Part shown: positions 1 to 64,000 of the stretch, piece after piece
How the letters are laid out: every line of letters starts with the position of its first letter
How positions within the stretch are numbered: position 1 is the first letter of the stretch
Made by a program: the position numbers and the translations under genes
Notes under the pieces: generated by a model
Databases searched by the model: none
Seen by the model: only the letters and a program-made list of their open reading frames with translations
Told to the model about the DNA's origin: nothing
From: Protula sp. h YS-2021
Lineage: Eukaryota > Annelida > Polychaeta > Sabellida > Serpulidae
NCBI GenBank assembly: GCA_949752745.1
Contig: OX457027.1
Span: 56,238,053 to 56,302,052 of the forward strand
Direction of reading: 5' to 3'
DNA: 64,000 bases

Positions 1-129
1 ATACCGGTCTGTCAGTCCATTTGAAGTACAGTTCCAAATCGATTCGAATTCGATACACCGGTGCTATAACATATTGATTTCAGTGCCACCAGTTCCTTAC
101 GGTATGGTTTGCAAATCGATTCTGATTCA

Positions 130-626
130 GTATACTATGGCGGTATATTTGTACAAAAATTTCATGGCTTTCGCGCTCCAACATTTATTTTTGATCGCAA
201 TGGTATTTATATGCAATTAATAGATGAGAAAATGTTTAATTCTTTCGCGAACCACTTTTTATGTTATCCGAGTCGCTATTAATTTCTGCACGTGGTTTTT
301 ATTATTTAAAAAATAAATGATAGAATGAATTCAATTTATCGCGCCCTATAATTAACTTTTCGCGTGCAAAAATTAAGAAATTAAATTACGTGATAAAACG
401 AATGGTCAGACAAACGTTCTTTAAAACACAAGACGTTTAATTATTGTGCAGGATAAAATTATGGCGAAATTAATGAGCGCGAAATAAATAGTCAAATAAC
501 ATATGAAATGTAAATGTTGCGAGGCTAAGAAAATTGTCGCGAGGCGATTCAAATTAGCGCAAGAAAAAATAAAATATACAATACGTACGTTTTGATTTTT
601 TGTTCAAATATACCGCCATAGTATAC
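130..626. mobile_element. Small TIR element (MITE-like)
   Basis: The two ends are perfect 22-bp inverted repeats, 130-151 and 605-626, containing ACTATGGCGGTATATT and its complement. The interior is AT-rich with no coding potential. A degenerate relative lies at about 23515-23878, sharing the CTATGGCGG end and the internal phrase GCGAACCACTTTTTATGT. Two copies with matching ends support a non-autonomous DNA transposon family; the superfamily cannot be named from this. Confidence 0.7.
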
Positions 627-1639
627 CGACGTGACACCTGCAGTGCTGCGTAAAAGACTGCAAACATACCGGGTTTTTTTTTATAAATTCGGTTGAATTA
701 TGGTATGTTTTAGATATAATGGAATTTAGTACGGTAACCCTAGCCCATACCAAAGTCTTCCCCCTCGCCCTCCATAACTTTTACTTCTTTGCACCAATCA
801 GAGTCAAACTATTTGTGCTGCTGTGTAATTTCTGTAAATAAAAACAGATGTTGAAGTACCAAATTTTCACAGTAACAAATTGTGACGTTTCAAAAATTTT
901 GAAAATCTTTCACCAGTAAGCCCATGCTTACTTAAAATCAGTGAGCTTCTTTTCGATGTAGTACAATGCGAGTTATTCCACCAAAGGGATGGAAAATCGT
1001 TCTAGATCCGTCTCAGAGCTGACACATTTTAACACTAAACGGCCAAGTACAAAGAGGTTGCAAACGAAACAAAGAGAGCACATGTCGTTCCTCCTATTTT
1101 TGTGAAAAAAAAATGTCGGTAATTTTTTATACCATCATAACCTTTACCTGCTATTGAAATGGAATTGCAAAGTTTTTTTACCCACATTTCTGCGGGATTT
1201 TTTATTCACACACTCCTCATTCGCAGCGGAAGTTACTGTGTTCTTCCGTTTCGAATGTTTGAGGTTATTACATCGGTATTTTTGTACCGTTACAGTTGAT
1301 TGGTGGTAGTAATAGTAATAGAAGAGTAGTATTGGCAGTTATGAGGTGTTATAAGGACCTATGCGTATTTATAATGGGTGCCCGTGTGCCAATTTGAATA
1401 ATTTGTCCTATCTCAGCTCCCCCTTTAATCCAAGACATACTGCTCTCGTGTTTTCCTCCCCACCTCCACCTGTGCCTGCGTCCGCTCCCATCAGCGTCTG
1501 ATGTAAATTTGTCTTCAACGTTCTGACTATAATATTTTATTTAATATGTGTTAAATACTAAGGGTAGAAAGTACCGTTGAATTGGTTGCTTAAGGTGCGA
1601 TAGATCATAAAATGACATTGTTTGTTTTTTCACCTTCAG
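627..1639. other. Presumed intron 5' of the GPCR exon
   Basis: No coding exon or RNA gene is recognisable. The stretch ends in a pyrimidine-rich tract and a CAG acceptor at 1637-1639, so its right part should be the last intron of the receptor gene. Confidence 0.4.
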
Positions 1640-1969
1640 GTTGTGAAGATGTTGGCCATTGTGGTGATGACGTTTGCGATGCTCTGGCTGCCTTATCGCC
1701 TTTCTGTCGTCTACAACTCTTTCGCCAAGCCTCCATACCACGACGTGTGGTTCCGACAGTTCTGTCGCATCATGGTCTATATCAACAGTGCCATTAATCC
1801 AATTTTATACAACGCCATGTCTGTCAAATTCCGACGCGCTTTCCGCAAACTTCTTTCGTGTAGAAAACATGAGATACCGCCTTGTCACACCTATGTCAAT
1901 TACCAGCAAGTATCAAATACAGCTCGCGCCGCGCATAAAACTTGTTCCGCGGCAAACAGCACTGTGTAG
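1640..1969 (+). CDS. TRH-receptor-like GPCR, last coding exon (TM6-TM7-tail)
   Basis: The exon starts in phase 0 after a TTTTTTCACCTTCAG acceptor and encodes 109 residues to a TAG stop. The first part reads VVKMLAIVVMTFAMLWLPYR, a rhodopsin-family TM6 with the W-L-P motif. It is followed by an extracellular loop (YNSFAKPPYHDVWF) and TM7 with the NPxxY box as NPILY, then helix 8 (SVKFRRAFRKLLSC). The tail has further cysteines that could be palmitoylated. The KMLA..V start, the NSF loop and the SAINP..YN.MS.KFR.AFRKL run are the pattern I know from thyrotropin-releasing-hormone receptors; other neuropeptide receptors are less close. TM1-TM5 must lie upstream of the window, so this is a partial gene. 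Confidence 0.8.
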   Translation, partial: VVKMLAIVVMTFAMLWLPYRLSVVYNSFAKPPYHDVWFRQFCRIMVYINSAINPILYNAMSVKFRRAFRKLLSCRKHEIPPCHTYVNYQQVSNTARAAHKTCSAANSTV

Positions 1970-3020
1970 GAACACGGAAACTGGATATATTTATCCTTTA
2001 AAATTAAATGATTTTTTGAACAATTCGTAAATTTTTTTCTTTCATTTCCTTCTACCTATCAAACAAATCTGATTAAATAGCTCCAGTTGTTGCTAGAGAA
2101 CTATTATTATGATAATAATTATTATTATTATTACTATTAATATTATTATTATCTATAACATGAATAACTATAATCTGTAACTTGTAAAGTGATTCAGTTT
2201 TTTTTATCTTAGCTGGCTTATGGATGTCCATTTGATAATTCAAACTATGCCGAGAAACTTTATTTCGAAAATTCACCCCTAATCTCGAGGGCCTTTTCTA
2301 AAAAAGTTGCCAGTATGTTTATAGCCTTTCACAATGCGCTGTAGTACGTATTTCGGTCCCGTACATACCCCTATTGTAATATTAATGAGTACTCGCTCCT
2401 TACGCCCGTGACGTTTGTTTCTTCAAGTTGCCCGATTTCCAGATGCCGATGATACGGTAGGCTGACCTAATCTTGCAATTGTTAATCCAAATAATTAACT
2501 CTTTTATGGATTATTATATGGAAATCCGTTAATTTTATGCGGTTTCAATTTCACGAGGCCTCAAAAATATCTCCCTACCTCCAGCCCAACCAGGAGAAAA
2601 TAAAAATATTCAGTAACCATGTTTTCAGAAAAATATTGCAAAACTTCATGTAAATTGAATGTTTTGAATTTGGTTCTGGCAATGTAAATGATTATGTAAA
2701 ACATTTCTATTAATGTTTTTAAAGTAATAAATAGTTTGTTTATATCGAATCGCGTGTGTATGTGTATGTGTATGTATGTGTGTATATATATATGTGTGTG
2801 TGTGTGTGTCTTCAAATGATACTATATTCCGACGTGTCACACATCATGACTTTTTCAATCTAAAAATGGTATTCGGAAGTAGAACTGAAGTTCAGACAAC
2901 CTTATTCTACTCAAAACTATGTCTTTTTTAACTCAGATGCAAAATTTCTCGAGTTTCTTTAAATTAGAAAAATGCCTGAGTTTTAGCAGCTCTTAATCTC
3001 GAAAGTATCATATTTCAATC
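1970..3020. other. 3' flank of the GPCR gene, AT-rich
   Basis: Probable 3' UTR followed by non-coding DNA. It contains an AT-trinucleotide patch at about 2104-2155 and the TG repeat listed separately. No other gene is seen. Confidence 0.4.
2752..2811. repeat. (TG)n/(TATG)n microsatellite
   Basis: Alternating TG and TATG units with a short TA centre. It reads open on the minus strand only as a histidine/threonine run, which is not a gene. Confidence 0.85.
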
Positions 3021-3073
3021 TATCGTTTTATTTCGTAAAACGAGCTTTTACGAGTAAAAGCGCAATTCGCGTT

Positions 3074-3237
3074 CTCCACTTTTAATGGGTTCCCTTCCAG
3101 TAATATTTACCACGCAATATAAAAAAGAACTTTTTGAGGTACTGTTCAAGATACTCTAACCCTTCCATCCATCCTATGGCCAATCAGAATGCCCGAGACG
3201 TCGTCTGCTAGTCTCGTATAAACGACATTCCCTTTTT
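3074..3237. repeat. DIRS element 1, left inverted terminal repeat
   Basis: Exact reverse complement of 10786-10949, including CTCCACTTTTAATGGG and GACGTCGTCTGC. With coding on the minus strand this is the 3' end. A further 53 bp of outer sequence (3021-3073) differs from the outer sequence of the other end, as in DIRS-1. Confidence 0.93.
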
Positions 3238-3305
3238 AGCCCCAAAAGGCGGTAAAACACGCCCAGGCTAGTTGGGGATGGATGGGACGGGTTAAAATCA
3301 AAGTT

Positions 3306-3416
3306 AAAAGTGGAGAACGCGAATTGCGCTTTTACTCGTAAAAGCTCGTTTTACGAAATAAAACGATAGTTTTACTTCGCAAAAGCTTTGAATTCGCTTA
3401 TCTCCACTTTTAATGG
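3306..3416. repeat. DIRS internal complementary region (ICR)
   Basis: The left half is the reverse complement of 3021-3080. The right half, from about 3369, is the reverse complement of about 10934-10983. They meet at CGATA|GTTTTA. In the DIRS-1 model this segment templates the join of the two non-identical ends into the circular DNA that the recombinase integrates. A matching but diverged ICR is at 28512-28602. Confidence 0.9.
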
Positions 3417-4586
3417 GACTTGAGTCCGGAGCAGGGGAGCCTGCCATTCTTGAACTGCCCAAAAAGGTCGCGAATTACACTATGGCTTGTAAAAGCTCAT
3501 TGCATATAGGCGAGGAGTGCTGTGCACTCGACGCAAAGAAGAAATAAAACTTGTCAGCTAAGTTTCAATTCTTTTAATGATTTCCTAAATAAAGTCCGGA
3601 GGCGTACCATTCCGGTCTTTCAACATAAGGTAAATCGTAACAAAGTAAAAAATATCACAGCAACTGTCAGTTGAGATGAGAAGGCTTCCAACCATGCCAT
3701 CATCTTTTTTGAGAACTATCACCATCCCCCTCCAACCGCCCACCGGATGGATCCCTTCCTCAAGTTCTCACTATTCACTTGCTATGTATTGATGAACAAT
3801 TAGGTTTATTTAGAAGTACTACAAAACGATCGTAAATCCATAGGAATTACGCAAATAAACTCTTTGACACTTCTAGTAAAGTGACTGAAGTGTCTTACAA
3901 GACATGCAATTCAAACTTGAAAAAGAAAGCGAGTCCGCTGTCTAACTTTTCTTCTTCTCATTTGATAAATTACTACGTTTATTTGAAATAAACTCACAGC
4001 GATTGACTAGATAGTACTAAAACTACTGTAAATCGTCATAAAATGAAAAACAGAAAAATTTTGCTTATTTATGACTGTTTTCCTATATGGGGCCGTTATG
4101 GTCCCATAAGCCCATAATGACACTATGGTACCTCATACCATGAACCATAAACCGGCTTTCGGCCTTCCGGCTACAACGGGTGTACGGTCACTGGGTACGT
4201 CTGGGACCGACATGGTCCCCCCCCTTTCTTTCTGAAAAACATGAAGAAAGGAGATCAAAACTTAAGCATCCGAGTAGCCGTAAGACCGAAGACTGGGCTG
4301 TACTCATTACACATGCGATCCTGAACACTTCGGAGTAAATAAATGCTTAATTAAACATAACCGTCCAGCGTTCGTCCGTAACTTAATATAAGCACGAACC
4401 GAAATGGTCCAAAGGACCTGAGCGAAAGGCGAAATGTTCAGAGTAAGAAGGAAAGACCTTCTTGTAGGTTGTTACTTTCGTGGCTTGTTGTTGTTGTTAC
4501 TGTTCCCATTACGGCCCTTGGAGAAGTTACTCTTGTGCTTGCCCTTGTTCTTAAACTTGGGAGAAGCATTCCTACAACAGAAACAC
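3417..4586 (-). other. DIRS element 1 trailer with hairpin motifs
   Basis: Non-coding stretch between the ICR and the recombinase stop. It contains short dyads with GG.CC/GG.CC arms, for example GGGGCCGTTATGGTCCC (4089-4105) and GGACCGACATGGTCC (4204-4218). They echo similar dyads in the leader near 10090-10270. Confidence 0.5.
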
Positions 4587-5669
4587 TCAGCCTGTAATGG
4601 TCGTTTCTGAAGCCACGAACGGTCCTAATGAATATAAGCCAGACAATTCATCTTGAGAAAAATCTTTCAGATAGTATTTAACAAACGAGTTGGGGGAAAC
4701 CCAACAACCTGTTTTTAATATATCCGAAAGGGACACGTTGCGTACCGCCCTGAGGGAATTGGCTACTTGCCTTACCTGATGGGCTTTGATGTTTGATTCC
4801 CCTAACGGGTTAGGGTCGATTTGTGCATCGTCATAGGCTGCCAAAATGATCCTCTTAATATAATTTGAGATCGACTGTTTCGAAAGATCTTTGTTAAATT
4901 TCGGCATAAATGAAATGATGAGAGCCTTCTGATTTTCTGATCGGTAGGCCTCTGACATTTCCAAATACTGTTGCAGCGCTTTGACGGGACACAAAGAGAC
5001 CAGACCGTCTGAGTCGGGGTCATCTGGTAGGGATGGGAGAGTAATGTGATCGAACGTTCCCATCCCTTGGGTCATGATGTGGGTTTTTCCCATGAATCCT
5101 GCTCTAGGGACTAGGGTGACCTTCTCCCATGTACCCTTATCTTTATTTACCTTTCTGTCTAGGGCATGGATTTCGCCTCTTCTTTTGCCCGAAGCTAAGG
5201 CCAATAAAAACGTGAATCTTAATGTTGCGTTTTTTGCTGAAATCACGTCCTTACTAAATATATCTGGGCGCTGAAGATACTGTAAGACTAATGATAAATC
5301 CCACTGCGCTATGTTGGATGGGCAGGGTGGGGAGTTTACTTTAAAATGTCTTACTAGCTGTGATAGGCAAGTATCTTCGCCCGGGTCGTAGCCTGTAGAC
5401 GCTTTGAGTCTTGACCCTATAGCGGCCCTATAGCCCTCGATGGAACTTACCTTTAATTTCACCTCCGTGAAAAGGTGATCGAGGAAATCCGCTACCACTG
5501 CTGGGCTAGCCTGAAACGGATCTAGCTTAGAAGTGCTACACCAAGCGGCAAATTTATTCCACTGCGACCTGTAAACTTTGGCCGTTGAACCCTTGTGACT
5601 GTTTACTATTTTCTCTCTCACCTGCTTAGAAAAACCCTTGTTTTTCAGAAAGGACTGGTCAGACACCAT
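4587..5669 (-). CDS. DIRS tyrosine recombinase (element 1)
   Basis: The C-terminal 360 residues of a frame that stays open upstream to an ATG at 7544. I take the first methionine in front of recognisable recombinase sequence (MVSDQSFLKNKGFSK), after the RT frame closes. The core-binding part (KVYRSQWNKFAAWC...) is followed by the catalytic part. The first Arg is in GKRRGEIHALD, the His-x-x-Arg in AHQVRQVANS, and the nucleophile Tyr in SFVKYYLKDFS near the C-terminus. All catalytic positions are present. The enzyme would integrate the circular DNA copy. The true start is uncertain because the reading frame is shared by an upstream 1.9-kb overlap with RT; translation by frameshift or reinitiation is possible. 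Confidence 0.85.
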   Translation of the reverse strand: MVSDQSFLKNKGFSKQVREKIVNSHKGSTAKVYRSQWNKFAAWCSTSKLDPFQASPAVVADFLDHLFTEVKLKVSSIEGYRAAIGSRLKASTGYDPGEDTCLSQLVRHFKVNSPPCPSNIAQWDLSLVLQYLQRPDIFSKDVISAKNATLRFTFLLALASGKRRGEIHALDRKVNKDKGTWEKVTLVPRAGFMGKTHIMTQGMGTFDHITLPSLPDDPDSDGLVSLCPVKALQQYLEMSEAYRSENQKALIISFMPKFNKDLSKQSISNYIKRIILAAYDDAQIDPNPLGESNIKAHQVRQVANSLRAVRNVSLSDILKTGCWVSPNSFVKYYLKDFSQDELSGLYSLGPFVASETTITG

Positions 5670-7759
5670 AGGTGGAGGTTCAGTAAGCGAGGGGAGGGGT
5701 GGAAGTGATGCCAATGGGGTTGTGATAGCAACTCGTTGTGGCATGGGATCGGTATCGACCTTACTACCTTGCAATGGAGTAGGAGGGCGAACCATGGGGC
5801 TTCCGGTGTCCATGGGGCAATGAGTAATAGGAACGGTGGTTTCAACTCGATTACTCTCTGCAGGACTTGCCCTAAGATTGCTTGTGGGGGAAAGGCATAC
5901 AGTACCTCGTCCCGTGGCCACTGACAATTGAGAGCGTCTACTGCCCAAGCTGCTGGGTCCGGGCAAGGAGACACGTACCGGGGAAGTTGGGTGGTCATCG
6001 CGTTTGCAAACAGATCCAGAGTCGGGGCACCCCATGGGGATTGGTGTGTCACCCACTGAAAGGACCGAGGGGATAGGCACCACTCGGTGTTGATAACTTG
6101 ACCCTGTCTGGAGGCTAAGTCCGCTAGGACGTTTAATTTCCCGGCCAGGTGACGGGCGGAAACGGTCACCTGTTCCTCCCTGGCCTTTGAAAGAATTTGG
6201 AATGCCAGTTTGGACAGGGATCGTGATTTGGTGCCCCCCTGCTTGTTGAGGTAAGCTATGGCTGTGGAGTTGTCTAACCGAAAAAGGACTGCCTTGTTTC
6301 TGAGTTGGTTGGTCAGCTTGATTAGGGCAATCCAGACCACCCGAAGCTCCAGCCAGTTTATGTGGTAGGACTGAAGCGAGGGTGGCCATTTGCCCTTCCA
6401 TACCTGACCATTCCAATAAATTCCCCACCCCGCATGGGACGCATCGGTCTGAATCTCTATCTCCGGGGTGGGGGGCTGAAATGGCATTCCTTCGGACATA
6501 ATTAGAACATCGCACCACCACTGTAGGGCTTGTAGGGTTACCTGTGAAACTTGCATCCTCGCTGCGGGTGAACGACCCTGATGCAACGCCCATCTTACCT
6601 GGCTTTGAAATGGCCTGTAATGGAGACGGCCCAGGGGGACTGTCTTCTCTGTTGCCACTAACAGGCCGAGGAGCGATTCCATGGCCTGTAATCTCACCTT
6701 CTTTCCTGGGGAAATACCTTTTATGGCATCTGCAATTCTCTGGCGGCGTTCTGGCGTAGGGAACGCCTTTGCTATTGCCAGATCCCAAAACTCCCCTAGA
6801 AAGGTAATGGACTGTTTGGGGGTTAGTTCGGACTTGGCTAGATTTACTACTAGACCTACCTCTAGTGCCTTGCGAACTAAAGACATTGTATGATTCTCGG
6901 TTACCTGCCTGTCTTGGTTCGCCAGAAACCAGTCGTCCAGATACTGAAAGACTAACATCCCTTCTAGCCGTGCCCATGTTTTCAGTACTTTCATGACCTT
7001 GGAGAAAACGTACGGGGCCGTAGCCAGACCGAAGGGAAGTGCCAGAAACCAAAATCGTCTTTTCCCTACTTGAAAGGCTAGAAATTTTCTTGCCGAGCGA
7101 TGGAGAGGAATATGGAGGTAAGCATCGGAGAGATCTATGGAGGTACCCCACATCCCTTCCCGTAATGACCCTTTTATCACCTGGGCCGTGTCCATCTGAA
7201 AGGTGATCACTCGGAGAAAACCGTTTATGGGGGAAAGGTCGATTACCAGCCTCCACCCTCCGGATTTCTTGGGAACCAGAAAAACTCTGCTGAAAAAACC
7301 CATTTGATTTTCTGGCATTTCCTCTATCGCCTGTTTTTGAGACAAGCTCAGTAGCATTTCTTGGAGAGCTCGGTCTTTTTCTGACCCCTTGGCGTAAGAG
7401 GTGACTAGTTGTCTTGGCGCATGGGCGGTTAGGGGAATAGGGCACCTGAGCCCGTTCCGGTCTCGTTTGAAAGGTAGGGAGTAACCTCTCTTTAACCAAC
7501 GTACTACCCTTCGAGACGCCCCCATTTCTGCCCATTGCTGCCAAAACTTTCCTAGTCTTCCTCCTACGGGCAAGGAGGCGTTTAAGGAAAGTAAATTTTC
7601 CAAGTCTCTTAAGTTTGCTAAAGTATCGCCAGGAGATAAGGGAATCTCGTGACGGTACTTTGGTTGGCTGCTACCTGAACGACTGTGGAGCCGGACCCTC
7701 TGTCTTGCTGCCGGGGCTGGGTTTCGGTTTCTTGACAGGGGGCTGTTGTGGCTGCGCAC
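5645..7759 (-). CDS. DIRS reverse transcriptase-RNase H (element 1)
   Basis: 704 residues. The RT domain spans about residues 150-330. It starts at MGFFSRVFLVPKKSGGWRL, with the first catalytic Asp in SIDLSDAYLHIPL and the YLDDW active-site box at about residue 273. The RNase H domain spans about 435-560, with QTDASHAGWG (first Asp), NWLELR (Glu), RLDNSTA (Asp) and KLNVLADLAS (final Asp). Its 5' end overlaps the end of gag by 89 bp in a different frame, and its 3' end overlaps the start of the recombinase. The methionine at 7759 is the first in frame and suits this overlap. No stop or frameshift is seen. It copies the element RNA into DNA. Confidence 0.9.
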   Translation of the reverse strand: MRSHNSPLSRNRNPAPAARQRVRLHSRSGSSQPKYRHEIPLSPGDTLANLRDLENLLSLNASLPVGGRLGKFWQQWAEMGASRRVVRWLKRGYSLPFKRDRNGLRCPIPLTAHAPRQLVTSYAKGSEKDRALQEMLLSLSQKQAIEEMPENQMGFFSRVFLVPKKSGGWRLVIDLSPINGFLRVITFQMDTAQVIKGSLREGMWGTSIDLSDAYLHIPLHRSARKFLAFQVGKRRFWFLALPFGLATAPYVFSKVMKVLKTWARLEGMLVFQYLDDWFLANQDRQVTENHTMSLVRKALEVGLVVNLAKSELTPKQSITFLGEFWDLAIAKAFPTPERRQRIADAIKGISPGKKVRLQAMESLLGLLVATEKTVPLGRLHYRPFQSQVRWALHQGRSPAARMQVSQVTLQALQWWCDVLIMSEGMPFQPPTPEIEIQTDASHAGWGIYWNGQVWKGKWPPSLQSYHINWLELRVVWIALIKLTNQLRNKAVLFRLDNSTAIAYLNKQGGTKSRSLSKLAFQILSKAREEQVTVSARHLAGKLNVLADLASRQGQVINTEWCLSPRSFQWVTHQSPWGAPTLDLFANAMTTQLPRYVSPCPDPAAWAVDALNCQWPRDEVLYAFPPQAILGQVLQRVIELKPPFLLLIAPWTPEAPWFALLLHCKVVRSIPIPCHNELLSQPHWHHFHPSPRLLNLHLWCLTSPF

Positions 7760-9908
7760 TCGGCTTAGACGGTGCTGGAGAGGACTGTTGTGGTCTCTTC
7801 CTCTTCAGTGGACGTTTGAAGGAGGAGCGAGACATCCTGGACATCAGGGCATAATCTTGCGAAAGCGAACGACTTTCCTGGTTCACCCTCTCTATCTCGG
7901 CGGGAGGAAATAGTTCTCGTTCCTCCAGGATAGGTGCATGACGCAGGTCCCGCAAACCTTTGACACTAGACCAGCAGTGCTGGAGAAAGGCATCTCGACG
8001 TAAGTAGACCATTGAAGTCATCAAAAAAGTGGAAAGTTTGACCACGTCTCGGGTAGCTAAGGCCAGGCATTCCATCAATTTAGCAGACACGGGATCACTA
8101 AGGCGAAGTTCTTCCGAACGCGACTTTAGTGCTTTAAGTGCATGATCTTGAAAAGACATAATGTTCAGGATGTGGCGAGAAGACGCCTCGATGGTCTTTG
8201 CGTCTTTCTCCACTAATGGAATGTCTGAGTCACTACGCACTGTGGGCATCCAGACTGTACGCTTCACGGGCTGCTCCAGTGCCTCTAGGGGAATTTTTTC
8301 ATCCGCTGACCGATATGGTCCTGGTCGTACTGAGCAATGTTTAGATAAATGGAAACGCGACAACGTGCGACCCTCACCGGCGTCCATCTTCTTGAACTCT
8401 TTCGCGCGGACCGTGACAGCATGAGCAATGCCCTCACTGGTGGCTAGTGCGATAAACGAGTCCTGTTGTGGTGGAGCTGCCTGAGATGTCATCCGAATGG
8501 GCGGATCCTCCTTATCTAAATTTGGGGAGCCACAGGAGACCTCTGCTAAGCGGGCTATCTCTTGAATGGCATCCCTGAACGGCACGTCTTCTGGTGCAAT
8601 CGTAGAAGCAGAACTCGAGGGAGCCGCGTCCTCGACCGATGGGGCAAGATCTGGTGGAGAGGGAGTACGGATGGGCCGTCTGCCCGCTGCCGCTGGATCT
8701 CTCCAAAGTCGATGCCCTTGGCCGGGAGAACGCACCTGCTCCACTGCCCGTAACGGTAAATGACAACGGGAATGTACTGACGTACCCTCGGATTCTTCTT
8801 CCCCGTCTTCCACCTCCGACTCCTGTTCATCAGATGCTGCTTCTGGGAGTTGGGATTGTGAAAAATGTGACATGTGGGGTTCCCCTACTGGGGTGTAAAT
8901 TTCTTTCTCCCTGTTGCTTGGGACTGCTGCTAGGGGAGAATTTTCCATCGGCCCGATTTCCTCATCATCTTCCAGCAATGCGGAGACTTGGCCCGAAAGG
9001 GGCACGCCCACGGAATCCTCCTCGCTGATGGTGACCGTTTCGGGAATATCCACGTTAGAGTCCAGCGGGAGGTGAGGTACAGGCGAGCCCGATATCGCTG
9101 CCACTGACTGAATTTCCGGAGGAGGACGAGAAACCGTAGCTGATGGTTTAGGCTTTTGCCTTTGACTAAGCAGACTCTCCTGCTTCTGAACTTGACTCTG
9201 TAAATCCAAAAGTTGTTTTTGCAGTTGCGATTGCATAGACAAAAACGCTGAAAATTCACTCGGGAGACGCTGCAGCTGAGGAGGGGGGGATAAGTCCTCT
9301 CGCGGGGGAATGCCTAACTGGCCTGTAACCGCCGAAAGTACTGTTCCCGTATCCTTATGCGTTAAAGTCACTTGTTCCTCAGACGGGGACTTAAACGCCC
9401 CTCCTGGACTGCCACTGGGTTTCACTCTAGGAGGTGAGGCCCATGCCTCGCGGAGACGATCCCGTTCTTGCCCTTCCGGGATGTCCAATTCTGCTACAGT
9501 CTCAGAAAATGCACGTCCTTTACTCTTGGACTTTTTATGTCTCTTAACTGGCGTAGCGGATTCCGATTCTGCACCAGTGTCTACGTGTACGGGGGTGGAG
9601 ACCTGGCCCAGAATAACGGAGCTAGCCTTCTTCATGGTATCACGAATAAATTCACGAGTAACAAACGAAGCTGACGAAAGGAATTTGCGCTTATCCCTCC
9701 TGCGCTCGTTCTTGGTCCTATTCCGTAATAGGACTTTCCTATCCTCTGGAGAAAGATGTAGACACTCGCCACACTGGCTGTCTGGCTCACACAGAGGTAT
9801 TCCACTATTCCGTCTACAGCGGTCGCAGATGGAGTGGGGGTTACACGCGGTTGGAGGATGGATACACTGAGGCAGTAACGGTGGAGAATGTAGACTGGCC
9901 TCTGTCAT
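7671..9908 (-). CDS. DIRS gag-like protein (element 1)
   Basis: 745 residues from the methionine of MTEASLHSPPLL; an upstream in-frame ATG at 9968 would add 20 hydrophobic residues and seems less likely. The N-terminus has a cysteine cluster at residues 28, 31, 40, 46 and 49 (CDRC...C...CGEC), probably a zinc-binding knuckle, followed by a basic patch NERRRDKRK. A long Ser/Pro/Gln-rich middle contains a QSQLQKQLLDLQSQVQKQ coiled-coil stretch. The C-terminal half carries the block VWMP.VRSDSDIPLVEK and ends in a Lys/Pro-rich tail. These blocks recur in the three decayed DIRS copies here, which confirms the frame is real. It is the presumed capsid/RNA-binding protein of the element. Confidence 0.85.
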   Translation of the reverse strand: MTEASLHSPPLLPQCIHPPTACNPHSICDRCRRNSGIPLCEPDSQCGECLHLSPEDRKVLLRNRTKNERRRDKRKFLSSASFVTREFIRDTMKKASSVILGQVSTPVHVDTGAESESATPVKRHKKSKSKGRAFSETVAELDIPEGQERDRLREAWASPPRVKPSGSPGGAFKSPSEEQVTLTHKDTGTVLSAVTGQLGIPPREDLSPPPQLQRLPSEFSAFLSMQSQLQKQLLDLQSQVQKQESLLSQRQKPKPSATVSRPPPEIQSVAAISGSPVPHLPLDSNVDIPETVTISEEDSVGVPLSGQVSALLEDDEEIGPMENSPLAAVPSNREKEIYTPVGEPHMSHFSQSQLPEAASDEQESEVEDGEEESEGTSVHSRCHLPLRAVEQVRSPGQGHRLWRDPAAAGRRPIRTPSPPDLAPSVEDAAPSSSASTIAPEDVPFRDAIQEIARLAEVSCGSPNLDKEDPPIRMTSQAAPPQQDSFIALATSEGIAHAVTVRAKEFKKMDAGEGRTLSRFHLSKHCSVRPGPYRSADEKIPLEALEQPVKRTVWMPTVRSDSDIPLVEKDAKTIEASSRHILNIMSFQDHALKALKSRSEELRLSDPVSAKLMECLALATRDVVKLSTFLMTSMVYLRRDAFLQHCWSSVKGLRDLRHAPILEERELFPPAEIERVNQESRSLSQDYALMSRMSRSSFKRPLKRKRPQQSSPAPSKPSAQPQQPPVKKPKPSPGSKTEGPAPQSFR

Positions 9909-10785
9909 ATCTGAAATGCAAGCAGAGAAAAACAACGGTGAGAATATGTAGTATAAAACAACGCACAAAACTACATTTCTCCGTGCTTTGCTTCAACTGC
10001 AAGCTTTAACCTTCCAAGCTGTGTTTACAATTGCTTAAACACCGCAATAACTCGCTGGGTCTAAGGAAAGACGAAAAGAGATGCTTCCCGGAACGATAAC
10101 GTTCCCCGGGCCGTAACGGGCTGGACCGTAATGGCACCACCCGTGTCGGATATGGATCTCTCTTGCCTCAGATGCACCTGGGACCATCGGACCGTAACGG
10201 GTTTTGTGAATCCCGTTGGACCAGAATGGTCTTCTCGCACCCGTGACCGTAAGACCACAAAGGGAAAACGGTCCTGGCAAAGAAAATGACCCTCAGACGT
10301 CACAGAAAACGTCTCTTTTCGTCGGAGAACGCTGTCAGACTTGCAGAACCTGCTCTACAAAGACTGAGAAGCGACCCATGGAGTAAAGCTTAAGCAAAAA
10401 CTGGCCATTTCCGCGATGACACAGCTGGCTGGTAAAGCTTGGAGTCTGATCAGGTCCAGCAGCCTGAAAAGATCCTACTCCTAGACGAACTGAGGTGGAA
10501 CTGGTAAGTTCCTCGATCTGAATGAAAGTGGAGAAAGAGGCGCACTTCTCGGGACTAGGAAAGTGTCTCCGTGATCGTGCAAACTCAACCTAATCAGACC
10601 GAAGAGTAAGATGGCGAATAAACACACTTCGGCTCCATAAATTTATCCCAACGCACAATAATAGATAAAACAATCCATTAGGCAGTGAATTAAGTAAAAA
10701 ATGAAGCAATTCGCACCTTAAACCAGTTCCCTTGCTGCAAAAAAACCGGCAGCACACAGAATGGCGTGTTGTAACGACGCCACGC
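9909..10785 (-). other. DIRS element 1 leader with hairpin motifs
   Basis: Non-coding region between the right inverted repeat and gag. It is studded with short dyads, including GGAACGATAACGTTCC (10090-10105), GGGCCGTAACGGG (10108-10120), GACCAGAATGGTC (10219-10231) and repeated GGACCGTAA. The cluster resembles that of the trailer at 4089-4218. Confidence 0.5.
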
Positions 10786-10949
10786 AAAAAGGGAATGTCG
10801 TTTATACGAGACTAGCAGACGACGTCTCGGGCATTCTGATTGGCCATAGGATGGATGGAAGGGTTAGAGTATCTTGAACAGTACCTCAAAAAGTTCTTTT
10901 TTATATTGCGTGGTAAATATTACTGGAAGGGAACCCATTAAAAGTGGAG
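10786..10949. repeat. DIRS element 1, right inverted terminal repeat
   Basis: Reverse complement of 3074-3237 without a mismatch in my reading. It marks the 5' (upstream) end of the element, which closes at about 10983 with GCGAAGTAAAAAC. Confidence 0.93.
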
Positions 10950-10983
10950 ATAAGCGAATTCAAAGCTTTTGCGAAGTAAAAAC

Positions 10984-12820
10984 ATCTTTATATAAAATGT
11001 GCATTCTAATTTCTTTACGTTAAAACTACAGCAATTTACCGGGAACTAAGGCAAGCGCCAGTGTTGAATCTTGGAGGTGATCGCTGAGAAACTGAAAGGC
11101 ATACGCATTGATTCACAATGCACCCATTTACCCTGTGGTGCGCAAGAGATGTGAAGTTGCTTCTTACGCACCAGATGTGTTTAGGAAACAGGGTGGGGGG
11201 TGGGGGGGAGGGGGGGCTAGGCTGTCATAACAGACGTGATCCTACGCGCAACAGCGAGCTTATTTTCGACCAAAAAAAAACAAATACGGAAGTTCTCTCT
11301 CTTTAAACGTGTTCTGTCGTAATATAAATCAAATATAAACAATTATGAACTGCAGAGGTTGGCATTTCCTAAAGAAAGAAACTTTCAAGTAAAGGGAAGA
11401 TATCTTATTATCCTGGATTTAACATTAATACAAGAAATTAATAACAAACAACTTGCTTTACTTTCAGCTGAAAAAAAAAACAAAAGCAGTTCTTTTTCAG
11501 AATTATAAAAAAGAAGAATGTAGCACATTCAGCCATCGCCCAGCGCTCAGATGAGTCCTGGTGACGAAAAAGCAGATTCACGGTCTAGGGTTATACTTTA
11601 TTTGGCATTCTAGTGAGATGTAATTCCACTTCTGTTTAAGAAATCATTTTAAACAGAACGGCTTATACGAAATCAATAAACACATTTATTATTTTTTTTA
11701 TAAACGAAGCTACGTTCTAAAGTTTTGCATGGTGTTTGTGAAACGACACCGTTTTTTGGCAGAAATCGTGAGTTGATTGTTATTTAAAATTAAATACGGC
11801 AAGGCCACGGGCAAATAAAGAACCCGACACAAATAGGCCCACTTCAAACAGTCCCTTCTTCCGGTTGCCCGCTAAAGCCACAAAATGGACCAGCCAGGAA
11901 ATCGGACCACTCAGTCTATTATCACTGGAGGCCCTTTTTATGGGATGGGCTGTACAACCTCTTTTCAAATATATCTTAAGGTGGGCAAAGCTTCATCCAT
12001 AAGGTACAGAGGAAGCAGGTTGGAGTTAGGGTGTACGAGGGAGGTGGTCATAAAGGCTGGAAATTTTATAGAGAGGCTACGGCGTAATAAGATGTCAATC
12101 ACTTCCAATTTTCCGCCCTAAAGTCAGAGTTGCAAGAGAAGTGAGACTTTTCCTCCAACAGTTCGTAAACAAAATACACAAAAACCATCTGTGCTTCAAT
12201 TATAAAATCTGTATTACTTTGCCATTCTCTTGACAAAAAAACTCAATATACCTTTAATACAAAGTCAAAATGGCACAATAAAATGCCGAAATGACACTAA
12301 ATTCTTAATCCTTCCGTGCGTACTGTCATATTTGCATTGGCATATTTATTTTGCAGTGCTTTTTTTTTTATTATTGGTCTTTGTTGTTCAAAAACAGACA
12401 AAGCAACCCTCGTAATAGAAAACCCCTGAAGTGTATTCAGTCATGAAGTGAGACTGATCTGCAGGTTGCAGACACGAGAAAAATGTTAACGTCAGCGCAA
12501 GGCTTGTTTTGGACCTATTTAACACAAGAACATTTGAAGTATGGGTGGCGTCAGGTAAAAAAAGAACGCTATTTTGAAACAAAGAACAGAGAACGATTTT
12601 TACAGTTTCATCACTCTGATGTTAAGATCGAATGTTGGTATTTTTTGGCGAACAAAAGATTTCATGCCCTAACATAGAAGGGCTTAAACTTAAAGCTAAA
12701 ACCGGATCCACGGATTGGTGCTAAACTGTATTACTTGTACAACTGAATTCGTAGCGAGAAAAAAACCTGCTGACCCTATCTGTTCAACATTAACTGGAGC
12801 ACTACATTGATCTTGTCCAA
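10984..12820. other. Non-coding flank, nothing recognised
   Basis: AT-rich, with a G-run at about 11191-11216 and a few short open frames without any recognisable motif. No exon with convincing splice sites was found. Confidence 0.4.
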
Positions 12821-12821
12821 T

Positions 12822-12836
12822 AATAATAATAATAAT

Positions 12837-12867
<31 letters not shown>

Positions 12868-12875
12868 TTAATAAT
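12822..12875. repeat. (AAT)n microsatellite
   Basis: About 50 bp of AAT units with a few interruptions. Confidence 0.9.
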
Positions 12876-13059
12876 AAGTGGGCAAAAAAATATCCCTTTA
12901 AGGGCGGAATGGCGAGTGCCAGAAGTTGGTAATGCAGGAGGTCGTAATGTCGTCTCATGGAGCTCAGAAAAGAAAGTAATAATGTACTTATGGACACCAG
13001 CTGTAAAGCCCAGATTCAAAGAACATGCAAAAAGGAGCGTTGTTCCAAGAGAAATGTAG

Positions 13060-13112
13060 AAAACTAATGTTTTACTTTTGTAAAAACGCTCTTTTACGAG
13101 TAAAAACGTAAA
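13060..13112. mobile_element. DIRS terminal-sequence remnant
   Basis: Contains TTTTACTTTTGTAAAAACGC followed by TCTTTTACGAGTAAAA. This is like a DIRS ICR, with two end sequences meeting, but diverged. No coding remnant is joined to it. Confidence 0.4.
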
Positions 13113-13483
13113 CAACTCGAGTACCCGGAAGAACAAACCAATGCAAGGAGATCCCCACCCAGAGGATGGTTACGAGCCCATCCTTTTAGCAAGGGGAAAA
13201 TATATATTAGAAAAAAAACAACAACAACAACAAATAAACAGCTTTATTTATTTATGACTTTGCTTTGCTCCCATAAAATACATTGAGAGAAAGAAATGCT
13301 GTAGGGTTACCAACCAACGACTGGCATCACAGACCAGATAACTAAGTTTCACTTTCAAAGATGCATGACTAAACTGAGGAGGCAAGCCTAAATAAACTAG
13401 ACTGGCCAGTGTTTTGTTAAAACCCCCCAATTAGTCACGAGGAAAAAATTCCTTGCTTAAAAGTACAACATTGACGGGCCAAA

Positions 13484-13725
13484 AAAAAATAAAAAATCGC
13501 CAAAAATACATTTGTACAGAAAATGAAGAAAAACTTCGCAGTAAACATTTGCACTATATGTGGGTTCTTCTTGCCACGTTTCAGCCTAATCCAACAATTG
13601 TTTCGGAGATATCGCAACAATATGGCCAAAAAACTTATAAATGAGAAATATAAAAAATCGCCAAAAATACATTTGTACAGAAAATGAAGAAAAACTTCGC
13701 AGTAGACATTTGCGCTATATGTGTG
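13484..13725. repeat. Direct repeat pair, about 75 bp units
   Basis: The block starting AAAAATCGCCAAAAATACAT and running through GAAGAAAAACTTCGCAGTA occurs at about 13489-13562 and again at about 13651-13726 with only a few differences. Confidence 0.75.
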
Positions 13726-13839
13726 TTGTTCTTGCGACGTCTGAGCCTGTTTTGGAGATTTAGCCCGCCAACGTGAAAAAATGCACGAACCCCCTATGTT
13801 CAAAAATTTGCCAAAAGCGGAAATTTACACGGGCATCAT

Positions 13840-13990
13840 CTAGACATGTACCCCCAATATGTATGTATGTTTTGAGAAAAATCGACTCATTAATTTCATA
13901 AAAACTCACTGCGGACAGACGGAGGGACGGACAGACGGTGGGACGGACACACCAAATACTATATATACTACCGCGTATATATAGTCCAAA
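13840..13990. repeat. GGACGGACAGACGG-type dispersed repeat
   Basis: A purine-rich GACGGAGGGACGGACAGACGG run followed by TATATATACTACCGCGTATATATAG, which is self-complementary. A similar GGACGGACGGACAG run with a different tail is at 31735-31750, and a C-rich counterpart at 41793-41830. Confidence 0.5.
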
Positions 13991-14261
13991 CACTGAACTG
14001 ACATAAGGCACTCGTATAAGGCCAGGTTACGCACTACAACGTACTCACCCACCCAGAGACTATGCAGTGGCTGACCAAAGTAGAGCTCGGTACATGGTCA
14101 TCTGAGAGGCCCGCTCAAGAGGGCCAAAACGAAAAGGAGTGTGCGCATACGAAGTAAACATGCACACAGCGAATCTATAGATCCGCTGATTCACTTAGCC
14201 GCTCTATAGATCCGCTAAAAATTTCAGCGAATCTATAGGTCCACTGGATTTTTGGGTGAGA

Positions 14262-14307
14262 AAATTCGACAGATCCGTTGAAATGATTGTGAACCTTGAA
14301 AATAACC
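14262..14307. repeat. Left arm of a distant inverted-repeat pair
   Basis: The segment AAAATTCGACAGATCCGTTG and the following bases to GTGAACCTT are nearly the reverse complement of 19759-19799. The arms are about 5.5 kb apart and enclose the second YR retrotransposon and a foldback element. Confidence 0.6.
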
Positions 14308-14996
14308 ATTACAAGTCTAGATTTCAGTGAAATAGTCACAACTTTGATTCCCTTGTGATTTACAATTAAAAGAAACGATCTTCACTTCATTATACTCATA
14401 TTGTCTTGATCTACAATTAAAATGGTAATGTTCCACTGATCTTTCGATCATAAAAATCAATGTGCTTTTGATTACTGATTAAAGCAGTGATTACGAAACT
14501 GGTTTCACTTCTGAATTTTATGCGTAATTTGCTATTTGAAAACAGAGAGAGGCGGTTCAGTTTGAGTCAAATTGTGGGGGTTAAGGTTTTTAAAATGTAA
14601 CTGTACTGGTAGTAAATGCTGTCAGACAAACAGGTGCGGGTGTTTCAAAGCAAAGGTAAATTTTAACTCCCGTTGTCATGCAAGTTGATCATGCATTATG
14701 CCTTTACTGTGGGCGTGGATCCTATTGATAAATAAAGCTATGAGAACATACATTTAAACGACAGAACGAGCAAAAGAAAAAAATAAATGGTTTGGGTAAA
14801 TGCCAGGTTTACATTAGATCACTTAAATATGATAATGACATGCATGTGGCAAAATGGCATAAGAGTTCCGTACGTCTTAAGGGCTTAACTTAACAAAGCA
14901 CAAATTGGCACTAGTAAAATCTAAAATACACAAAGGAGCCCAAACCAGCTAGAGTAGTGGTAGTGAGTTTATCTATTGAACTTTTAACAGGAAAAA

Positions 14997-15893
14997 TTAC
15001 TTTCCATGAAGGTGTTTTAAGACATTAGCGCCTAAAACTCTCGCACACTTTGCACGTAACTCGAGAGACGTATTAGTATAACGTTCATATGCATTCGAAG
15101 CCCAGTCCCCCTAGGCCTTGATAACTTCGGTTGGTAAGCCACAGACCAGGGCAAAGGTGACTCCACCCCGTCTCAAAGAGTGGCTATTGTATTGTTTCGA
15201 ATCGTAACCCGCTTGTTGCAGCAGAGAGGCCAGCGTGTGTGAGAAGGCGCTGTGTATGAGGGGCAGTGCGGAATCTCCTGATTTGTACGAAAAAATCGGC
15301 GCTGCAGGTGGTTGTTTAGAAAACACCAGGGATTTGAGGAAGGCCGTAATCGAGCACAGAATAGATCCCTCGATAACAGGTAGCGGAGTAATCAGTTCCC
15401 TGGAAAACGTTTGTATGGTCTTCGTGTGCTTGATACGCAGCAAAGCCGTCTTGCCATCAAAATTGAAATCTCGGCGGCACAGATCCCGCCTACAACAATG
15501 GAACGTCTGAGTTTTTGTAAGCAAAGTAGCTTTACGTGCTAATATGAAGAAACCGACTAAACACGCTGCCCAGAAACACAAATAAAAGCTATCAGCGAGA
15601 TCGAGGTACTTGTGTAAGTTAATTAAAATATCTAGTGTTATTGGGAGCTTTTGTTTTGGAAACGTTCCTTTCGTAACCTCAATGCCTTTCAATACGCTGC
15701 CAAGATGATGATCGCTTGTTTGGGGTGTGTGGTCAAACTCAAGATAAAAGTGTCTGACGCCCAACATGTAACAGCGAATAGAGGAGGGCGAGTGCGTGCG
15801 CGCGAGGTAAGCAGCATACCTGCACAGCGTTATCGGGGCTGCTGGAACTGCCGTATATCCGAAATACTGACAAAAACCAAGACATGTACGAAT
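14997..15893 (-). pseudogene. Tyrosine recombinase of element 5, with a nonsense codon
   Basis: The frame runs from about 15893 (FCQYFGYTAVPAAP) through LVGFFILARKATLL, which carries the first catalytic Arg, to HSLRRGGVTFA, the His-x-x-Arg motif. A TAG at 15111-15113 interrupts it right after LPTEVIKA. Beyond that stop, in the same frame, follows GDWASNAYERYTNTS with the expected nucleophile Tyr and about 25 more residues to TAA at 14997. Only one point change therefore separates the catalytic Tyr from the rest of the enzyme. Nearby frameshifts in RT and RNase H show the whole element is dead. Confidence 0.8.
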
Positions 15894-15992
15894 GTGAACT
15901 AAGTATGCTGAGCGTGTAGTTTTGGCTAAAGCGGCTTGTTTGTATGACCGCCACTACACGTCCACTGCTGTACCACTGCTGAAAGAGAAGGT

Positions 15993-16603
15993 TTAAAGCG
16001 TGACGTGACATATGGAGGAGGAGGCACAGAAGTCCACACGCGCTAGGGCGTAGGTTGCGGCCGGGAGGTGATCAAAGCAGTTCAGACTATCGGCAATCAG
16101 ATTAGCACGGGTATTAATGTACACAGCTGTAAGCCGTAAGTTGTATGTAGCGCATATAATACGGGGTGCTCTCAAGATAGCCGAGGCACACGTGTTACGA
16201 ATTGAGCCCCTATTAATAGCGAATAGGGCTGCTTTGTTACCTGTCCGTGCACTGATTTTGCGATTACGCAACAGGAGTTTCCAGCGTTCCATAGCTAGCA
16301 AAACAATTGCCAGTTCCTTAACATTAATATGAACATGAATAAGCGTTGGGGCATCCGTGGCCCAATAGATGTACAGCCAGTCAGTAATAACATTTCGAAA
16401 ACGAGAGCACCGGCCCCAGACACACTGGAGTCGGAAACGATGTATGCAGATTCGGGCTCGACTCTGTCCAGGATGAAAGAAGCGCCATTGAAATTACTGC
16501 ATAAAGCGTAGAGCATTTGAAGATCTCTACGGAGATCAGCTGTTAAGCGTGTGCGATACGAGGGACGCTGTAGCATAGACATTTTATCGATAAAACGACG
16601 CAA
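15993..16603 (-). pseudogene. RNase H domain of element 5, frameshifted
   Basis: The first frame gives SAYIVSDSSVSGAGALVF, with the first acidic residue of an RNase H fold. A shift near 16400 is needed to continue into LYIYWATDAP and NVKELAIVLLAMERWK, with the catalytic Glu. The end follows in KAALFAINRGSIRN and NTRANLIADSLN. The layout matches the RNase H domain of YR retrotransposons. Confidence 0.65.
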
Positions 16604-16647
16604 GCACGGTCTGGCTGCATGATTAATACGAGCTTACCGATTAGAGA

Positions 16648-17450
16648 CTAAAGGTCTCGCTTCGTGACCTTAGTGACCTTAGTGCTCCAGTCCGAGAGAG
16701 CAACTTTTACTGCACTTAACTTATCGGTGGGGATAGACAGGGTTCCCGCTGCCGTTTCTATGGTAACACCAAGGAATGTCAGGCGGGTGGTGGGTGAAAC
16801 ACATTTTTCCGAGGTGATTGAGAAACCCAGGGCTACCAGGCTGTGAATTAGAAACTGCATCACGTCACAGGCCTCGTCTATATTATCGGCGCAGATGAAA
16901 AAATCGTCAATGGAACATATTATCGTATCTATACCCAAGCGGTTAAGTACCCTACAGACACTCTGCGTTAAGCGATGAAAAATACCGAAACTTAGCGGTA
17001 CACCGGAAGGGTAGACGAGTGTCCGCAAAGGTAGGTATCACGTGTTTCACCCTCAAAACACCAAGATAAGCCCGGTACTTCCTGGGAGCGGTCACTCAGC
17101 GGGACTTGCCTGTAGGAAGATTTGAGGTCAACTTTTGCCATATATGAACCGCTTTTTACCATAGACACAGCTCTATCAAAAGAAACAAAAGCTTGTTTAT
17201 GTACAGTTGCATAGTTATTAACAGATTTTGCGACAGGCTGGGAACAGTCGTGAATCAGGCGTATTGTATCTCCGCTCCCAAAGGAGACACTATGTGTAGG
17301 CGGGTCTTAAGGATGCGGTAATGACCTAACTCAACTTTTTTTCGTATAGCACGATCTACCTGTGTGCGGCAAGTACTCAGTTACTGAGTTTTCGTCTATA
17401 ATGTCAAAACCGTTCATTAAACCGTTGATCAGAAAGTCATCAGCAAGAAA
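16648..17450 (-). pseudogene. Reverse transcriptase of element 5, frameshifted
   Basis: The downstream frame holds SGVPLSFGIFHRLTQSV, then the active site SIDDFFI in place of YxDD, then LTFLGVTIET. The upstream part is in other frames: DTIRLIHDCSQPVAKSVNN and SGSYMAKVDLKSSYRQVPL, with the first catalytic Asp. At least two frameshifts separate these blocks, one near 17030 and another near 17265-17330. The motif order is that of a DIRS-group RT. Confidence 0.75.
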
Positions 17451-17504
17451 TCGTCTCCAGTTATCAATTTTATCAGTGAGAGTGCTCGTTTTGACACAGC
17501 TTTG

Positions 17505-17996
17505 TCATGCATACTTGTGCTCCGGGTGAGTCTTAAAACAGCGAAGGCATACATGAGCCAAGCGACGAAAGGCGCGATCACAGCGTTTTATTAGATTGAA
17601 AATGTGGCAGATTTCTTTTCCGGTTTGAGGATCGTTTGGCAAGTGGTCCCGTTTCCGTTGTGTGTTCTTCTGGGTATTGTTAGTGTACTTGGTAAAAATA
17701 CAGAAATTCATGAGTTCGAAAACTTTTACGCAGTATTCAATGTCAAAACGCATGACGCGGCTAATGGGGTATAGCGCACATATATCCGCGATTTTCTGAC
17801 CGTATCGTGCGTATGCCCGAATATCCGCGATCGTTGAGAATTCTCCCCTTTTAATTAGGGCTTCCTGAATCTTAAGATGGCTCCATATCCACTGTGGCAG
17901 CGTTGTGTTTTTCGGGGAAATTCTGCGTGAGAAAGACACACTTTTGACAAAACTTCCCGCTCCTGGCCTCCCCCATATTGCGATACACTCGTGCAA
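17505..17996 (-). CDS. Gag-region frame of element 5 (downstream part)
   Basis: 163 residues with no domain I can name. The sequence is basic and has a C-terminal cysteine/histidine group (HVCLRCFKTHPEHKY) that could be a zinc-binding tail. Its position between the upstream gag-like frame and RT, on the same strand, makes it part of the element's first protein. The two frames may once have been joined. Confidence 0.55.
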   Translation of the reverse strand: MHECIAIWGRPGAGSFVKSVSFSRRISPKNTTLPQWIWSHLKIQEALIKRGEFSTIADIRAYARYGQKIADICALYPISRVMRFDIEYCVKVFELMNFCIFTKYTNNTQKNTQRKRDHLPNDPQTGKEICHIFNLIKRCDRAFRRLAHVCLRCFKTHPEHKYA

Positions 17997-18019
17997 AACT
18001 CTTGCACCAATAGTGGTTT

Positions 18020-18385
18020 TTACTTACTCTGGGTGCGAGTAGCTGCCGCTTCCGGAAGGAATCCCGCTTTCTTGCATGCCTCCATTAGCGAAGCAAGATC
18101 GTGTTCCGCTGGCAAATCGTCTCGTGTTGTGTTTGGCTCGCTAGCAGCCGCACCCGCGGTTTCTTCGGTGTCTGACTCCAGATCATGAGTCGTAACGGAT
18201 ACCGACTTAATAGCGTTTTCCAGAGCCAGGACCTGGCCCACGTTTATCTTAAAGGTCTTGACTGGTTTCGGGGCCGTAAGTTTTTTAAGGTTCAGGCTAA
18301 TAAAACCTTCTCCTCTCAGTTTTGTAACAGTGCACTCCTCAAAGGAGTGCCGTTCGGCCCACTCTTTCAAATTTTCACTGTTCAC
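18020..18385 (-). CDS. Gag N-terminal frame of element 5
   Basis: 121 residues starting MNSENLKEWAERHSFEECTV. The first half is mixed and ends in a predicted helix; the second half is acidic (SDTEETAGAAASEP). It is the most upstream open frame of the element. No known domain is recognised, and a gag-type role is inferred from position only. Confidence 0.5.
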   Translation of the reverse strand: MNSENLKEWAERHSFEECTVTKLRGEGFISLNLKKLTAPKPVKTFKINVGQVLALENAIKSVSVTTHDLESDTEETAGAAASEPNTTRDDLPAEHDLASLMEACKKAGFLPEAAATRTQSK

Positions 18386-19020
18386 GAGGTAAAGAAAACC
18401 GATTATTATTTATTTTATAGTTTTTTTAAACCAACAGCGAAATTTCGTATTATTACACTAGATACCTGACTTAATTGTATGCTGACTTCCTTCACTAATT
18501 CATTCACAGACTCGTCTTTATTCTATAGTTTTATATTCTTATGTGCACTTAAAGTTTTTTTTAACGCAAAGCAAAAAGCAGAGCAAAGCGTGTAGGGAGA
18601 AGCGCTGTCTCCGCTACCACTGGCAATGTGCGAGTGACGGAATGCCGCCACGCGAAGCTATGGATGGAAATCGCGGACTTGACTGTGATTGGACAGAGTC
18701 GCATGGAAGGGCTTAAATTTTGAAGTAATTAGCGCTTTAACAAAAAGGGGGCTACCGTTAAAGATAAAGAGAAAGTTGCCAGCTCGCGTTGAGAGGGCAG
18801 CCGCTAATTAATGGGCCCCCCTGCTGAGTCATAAAAAGGTGTAGGTATTTCAAAAAAAATTAAAATGCAAAATGTGTAATATGTAAAAATTGTGTGTGAA
18901 AACAGTTGCAGAGTTTGTTGGCGCAAAATAATCCTTTTGTTGAAATAAATTGCATCATTGTAAAATTGCGATAAAGAAGAAGAATTGCAACTGAGCATTT
19001 TTACTGAGTTCACGGAAACA

Positions 19021-19540
19021 GGACAATTCCCGCGGTGACTTTTCCCACGCGGACTTTACCAGCGCTGACTTTCCTGCGGAGGACTTTTCCCGACCTAGGA
19101 CATTTCCCGCGGAGGACTTTTCCCGCGGGAGCTTTTCCCGACCTAGGACTTTTCCCGACCTAAGCCATTTCCCGCGGATGAAAAAAAAACTAACAAAAAA
19201 TAAAACTAATTTATTGCAATTTTTATTTAGTAATTTAAACTTGCAGTACACGTTCTCAATTGTGTACGGTGATTAGCAAGGGCAAAGTAGGGATAAGATC
19301 AAAGTTCGTGGAGATGAGGTGATTAAGGGTGACCTGAATCACACCCAGAGAGAATAATTTTTGTTAGTTTTTTTTTCATTCGCGGGAAAAGTCCTGCGCG
19401 GGAAATGTCCTAGGTCGTCTAAAGTCCACGCGGGAAAAGTCCCGGCGGGAAATAGCCTAGGTAGTCAAATGTCCTCTGTGGGAAAAGTCCCCGCGGGTTA
19501 AGTCCGCGTGGGAAAAGTCCCCGCGGGAAATGTCCTAGAC
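19021..19540. mobile_element. Foldback element with CG-rich iterated arms
   Basis: The left arm (19021-19182) repeats motifs such as GGACTTTTCCCGACCTAGG. The right arm (19378-19540) carries the complements, such as CGCGGGAAAAGTCC and GGGAAATGTCCTAGG. The arms are joined by an AT-rich spacer flanked by complementary CTAACAAAAA and TTTTTGTTAG. No protein is encoded. This is the structure of a foldback DNA transposon with subterminal minisatellite arms. Confidence 0.75.
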
Positions 19541-19758
19541 TTGACGTTCATAAGTGTTTCTTAAACAGGTTAAATGTTGTAATATTTTGAATTTAGTTTA
19601 ATGTTGCTCAATAAAATTAGTAGTTTTCATTAAAGTGTGTTAGTTGGCTTTGATTTTACAACAGAATATCATTTAGAGTAATACTATCATAAAATCCATG
19701 AAGAAACCCTAACACTGGATAAAACACATTGAGATCACTATCTGTCATAATTAATTTT

Positions 19759-19799
19759 AAGGTTCACAATAATTTCAGCGGATCTGTCGAATTTTCTGT
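19759..19799. repeat. Right arm of a distant inverted-repeat pair
   Basis: AAGGTTCACAATAATTTCAG and the following GCGGATCTGTCGAATTTT are close to the reverse complement of the segment at 14262-14307, differing at about three positions. Confidence 0.6.
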
Positions 19800-19802
19800 A
19801 AG

Positions 19803-20530
19803 TACCGTTATGCCGAGGTAGGATCACACTGTGTAATGTTGGTACCAAAAGGGGAAGAATTCCTTTGAAATGTCTGAGCTACACAGGCGGAGCAGGACAT
19901 TCCCCTGCCTGGAGCCTGGAATAAATGGCCGCTTGGTAACCGTCGATTGAACCCTCCTTCAAACTTTCGGTTGTAAAGAGATGACCCATGACATCTACAA
20001 CCCTTGCTGGGTAGCCTGGAACGATCTGACTGAGAACCAGCACACCAGTATGCACACTTATTTCACGGTGACCGATATACCTTCGCAGTGAAATCTTTTT
20101 TGGCTGTTCGTCATCTTCTCCGTCACGTTCTTGGAGAAACCTTGTTTTTCTCAGGGAGGCAGAGACTGGTGTGGGTCCTGAAGGCAGGGGATCGGAGTGA
20201 AAATATATCCTTCTCCCATCTCTGAATCAAAGCAGAAAAGAAAGTGTATAAGTAATTTGTCTATAAAACACCAACGCTCAAGTCATTGGAACTGAGTGTC
20301 TCTGATGCAAACCTAGATTTACCTGAAGGGACAAATACAAAGGTACAAACTCCAAATAGGATGAGTCAGTTATACTCACACTTCAATCCCAGGTACATAA
20401 ACATACTACGCAATGAATTTAAGTTAAACTTGAAGAATAACACATGTTAGCTGTCGGTAGCAAGAAAAAATTTGCTTGCGCAAAAACGCGTGCGGTCGGT
20501 ATCGCACGCAAAAGGAGAATGACGCTTGGT
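19803..20530. other. Non-coding, weak DIRS-like similarity
   Basis: No gene recognised. The part at about 19915-20165 (AACCGTCGATTGAACC, TTGGAGAAACCTTGTTTTTC) resembles the minus-strand recombinase start region of DIRS element 1 around 5430-5650. It is probably a very old DIRS fragment. Confidence 0.35.
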
Positions 20531-20579
20531 ACTAGAGTACCAACGAATCTGATTGGCTTACATCTGCACGGGGGTTGGG

Positions 20580-20880
20580 GAGGGGGGGGGGGGTAAGTTG
20601 GTATCATATGTGTTACCATGCACGTCCAAAAAATATGCGGAGAGGGGGTGATTTTGAGGTCAGACGCGGTCCACAGGGAGTGCCAGTTTCGTTAAAAAGT
20701 TGATAAGTTTCATTTAGTGCTCCGAATTACCTACAAAAAGGGACTTCTTTCATAATTATACTCTGAATTTGGCTAAAAAGGGGATTTTATTTCTAGCTTA
20801 GCACTGTGCGTTTAGGGGTCATTCGAAAAAACAACAGACAAGTACGGTAACCAATTCAGAGCTTTTGCGAAATGAAAGTT
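20580..20880 (+). repeat. Dispersed repeat family, copy 1
   Basis: Shares with 39650-39935 the ordered phrases ATATGTGTTACCAT, GAGGTCAGACGCGGTC, CCAGTTTCGTT and TGTGCGTTTAGG.GTC. An inverted third copy lies at about 34850-35050. No coding potential. Confidence 0.65.
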
Positions 20881-22120
20881 GGAAATTGATCAAACGATGG
20901 GCAGCCTGAAATAAACGTCGGAATGACGTCTCAAAGATGATTGGGGTGCTAACCTAACCTGATTCTCCATCTTTTACACCATTCCCTTCCTCCAACCCCA
21001 TGTTTTCTATATTTCTTGATCGTGGTGTAACAGTCCACCCAAAAACTGAACTTGCGTCCGAACAATGGCAATGAACGCCACTATATACAGACACAATCAT
21101 TCTCTTGTTCGAAACCAATCAGCTGCGAACAGGCATGTAATTACCATTAATCAAAAGTATTAGCTACAGGCAATAACTAAAGCCTTTCTGGAAAAGTCCA
21201 CAACAGCAATCCCGATGGCCAGTGCAATCATTCACACGATCAGTTCCGAAATCAGGAAGACTTCTGCAGCCCCTCTTCCCTCCCCCTCCCACCCTACCTA
21301 CGTTTCTTCTCCGTATACGATCCCATACGCTATACGACTCCTCACAGAGTGTTATAGCGATCCTCGCTAACATCAGGCATAATCGTTCGAAAAAAAAGGC
21401 TTGCGCATGAGTAGATTTGCTGATTTGCTCTAAGGTTCAGCGCATTGCGGTGATAGAAAACTGTACGGACACCGTAGCTGTTCGAGGTCAGTTTGTTTGT
21501 AGCGAAGAGAACGGACGTCATAGGAAGGGGGGGGGGGGGAGAGGGGAGGAGTCTCCTTGAGTTCGCCAAAGCTTACTGCAGAAGGCACAGATATCCCACA
21601 CAGGTCGGGTGGCAGCAATCACGGCTATAATGACGTGACCGTGAGAGCGATAATAGGGCGTCTTATAAGATGAAATAGACGTGGCCCCGTGAACACTTGG
21701 TTTGCACCTCCGCTGTGTCCTAGCCTGAAACTGTAAGACGAATGTGTTTCGGTTTTGTTTTTTTTTGGTTTTTTTTTTTGTTATTAGTTTATCGTTGCTG
21801 TTAACGTCAGCCATTCAAATCAGGTTTAAGCCAAGTTGTGAATATATTATTTACCTCTATATTTGTTTATCTGTTATTGATTTATTTTATGAATTTATGT
21901 TCATAGTGATCACTCCCTGGATATGTAACACCAGTGAAAAAATATATTTGGATACAGTCAACATGTAAAAAAAACCGTCAATATACCACAGTAGTGACAA
22001 TGGGACACCACACCTGGCTAAGCCGAGGTTCGCTAAGTGAGTCAAGTTTCTCTTACCACTACTCAAACATGAACACACCGCGAACATTTTGCTACTTAAG
22101 ATGTTCAGTCTTGTATTACT
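20881..22120. other. Non-coding, nothing recognised
   Basis: Contains a G-run near 21528-21539 and T-runs near 21760. Short open frames show no recognisable domain or splice context. Confidence 0.4.
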
Positions 22121-22280
22121 ACAACTACTACTGCTGCTACTACTGCGAGTAGTAGTAGTATCATTGTTATTACTATTACTAGTACTAGGAGTGGTTGTAT
22201 CATTACTGTTATTACTACTACTGCTTTCACTCCTATGCTAGTAGTAGTATCATTGTTATTATTACTACTACAACTACTAG
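22115..22280. repeat. ACT/AGT trinucleotide-rich patch
   Basis: Imperfect ACT and AGT triplets in both orientations, with two near-copies of GTAGTAGTATCATTGTTATT. Confidence 0.75.
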
Positions 22281-22803
22281 CGATATTTAACACTTGACAA
22301 GCCTTTGGCTTGCAAGAGTTATATGAAATTGTGCGAGCAAAATTCGTCCTTTTTTTTTTCTTCTTGACAGTTTTTCCGATTTTTTGTGTCTTCTTCTTCT
22401 CTAACACTATGGGCCCTAGGACCATGAAACTTGGGACTTATGAAGAGCTTGATATGAACATGTGCATGTCACTTTTTATTTTCGTCTTTGATTTCGTTTT
22501 CTTTGTTAAAACGCCATGTGAAAAGAGTGTATTTTTTGCAAGTAAATGCGTAGCATTTAATGCACAACACAGAACACAGTTGCTGAGCTTTGTGCGAGCT
22601 CTCACTGCGCAAACAGATAACACTGCCTGGTCAGTCAATAAAAGCTTAAGTCAACAAAAGCCAAACACTACTCGGCTTATAAGACGTATTCAAGCTGTGT
22701 TGTTTGCAATATATTATTCAAGAAATAACCCACTGAAGGAAGAATTTTTGCGTTTTAATTTTTGTCAAGTGTTTAACATTTCGCTAGCGGAATGAGCCTC
22801 TAG

Positions 22804-22887
<84 letters not shown>

Positions 22888-22888
22888 T
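22804..22888. repeat. (TTA)n microsatellite
   Basis: About 28 uninterrupted TTA units. Confidence 0.95.
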
Positions 22889-23514
22889 GATAAGAAATGG
22901 CTATGACAAACTGAGCAAGTGGCCAAATCCTAATCCATATGTGTAATTATTCCAAATGCTTGCTGAAAAGAGTTAAAAAAATGCGAAGAAGCGAAACTTT
23001 GACATGTGTTGATATCAGTGTTTGGCAGATGAATAGAAGGAGGCTTTTTTGGGAGGGGGGAAGGGGGTGTGATCTATGTATTTCCCCTGGGGTAAATTCC
23101 GTATTGTTCGTGACATTTAAAAGAATGACAGCATAAACGGGCTACTTACAAAAACTTGTACATTTTTTCTATTCTCTTTATTGTGTAACTCAGCAAAAAA
23201 AGTAACAAGTGTTGAGAGAAAAAGAGAAGACAAAAAGTACCACAGTGTAGAAAATAATAGTACAGTAATCTATCCAGAGGAGACCAGGTCCTAATTTACA
23301 AACTTAAGTTTTAATTCAGATACAGAGTTATAATCTAGACATATTAACACTGTCGCAAGATAAGTATTTATTTAATTTCGTCCTTATTGTAAGGTGTCAA
23401 TGGATATTGCATTATAATATATATTATTGTTTTGTATTGCTTCCATTTAAAAATGGTCTCCGAATTAAGATCCTCCTTGGTTGATCCCTAAAGCGCTTGC
23501 TTCAGAGTTAACAC

Positions 23515-23878
23515 TGCACACTATGGCGGTAAAAAATTTCACGGCGTCCGCGCTCCAAAGGGTATTGTGTATCACTTTGGTACATATGTGCGATAAGAAT
23601 TAAATATTTAATATATATACTAGAAAATATTTAATTCTTTGGCGAACCACTTTTTATGTCATCCAAGTCATTACTATTTTGTGCAGGTACTTTTTAGTAT
23701 TCTGAAAATAAATTACACATTTTGCACTGACATACATTAACTTTACGAACCCTGTCATTAATTTTTTCGCGTTCTACAATAGAAGTTGTCTCAAGGCTAT
23801 TTAAATAATCACGAGAAAAAAATTACAACATGTAGGTTTTTGTTATTTTTTGGGACGAATATACCGTCAGAGTACATA
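23515..23878. mobile_element. Degenerate copy of the 130-626 TIR element
   Basis: Starts ACACTATGGCGGTA and ends ATATACCGTCAGAGTACATAG, mutated forms of the 22-bp end repeats at 130-151 and 605-626. Internal phrases such as GCGAACCACTTTTTATGTCA also match. Confidence 0.6.
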
Positions 23879-24659
23879 GCACTGAAAAAAGGCGGCATTT
23901 TGCTGGGTTGAATCGATATTATTTTATTGGTTACATGCTGGCCAGCTTGCATTCCTCGACATTAAAGCAGTTAGTTATTCAGTAGTATTGCATTAAGGCG
24001 TTAAGTAAGCAGAGTCATATTGTTCATTCGTTGCCTAGATACGTCTTATTGACAGGGCTTAATCAGCATGCATGAAGCTCCTCTGAAGTTCAGTTAATTC
24101 ATATGTCCTCCCGCCCGCACCTCTCATTGACTCGTAAATGAATTAATCCGTGGTCAAAGCAACACACCTGGTAAAATTTTCCCAAGGCAAAGGCACAGAA
24201 ACTGACCAGCAACGGTACTGCGCATTGAATCATGCCAAAAGACAGTTCATCTGGCGCGGATCCATCATTTTCACCAATATCCCCCTTCAACTCCAACCCC
24301 CCCCCCACCCCAACCCTCATGGAGGGAGGGGATAAAACGAGCAGGCAGGCTGGGGGCCTGGGTGTGTTGTAAGTCTTTGCTATGACCTGGCGTATTCTGA
24401 GCGTAAGCAAACATAACTTTTTAACAGACCTTTTTTTACTTCATAACAGCTAATGTTCGCTTATCTCCACCGTCTGTTAGGGCGTTGTTGTCGGACTGGG
24501 TGTTGGAGAGGCACGGAGACAGGCGGTGGCACTTACAACTTCTGTTGGTGTCTTGGCTCCACACCACCCCACGTAATCCTGGCACCATTGGCTTGCCAGG
24601 GCTGCTGTGACCGAATTAGCAGAGCGTCGATTTGGCTTATGCGTTTCTAGCTAGATTAA

Positions 24660-24870
24660 CGGGGTTACTACTACCCTCTTCCTTTGTGAGCATGTTCGGG
24701 AACTAAGTGGCGTTACCCATCTGGGTAGAGGCATAGATTTAGCAGGAAAGAGCCAAGTGGCTCTACCCACTTCGGTAGCAGGGTTAGCAAGAGTGGGTGA
24801 TTCCCTTGCGGCTCCACCCGCGTGGCTCTATCCACGTGGCCTTACCCACGAGGGTTATCCCTCTGGCCTA
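24660..24870 (+). other. Element 3 leader: short hairpin cluster
   Basis: Several dyads built on the same words, for example AGAGCCAAGTGGCTCT (24749-24764), plus CCACCCGCGTGG and CCACGTGG. The trailer of the same element reuses the arms AGAGCCA and TGGCTCT at 28154-28177. Confidence 0.55.
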
Positions 24871-25122
24871 TATCCCTCAGAGGTTGTGCCTCCCCACCTT
24901 CTTTCCAGGTGTGGATAGCAGAGAAGGTAGAATAGGGGCAAACAGGAAGGGGTTTGTTGCATGAAGGCCGCAAAAAGGCCAAGTCGAACCACTCTGTGTC
25001 TTCAGAGACAGTCGCCAAGTTAGACACGGAGGACAGAGGAGAATCGGGAGACACCTGACGCACAGTTCTCCTGTCGACGCCTTTCCATATGGAATACTGC
25101 GTCTGAGAGCGCAACTGTAACT

Positions 25123-26230
25123 GTGAAGAATGCCAGTCAGCGACTCGCCTGTTATGATTATCCGGGAGAGCTAGGTATCCCCCTGCCGCAAAATTTGAAG
25201 CCACAAGTGTCACCCCCTCCCATGAGCGCTATCGCAAAGTCGAGCCAGGGGGTGAATCCCGAACGAGCATTGGAAAGAGAAATGGCAGCGATGAGAACGT
25301 TGCGAGAACAGACAAAAGCCCAGCTGGTCTCTCTTCATGCCCTCATCACGAGTAAAGCCCCACCTGCGGCAGTAACGTTGTCAGGACCACAAACAAGTGA
25401 TGCAGAGGCAAGTGACAAGGAATCGGAACTGGCTTGAGAACACAGTCTCGAGCCACTGTCCCTCTCCTGGTCACCCTCAGAGACATAGGCTAAGGGTTTT
25501 TGCCAGTGAAAGATGGCCAGGAGTTCATGATGATAAAGAGCCGTTGCATCCAACATCAGGTATTGGGAGATGGGCTCTGATGACGAGTTTCAAGAAATAG
25601 AAGTGGAGGAACTGACCCCTCCGATCTGCTCCTAGATGGATTGCGATCGCCGAAAAAAGGGCAGCGGTGTTGGAGGGACCCAGCGGCGGCGGGCTCACAC
25701 CCACACACCCAATTCGGCCGATCTCACAGAGTGTAGAGCCAGAACAAGAGGCATTCCTGGCTCTGACTATTAATGTGGGAGTCGCGAATGCGGTAGTGGC
25801 CAGACAGAGAGAATTTCAACAGATGGACTCGGTTAAAGGCAAGGACATGGCGCGACCCCACCCTTGCAAAAAAGTGGGGGTCATTCCAATCAGGTCGCTA
25901 AAGCAATCTGCGAAAAGAACAGTGCGGATAGAAAGAGTAAAACCAGACTCGGATATCCCCCTTGTGGAAAAACACGCTAAAATCCTGGAGTGGCTAGCCC
26001 GTCAAACGCTGAATAATACCTCAATGCAGGAACATACGCTAAAGGCACTCGAGGAGGCGATAGTGCAAAGGGGGATATCCGATCCAGTGGTGTTCAGACT
26101 CATAGAGTGCCTTTCAGTAGATACTCGGGATACAGTGAAGATAGTGGCAAATCAACTAATTTCGATGGTACAGTTGCGTAGGGAAGCCTTCTTGTTGCAT
26201 TTATGGTACTCGGTCAAAGAAGCTGGCTAA
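25123..26230 (+). pseudogene. Gag of DIRS element 3, broken
   Basis: Two open pieces can be read. The first, 25123-25437, contains GELGIPLPQ, matching GQLGIPP in the element 1 gag, and a helical Gln/Leu part. The second, 25667-26230, contains EQEAFLALTINVGVANAV and RVKPDSDIPLVEKHAKI. It also has RLIECLSVDTRDTVKI, each aligned with the element 1 gag in order. Stops and shifts lie between. The N-terminal cysteine cluster is not found. Confidence 0.75.
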
Positions 26231-26499
26231 GACGCCCCTATGTGAGAGCTGGTTCAAGCACGGGTCGCTTTAAGAGGCAACGCAGAGGATAGAGGAGTGC
26301 TCCACAGTCACACCACCACTCTTCAGAAGCTAAGAGACAGAGACAGCAAGATGACAGCACCACCAGTCACCATGTCTCGCAGCAATACAGGTAGCAACAA
26401 ACCACTTCACCGTATGGAGATGAAGGACGCATCCCCATGCGATTCTGTTCCTTGATCACAAGAAATAAAGGAGCTACTGTAACTGCAAAGACTCTTAGC

Positions 26500-27620
26500 C
26501 CGTAGGTGGAAGGCTAGGCTTAGGCTATTTCTGCATAGAAATGGGGGCGCCTTGTCGGGTAGTCAATTGGCTCCGACAGGGCTCTTCCCTTCCTTGTAAG
26601 AGGCACAACCCTACGGTGGCTCTCTTCTTCAAAGCTACGAAACAAAGCTACAGCCAGAACTTCGAGCAGAATCAGGATGTGCAAAATATAGTGCGATAGC
26701 TACTTAGTAAAATGACTATGTAGAAAAAGCCAGACTCCAAAGGGAAAGGGTTTTTCAGTCGGATATTTCTGATTTCCAAGAGAACAGGGGCTGAACCAGA
26801 GCTAAACCAATTTCCCCGTACCAGCACTTTTCAGATAGATACTAACCAGTAAGCAAAGAAACATTACAAGATGTTAGTTGGGGGACGTCAGTAGATTAAT
26901 CAGATGCGTACCTCCACATCACAATAAGCCTGAAGAGCCGCAAAAAGCAGTGATTCAGTGAAGGGATCATAATAGGCTAGTGGTCATGCCCTCGAAAGAC
27001 CTGCAGTGGTGGATATCCCAAGAAAGCCTGTCCCGGGGTTATCCATTCAGGTATCCCCCGGCTATTGATTCAGACAGACGCCTCATTCAAGAGGTGGGGT
27101 TTCTGCTTCAAAGGAAAGCTGTGGACGGGCACCTGCCTCACCCTAGTTTTAAGACCATGCATATGCATTGGTTAGAATTCAGATTTGTGTGGCTGTAAAT
27201 CACTCAGCTGCTCCCCATTCTGGAAAACAGGTCAACAAATGTGATGCTGGACAACTCAACAGTAGTGGTTTATATCCGCAAGCAAGGAGGCAACTATTCA
27301 GTCGAGCTAACTGAGCTGACAGGGCAAACACTTTGCCTAACGAGAAGTCACGGGATTTGGCGCTCAGCAGACCAAATAGCCCGCAGACTAAATGTGATGG
27401 CAGACCTGACCTCCAGAGTGGGCAGAGTGGTACATATAGAGTGGTGCCTGAACCAAGACTCTTTTCATTGGACAGTGGCTCGGTCTTCGTGGGGTCCCCC
27501 TACCCAGCTATGTCTACTCCTGTCCAGACCCTCAAATGTCAGTGGTCCGAACAAGTGCTGTATGCCTTCCCACCACAGACCCTCTTAAAACAGTTGCTCC
27601 TCAGAGCCCTGATGTTCTAA
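26500..27620 (+). pseudogene. RT-RNase H of DIRS element 3, internally deleted
   Basis: The RT N-terminus is visible near 26510-26600 (EMGAPCRVVNWLRQGSSLP), and FFSRIFLISK near 26750. A block around 26880 resembles the SIDLSDAYLHI region with stops. The sequence then jumps to the RNase H region at 26998-27580. There LDNSTVVVYIRKQGG and LNVMADLTSRVG carry two of the expected acidic residues. The YLDD active site is absent. Confidence 0.75.
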
Positions 27621-27779
27621 GAGAGCAGGCTTATCCTGATAGCTCCGTGGAAACCAGAGACTCTGTGGTTCACTACACGGTACAAAGTAGAGATGTGCCT
27701 GCAAATCCCTTGCCATCGGGGACTTCTATATCAACCACATTAGAAACTTCACTGCATTCCTCACCTACTAGACCTACGG

Positions 27780-28130
27780 GTGTGGTACCCAACCCTACCT
27801 TCCTGGTAGATCAAGGGTTCTCAGATGTTGTAATAAAGAAAATGGCACAAATGCATAAGCTATTCACATCTAAGATCTATCGATCACAGTGAAATAAGTT
27901 TTAGATCAGGTGAAAAACAAAATTTTGACCAATTCAAGGCTTCCCCGGGAGTCATAGCAGATTTTTTTCTTACACGAAGAGTTGCGCCTAAGGCCTTCCT
28001 CCAATAAAGGGCTATGTCAGCGGTAGCAGCAATGCTCAAACCAGTTCCTGGCTACGGTCTAAGGGCTACGACTGCTCGATCTCCAAATAAATGAAACATT
28101 TTAAGTTAGAGTCCCACTTCCAAAAGGAGG
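27780..28130 (+). pseudogene. N-terminal fragment of DIRS recombinase, element 3
   Basis: NPTFLVDQGFSDVVIKKMAQ and SKIYRSQ match the start of the element 1 recombinase (VSDQSFLKNKGFSKQV, KVYRSQW). The frame then breaks with several stops. The Arg, His-x-x-Arg and Tyr motifs are missing, and the trailer with hairpins follows directly. Confidence 0.7.
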
Positions 28131-28511
28131 GGGAAACAAGTAAGCAAATCGGTAGAGCCACATCAAGTAATGGCTCTTCCCACATGGCTATACCCATTAG
28201 CAACTTGGACTCTTATGGCTAGAGCCACCCCAAGTGTATGTCTCCACCAAAGTGGTCGGAGCCATGTGGTCAGCTTGTTGCAAAATTAGAGGCATCCTTG
28301 TGTGTAGTTTCATTATAGTATATATATATCATTTTGGTATATATGATATTGTGCATCGAGTTTGTTAATTCGTTGAAGACTCATTAAAAACCTCACAGGT
28401 ACTTCGATGCCTTTTATTTTACTCGTGTAATACATGTATCAGTAAAAGTGCAGTTCGCATTGAAAGAACTGCCTAACGGGTTTTACCCCCAACACCGTTT
28501 TCTAATCCCGT

Positions 28512-28602
28512 CTAAAGGTGGAGATAAGCTAACGTTTGCTTTTGCTAAGTAAATGTATCGTTTCATTTCATAAAACTCTTTTATTATGAGTAAAAGTGTA
28601 GT
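28512..28602. repeat. ICR of DIRS element 3
   Basis: AAAGGTGGAGATAAGC...CTAAGTAAA meets TATCGTTTCATTTCATAAAA...GAGTAAAAGTG. This is the same two end sequences, in the same arrangement, as the reverse complement of the element 1 ICR. Confidence 0.75.
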
Positions 28603-28880
28603 CTACCTTTGGACCTTCTTATACCCGCCCTAATCTATCCCGATTCAAACTCGCTTAGCCGGAGGGGCACTGAGATAAAAAAATGGAATGTGGGCAATGG
28701 GTTGTCACTGAGTCTTGAACACTCGAGTGTTTCCGGTTTTGCCTAAAAAGGCAATTTTTCAGTATTTATTTTCACTGTACGCCTGCAAGAATAGAAAAGT
28801 TTAATTCACAATTTATGTATCGATTACCGCAAATGAGAGGAATCTTTAAAAAGCGCTTTGTTTCACGAAATGTAACGATA

Positions 28881-31800
28881 GTTTGCTAAAACACTATAAC
28901 TTCTCCTCAACCTGATAGTGTGTAAAATGTCAGAACATTTTAATAATATTCAATCTTTAATTTAATATTTAATTTATTTCTTAATCGATTTAAAAATCAA
29001 CAAGAATTGACATCTGCATAATTTCTGTTTTATAGTGTAACATTTTAAACGCTTGGTTATATAGTTACACAAAAGTAGCATGTGCAAAACGTTCCACAAT
29101 TCTTGAAATTAATATCTGATATCCAAGTCACATTTAATCAGGTTTTGGTTGGCTAAATATAACATTCGGTATTCTGTATCTCTAATTAATATTTATGTGT
29201 GTAAAATCGACAGCTACAGGAAGCTGCAGTTTGCAAAAAACTAAGAAAATACGTCACAAAAAACGTTTTGCAAGGAGACCACAGAGACACAGATAGACGG
29301 ACCCAGCATAGCTACATTTCTTGCACAAACTTTGACCAAAACCTAAAAGAGAGAGACAGCTGGAACCCAAAAAAGTAAAAAGTGTCTAAATAGAAACAAA
29401 ATCAAAAATTAAATGGTAAATTACATACTGATAGATATTAAACCAACATGTTAAATACCAAATCGACATGAGATGATGATCTTGCTCATTTGAAATTTTT
29501 AATATTGAGAGGGTTTTTTAAACTATTTAAGATACATAACAAAACTCTCAAGTGACGGTGCTCAGGTGCCGTCAGAGTAACAGAGTATGAACTGGCACAT
29601 GGTGGAAAGTTGATGAAAATTTTACTTTTAACTGTCTTCACTGTGTTAAGTTTCAAAAGGCTTAGTTTCTGACAATTTGTGTGTGTCCATTTTGGCCAAT
29701 TTCAAAAAATAACGTGATATTGTATACCTGATACATATTTTCACTGTGTCAACTTGAACAAGTGACGGTGCCCAGGTTACGTCAAAGTAACAAAATACGA
29801 ACAAGCACTGCTATTCTATTAATATACGACAGACGGCTGGGGAATATTATAATTCTGTTATTGACTATTTTACATGAATCCACATTTAGCTTAGAGACAT
29901 TTTGTCGAACGACATTTTGTCAAAATTTGTAACGTCTTAATATATTGGGATATTGGCAAAATATAAAAATGCAATCAAAAGTTTTTAGTGGCAAATTGTA
30001 ATCAGATGAATGAAAGACTTAGCGCTTAATGCCATCACAATCCAGAGTAATTCTTACAACTATACTCGAATTGTGTAGCTTAAATTAACAATTAGAACAG
30101 TACAATAGTGACTTTCAAGTGCGAAACAGTGCATAAGTGTAAATCAATAAAATGTGTTTTGTACATTTTTGCGGAAAAACGAAAAAATACCGCCCTCTCT
30201 CAATAAAAAACAGCAATTAAGAAATTATAAATTTTGACATATGTATCGGGTTTCACTTCCGACAAAATTTCCTTCAACGAACTGTCTTTGACCAAAATCT
30301 CTTTAGTCAAAAAATGTCTCAATACCATTTTACAATCGCCAGCAGTAATTCCAATCTGAACTGCTTATTCTGGCTTGTGTTCATTCCATCTACGGCACCA
30401 TGGTTTAATGAGATGCAAAGCTACCTTAACCACTTTCATTTTGTTAATGGTGAAGTCAAGCGTGCTCCCCCAATACATAAACGAATCGAGTCTGATTATT
30501 TATGCTAACGCATTTTAGCGTGTCTGGCGTATATTGGCTGTTGTTCCAGTGTGAAAATTATACAGATAACACATTTAATTTCCACATAACACTGTATTAT
30601 TTAAAAGAGTAATTCTGAAGCAAAATAAGAAATCATATATGTTTGGGAATGCTATTCCAGAATAAAATGTAAAAATTTCTTGCATAAAAGTTTAAAAGGT
30701 TGAGTATACAGTTTCTGAGGATCCAGGAAAATTTCCCACGCGAAAAAGTTCTCCTTCTTTTCTGACAGTGTATGAAAACATCCCTGCCGAAAATTATCCT
30801 CTCCGCTGATGTTATTCATGTATGGACTTTTTTTGTGAGGGCGCAGTAGCGTAATATTTAATTATAGTAATAAGTATACTCTGCTCCTTTCCAACATACA
30901 ATTAAGAGCAACAACTTAAAGTGTGGGTTCTCACTTGATTTTCTTTAAGTAATCAATATAAAGATGTGGCGTCACCGTTTTTTTTCCTGAGGTGTCAGAT
31001 ACTTTAATCTCAGCGTGGAGTGTTGAGTAAGTATTAATGTGGATGAGGATTAATGAGATTATGGTTTTGTTGATTGCAATTCGTATAAATTAACGACATT
31101 ATGTGATCAGCGTTTCATTGATTGCAATTATGTTATGTGTTGTTCTTGCTATGAAATCAAATAATATAGGCGGAGTAGTAGATAATTATAATTAATTACG
31201 CTTCTTTCATGTTGGTTTGTATTACTTTTTTACAATAAAAGAAACACTTATTCAACTGAATCATACATTTCGAGCAAATTTAACCAAATTTGTAGTAGGT
31301 TTTTTTCGCAAAAATGGCGATCGGTTCGTCAAATTGGCGAAAATGGTAAAATTCCGAAAACAAAATAAAGAACAGTTATTCCCTAAGTGAGACATATTTA
31401 TGCATAAATGTTACTGCGATCAGATGAAAAATGAAAGAGAAGTAGCAAAACAAACAAACTAACTAACTAAGAAAACTTTACAGACGGGCGGAGAATGTTT
31501 TTCATTTTCATCACGTCACAACAAAAATTTGATAGCATACCTTGATTTTCAAGGAAAATGGCTGTGGTATTTTGAAGTTGATTCTATCAAAACTGTGGGA
31601 GATGTAAAAAGAATTTCAAATTTACTTATATTGAGACCATTTCGAACTTTTGGTGGAAAATTGCCAAAATTGGACTTCAGCCAAATAATCACAATCTGAC
31701 GCAAGATTCTGTGAAGCTGGGGATCACTGAACTAAGGACGGACGGACAGATGACAGAGGCCCCATACTAGGGGCATAGCACATGTAGCCAATGACCATCT

Positions 31801-32940
31801 GTGCTAAAAAGAAGGTTATTTGCCAAATAGTGTGTGCTAAAACTATAAATATATGTTTTATGTGGTATAAGCTTATAAATTTTATCACAAGTAATCCAAA
31901 GCAGTTTGTATAAGAGTAATAAGTAAGATCTATGGAAATTATTTGTAACGTCAACCTTGACATTATTCATTTGTTACAGAATTCCCAAACAATCGTTCAA
32001 GTGCTGAACATTTCAGGGATACAATCAAGGCCTTCACACTGAAGTTATTTGTCAGAATATCGTGCTTTGTAAACTTATCGTACTTAAACTGTAATGTCAA
32101 TTCAACTTCCGTAAGTTATTTGCATTTTGCATTTTTCCATAAAGAAAAAGATACCTCTTCATTAAGAAATAATAGTTTTCATTCATATATTCTGTTCTGT
32201 GGGCTATTTTCTCAAAATTGGAATCTTTTGGATTTGCACTTTCACTTTATGCCTAATCAAATACAGGATCCAAAGTCTGCAAGTGGTTTTAGTTCTGGGA
32301 TAAACCAGGCATTGTTTCTATAGACTGTGCTAACACCTGTTTCTATATGCAATGCTATTTTCTGGGTAGAAGTCATTATTGAATAATTACATACTAATTT
32401 TAATTGCATTAAACTGAAACTTCAATTCAAGTAAGCCTTGAACTTTAGTACAATAATAAACTCAAATGCGCGTTAAATGGACATCATAAGAAAAAAGATG
32501 CTTTGACTACCATATTAAGCACTTTAGAATAGTCGGAAACATTACATGTTTATAATAAACAAATGCAAAGCCATTCGGAAGTGAAGCTACAATAAATATA
32601 AAAGTATATGTTCAAACTGAAAGTATAACCATATTTGCAACTTAATATGTAAATTTAAATAAAAGCCGATTCCTGATTTAAATGCTTATATCATCATTAT
32701 CTGTGATGTATTTATTGATATCCAATTTTATGCGTTTGTTACAGCAATAAATGTCTTAGGATACATGATAATTAAAACACGGGTAGTATTTCTGAAAAGT
32801 TGATTTTGGCTTCCATGCGCAACATGAAAGTTCAACGCTTAAAAAAACATGACTCTCTGTGTGCGTTGCTTTTTTTTAATCAAGTCATTTGTTATTATTG
32901 GAAATAAATAAACAAATAAACAAGCCAGCAATGGAGAATT
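28881..32940. other. Gene-free AT-rich stretch with old repeats
   Basis: No exon recognised. CAAGTGACGGTGC.CAGGT.. recurs about 212 bp apart (29552 and 29759). A GGACGGACGGACAG tail at about 31735 ends a dispersed repeat containing GGCGAAAATGG. The remainder shows nothing definable. Confidence 0.4.
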
Positions 32941-32944
32941 ATTA

Positions 32945-33344
32945 ACAAATAGTCGTAAAAACTATGATTGTTACTTTACTTCGACCCCTTCCCTGAACCA
33001 CTGTTATTACTCCATGAAACCTTCTGTAGTGTAGTTTGTTCAGAAGGACTGTCTTTTCTGTGGCCATTGGTAAGCCCGGTAAAGATTCCATTTTGGCAAG
33101 CTTCATGAGTTGAGGGGGGCAATAAATTGAATGGCGTTGACATTCCTCGTAAACATTGTGACGTTTCATCATGATCTCGGATCGCATCGGTTTTTTTACA
33201 TTCTGAGCCAGACGGAGTTATCCCCACCGAAGGAAGCAGAGAGAGTAAAATTAGAGAACCGAGCTCTCTGGCAGGATATAGCTATGGCGGCTCGTCCTCG
33301 ATGCCCCTACTCACGAATCACAACCAGCCGGGTAAAGTGGTGGC

Positions 33345-33387
<43 letters not shown>

Positions 33388-33780
33388 ATTTCTCGCTTCC
33401 ATCCATCAAGGCAATTGGGGAATAGGTTGGCATAACTGCAAACCTGTAGACAACCTAATTCCTAACTGAACCATTAGAGCAACCCTGCTAGAAGACAGTG
33501 TGGATGCCTAGGGTGAAGCCAGATTCGGACATTCCCCTAGTAGAAGGAGGCGAAAGTGCTGAAAAGCTTGGTTCGCAGACACTTAATCTAACTTCAAAGC
33601 AGGAATACACTCTCAAGGCATTGAAAGAGGTTCTGCCCCAGAAAGAATTGTCAGATCCAATGATTTTTAACAATAATTGAGTGTATTTCGATGGCTCCCC
33701 GGGATACGGCAAGGATAGCGGTACACAAACTCACCTCCATGGTGAAACGTCGAACTGTCACATGAACATAGTCAGTGTCT
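32945..33780. pseudogene. Scrambled DIRS fragments (gag and RT)
   Basis: Three DIRS pieces are out of order. On the minus strand, 32970-33110 reads AKMESLPGLPMATEKTVLLNKLHYRRF, like MESLLGLLVATEKTVPLGRLHYR of the element 1 RT. On the plus strand, 33215-33310 reads ELSPPKEAERVKLENRALWQD, which is gag C-terminal. After a GA repeat, 33500-33740 reads MPRVKPDSDIPLVEGG, a more upstream part of gag. The order is therefore inverted relative to an intact gag. Confidence 0.7.
33350..33384. repeat. (GA)n microsatellite
   Basis: About 17 GA units inside the scrambled DIRS fragment. Confidence 0.9.
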
Positions 33781-33800
33781 ATGTTCATGTGACAGTTCGA
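33750..33800. repeat. Perfect 22-bp hairpin
   Basis: Arms 33750-33771 and 33779-33800 (CGAACTGTCACATGAACATA and its complement) around a 7-base centre, with no mismatch. It sits where the gag similarity stops, so it looks like a rearrangement or foldback junction. Confidence 0.85.
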
Positions 33801-34850
33801 AGTTTGCACTTGGAACTCTGGCACTTTTAGCCAACGCTAAAAAAGTACCTTGCTCTGGAGCCCCCCACTGCGACGCCGGTCTAATAGGAAGCTCTTCTTT
33901 TGTACACGGGTTCTCCACTTCTACCCCCGCCAGTTGTACGATCTCCTTAAGCCTGATGGGGTGTCAGTGCATCTACTTCTCCATCCAGATAGACAGACGT
34001 CGGTCTAATAAGAAGCCCTTTTTAGTCATTTTTTGCAGTTTCTGGTTGAGCCATTATTATATATTGCTAGGTATCGCTTGTACTTGGGTTTTACAGTATT
34101 TTTGTAACCCATTCTGAGTTTGAATATTGAGTGTTAATGATGGGCACTTCGTTGTTTCCCGCTGTTTCTGTAGGTTTAAGCAGTTCTGACTTAAAACCTA
34201 TTTCGCCGACAGACATGAACTTTTTACATTGTTTAGTTGACAATGTTGTCCTTCTATTAGTGTAAAATTCATATCTGTACGTTGCGCCATTGATTGGATG
34301 CCCTTACGCTGTTTTCAGACGGTTAGATTGACAATGCGCATTTCTTCCCCATGTGGAGAAAAACCAAGAAACCGGTCTTCAAAGAGTTTTTAAGTCTCTG
34401 AAGGTATATGGACTATTTTTTAAAGAACATTAAAGAAAACAGCGTAAGGGCATAAATATAGCGTTTTAACTATAATAGCACTTCACATGTATTGCTCAAA
34501 GCATACATAGTTTTTTAAGTAACATTTATACCTAAAATAAACAAAAAAATGTGTCGCTTTTATATCAATTCACTTAGACCAATTACAGTTTTATAACGCG
34601 AGTAATTCAACGGGAAATCGTGAAAAACGTCTTTTTGTGGCCTATCTACAAAAAGTTTACTTCTAGTTTCTTCAACATTTGACAAACTGAAATTTAAAAC
34701 ACCGCCCCCCTCCCCCCTCAAAGAATAAAAATGCTTCCAGAAAAAGACTGTTACGCACGGATTTGGAATGACTTGTAGCATTGCTAACTGAAGCACAAAA
34801 ACCTTTTGACTATGGGTGACTAAGTTGACGTTCTTTGACTAGGTGGGCAA
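33801..34850. other. Non-coding; foldback pair 34280/34440
   Basis: No gene recognised. TGCCCTTACGCTGTTTTC at about 34299 and GAAAACAGCGTAAGGGCA at about 34436 are inverted copies. They suggest a small TIR element of about 150 bp. Confidence 0.5.
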
Positions 34851-35050
34851 GACAATGACTCCCAGCGGGACGATTCACGCACCAACTGGTTGCCATGCGT
34901 GTCCATGACTTTTTTAAAAAAAACCCAAAACGCGGAGTGCTTGTTTTGTAATAGTTTGTAGCCAAACGCGGTGTGATATTTTTGTAGAAAATGAAAAATA
35001 TTGAATGAAAAATACCCTTTTTTAACGAAATTGGGACTCCGCGTGGACTA
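34850..35050 (-). repeat. Dispersed repeat family, copy 3 (inverted)
   Basis: Read on the minus strand it carries AATTTCGTTAAAAAAGGGTA and TTTTCATTCA, then CGCGTTTGGCT, matching the family at 39650-39935. An expanded TTA repeat abuts it. Confidence 0.5.
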
Positions 35051-35056
35051 TTAATA

Positions 35057-35220
<164 letters not shown>

Positions 35221-36079
35221 TTTTATTTGCTTGTTTGTTTATTTTTGGCCTAAGGTGTTTTCGTTTCAGCCCAAGACGACGCCTCGTGGTAAAACAAAAA
35301 GAAGTTAAGCACTTCTGAAGCTGCCTTTTGGTTCTTTTTCTGCAAAACAACTGGTATCAGACAAAAAAATTGTAATTTTATTGCAACATTCTGTATGATT
35401 TCAACACCAGATTGCCTTTTGGGAAATATTTATATGGGCTTGATTTCGCTGTATTAGAATTTTCTGATGGCATTGATAAAGAACTTATCAATTGGTGGAT
35501 TAACAAGATAAATAACAACTTCAGATTTGATGTTCATAATTGGAATTGCCACTTGTTTGATTTTATGCACTTGGTTACAATTTCAATCCCATAGTAACCA
35601 TATGGTAAAGGTGTGGTTGGTCACACATGGTCAAACATATGCACTATGACCACATGTATGGAATAACATATGTTAACAATACAGGGTAGGACACGAAATT
35701 AGCGGAGGTCCGGAGGTTTTAGTTCAAATTTTGACTCTGCCCTCTGAATTTCTAGTAAATTTCTTCAAGGTGGCATCGCGTTATAGTTCAGTACCTATCA
35801 TTCATACATATTTGCGCAAGATTTCGACAACAGTTTCTTATCTTTATGCTAGAATTTAAATATTTATTGCAAATATTGATTGCCACGAAATGACATCTTG
35901 TTATAAAATGATCAAGTATATCGTAACATGGATGTGTGCTGTGTAAAGGCATACAAACTGCAACCTTCGCACCGATGTCAATACAACTGAATTGACATTT
36001 CCGGCAGTGTGTACGCGGTCAATTCGGGGATTTGAGGATAACAGGACAAAAAAAAAGAGCAAATGAAGCTCTGCCATAG

Positions 36080-36310
36080 TGAGTCAGTGTACTCTATAAA
36101 TACCTTTTTCGTGAGGAATTGCGTTCCCGTAATACAGTTATGCATTTAGACCCTGAATTACGGCCAACGATCAGTGATTTATTGAATATTGGAAAAATGG
36201 GTGAGATGAAAAGACCAGCGATTATCGGGTATATGAATGAACTCAAATTAAGACTCTACAGGCGTACTCACGATCCATATGAGATTATCTTAATCTTTAG
36301 TTTGCCCTCC
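36080..36310 (+). other. Possible kinase subdomain-XI-like exon or pseudo-exon
   Basis: The frame reads YLFREELRSRNTVMHLDPEL and continues RPTISDLLNIGKMGEM. The DPE.RPT..DLL pattern is what the end of a Ser/Thr kinase domain (subdomain XI, NEK-like) looks like. There is no convincing splice donor and no other kinase motif nearby. It may be a lone exon, a retrocopy fragment or a chance match. Confidence 0.2.
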
Positions 36311-36379
36311 AAAACATTGGGCTGTATTTTGGCAGTGTCATATGTCAGGTACCTGTACACAGCGCGTGCGTATCAATAA

Positions 36380-39300
36380 CCCAGTTTCGAAGGGGCTTAT
36401 ACGCACGTGCCATATTTTTTTTGAAGGCAATACTGTTTTTAGAGACACAGAAAATATATGAAACCAGTAATAAAAATGTAGACTTGTAACGAAGGGCGCT
36501 CTGACTGTTTTATTCATAGCTTGGGGGTTTACATGTTTGGTAGAGAGGTCAGGGAAAGGAAAAAGAACAATATTTCAAGCAGTTTAACAAAGTAAGTAGT
36601 TTTGCAAGGAAGTATAAGGTGGTATACTAAAACAAAATCAAGGACATCATGAAGGGTTTTATACATCATGCATAGTTTGAAAAAGTTGTAGTCAATGTCT
36701 GGTCTTATTATGGGTAAAAATCCTTCGCGCTTGTTTCTTAAAAAAAGAGATGTTATATAACACACAACATCATGACCGGAATATGTTTGTTTACTATGTG
36801 GGTGTGTTTTCAAGGTGATGTCGGATTGGTTGCTGTGCCGTTACAATAAAACATCTCCTGTGGATAACTGGAAAAAAAACATGTGTCGTACAAGGTTATG
36901 ACTTTTACAGGTATGTAAGTTTCTTGGGTCTCATTGTGTGTTTCAAATAATTCAAATTCAGCCGGACCGAGAAGTCTTTATAAACATATTTTACGTAACC
37001 AATGGTCACCAAGGCGGGGTTTTCGAAATAAGCGTCTTTTTTTCAACAGATTTGTTGCACTGGTATTCCCACGCATTTTATTCTAGTTGTAGAAGTACCG
37101 AGTAATATCACTTAACAACATCTAAAGTGACTCTTCACTATTCATCGAAATAAAATACTGGAGCGGTTTCACATTTATTATCGCTATTCAGTTCAGTCCT
37201 TAGCATTACACATTACAAATAAGTAAAAACACTTACTGGGGATCAAGGGCTAAAACAGCTTTCAGAACTGCAATAAATTCAGAGCAAATTGCACGAAGCA
37301 TGTGATAGCGTTTAGTTTTTACTGGAAAATAACGGTTTTGAAAATAAAGATTTTTTTAAATTTCAGATTTGAACATCCTTTTCAACTTGAAATTTGAATA
37401 TGTCATACAGTGTTTGCCAGAATTACAAATATTAAAATACAAAAAAAGGCCCGCTCCAAAGTTTAACCAATGAAATGCGAGTTTACAGTTGCTTGGCAAT
37501 CTTTGCATAGAAGGAGAAAAGCTGCACATTAATTCGATAATTGGCGGTATTTCTGTGTGCACAGAGACAGTTTCCATGTTTTTGAAGCAATTTTTGCCTA
37601 AAAAATAAATTGATCAGTTTAGCTAAATGAAACTTGTGACTTGAAATATCAATAGGTATAGCATAGTGCTTTGAGAACAACCATGGGGACGGTAAGTGAA
37701 GCTAAGTCGATCGAAAACGCCTTGATTTGTGGCGACCTGTCCTTTGCAGTCTTCAAATGTCCTAATTCAAGGACGCCCTTCAAGTGTGCATGTACTTAGC
37801 CTGACCTTGCCGTTCTATGTTTTGTCAATACTCCCAGTTTAGATCTTTAGAATTTTGTTAGTCCTGTGAGGTTTTGGCAAATCACACGTTCTTGACCACA
37901 CTGTGAAACAACCCCACATCTAATTAAACTTAAGGCTTGGGGCTACTTTTCACAAAGACTGGTACAGATTTCACATGCGTTGTATTTACACGACTAAAAA
38001 AAGTGAACAGTTCACACAGTCTTATAATAAAAATTGTCTTTTGTGGACACATTTTAATAACCACTACCATGGATATAAGATTTCTCACGAACAGACGGAC
38101 CCACTGACAAGTAAGCACACCCTTAAGTAAAAACACTTGGGAAAATCTTGAACAATAGTACACAGTAAATAAAATTGTAGGTCTATTGATCAACAAGAGT
38201 CACTGGTAAAAAGTGATCTTAATTTTGAAGTGGTCTTATTTTTTTCACAAAATGGGAGTGAACTGAAATGGGACTGTTGAAAAAAAAGAGTCTCACTTCT
38301 GGGATGTTACTAATTATAGAACGATTTGATCACGGGGATCTAGTGTATAGAGTTTTGTTTCAGTTCAAAATGGAACGCTGGACTAGAACCACAACTCATT
38401 GCAACTGGTGGATTATTTCCACTATACACTTTGCCCACAACTTTTTACGCATAAACAAAACATGTTGTCAAAAACTGAATTCTATTTTTTTTTTAATTAT
38501 TTCGTTTTTTGAGAGCAGTTAAACTTTTAAAGTCATCAGTCCGGTTAACATTTACACTTCAATTTTTCTAGCACTTTTCAGAAATGAATGTAATCACATA
38601 GATCTGAAGAAATTAAGGGTGGGGGGGGGGGGGGTGGGGCATCTTTGATGTACGCACACAGGGAGGGTGGGTGGGGAGTTTTAGGCTCTTTCGTACCTTC
38701 GAATACACTAAAATCAATGGGGAACGTCACAAAAAGTATGTGTATATTTTGATCATATCCGCGAAGGCACTTTATGGATGGTCCCTTGTACATAAAAAAG
38801 AGAACCCATGGACTGATCACAATGTCCTCTGACGTCACTATTGTTAATTTTATTTCAACCCTTTGAACTATGTAATAAAGTAATAAACATTCTGAAACAT
38901 TCTTGCGTATATTGTTTTGAAATATGTGGATTAAAATTCACCTTGAATGATTCTCTGTCAAGGTGACAAATTTAATTAGTAAAAGAAGACTTCTCACTTG
39001 CCCAAGTGATTTTAAATGTTTTGCTCTTTAATGCAATCGATAAAATCAATATGATATCATACCAGTAGATTGATATTAACTTGTAGTATTTTGCTGGTTT
39101 CCGTCACGTTTTATATAGCTCGCCATTCATGGCATGCAAACGTCAGGCAACACGGTCCGAAAAAAAGCGCAGAGTCAATCAGCCCTGCCTTAATCTGTTA
39201 GAAGTGACTGTTTCACATTTTGGATCTTGAACTGAGCAAAGGATATAACAAATATCTGGTAGAGTAGAAACATCAAAACTTTATCCAGTAAAAAAAAAAA

Positions 39301-39649
39301 TCTGTTCCAATTCTGTACGAGTGACAGCAGTAAAGTCACGTGACTTTTTCCTCAAGAGGCTCGAATGAGATCATGAAAGAACTGATGGGGAAAATTCTTC
39401 GGAAATAATGCAGAAAATTAGTTAAAACGTTCAGACCCAGAGAAAAATTACTGATATCACTTTTTTCACAGTAAATGTTTAAATTTTGGCAGGGATCCAT
39501 TATCATCTCATGGACGTTGCTAGCATTGACGTAATGCGTGTGGACGCTAAATAATGTTCATTGTTTGCCTGTCATTTCACGATTTCAGATGGACCGGTAG
39601 TGACCGGAACTGGTAATTCTTAGTATGTAATCCGTATATACGGTCTGTA
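36380..39649. other. Gene-free AT-rich stretch
   Basis: No exon with both family similarity and splice context was found. Contains a G-run at 38621-38638. Short open frames look random. Confidence 0.4.
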
Positions 39650-39935
39650 CCCGGGGGGAGCACTTGGTATTATATGTGTTACCATTAGTGTCGAAAAAAT
39701 GCCGAGAAATGGGGGTAGTTCTGAGGCCAGACGCGGTCAGCTCGGATTGCCAATTTCGTTTTAAAAGGGGGTATTTTTCATTCAGTACTCTTGCATTTAC
39801 TAAAAAAAGGGGGCGGGGGTTATTTCGGAATTCCACTCCGCGTTTGGTTAAAAAAGGAGTTTTTATTTAAAACTGGGCACTCTGTGTTTAGGAGTCGTTT
39901 TTAAAAATTAGTCACAGGCTTGGTAACCCAGTTGG
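39650..39935 (+). repeat. Dispersed repeat family, copy 2
   Basis: Same ordered phrases as 20580-20880, in the same orientation, including GAGGCCAGACGCGGTCAGC and CTCTGTGTTTAGGAGTCG. Divergence is moderate. Confidence 0.65.
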
Positions 39936-41740
39936 TACGCGAGTGGTCCCAGGGGTCTGTACGGCAGGCTAAGAAAAGGATATGTTAAAAAAAGTTCTCA
40001 CGTGCATGGTCCAAAATGCTCAAGGCATCATGGTCCAAAATGCTCAAGGCATCAGTTTCCGCACTTACAGCTGTTTTGTGTCTGGAGTGTTGACTAGTGA
40101 TTTGGATATTTGGTCCCATACAAATTCATAAGTTCTGTTTCTAGAATATATATATAAACATGAATTCAACTTCATAGCTGTTATTTTATTGATATTGTAG
40201 CGTGACTTGAATAACTCTTATAAAGGACGCAACAGAATGCACAGCAACTAAAAACCCATTTCGCATGCATATTCAGTAGTCAATTGTGTAAGCAACGCAT
40301 TTTTTCTCACAGAAAGAGCAGGGGCACGAAGGTGAAATAGTGGAAAAGGGGTGTTACGCCCTGAGAAAAAAGGAATGTAGTTTTATGTCGTTCAGAATTC
40401 AACCTGCCTTCAGAGGATTAAAGTGCTTGTAGCAATTTGGGCTTTGGAACATCTTGAAAATGGGATTCTGTGAAACAGGGAAATTCCCGGTTTCCACATC
40501 AAGTTGTGATTTTGCAGAAAGCCCCAAAATAAAGGACTATTTGTTTTAAATGGATTTTTACACTTTGGGACTCGTACTCTGGTTGAGTCGCAACTTGCCA
40601 CGGCGTAGGAATTTCTCTTCCCCCTCTGGAGTGTAACCCGAAGGCAAACAAACAGTGCTGCCAGTCAATACTTGATCAAAACCATTCATGGGGTAAATCA
40701 AGCAAGCTGATGTTATACTTATTTCAATTACACAGCAAATACTGTTGCTGCATCACAGAGTAGATATAATTTCAATAAAGTTTGACAGAGCTTCATTTCA
40801 CACCAAACCTCATAGTTTATCGAAACCAGATAAATCATTTATAGATCTACGCAGGAAGCAAACAATGTTAAGGGCACGGGATAAAATAATAACATTACTA
40901 ACCCCCATTTGGTTCACGTACGTGCTTGTGAAGTAGAAAAGGGTTCTGCTCTTATTTTACCATCAGCCTTGAAGCCACAAACACGTGTCCATGAAACACT
41001 GACGTCATGTGACATCAGATTGATGCATCAGTGCCAGTTATCACTGAAGTAATTGGGGGGCCTCTAATTTTTGGGTTACAAAAATGAAGCTCGGCATTGT
41101 TTCTGACCTTGCAATAAATAAATAGTAAAACAAATAAAAGTTAAAGCGGATAGTTTAGTTTGCACACTTATTTTTTGCAGTATTTAAGGATTGATTAATA
41201 TTGATGTATAAATAATTCATTATCAGTGATTATTGATCCCGCTAGAGTAGACGCTGATCTAGTACATTTCTTGATGCCAGTTTAATTCTTTTTCAAATTC
41301 CGTTCAAAATACAACGCCACCAAACCTGTGCTTTGTGGCATCTTGAATGTGGAGTGTATTGGCGGACTAGAACAGTCAAATCTTGTTATAACGGCATCGG
41401 ATAATGACATACCCCTTTACAAACAGTTTTTTCTGGTTCTGGGTAAATGATTCCTTTTTTTAATATATCAAACATAGAAATATGTAAATGATATCTTTTC
41501 CGTTCGTTCGTTCGTTCGTTACAAGGAGATTATTGTTTTTTAGGGATTTCGTTCGTTACAAAGAGGTTGTTTTTTTCTTATATATACAAGTGTTTCGTTT
41601 AAAAAGTTTCAACGAGAAAAATGCAACATATATTGAAAATCAGAACAAGTACAGCCTGGGCTATGTTGAATTTAAATCCAGAAGTAAATTCAAGATATTT
41701 CCGATATAAACATTAATGGAACCTAAGGCAGGTTCTGGAT
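39936..41740. other. Non-coding with minor tandem repeats
   Basis: A 24-bp unit (ATGGTCCAAAATGCTCAAGG and four more bases) is duplicated at about 40009-40052, and CGTT is repeated at about 41501-41519. No gene recognised. Confidence 0.45.
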
Positions 41741-43390
41741 GTTATTACTCCCCCCGCCGCCGCGTAGCGCGAAGCGCGGAACTATAGGATTCGGGTCCAT
41801 CCGTCCGTCCGTCTGTCGGTCCGTCCGTCGACACTTTTTTGTCGGCGCTGTATCTCCGAAACCACTAAAACGATTCATTGTTCTCTTGCACGTGCAAAGA
41901 CTGTATAGTGGAGCTGCGCAATGAGGGGTTATTTTTTTATTCCCCACAGGTAGAACCTGTGGGGAATATATGCGATCGACCGCGTGTCGGTCTGTCGGTC
42001 TCTCGACCGGTCTGCCGGCCTGTCGGTCTGTCATCAAGAACTTGTTAACACGATAACTTAAAAACTCCTGCAAGAATTTTAATGAAACTTGGTATGTAGC
42101 TTCTATGGGAACAAACACAGATCGGTATTGTAAATGGACCAGATTCGTCCAAGGAAAATGGACCGGCTGGACTTAGAAAATTTCAGCTCTTGATTGACTA
42201 TTGTTAACACGATATCTCAAGAACAACTACAAGGATTGTAATGAAACTTGGTGTGTAGCTTCTGTGGCCACTGACATGGATCGGTATTGTAAATGGGTTA
42301 CGTTGGCCCAAGGATAATGAACCAAATGGACTTTGAAATTTACCAAATCCTGGAAATTATTCAGCATCGGAATGACTATGTTAACACGACATCGCAAGAA
42401 CAACTGCAGGGATTTTAGTGAAACTTGGTTTGTAGCGTCTATGGGCACTAACAAGGATCGGTAGCGTAAATGAGTTAGGTTGGCCCAAGGAAAATCAACC
42501 AATTGAACTTCGAAATTTAATAAGTCTTGGAAATTATTCAGCATCGGAATGAGTTTGTTAACAGGATATCTCAAGAACAACTGCAGTGATTTTAATGAAA
42601 CTTGGTATGTAGCTTCTATGGAACAAACACATATCAGTATTATAAACGGACCAGGCTTTTCCAAGGAAAATGGACCAGCTAGACTTGGAACATTTCAGCT
42701 CTTGATTGACTATTGATGGTCGTGTTAAACTGATGGGGGGGGGGCTGGGCTGTGGGGAATATGTGGGCTATGCACACTGCTCTAGTTTTAAGATTTTCAC
42801 ATAAATTGGGAAATTGGGAAAACTTTGAAAATTCAACACAATTGACCTGTTCAATGGGTGTTTGTCGGCGCCATATCTCCGTAACCATTGAAGCGATTCA
42901 ATTGTCCTCTTGCATCTACACAGACTATACAATGGACCTGTGCAACGAGGGGTTATTTTGAGATTTTCACAAAAATTAGGAAAATGGGATAAATTTGAAA
43001 ATACAGCACAATTGACCAATCAAATGGATGTTTGTCGTATTGAAATCCTGTGATTGCACGACTGTTGGGGACTTTTTTACTGACAAACTTGTTTATTCCC
43101 CACAGGTAGAACCTGTGAGGAATATCTGCGATAGTTCGTGTGCCGGTCTGTCGGGCTGTCATCAAGAGCTTGTTAACACGATAACTTAAAAACTCCTGCA
43201 AGGAATTTAATGAAATTTGGTACATAGCTTCTGTGGGAACAAACACAGATCGGCATTGTACATGGGTCAGGTCCGTCCAAGGAAAATGGACCAGCTGGAC
43301 TTTCAGCTCTTGATTGACTATTGATGGCCGTGTTTAACTGATGGGGGGTCTGTGGGGAATATGTGGGCTATGCACACCGCTCTAGTTAAA
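41740..43390. repeat. Satellite-like repeat patch with 13-bp-arm hairpins
   Basis: The phrase TGAAACTTGGTATGTAGCTT recurs at about 42084, 42241, 42419 and 42595, and again near 43210. The tandem part (about 42200-42600) has a period of 177-178 bp. Two hairpins with arms ATTCCCCACAGGT and ACCTGTGGGGAAT sit at 41939-41967 and 43095-43123; the second copy has one mismatch. C/T-rich CCGTCCGTC and GGTCTGTCGG runs accompany them. Open frames on the minus strand arise from the repeat and are not treated as protein. Confidence 0.75.
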
Positions 43391-43622
43391 TTTAAAGACT
43401 AATTCAAAACGCGGACTTTGGACACGGATTACATGGCGTGATGTTGGAATGAGAAGGAGGAGGAGGAAGGTGGAGCTTATTGTACTTTTTTCTCGTCTTG
43501 TTGTGGCCTCATTAGTCTGCTTTGAATCAAATATCTTTTATTTTTCGTTTTATGCTTGTTTTTCAGTGATACTTAGCTAAAGCATTGACAGCTCGAGGAA
43601 GTTGGTTGGGTGAACGGATATC

Positions 43623-46600
43623 ATGTGCAAAAAAATAAGCTATGGATTAAACCACTGCAATCCCAAGCTGTTTGTGAAATCTCAGGTAAATTATTTCACG
43701 TTGTTTTGTGGGTGGATTTGATCTTCCTAGAGGTAAGACGCTTAATTGGAATAATAAGATGCATCGACGGGTGTAACATTTATAAGAGATGTCTTTTTAT
43801 TTACAGTCTATATCATTATGATATGATATTATTATTTATAAACAGGCAAAGAGGTTCTTATAACAAGAGACTGATGGAAATACGTTTTGTTTTCAGTGGA
43901 GAATTCCTCGAATTGTGTACATACTGTATAGGATCGCAGTCGCGTTGTTTTTTGTCGTCTGGATTATTCTCTCTGGTGCCATAAAATACAACTGGGCATC
44001 GTCTGACGCTGACAGGCAAGTGTAAACAAAATCAAGACTGTTCGCTAATTTGTCGACGTCTATTCCCCGTAAACATTCCGACGCCGCCACAATATTGATT
44101 TGAAGTTGTGATGTCGTTCCGATCCAATCGCTATTCTTCATCGTTACTTTTGAAAAATATTCGTGAAAAAATACTTCACTGGTATCATGACCCAAGGGTG
44201 AGGGTACTTTGATGGAGGGTGACCATAGCGCCTTGTAATTATTGTTCATTTTTATAGAGTTATTCTAGATTAATGTTTTCCCGACGTCTCTCCAATATCG
44301 CTCTCCCGACGTCTGTAGAACGTGGTTTTTTCGACACCCATTGATACCTGTTTCGCTGCGATTACTATACGTCGGATAATCAACATCCATCCAACGACGG
44401 CAGGTGTTGCAGTTTTTAAACAATAAACAGGGGTTTAATCAATAGATAGGGCGAGAGATGGAGGCCCTTGAGTGCGTGTGCTAGTTTTCAACCAGTTTTT
44501 AACCAATGTGCGACTTCGCAAATTTGCTTACAGTTGGGAGGGGGGAGGCTGAAAAGTTAGGGTTTAAGGATTACATGCATACGGCTCTGTACTGCCGCCC
44601 CCCCCCCCCAACATCCCACCCCGACCCACTTCATGCTGGAACTGGACTATACAATGCATACAACGTGAATGAGGAGAACTTACCCACAAAAACAACAGGC
44701 TTTTTAAAAACTTAAAAACCGCAAACACAAACATGTTACTGTTTTAGTTATTTCTTGTTCCATTTATTAAGTTTAGTTTATTTTTTTTATGCCGAGAGAT
44801 AGGTTATAAGTAAACTGTTAATTCCAGTACGTATGTGATGTTAACGGAGCATCCTCTGTGCCTTATATCGATTTTTATAAGCAGTCGTAAAGATGTTGCT
44901 GATTACATTTTTGTATCTTCACTTTCAGGAAGAAATGGTTTATTTACATGACAAACTGGTCTTTTACGACGCTAACCCTAGGCGTCATTGCACAGGCTGT
45001 CATTTGCGTATATGACGCGCTAAACAAACGGCATAAGCAGCCTAAAAAACTACAAGTTAGCTATCCAGGTATGTAAACGCGTATGCACGGGAAGGGGTTG
45101 GAGCTGACGCTTTGACTGTGCTAACGTTACAGTACAAGGGTGTTGTAATATTTTTTCAGGGATAGGACGGGGGGGGTGGAGGGAGGGAGGGATCGAACAC
45201 TTAATATGGTACAGTCTAATCAATTCGTTCCTGATAATTCATTTTAGCGCTTTATTCACGCAAGCTTTGAGCTTGTTCAATCCTCTAAACTGTCGTTTTA
45301 TTTCGCAAGAAGAGCTTTTACAAGTAAAAGCGTAATGCGCGTTCTCCACTTTTAGATGGATTTCTGTTCTAGTTTATTCCTTTCACACAAGAGAAAAACA
45401 TTTTCTGTAGGAGGTTGAACAGTCCTATCCCACCATTCTCTCCTATCCCAAACTGGAGAAATACAGTGCTGTGAAAAAATGCGGAATATTTTGTTTAGAC
45501 CATGGTATACCACGATTATTACAGTCTTACTACATGCTGCAAGATCTGCGCCGCATTCTTATTCAAGAATGGAATGCCAAACACAGAAATCAATAACTGC
45601 ACTGCTTCCATACGTAGACCAGTTAACTCGTGCATCGCACAGCAAAGACATAACACGAGATATTGACAGCTTTTTAATTTAAAGAAATGTCCCCACGTGT
45701 GTCTGTGAGATCACGGCAATAAAAGTAATTGGTGACAATCTGTGCAGTTTCTTTTACTGTGTTGCCAAATGAACACTGTTTTCTTCCATAAAATTTCGTT
45801 TAGATCAAAATGACTGCAAAGTACGAAAAAAATGATCCCAAACTAAATATTCCACACCTTTTCACAGGCACTTACTTGGGCGTCTTTCTTGATTGCTCAA
45901 TAACCCTCGATGGACCCTACCCTCATGTGACATTCCGTAAAAAACAGATAATCAAGAAAATCCGCTGTCACTGCTGAAGTCTGAAATGGGTCGATTTTTA
46001 CTTACCACACCAAGAAGCAAAATTTGTCCTATAGCGAACAGTAAACTTTTTGGGCCGATTTCACAACTTAAGTCCAGACCTGATTTGGAGCAAACTCAGT
46101 CTAGACCGCGCTTAGGACTGGGTTTCAGACCATAGTGAATTTCACAGCTTCGGTTCAGACTACATTCATATGTGATCTTCTATGTCTGCAAAAACTGACA
46201 AAACCCTGTTTGGACCGGGGTTGAGACCTGGTTTCAGACCAGATCTAGACTTAAGTTGTGAAATCGGCCCTTTATGTCGACTGCATATGGCCATTTAACA
46301 TTTTCTTAACAACCTGTTTAGAGAAGCCCTTACCTTCTAAGAAGGTCCGGTTAGGCGTCATAGATGTAAGTTCAACAGATGTTGGCGGGATGGACATAGT
46401 CACAGTGTGGCTGCAACAACAGGCCATCGTGGAACGGTATTGGCACCGTTTTCATTGACCGGCAGCGGAAAAGTAAGTGGGACCACGGAGTCTCTGGTGC
46501 CGTAAAGGACTACCATGAGCAGTGTGCCCTGGCTGCAACAACAGGCCCTCGTGGAACGGTATTGGCACCGTTTTCATTGACCGGCAGCGGAAAAGTAAGT

Positions 46601-49600
46601 GGGACCACGGAGTCTCTGGTGCCGTAAAGGACTACCATGAGCAGTGTGCCCTGGCTGCAACAACAGGCCCTCGTGGAACGGTATTGGCACCGTTTTCATT
46701 GACCGGCAGCGGAAAAGTAAGTGGGACCACGGAGTCTCTGGTGCCGTAAAGGACTACCATGAGCAGTGTGCCCTGGCTGCAACAACAGGCCCTCGTGGAA
46801 CGGTATTGGCACCGTTTTCATTGACCGGCAGCGGAAAAGTAAGTGGGACCACGGAGTCTCTGGTGCCGTAAAGGACTACCACGAGCAGTGTGCCCTGGCC
46901 GACCTCTGCTATCTTTCGCATGGCCTTTAATAGGATGGCTATCGGTGGAAAGGCATACGGCATCTCACACGTCGACCACTCGCACTTTAGGGCGTCGATC
47001 GGCCACGCCCTATGATCTGGACATGGGAAACAAATTGACTAATCTCCAACCCCCCCCCCCTTCTGCTTGGGGACTGGAAACACCATGCTGAAAAAACTTG
47101 TTTCAGGCATCTCCTCTATCACGCCCTTGTTCTGTAACTTTTATCATCTTCTGTAAGGCATGGTCCTTTTCTGACTAGGCTCTCTGGCGCTTGAAGTGTA
47201 GAGGGATTGACGGTTTTTGACTTCTCGGTCCCTCTTTAAAGGCGAGAGAGCATAGCCGCCCAGGAGCCAGCGTACTACCTGACGCGATCCCCCTCTTCCT
47301 CCCAGGATTCCCAGAACTTTCCTAGCCTGCTGCCTCTGGAAGGCATTGCAGGAGTGTAAATTTTCTAAGTAGTTTGAGTTTAGAAAACTATCGCTTGGAG
47401 ATGAAGCCATGGTCTCCGAGCGGTACTTTGGTTTGCTGCTACTTGTATTGTTAATGCTGCTGACCCTCCGGCTTACCAACATTAGAAAATTTGACTTGCT
47501 TCAGCCGCGGGGACTGCATCTGTGACTAGCCTATGACTGGTCCGAAGGCGGCTCTCCGTAAATCCCCGAGGTCATCATGTATATGGACAACTTGACAATA
47601 TCCCTGTTGCCAAAGCCAGGTATGCCACGAGTTTTAGACACGGGGTCTCATATTCTCAAACCTAGATTTAAGGGCCTTGCGTGTATGGTCTTAAAAGGAC
47701 ATAATGGTCAAGACGTGGCGAGACGATGCTTTGATGGCCTTTTCGACTGATGGAATGTATGAGTAGCTTTTGACCGATAGCATCCAAAAGGTACGTTTAG
47801 TTGGCTACTCCAACGGCTCCATAGGGGTAATATCGCCCTAGGAGCGATAGGAGGCCGATCGTTCGGCCCTCATTCGCATCCATCCTATTAAATTTGTTTG
47901 ATCGAACAACTATAGTATTGAAGATGCCCTCAATTCTAGCGAAGGCAACCAACGATTCCTACTGTGACAGTACGGCCTGGGATCGAATCTCAATAGGGGA
48001 GGAGGCCATCCCTGTCTTGCAAGGGTGTGTCACATGTCACTTGCAAACGGGATCCATCGACGAAAGTTAACGAAGGTGTGCACTCTTCAACTGACGAATT
48101 GAGGTCTGGAGGAGAGACAGTGTAGATGAGGCTACGGTCTGCTGCCACTGGGTCCTTTCCTGGTGACCGAATACAGTACACTGCTCGTATAGATGGCTGG
48201 AAGTGGACGGGGAGGGGTGGGTACTTAAACTGATTTTTTGGTGTCTGCATCTGCCTTTTCCCTCTCGGACTCGAAGGCCTCTTAGTAATCAGGTTACTCT
48301 GACTGGTAAGGGCACCTGGTGGAGTGTATATTTCTTTGTCTCTAGTTTGGGGAATAGACAGCAAGGCGAATCCCGGCAGTTGACCGAATGGGGAGATGCC
48401 TGCGGCTCGCCCTTGCTTACTGTGACAGTCTGTTTTGCCTCACTAGGCTTCGTACGTAAAGATATCGTAGGGTGGAAGTGAGAGTATGAGCCTCTTCCAC
48501 TGGGTGGGGGGGGGGGGGACACCCTGGCCAATGATTAGCTCTTCTTAAGTCACAACCCCGCCTCCTGACTCTGGGCCTGTGTACTGTTCACTTTAATTCC
48601 TGCAACCTTGGCTGTATTTGAGCCTGAAGAGACAAGACGCTCGGAAGATTCATGACTTTCGTGGGGGAGGGGGGTGGCGCCGGCGTTGTGCTTGAGGACT
48701 GTGCCTGTGAGATGATATCCAGGTGAGTCCTTATGAGCCACTGCCATTTCTTCACTGGAGGACTGACATTTGTTTTCGGCGTTCTCCTAAATTTTTGTCT
48801 TCTCCGAGTGCACAGCAGCCCACGCCTTGTCGACAGTGGAGCGTTACCCTGTGAGAAGCAAGTCCAGTTCAGCCACAGTTTCACAATAATCTGCCGCTTT
48901 CTTTGTGATTTTTTTACTATTTTTGACCTCGTGGTGTGTCGGATCCGGTCCCAGTGTCCATATGTACTAGTGTTGACAGTTAGGCCAAGATGACTGAGCT
49001 AGCTTTCTTCACTGGGTCCCTAAAGTCCTCAGTACTGAAAGGGGTGGCGGCTAGAACATTCCTTTTGTCACGTCTCCGTTCGTTTTTAACACGTATCCGA
49101 TTGATGTCTTTCCACTCCTTATTTCGGAAGTGGCAATACTCAACGCAGGTTAAAGTGCCGTCGCAAAGGAGCAAGCCACTTGCCCGTTTACACCTGTCAC
49201 AAACCAAATGTGGGTTTAGAGCTGCGGATGGGTATGTGCACAAAATATTGATATAGACTGACTGTAGATCGGCCTTTGTTGTGTCTGAAAGGCACTCAGA
49301 AAAAAGAGCATATGATCACAGTAGCTGTTACCAGCAAACATACAGTTAATGCAACAAAACACTTAATACATAGGCTCAAGCTTTTCTCAACGAATAAGTT
49401 TACCGAAAAATGTTGTCTGAAACAATTGAAGGCACTCTTGGCTATTGGAGATGCTACAAGGGCGTCATGGCTCCCTTTTCGCAGACACGGGCCGGAAGGG
49501 GGGCCTTAATAGGCCCATTATCGAACCAAGTGTCATAGCACCCTTGGCTTGAAGACCAAGAGGTGCCATGATGGTTCGACAGTGGTGTCGAAACGGTACC

Positions 49601-52310
49601 AAGACGGGGCTGCTGCAAAAAAAATTCCGTGCTACAAGGCCTAGAAGCGCTAGCCACGTGTCCAAAACCTCGGATGTTGTAACATCTCCCATGCTCGACG
49701 GAACTACATTTGTCCTTCGCAGTGCACAAGCTTGCGCAAAACTGTTCAGACATAGGTGGCGCAGTGAGCTGAGAACAGCCTGGAGTCAAAACAAGCAACT
49801 GTAGATCGAAATGACATTGAAGAATTCCAAGGTAATATTTGCAATTACATCAATTGAAGCTTCTTGTGGAAAACAGAGGCAAACTTCCCGGAACTATTGA
49901 CATGTCTACGCTGTATAAACTCTCCCCTACGACCAAAGTTACAAATGCTAGAAATTCCACTTGTAGTGAACTAAATTTATCCAAATTTCAGCCTGTGATA
50001 AATCAGTCCTTTATTTATCGAATACAATATAAAAGTAGAAGATATCACACCTGATTCCCTCGACGAAGTTTGAGGATCACACAGAATGGCGTGTGTTTGT
50101 CGACTCACGCCGAAAGGGAATGCCGTATTACAGCAGTGAAGTAATACAATGTAATTTCTCCACTTCTGATTGGCTCTTGAGGGCTTGGCGGTATGGAACT
50201 TTTCGAACTGCTACAGAAAAGCTTTTTTTCGATTGCGTGAAAGAAATAAACCGGAAGGGAACACATCTAAAAGTGGAGATGAGCGAATTCAAAGCTTTTG
50301 CAAAACAAAATCACAATTAAACATTGGTTTTCACGTTGCTACAAAGTGTCTCTGCATTGTACAACTATTTTTCCTTGATGTGTTTATTGTTTATTTGATT
50401 GTCTGTTTATGCCTGAAGAGCCTGTTCAGCTACCATGGTGTTACAAAGTAACATGGGTACTCTACAATGTCTCCTCACTCAGTGCACTAATGGTTACCGT
50501 ACTGTTCTGGATCCTCCTTTACCCTCAGTATCGCGGTAAGTCTTTTTGCGGCTGTGAGAACCAAATAATGCGAATTATAATTTTTGACAATTATGAATTT
50601 AATATGTACGAAATTATACAGAACGCAAAGGTTCGAACATTGACATTTGAGTATGGGTAAATAGCTGTGACAAATGTATCGTTTCTGTTTTGTTGTGACG
50701 AAAGGGGGCTATTCATGTCTCTGGTCGTTCTGGTTTTACACCGCAACATGTGAAAAGAATAAAGTAGGAAATATCACCTTCTTCAAAAGGATGAATGCGA
50801 TTTCTTATGTACAGCTAGAATTTATGAAATTTTTGACGTGGTGCATCTTTGTTATGCGATTATTGCACACCACATGGTCACTAGTTCATAACAAAAAATG
50901 GAATTAAATACTATATCAGTTTTGTAACGTATTTGTGCCAGATATTATGCAGTGTTATTTTATCAAGCAGGTGTCGGATACCCCCAAGAAGGGTAATGGA
51001 TGCGTTCGAACCACCCTCCCCTCTTCCTCCGACATCTTAAAAATCGGCTGAGGGGGGGGGTGGAATTTGCAAAATCTGATACCCCCCTCTGTATACACTC
51101 CTTCGGCCATTGTTTCCGCAGGTTTAAGATATGAAACAACCTGTACCAAGCCGAAGATTCGGTATGCTTAACCTAAAATGCAGACATAAACCAAAAGGGT
51201 TTTTGTCACTTTTTTCAATCCCACCATTCAATTTTTAGCATGTTCAGGCGACGAGGTGTTGGTGAGCTGTGGTTCCCCATGCACTGCTACATGTGTCGAT
51301 CCGGAGCCTGTGTGCAGTGCCACGTGTGAGGAGCGCTGCCAGTGTCCCGACAGCGCCCCCTTGTGGCATGATGGCGAGTGTCTGGCCATGGATGCTTGCC
51401 CGCCAGGACCCTACAACCAGACCAAGACTTACGAAAAAACAGGTATACGTGCGCGCGGTTCATATAAAGCCCCGAGGGGTGGGAGCACACTTCCTTAGTT
51501 TGGTCGGTTCATATATGTGGCGGGAAAAGGCCCAAAATTTGGCCACCGCCATCGTAAATAGAGTACGATCTTTTCGAATGCAGCACATTAAAGCATTCTT
51601 TCTGAGCGCTCGGTGCACAACTCATCCTCCCCTCCCTCTCCCCGGCCACTCCTGAGTAACAAATGAAACATTCCATTTGAGGATCCAGACTTATGGTGTG
51701 GATCTAGACCAAACACAAATTTATTACAGTGAAATTTCTGAAAAGAAACACCGTTTGGGCAGTTAATACGTTCATTAACTTAGAAATTCTCCAGAATCAC
51801 AGATTTACATTTATCAATGATTTTGCATCCTATGTTCATATGTACCATTTAAAAAATATTTTCTACATTTTAGCTTTATATAAGATCCACTACATCAGCA
51901 TTATGACGCACGCGGGGAATTCCATCTACGTCGTTGTGAACATTTTCGTCACTGCTATGCCCATGCGAGTTTTCCACTACATCCATTATGCCGTCTACGC
52001 TGTGATCTACACCATTTTCACAGTAATCTATCACCTTGCGGATGGCACAAATGCATGGGAACACCCATACATCTATAGCGTCATTGACTGGAGGTATCCC
52101 TTCAAAACATCCATCTACATTGTGGGTTGTTTTGTCCTCAGCATGGTTCTCTGGTTGGTGCTGTTCGGGATCACAAAGCTGCGTGTTTGTGTGTACAGGA
52201 AATTCTGCGCCCCTATCCGCAGCAGCGACCGTACCGCTGGACAAGATCTGAATTTGATGGCCGGATCTGGGAATGCAAAGGTGGATGAAGAATCTACGTC
52301 GTCTTTTTAA
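43623..52310 (+). CDS. Rolling-stone-like multi-pass membrane protein with an inserted TIL domain
   Basis: Six exons: 43623-43685, 43897-44015, 44929-45068, 50419-50535, 51239-51442 and 51874-52310, giving 359 residues. An in-frame stop precedes the ATG. Family marks are FVKSQWRIPRIVYILYR with TM1 (27-50) and KKWFIYMTNWSF with TM2 (66-89). LPWCYKVTWVLYN leads into TM3 (120-142). THAGNSIYVVVN lies in TM4, TM5 is 250-269, and PYIYSVIDWRYP precedes TM6 (295-315). The loop after TM2 and the C-tail are basic, which places the TM3-TM4 loop outside. Residues 148-200 form a ten-cysteine TIL domain there, followed by an NQT sequon. Drosophila rolling stone acts in myoblast fusion; the role here is unknown. 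The exon 3/4 junction could also use GTTAGC with acceptor CAG at 50429. An AATAAA lies at 52512. Confidence 0.88.
43897..44015 (+). CDS. Rolling-stone-like gene, exon 2 ending at a GC donor
   Basis: Encodes TM1. The acceptor is TTTTGTTTTCAG. The exon ends GACAG|GCAAGTGT, an AG|GCAAGT donor. Only this GC site keeps the family sequence, since the split Arg codon continues into KKWFIYMTNWSF. The nearby GT at 44020 would shift exon 3 into an unrelated frame. Confidence 0.75.
45870..46400 (-). pseudogene. N-terminal remnant of DIRS recombinase, element 2
   Basis: The plus strand shows CCTCGATGGACCCTACC, AAAATCCGCTGTCACTGCTG and CACACCAAGAAGCAAAATTT. These align in order with element 1 at about 5435-5570. 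A MITE splits the remnant at 46052. The part that would carry the catalytic residues is absent. Confidence 0.65.
46052..46270. mobile_element. MITE inserted in the recombinase remnant
   Basis: Ends are inverted repeats of about 30 bp. The left starts GGGCCGATTTCACAACTTAA, and the right is its complement with two or three differences. The inner part has more AGACC and GGTCT dyads. A short T-rich duplication may flank it. It interrupts DIRS similarity on both sides, so it arrived after the DIRS copy. Confidence 0.8.
46409..46896. repeat. Four-copy 122-bp tandem array
   Basis: Units start GGCTGCAACAACAGGCC at 46409, 46531, 46653 and 46775. The last three are nearly identical, differing only at single bases such as TACCACGAG in the last. 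A fifth start appears at 46895 and then passes into DIRS sequence. Each unit holds the dyad CGGTATTGGCACCG and a GTAAGT word in host sense. Identity between units indicates recent expansion. Confidence 0.92.
46900..47482 (-). pseudogene. RT remnant of DIRS element 2 with large deletion
   Basis: The minus strand from 47482 reads SSKPKYRSETMASSP and RKVLGILGGRGGSRQVVRWL, the RT N-terminus seen in element 1 at about residues 30-90. After the segment matching MGFFSRVFLVPKKS the sequence jumps near 47040 to one matching the RT-frame C-terminus at 5865-5960. About 1.2 kb, including YLDD and RNase H, is deleted. Confidence 0.75.
47500..49243 (-). pseudogene. Gag of DIRS element 2, broken
   Basis: The N-terminus, 48980-49243, reads NPHLVCDRCKRASGLLLCD with the same cysteine spacing start as in element 1, then KNERRRDKRNVLAAT and KKASSVILA. 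Further pieces are LSLQAQIQPRLQELK near 48600 and RDKEIYTPPGALT with SPPDLNSSVEECTPS at 47990-48364. The C-terminal part is visible only as DNA similarity near 47520-47900. Stops and frameshifts separate the pieces. Confidence 0.75.
49244..50309 (-). other. Leader and right terminus of DIRS element 2
   Basis: Includes hairpin words such as GGGCCTTAATAGGCCC at 49500-49515. From about 50080 it carries the right terminal repeat homologous to 10760-10980 (ACACAGAATGGCGTGT, AAAGGGAATGCCGT). The outer 50 bp match DIRS element 1 closely. Confidence 0.6.
51239..51442 (+). CDS. TIL-domain exon (symmetric, phase 1-1)
   Basis: 204 bp with acceptor CAATTTTTAG and donor ACAG|GTATAC. It encodes cysteines at protein residues 148, 157, 161, 165, 172, 176, 180, 182, 194 and 200. 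The order C-x8-C-x3-C-x3-C-x6-C-x3-C-x3-C-x-C-x11-C-x5-C is that of TIL domains. The exon joins exon 4 and exon 6 in frame, and removing it also leaves the frame intact. In active TIL inhibitors the reactive bond lies between the fifth and sixth cysteines; here that stretch is CSATC. A linker PPGPYNQTKTYEKT with one sequon follows. Confidence 0.88.
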
Positions 52311-52693
52311 AGACATTAAACAAAAACAATGGACCACTGTCCTTACCGTGCTTCCTAACGTTATGACGCTAGTATGTCTACTTATCGTGTAATAATACAG
52401 TACTGGTATGTGATTCAGTGTAAACAATGCTGAGTGGTACGCATATTGCACTCAATTTTTCAAATCCGTTTAAAAATACGGGAAAACCCCGGGATAGGAC
52501 CACACTCTGCAAATAAATCCGTCTCACAAATAGGCCCCGATCTGGGAACCTTCATTATAAAAACATCCCACAAATAGGACAACCCCAGAAATCGGACCAC
52601 ATTATTTCGGCAACATTCCGGGGTTCCTCTGTATTCTGATTTTGCATACAAAATGTTACATAATATACATGTTACATATATTATATTTGTTTT

Positions 52694-52694
<1 letters not shown>

Positions 52695-52733
<39 letters not shown>
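52695..52733. repeat. Poly-T tract
   Basis: About 39 T in a row just 3' of the rolling-stone-like gene. Confidence 0.9.
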
Positions 52734-52734
<1 letters not shown>

Positions 52735-52834
52735 GCTTCGGATTTGACTAAATTTGAAATTGGGTTGGTATTTGTAGCTTATGAATTTGATTGTTTATTG
52801 TCTAAAAGAATTGTGCGTTGTGCTGAGGTGCTGT

Positions 52835-53345
52835 GAACACAGCACTATGCAATGTGATGGTGTATGAGCGCAACCTTATATAATCCAGTGGTGTGTGAAC
52901 ACGGCATTACGCAATGCAATGGTGTGTGAACGAAACATTATGCAATGCAATGGTGTGTGAACGCAACATTGTACAATCCAGCAATATGTGAACGCAACAC
53001 CACACAATGCAATGGTGTGTGAACGCAACATTCTACAATGCAATTGTGTGTGAACGCAACATTCTGCAATGCAATTGTGTGTGAACGCAACACTATACAA
53101 TGCAATGGTGTGTGAACGCAACATTCTACAATGCAATTGTGTGTGAACGCAACATTCTACAATGCAATTGTGTGTGAACGCAACATTCTGCAATGCAATT
53201 GTGTGTGAACGCAACACTATACAATGCAATTGTGTGTGAACGCAACACTATACAATGCAATGTGTGTGAACACAACATTATACAATGCAATGGTGTGTGA
53301 ACGCAACATTATGCAATGCAATATTAAATGAATGCAATATTATAC
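52835..53345. repeat. 31-bp minisatellite, about 16 copies
   Basis: Unit GTGTGTGAACGCAACATTCT followed by ACAATGCAATT, with a period of 31 bp measured between 53041, 53072 and 53103. Variation at ATTCTG/ATTCTA/ACTATA positions marks sub-families. Because 31 is not a multiple of three, the open minus-strand frame cycles through three readings of the same unit and is not a gene. Confidence 0.92.
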
Positions 53346-56300
53346 TCGGACTCGCTTTATTATTGTTAGCTTACAAAATCCGAGGAACCAGTGGAAAAGT
53401 GGAATAACCGTGGAATGTTCGCGATGTTTGTGCTGCGAATATGCTCGTGGGAAAATAACTAAATAACTAAAAAATTAAGGAGGTTATGCGACCAGGTGGT
53501 TCGTACAGGAGTGGCAATATCTTCAACATTAGAGGGAGGTAGGCGGAGTTAGAGATGGCATGTTTTGATTCCCTTCCAGGAAAACCATTGGGGCCGAAAT
53601 CACTTGGTTCCCCACACCCATGCTTAATTATTTTCGCTTTAGATGGAGTCCGGAGGCCATATACTCAACGGGTATCCGTCCAAGGACTTAGAGCACAGCT
53701 GACACTGCTATATTTAGCGCCCCACGGATGTGATGTTTATTCTGGCGCAATATACTAAAGCTAGGAATCTACTTCTTATTCTCAATGTACGAACGGCGCA
53801 TAACAATTAAAACGGGCTATTTGATTTGTTTGGATTGTAATGTTGTTTCTCAAGAGTATTTCTCAACACTTGCATATTTATTGGCTTAGTCATTTTATTT
53901 TGTAATCAAATCAAGCATGGATTGTTTTCTACTGATGTATTAACCGAATAACATACCAATAACAGTACGCTGTGAGCAGAGCGGAAGGGATTTGCTTATT
54001 TTGTCCATTTTGCCAGGCAATAGGACTTGTTTATTGCTAACAAATAATGATTTGGTCGATCCAAGTGATTTCATGTTACTTCAGGAATCCCAAATCATAT
54101 TGATCGTATAGGAAATCGTATGCATGTATCTAGTTATTTATTGATTATTCTTTTTGTGTTTTTTTTTACGTTCACAGACACGCCGTTGGCTCTCTTCCTC
54201 TGGCTATATATAGAAACCTACTTTCACGATGTTGACCAAACAGATCCAGTGATCATATGTGGACAATTGTGATCTGTACACTATACTTGCTATACGAGAA
54301 GAGCTTTTACGGCAGTTTTTTTTTTAATTCAGGCGTAGACTTCAGCGCTTAATCACATCCCTTTGCTATTACGTAACCCAGATAACTACTCCTTTGTATG
54401 GATACACTGGATCTTTTTGTTTTAGACTCACATCGTGAAGGCAAGGCTTTCACATAAAATGTGAGGTGTCATAATCTATGAGGCCGCAATCAAATGACGA
54501 TTTATAACGGGGTGCTATCTGCCAGTGGCAAATGTTGCTTAGTTAAAGTTATTATTCTAAGGTAAAGCAGCTTGCAGATTTGGGTGTGGCACTGGGTGAA
54601 TTTCTCGAACCAGATTTAGGCCTGCCCTTACTGAGTCTATGGAAACTGGATTTCGAGCCTGGATGAGGAATTTAGTTACCGTGTCTCAAAAAGCATTGTG
54701 GTTTTAACTGTTATATGAGTGCACTAGTTAGTCGTGTATCTTTTTTTCGATCACAAGTTTTCAGTTCAAAAGTCTGGATACTCAAATAGCTTACAAAGCA
54801 AAAAATATATTGGAATATCTTAAATGGTACAGAGACTCAAAAATTCATATACTGTAGGCAATATTGTTTATGTAGGAGTATTAACATCTATATAGGATGA
54901 TAGACATTTTGTGTACATATCAGTCGTTATAATGTTGATTTTCTGTTGTTGAAGATTGTTGTTTAAATAAATTTAACAGTTCAGTTTTATTTAGGAGTTC
55001 AAAGTATAACCTTTTGCTCTGTCTGTTAGGTAATGCGCGAGTCACACAGTTACAGGTCTCTGCGAAGTCAAAACTTCCAGATTTTGTGACCGTATTAAAC
55101 TGTATCATAAAGTTGACATGCCCCGACTTATGTGTCTGGGCAATCGGTGATTGATTCCTGTGTGTGAAATGTGGAAAATAATAATAAAAAAGTACTACTT
55201 GGTTGACAGATCTAGGATTTCTGTTTGTGGAACTGGTTATTAATTTGCAATTTAAAATGGTAATTAATTTCTGTACTGCTCAGTATTTGTTGTTGTTAAT
55301 TCATCAGTTCAGTAGCAGCAGTGGAATATGCCCCCCCCCCCCCCCCACCCTCAATAATAAGGATGTGTATACCCCTATATAATAAGGGAATACGGGTGCC
55401 CATTGACTCAGCAACGATTCCATGGGGAGACATGTATGAGAACATAATGACAGGTTGGTTTTGTGACCTGTGAACATCCCCCGCCCCGCCCCCTCCCCAG
55501 GAGTATCAAAACAAAAGCATGGGTATTGTTAGCTCAACCGACTTCAGTCATTGTTGTGGGCTATTGCCCGTATCAGACGGAAAAATCTGGACATTTTGTC
55601 CCGGGCTATGCGGTTAAAAACAAAGCCGACATGTTTTATGATGTTGGTTGTAATTGTTTCTTTTTGTCGACTTGTAGCGGCACAGATTTGTCTTTTCAAA
55701 TATTAGTGCTATAAAGAAATAAATTTTGTGCATGTTAAGTGCATTTTATTTTTCATATTCTCAAAATTATTAAAGCTTAGGCGAGGTTGAGCAAATCTGC
55801 TTAGAATCTTTCATAAACCCCTGGCATTCCTCAAAACGAATTACCTGTCACAACCTTTTACAATAAATTTAAGTGAATTAATGCACACTTTTTGTTCAGA
55901 TAAACCTGTAAAATCAATGTACGAGGGGGCCTGAACTATTGCTTTTATACAGGCATGACATCTGCTCATAAACGATCAAATAATTGTAGAATTCCAATAT
56001 TTTTAGCGATCATTCAATTGTGCTAAATACACATACCAAAAATAGATTCTCCTTTTCTAAAATGACTTTTGCATAAAGTAACAATAGCCTACACCTGTCG
56101 TTTGTTCCAAAATATATGGATTCCTATCCAGCGGAACTGTTAGATTTTAAAAGGAATACGCCCTGTTCTCATCTTTGTTAGATACTTCATATAAAGCATT
56201 TTCTTGATATATTTCTAAGTATCTGTTCCTTTTGCTAGCTGGATGAATTTATTAAGAAAAGAAATTTCAAGGAACGGATCGTCGGGTATCCTTTGACGTT

Positions 56301-56800
56301 GATAGGGGCCTTGCCCACGCGTCACATGGGGTTGAAGCCCTTTCTCATACCTTGCTTTAATTCTAAATGATGGAGAGAACAAAACGACATGTCTGTTACT
56401 TCGATTTTAACGCAGTTTTCCCCCATTAAACAAGAGGTGGGAGAGGCAGAAGATGCGGCATGAGCAACTACACGGTATTTCTTGGCCTCTGTTCTATCAC
56501 ATATGTAAGTCTTACACCTCAAAACCGATTAGAAGTTGGCATTTTTTAGGAAAATGCGATGGGAAAAACCTATGTTTGTTACTAAAATTTCAAACTTTAA
56601 AAGCGTTTTTCTCCACTGCTGATAACTGCAGTTATCAGGTTTATGCATGGACCCCTTCGTTATTGTTGGCCGTGCTCTAAGTAACAGAAAGATATTCAGC
56701 ATATAAAATGTTACATATATCGCATTAGAAGCCCTATAAACGTCATTAAATTATGATGCAGACAGCGTGTATATTTAACTAAGGGATATTAGGAATATAA
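53346..56800. other. Gene-free stretch
   Basis: Mostly AT-rich with a C-run at 55331-55346. A DIRS-end-like word (GAGAAGAGCTTTTACGGCAG) is at about 54295. Nothing else recognised. Confidence 0.4.
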
Positions 56801-56804
56801 GCTA

Positions 56805-57237
56805 TGCTAGGCTATCTTCCCCCTCCAGTATCTTTAGCTCCCCCGTCCCCCCCCCCGAACTTTTTTTGCGTGTAAATGTATTTTGATAATATTTTTTCAT
56901 GTCAATAAATGGACTCAGTTAAACTGTATAAAACTCTCTTGAACAAGTTTATGGACTAAATTCAACATAATTCAAACAAAAATATAAAAAGGCATCCTTG
57001 ATTAGAAAGTTTCTTTTATATTTCTCTTAATATCCTTTTTAGCATTTTAGAAGGCTGAGGTGGATACTCCTGACCGCTAAGATTATCATAAATAACATCC
57101 ACATTATCTAAGAAAAGCTTTCTTGTATGTTCAACTTTATCGTCCTTTTGGAAAGTGATAAAATGGGGGGGGGGGGGGCAAAAAATACCAGGTGGGGGAA
57201 ACTGTACAGGGGGAAAGATATACTGTTACACCGGGCC
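56805..57237. mobile_element. Possible foldback element related to the 62-kb element
   Basis: The right end reads GATATACTGTTACACCGGGC, close to the CCGGTGTAACAGGATATC end at 62937. The left side has TATCTTCCCCCTCC and TATCTTTAGCTCCCCC, inverted partners of GGGGGAAAGATATACTG. Diverged. Confidence 0.45.
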
Positions 57238-57258
57238 TAGCTAAAAGGAGGAGGGAAA

Positions 57259-59636
57259 CTATGGAATGCCGTTTTAACATTTAATGCTTATTTTTGACAT
57301 CAAAATGGAATTAAAAAGATCAATAAATCAATGTAGATCTCATTAATTTATATGTTGCCTTCAATAATTGAATTTTAGATCGCAAAAAATTACTTTGAGA
57401 TAAAAAAAAACAATTTTACAAACTTAAAAAATCTTAAGGGAGACAAACATTTATGTAAGATTTAACGAATTGTCAATTAAATTTTGGAGATGAAAACTTG
57501 AATTATTGATATCAATAATAACAAATTATTTTTTGAACTCATGAATTGCTTTTTTTGTACTATAAATATTAAAGGAGAGATTTCGTATACAAGAACTAGT
57601 CATATTTTATTCGCAGATGTATGGAATGCCGTTTTAATATTTATTAGGAAATTATTGATATCAAAAATTAATTTTTGATCTCAAACAATCCATATTTTGA
57701 TATCAAGAATTAATTTTTGCTATCTGTAATTGCATTTTTGATATCTATAATGTATTCTTGATCTCAAAAAACTTTTGATATCAATAAATATTAAGAGATA
57801 ACAAGAAATAGTTATTGATATCGAAAATGATTTAATGATATCTAAAATTGATTTTTTGAGGTCAAAGATTCAATTCTTGATAGCAAAAATTAAATATTTG
57901 AGAGCAAAATATCAATTTTGAGCTCAATAATTCATTTTCTTTTAATTGATATCAGGAATTTATTTCAGATATCATTACTTCAGACTGATCCTTTTTTAAT
58001 GTGTATTTTGAAGGATTTTTTAATCTCAAAAATTAATGTTTGATATCAAAATATGAGTGTATTTTTATGTAAAAAATTCAGAAGCACACATCTGTAAATA
58101 AAAAATGACTGGACCTTCTATATAGAATTTTTCTTTAACTTTTTTACTGTACAAAAAAGAAGGAATTTTTGATATCAAAAATTCTGTTGTTATTATTGAT
58201 CTCAATAATTCAAGTTTTCATCTCCAAAATTTAATTAACGATTCGTTATATTTTATGTAAATCTGTGTCTCCCTTGAGATTTTTTAAGTTTGTAAAATTG
58301 ATTTTTGTGATCTAGAAAATAAATTTTTGCCATCTAAAATTCAATTATTGATATCAAAATATAAACTAATGAGATCTACATTGATTTATGGATATCTTTA
58401 ATTATATTTTGATATCAAAAATAAGCATTAAATGTTAAAACGGCATTGCATACAGACGTGTGCTTCTGAATTTTTAACATAAAAATACACTCATATTTTG
58501 ATATCAAAGATGAATTTCTGAGATCAAGAAATCATTTGCAGATTTCAAAATATAAATTAAAAATGTCTCATTCTGAACAAATAACATCTGAAATAAATTC
58601 TTGATATCAATAAAAGGAAAATAAATTATTGAGCTCAAAATTGAAATTTTGCTGTCAAATATTTCATTTTTGCTATCAAGAATTGAATTTCTGATATCTT
58701 AAAAATCAATTTTAGATATCAATAGATCATTTTTGATATCAATGAATATTTCGTGATGTCTCTAAATATTTATTGATTCGAGAATTATTTTTGAGATGAA
58801 AACTTGAATTATTGAAATCATTTTTCTTTTAAGATGAAAAACATTTTTGATCTCAAAATAATCATATTTTGATATCAAGAATTATTTTTTGCTATCTGTA
58901 ATTATATTTTTGATATCTCTTATTGTATTCTTGATCTCAAAAAATAATTCTTGATCTCAAAAAATACTTAGAGATAGCAAGAAATATTTATTGATATCAT
59001 AAATGATTCAATGATATCTAAAAGTGATGTTTTGAGAGTAAAAATTCAATTCTTGATAGCAAAAATGAAATATATGATAGCAAAATACCAATTGTGAGCT
59101 CAATAATTCATTTTCTTTTTATTGATATCGACAATTTATTTCAGATATCATTTTTTTCAGAATGAGACTTTTTTATTTTGTTTTGAAAATCTGTCAATGA
59201 TTTATTTACCTCAAAATTTGATTTTTGATATCAAAATATCAGTCTATTTTTGCATGCAAAATTCAGAAGCACGCCTTTGTGAATAAATAATGACTGGTTC
59301 TTGTACACAAAATCTTCCATTTAATTTTTTACTGCACAAAAAAGAAGCAATTCTTGAGATCAAAAATTATGTTGTTGTTATTGATATCAATAATTCAAGT
59401 TTTCATCTCCAAAATTTAATTGACGATTTGTTAAATTTTATATAAATGTGTGTCTCCGTTAAGGTTTTTTTTAGGTTCGTAAATTAATTTTTTGATTTCA
59501 AAAATCATTTTTTGATATCTAAAATTGAATTATTTATAGCAAAATGCCAGTTAAAGAGATCCACGTCTGATCTAATCTTTAATTGTATTTTGATATCAAA
59601 AATAGGCATTAAATGTTAAAACGGCTTTCCATACAG
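57259..59636. mobile_element. GATATC-rich compound foldback cluster
   Basis: Outer ends are inverted copies of GCCGTTTTAACATTTAATGC. Inside, block A (57259-57540) returns inverted at about 58140-58460 and again at about 59295-59636. Block B (about 57600-58110) returns inverted at about 58465-58840 and direct at about 58850-59290. Words such as TTGATATCAA, itself palindromic, recur throughout. No protein is encoded. It reads as at least two related foldback elements, inserted into or recombined with each other. Confidence 0.75.
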
Positions 59637-60061
59637 GAGAGGGAGAAAAAGAATCCATGAGAAAATATAATAGACTGGGAGGACCATAACGGAATTTCAG
59701 AATTATAACGGTTCGACAAACTAACCAAGCAGCTAGGGGTCTATATTTTCACGGTATAAGGACAAAATTTCGGCGGTCAAAACGTCGCCATCTGTAAAAG
59801 TGGATAAAATGTGGACCATCCTCCAAATTGAGTATTAGTGAGAAGGGTGTCGTATGGTTAACAACTAAAGCCCCCATGACAGTCACAGAGGGGGCAGGGA
59901 CTGGTCGAGGGTTTGCCCAGAAGTCGTGTTGCCTTCAGGAGTTTAATGCAATTAAGAATCTAATGAAATGTCCTGTTTATACTTAAAGAGTTATGTAATG
60001 TTTATTTAAGGTACTGATGCTATCTCAGCATTCCGCGCCTTGCTTTTTCTAGCAGACATCA
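59637..60061. other. Non-coding, nothing recognised
   Basis: Short unique spacer between two foldback elements. Confidence 0.4.
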
Positions 60062-60914
60062 AATTCGACCAACCGAAATTTGACCAACCTCTTAATGGAA
60101 AAAACGGACATTTGACCAACTTCATAATTTATTGCTTTTTGTACCACTTATCGATAAAACATCAGCAATCACAAATATTCCGACAAAAGCAACATTTAAA
60201 CAGTTATAACTGGTCTAGGACAATTCCCCCACAGACAACCCCTCCCCCCTCGACAATTCAAAATAAAAAATTAAGTTTGGGGTAATAGTCCTCGGGGGGA
60301 ATTGTTCGGGGGGAATTGTCGGGGGGAGTTGACTGGAGGGGAATTGTCTGGGGGGAATTGTCCTGTTCCCAGTTATAACACTGCAAGTAAAAGTACTGTC
60401 CAAAACCCTCGGGATGGTAGCAATCTCATATCTTCTCAACACTTCATATACAACTATCCCTGTCCAAATAAGTAATTACAATTAGAAATTATTGTTGTTA
60501 TTGAAACTGCAGTTCATTTGATATTGTTCAACTAGCAGACAACTTTGGTTTAAAGTCTGGTTGAGAAATCCCGGTATTTATAATAAAATCACGTAAAAAG
60601 CACGTACCTGAGATGACACTAAAACTTCCATCAGGTCTGGGTTTGTTTGTATAACGCCTTGTATAACACCAGATTACGGAGATTAACGGGGCACGTGGAA
60701 TTCAACCTTATGACATTCAATAACAGAGAGGGGATTAGCACAACATCTCTTTGATGCGAATAAGCACTTCTTTGAAATTAATTTTTTTATGAAACCTTTA
60801 ACTCCTAGATTTATGAGGTTATATATATCTAAAACTGAAAGTTGGTCAAATGTCAATTTTTCCATTAAGCGGTTGGTCAAATTGCGGTTGGTCAAATTGC
60901 GGTTGGTCAAATTG
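60062..60914. mobile_element. TIR element with iterated TTTGACCAACCG ends
   Basis: The left end has two TTTGACCAACC-type units and CTTAATGGAAAAA. The right end has the inverted GGTTGGTCAAATTGC unit three times and TTTTTCCATTAAG. There is no transposase. A second TIR element is nested at 60203-60379. Confidence 0.75.
60203..60379. mobile_element. Nested MITE with GGACAATTCCCCC ends
   Basis: Ends are CTGGTCTAGGACAATTCCCC and its imperfect complement, bounded on both sides by GTTATAAC. Since GTTATAAC is its own complement, it may be an 8-bp target duplication or part of the inverted repeat. Several GGGGGGAATTGTC units are iterated inside. Confidence 0.7.
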
Positions 60915-62133
60915 TATGTACCCCGGAGTGAGATAGTCAGTGAATGAGTGAGTATGTGAATAAGAAAATTAAATACAGCTCAGTTTAATATTTCTATGAG
61001 AAAATATTTATGCATACTTAAATTGTATCTTAACAAAATATGTGTGCTTTCTTTAATTCGGCGTATTTTATAGGCTAGTAAATGAGATAAAGGAGATATC
61101 ACGATCCTTATTTAGACGGTATTTATCCTGAAATGACACTAAGTGTCCAAGGTATAATAAATTGACCTCAAGAAACCATGCATTGGTCGCTTTTATCTTA
61201 AATGCTGCACGAAAACTGCTTCAAGAAAATGAACAGACGGTTAAAATTTTCCTCTATTTTGGCCAATTGTTAGTTCTAAAACAACATCAATTAATATACT
61301 AAAGTTTATTTTATATTAACATCCATCAAATAAGTATGTGCATATTTAATATTGAAATGAATAGTACATTGTTTCAGGCTTCATCTCCTCCTAACAATAT
61401 ATATTTTTATTATTAATTTAATAATTTTGGCAAACAAAGCACCAAGAAGACTTAGACGTATCTTTGTTTGCTTAGATTGTGACCAAAAATAAGTGATAAA
61501 TGGGGAACTAAGCCCTGGCTGATATTTTACATGTTTTACATATCTTCACCCATCTCCTAGCAAATAGGTCTAGTGTATCCACGTACTTCACAAAATAAAA
61601 AAATATTAGAAATCATTTAGAAAAGTTAACAGCAACCTAGTCTTAACCAGGTGTCTGAGTGTGCATTGTGTAGAGCAACAACTAAACCACAGAGTGAAGT
61701 ATGCACCGAAATCCCATAGTCTAAAACGTTAACTTAGATACTGCGGTACTTTGATCCAGTTTTCAAGTCTTGACCTCTAAGCAGGTTAAAATATGAGATG
61801 CCGATATAGAGAAAGGGTATTTCATAAGAGGTGCCAATGGTGTTGCATAAATAAGCATTATCTGTTTATCTTTATGTACGATAAAATAACACTAATTCTT
61901 GAACTTCGTTTTAACCTTCTTGTTTAATCTAAAATGCACGCTTTGTTTAAGACCAACATTTTCTTAAGTAATAAGTATTTCTGCAAACCACAATAAAACT
62001 AGATCGAATGTCACAACAATCACAAAACATGCAAATGCTAAATAACTTTGAATTTATATAAGGTCTTATATATGATGCATTTTATTCAAATTGTTTACAT
62101 GCCCATGGTATTTACATGAACTATCTGAAATTT
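60915..62133. other. Gene-free AT-rich stretch
   Basis: Nothing recognised: no repeats of note, no exon-like frame. Confidence 0.4.
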
Positions 62134-62937
62134 GCCGGTGTCCTAGGATATCTTGGCCCCCGTATATCTTGGCCCCCTGGACAAGATATACTAGGATATT
62201 TTGGCCCCCTTTAGGATATCTTGCCTCCCCCAGGGCAGCCAAGATATACTAGGATATCTTGGCCCCTCGTAAATAAAGAAATATTAGTTATTGTTTCATG
62301 TTTGATTGCTGTATGTGTATCAATCAATCAATAGTCTTTTTAGAATGAGTAGCTTTTTTATTTCATTTGACCTCATCTTCGAATCCACATCCAATCTAAA
62401 CAGCGTTCATCTTGATTGCAATTCTGTTGATGACATACACCATGTCAGTAGTTGAAAGAAATGCCAATTACTGTTTCATGTTTGATTTATGTATGTGTGA
62501 ACAATCAAGCAATAGTCTTTCAAGAATGAATAGTATTTTTAATTGCATTTGACCTCATCCTTAAATCCACATCTAATCTGAACACCGTTTATCTTGATTA
62601 CAATTTTGTCGAATAGATACACCGTGTGAATAGTTTCGCTGTCCTGTGTGGGATTATTCTCTCTTTTGATTCATCCCTCTGTTTTGGAGCCTCCATCTTC
62701 CACTCTCTTTCGATTTATAAGTTCTTTTGGTATGATGCTTGTCACATTTAGTGTAAAGTTTAGTGTAATGAGAAATAAAATATTTAAATAGGCATTCTTT
62801 TTATTATTCTATTGTCTGGGGGCCAAGATATACTAGGATAATTTGACTTCCAAAGGGGGGGCCAAGATATCCTAAAGGGGGCCAAGATATCCTAGGATAT
62901 CTTGTCCGCGGGGGCCAAGATATCCTGTTACACCGGC
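62134..62937. mobile_element. TIR element with iterated GGATATCTTGGCCCC arms
   Basis: Starts GCCGGTGTCCTAGGATATCT and ends with the complement of GCCGGTGTAACAGGATATCT. Each arm carries several GATATCTTGGCCCCC or inverse units. The interior is two direct copies of a block of about 180 bp (62278-62455 and 62456-62635), each starting AGAAAT.TTA/CCAATTA.TGTTTCATG. No protein is encoded. Confidence 0.78.
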
Positions 62938-64000
62938 TTGTAAATCTCAAACGGTTGTGAGTGATTTGCATCAGTATCAAATCTGTTTTAGTGATGAATC
63001 AAAAGAATCGGCGTTTAGTGTCGGAAACTAATGCTAAATGTAAACCATAGAAGGTTTTATTGCTGTTGCGAGCTGTATGTTTTTTCTAATCTTCTTATTT
63101 AAGTGCCATTGTTATGATTTGGAGCAGTTAACCAACCATTCCATTTGTTTTAAGAGTCGAATTAAAACAAGTGTAATTACAATTATATATTTGGTGGTAC
63201 AGTGATAACCGTTTCTGATAAGTTCTCATTTATGAAACGTATTTGTCGAAGTTCTTCAACACGATTAATATCAAAGTTTAAAATTAAAGTAAAAGTTTTA
63301 ATTCATAAACATTTATTGTCATATGCACAAGCGAGCAAATAGCAATTTATTTAAAACAACTTAGCTCTATTTTCCATTTTCCATTTTGACAGCACAAATG
63401 CTTCAAGTTCTAGCTGAAAGTATAATACCACTCAAAAGTATAATATGGTAGAATAGTGGATCATTGTTTTTTGTGAAAAGTACAACTACCCAACTGTTGT
63501 TTGCAGCTATTTAGTGTACTTGCTTTCACTGTTGCTGTATACTTACTTTCACAGTCGGACTGATACCGTAGCCCTATTGTCTAACCAATGACGGCAAGGA
63601 TGAAATGAAATGTTCTAATTTAGTTTTTCTAAAATTTACTTTACTGAGTTCATACAATGCTGAAATTTACACTGTATGAATAAAAGCTGTTGATTTTGTT
63701 GCCATATGCATGATCCAATCAAGAGGAAAACCAGCACTTTGAATCGGTCTTCTTAATTCATTATTCAGCATTATCGCGGAACGATTTGATGGAATGTATA
63801 TATTAGTGTATTCCGAACTCGTGCATATAATTAAATTATCCAGATTTATATAGTATCTATTTCAAACCATACGGCAATTATGACAAAGATTTTTCTGTGG
63901 GATTTTTATGGGACTTTTCTTATACTTCATGCTTTTTTATACCCGCTAAAATTTCACTTCTAATTTCAACATCTAAGCAATTTGTGTCCATTGTTTTGTC
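62938..64000. other. Gene-free AT-rich end of window
   Basis: No exon, RNA gene or clear repeat recognised. Confidence 0.4.

Follow-up and report, generated by a model that had tools for sequence, protein, structure and literature searches.

A rolling-stone gene of the annelid Protula with a probable TIL module exon in its TM3-TM4 intron

A predicted rolling-stone (Rost) gene of Protula sp. h YS-2021 carries an exon encoding a ten-cysteine TIL domain between the exons for its third and fourth transmembrane segments (Table 1). The gene lies in a stretch of 64,000 nucleotides (hereafter the window; C4:56238053-56302052) and is modelled as six coding exons on the + strand, from 43623 to 52310 of the window. 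Judging from the sequence, the TIL module exon within the Rost gene is probably the genuine architecture of this gene. We propose that a rolling-stone gene gained a symmetric phase 1-1 TIL exon by insertion into an ancestral phase-1 TM3-TM4 intron. When the exon is spliced in, the product would be a six-pass protein of 359 residues with cytoplasmic ends and a disulfide-closed TIL domain in the second outside loop; when it is spliced out, an ordinary Rost protein of 291 residues would be made. The most likely use, in our view, would be that the TIL domain binds an extracellular serine protease and that the Rost helices tether it to the cell surface.

Table 1. Predicted exons of the Rost gene, its TIL region and the Rost genes of the genome (window positions unless a contig is named)
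Feature	Position	Strand	Content	Remarks
Coding exon 1	43623..43685	+	21 residues, ends in phase 0	Donor CAG/gtaaat; newly added in this analysis
Coding exon 2	43897..44015	+	TM1	GC-AG donor CAG/gcaagt
Coding exon 3	44929..45068	+	TM2 and most of the basic cytoplasmic loop	
Coding exon 4	50419..50535	+	TM3, ends in phase 1	Donor GCG/gtaagt
Coding exon 5 (TIL domain exon)	51239..51442	+	204 nt, phase 1-1, ten Cys	PF01826 and PDB TIL matches
TIL domain proper	51241..51399	+	53 residues, aa 148-200 of the 359-aa product	Bait C-S-A-T-C
Coding exon 6	51874..52310	+	TM4-TM6, cytoplasmic tail, stop	PF21534 157-264 of 275
Former single TM3-TM4 intron	50536..51873	+	Phase 1	Now two introns, of 703 and 431 nt, on either side of the TIL exon
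Rost genes	Window gene; C4:27.6 Mb; C8:23.1 Mb (two in tandem); C10:6.75 Mb			

The host was recognised through the Rost profile PF21534, which matched the product without the TIL exon (exon 1 included) at 127.8 bits (cut-off 26.8; E 6.8e-37) over positions 17-264 of 275. With the TIL exon the score was 112.4 bits and the match was split in two stretches, the module sitting between profile positions 148 and 157. Exons 4, 5 and 6 are flanked by AG/GT or by the stop codon and form one open frame when joined. The sequence-only reading had placed the TIL exon, in frame, between the exons for TM3 and TM4 of a rolling-stone gene; the predicted model agrees with it, down to the borders of these three exons. 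Exon 1 was the one candidate returned when the range 20000-43890, on the 5' side of exon 2, was scanned for a phase-0 exon, with general donor weights and a general Rost N-terminal motif as filters; its addition raised the Rost score from 113.6 bits to the value given above and extended the profile coverage, which previously began at position 42 (42-264). The intron that follows exon 2 (44016-44928) is of the non-canonical GC-AG type. A protein database search with the spliced product yielded 774 candidates, none at E 1e-3, and no match of exon 6 was confirmed among viral contigs (8 pattern-matched stretches) or genome contigs (23). A single PDB match of the Rost part, at E 0.8, was taken as chance.

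Taken alone, the TIL exon matched PF01826 over the whole profile (1-55 of 55) at 31.3 bits, above the cut-off of 24.5 (E 2.2e-07), which upholds the earlier claim that this exon encodes a ten-cysteine TIL domain; within the 359-residue product the score was 26.9 bits. Its cysteines stand in TIL order with spacing 8-3-3-6-3-3-1-11-5. A ten-cysteine TIL pattern, composed after the exon had been seen and with wide gaps, had a single match across all six frames of the window and none in 150 first-order Markov windows of equal length. In the PDB, the exon matched LL-TIL (8hwu; E 7.6e-06) and the chymotrypsin inhibitor 1ccv (E 4.8e-04). The NCBIfam profiles gave no match to the exon, a protein database search with the TIL part of the product gave one candidate and none at E 10, and none of 12 pattern-matched stretches of viral contigs was confirmed as a match of the exon. 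A single-sequence structure prediction of the TIL exon alone reached a mean pLDDT of 47.1, and the model was discarded. The G+C content of the exon is 0.59, versus 0.41-0.47 in the other four exons measured; this fits a separate origin and also the content of Cys and Pro.

We then asked how the exon might be spliced. Since it measures 204 nt and has phase 1 at both ends, the frame remains open whether it is included or skipped. The exon is preceded by ATTTTTAG and its 3' border reads CAG/GTATAC, a donor that lacks G at +5 and that scores 0.53 bits, the weakest of the gene, versus 5.06, 8.6, 5.62 and 5.51 bits for the others; the scale is rough, as the weights were general ones and the GT/GC pair itself was left unscored. 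Given this weak donor, which 8.1% of the GTs of the window equal or surpass, the exon may be left out of transcripts often, or even always. Another donor, after 51478 (1.08 bits, phase 1), would add 36 nt, that is 12 residues, in frame, and the 3' end of the TIL exon is therefore uncertain by 36 nt. Such a donor, and a frame that survives skipping, speak for a silent or dying exon: one that came to lie in the intron but enters the mature transcript seldom, if ever, so that the gene makes an ordinary Rost protein. However, the ten cysteines, the open frame, the splice dinucleotides and both phases are intact, and drift would break them unless the insertion were recent. Moreover, a repeat-borne insertion was looked for and rejected, as the segment 50300-52400 matches only itself in the window at E 1e-3 with the low-complexity filter on, which also speaks against a silent exon. 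We regard this explanation as distinctly unlikely.

Two further explanations would remove the TIL exon from the Rost gene altogether. It might belong to a small secreted inhibitor nested inside the Rost intron, and in fact its frame continues past the donor as far as the stop at 51496-51498, as that of a last exon might. But between 45069 and 51238 of the + strand there is no ATG with a hydrophobic stretch followed by a phase-1 donor of at least 2 bits, except within Rost exon 4; furthermore, the introns on both sides are short and its phases match those of the Rost exons. A nested gene is thus very improbable. That the TIL exon of another gene was misplaced here during assembly is hardly credible: nothing seen speaks for it, a 103-Mb contig extends far beyond the stretch on both sides, and the window contains no N.

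The genome searched comprises 863 Mb in 218 contigs. The Rost profile matched four places, and exon searches around them led to five Rost genes, which is a lower bound, the C10 gene being counted as one with its TM3 and TM4 exons about 5.6 kb apart. Over TM3-TM6, the window gene shares 29-32% identity with the four paralogues; of 24 columns without variation among these four, it preserves 18, which speaks for the proposed architecture, and differs at 6, which speaks against it; at one of the 6, Asn stands in place of a conserved Asp. In each of the five genes found, the TM3 and TM4 exons are separated by an intron of phase 1. In the four paralogues, neither tblastn nor a scan for cysteine order revealed a TIL exon within it. 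For tblastn, three TIL queries were compared with three joined regions at an E limit of 1; they gave 8 rows, three of them in TM3-TM4 introns. The relaxed cysteine-order scan of the same joined regions, on both strands, gave no match. Candidate remnants were rejected in two introns: in C10, two rows (E 0.024 and 0.13) correspond to a cysteine-rich minisatellite without TIL order, and in C8a the candidate was one minus-strand row at E 0.93. The C10 intron contains, at about 2481-3321 of locus L004, open cysteine-rich repeats with units of the CGRFVSEP type.

A shuffled module that entered an old phase-1 intron would be expected to leave this pattern, a symmetric exon within a shared intron of matching phase. 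Exon shuffling, as suggested by the sequence-only reading, gains strength both from the position of the phase 1-1 exon, within an intron of phase 1 common to the five Rost genes, and from the homologous intron of the four paralogues, in which no TIL exon was found. The simplest history would be that the line leading to the window gene gained a 1-1 TIL exon by insertion into an intron of phase 1 that was already old. Alternatively, it is possible that the TIL exon was lost from the other Rost lines, a scenario that needs more steps. The accompanying claim that rolling-stone proteins have no such insert holds for the four paralogues of the same genome and for the literature searched, and is to be read within those two.

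The predicted topology places the module outside the cell, on balance, with the N and C termini inside and the TIL domain in the second outside loop. Six hydropathy peaks were found in the product without exon 1. The TM2-TM3 loop has 6 K/R and 1 D/E, the tail has 7 K/R, and exon 1, as read from the sequence, contributes four lysines to a segment ahead of TM1 that already has two arginines; the TIL loop is acidic (5 K/R, 11 D/E). However, 4 K/R lie in the outside loop TM1-TM2 and a single one in the inside loop TM4-TM5, so that not every loop obeys the positive-inside rule. The earlier placing of the TIL loop outside by the positive-inside pattern is supported by hydropathy and overall charge. 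Sequons occur at residue 70 in the first outside loop, at residue 124 at the start of TM3 (inside), and at residue 206, the NQT reported earlier to follow the TIL domain. The five non-TIL cysteines of the product without exon 1 are located in helices or cytoplasmic parts and none in outside loops, and the two further cysteines brought by exon 1 fall in the cytoplasmic N terminus. The ten TIL cysteines could therefore pair with each other.

Does the module inhibit a protease? In the bait segment C-S-A-T-C, alignment with 1ccv and LL-TIL predicts Ala at P1, which we take to be the second residue between Cys5 and Cys6 in 1ccv. The changes in an LL-TIL mutant deposited in the PDB fall in the bait segment, in agreement with this placement of P1. 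The silkworm inhibitor BmSPI39 has a putative P1 Ala and inhibits elastase and subtilisin (PMC10004685). By this likeness, elastase- or subtilisin-like proteases, and not trypsin-like ones, would be the first guess for targets, if the window TIL domain inhibits at all. TIL modules are also found in non-inhibitors such as mucins, and to our knowledge the TIL domains of mucins and von Willebrand-type proteins are not inhibitors, so that the fold is no proof of inhibition. We place the probability of an inhibitory role, as read from the sequence, below one half. The membrane-anchored inhibitor or adhesion module proposed in the sequence-only reading is likewise an inference. The complete proposal, in which a six-pass Rost protein becomes a cell-surface-tethered TIL inhibitor of elastase type through one shuffled cassette exon, switchable by in-frame alternative splicing, is rather unlikely in our estimation.

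A serious possibility, although short of an even chance, is that the same architecture is non-inhibitory and that the TIL domain covers the extracellular side of Rost as a structural or adhesive cap, with no protease bound. In favour of such a cap, the weak matches of the TIL exon in the PDB include a chain of von Willebrand antigen 2 (E 0.065). Conversely, CSATC has the spacing of inhibitors and the P1 Ala seen in an active TIL inhibitor; the bait spacing, however, is general to TIL domains and discriminates poorly. The cap also draws support from OATP1B1, whose Kazal domain has a disulfide contact with another loop and a function that, in the portion of the article concerned, "still remains elusive" (PMC10709409).

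The rest of the window was surveyed through its 106 open reading frames of at least 85 aa; five, among them the frame of exon 5, were scanned with Pfam and the others were looked over. On the minus strand, 4590-9992 and 15114-15953 contain long frames of 1027, 719, 773 and 280 aa, presumably of the class of tyrosine-recombinase retroelements. The 1027-aa and 280-aa frames gave weak phage-integrase-like Pfam matches, below cut-offs, and the 773-aa frame gave none. Intron 3 of Rost contains three pieces that match this retroelement-like region at 69-77%. The same intron harbours a 122-bp tandem repeat in four copies of about 99% identity (46408-46899), and a 31-bp minisatellite of 16 copies lies shortly 3' of the Rost gene (52827-53322). 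At 1616-1966 of the + strand, an open frame matches the final portion of a rhodopsin-family GPCR (PF00001 200-260 of 260; E 1.6e-10). Rfam gave no match over the window at gathering score.

The union of TIL and Rost looks new as a combination of two known families, with precedent in kind. It was not found in the literature searched by paired family names, and its spread was checked in one genome. Pairing rolling stone with trypsin inhibitor-like returned zebrafish otolith work, judged unrelated from the part retrieved; no literature was found on TIL with exon shuffling or domain architecture, or pairing rolling stone with ADTRP. Classic exon shuffling is known mostly in secreted and single-pass proteins. 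Sister genes that keep the intron bare, set beside a phase 1-1 module in a loop of a multipass membrane protein, allow one to ask how such loops tolerate new domains. Drosophila rost is reportedly required for myoblast fusion. If the TIL module works, a family known mainly for muscle-cell fusion would be tied to the control of extracellular proteolysis. In other animals, rolling-stone expression is recorded in the ascidian endostyle, with no mention of domains in the passages concerned (PMC9953650), and a Trichoplusia rolling-stone-like protein of the brush-border membrane proteome has, according to the passage on it, 6 TM domains and no signal peptide (PMC7379565).

Compared with the rolling-stone family, the window gene matches PF21534 over most of the profile and has six predicted TM segments, as does the Trichoplusia protein just cited; it differs by the TIL module at TM3-TM4, where none was found in the four paralogues of the same genome. 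With the TIL inhibitors 1ccv and 8hwu, the domain shares ten cysteines in order and a bait segment between Cys5 and Cys6, and LL-TIL also has Ala at the aligned P1, whereas BmSPI39 of Bombyx has eight cysteines. The chains of 1ccv and 8hwu consist of 56 and 58 residues; in contrast, the window TIL domain would be held between two helices of a multipass protein, one at each end. Among multipass proteins, OATPs are MFS transporters with 12 TM segments. In OATP1B1, the Kazal domain occupies extracellular loop 9-10, which carries N-glycosylation sites, as stated in the portion of the article cited (PMC10709409). Like the predicted position of the window TIL domain, this is a disulfide module of protease-inhibitor type in an extracellular multipass loop. 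The OATP/SLCO case differs in having Kazal and not TIL, and an MFS host and not Rost; moreover, its Kazal domain is disulfide-linked to another loop, according to the same portion, whereas the predicted window protein has no spare outside cysteine. By analogy, the Kazal domain of OATPs is nevertheless the closest design precedent for the architecture predicted here.
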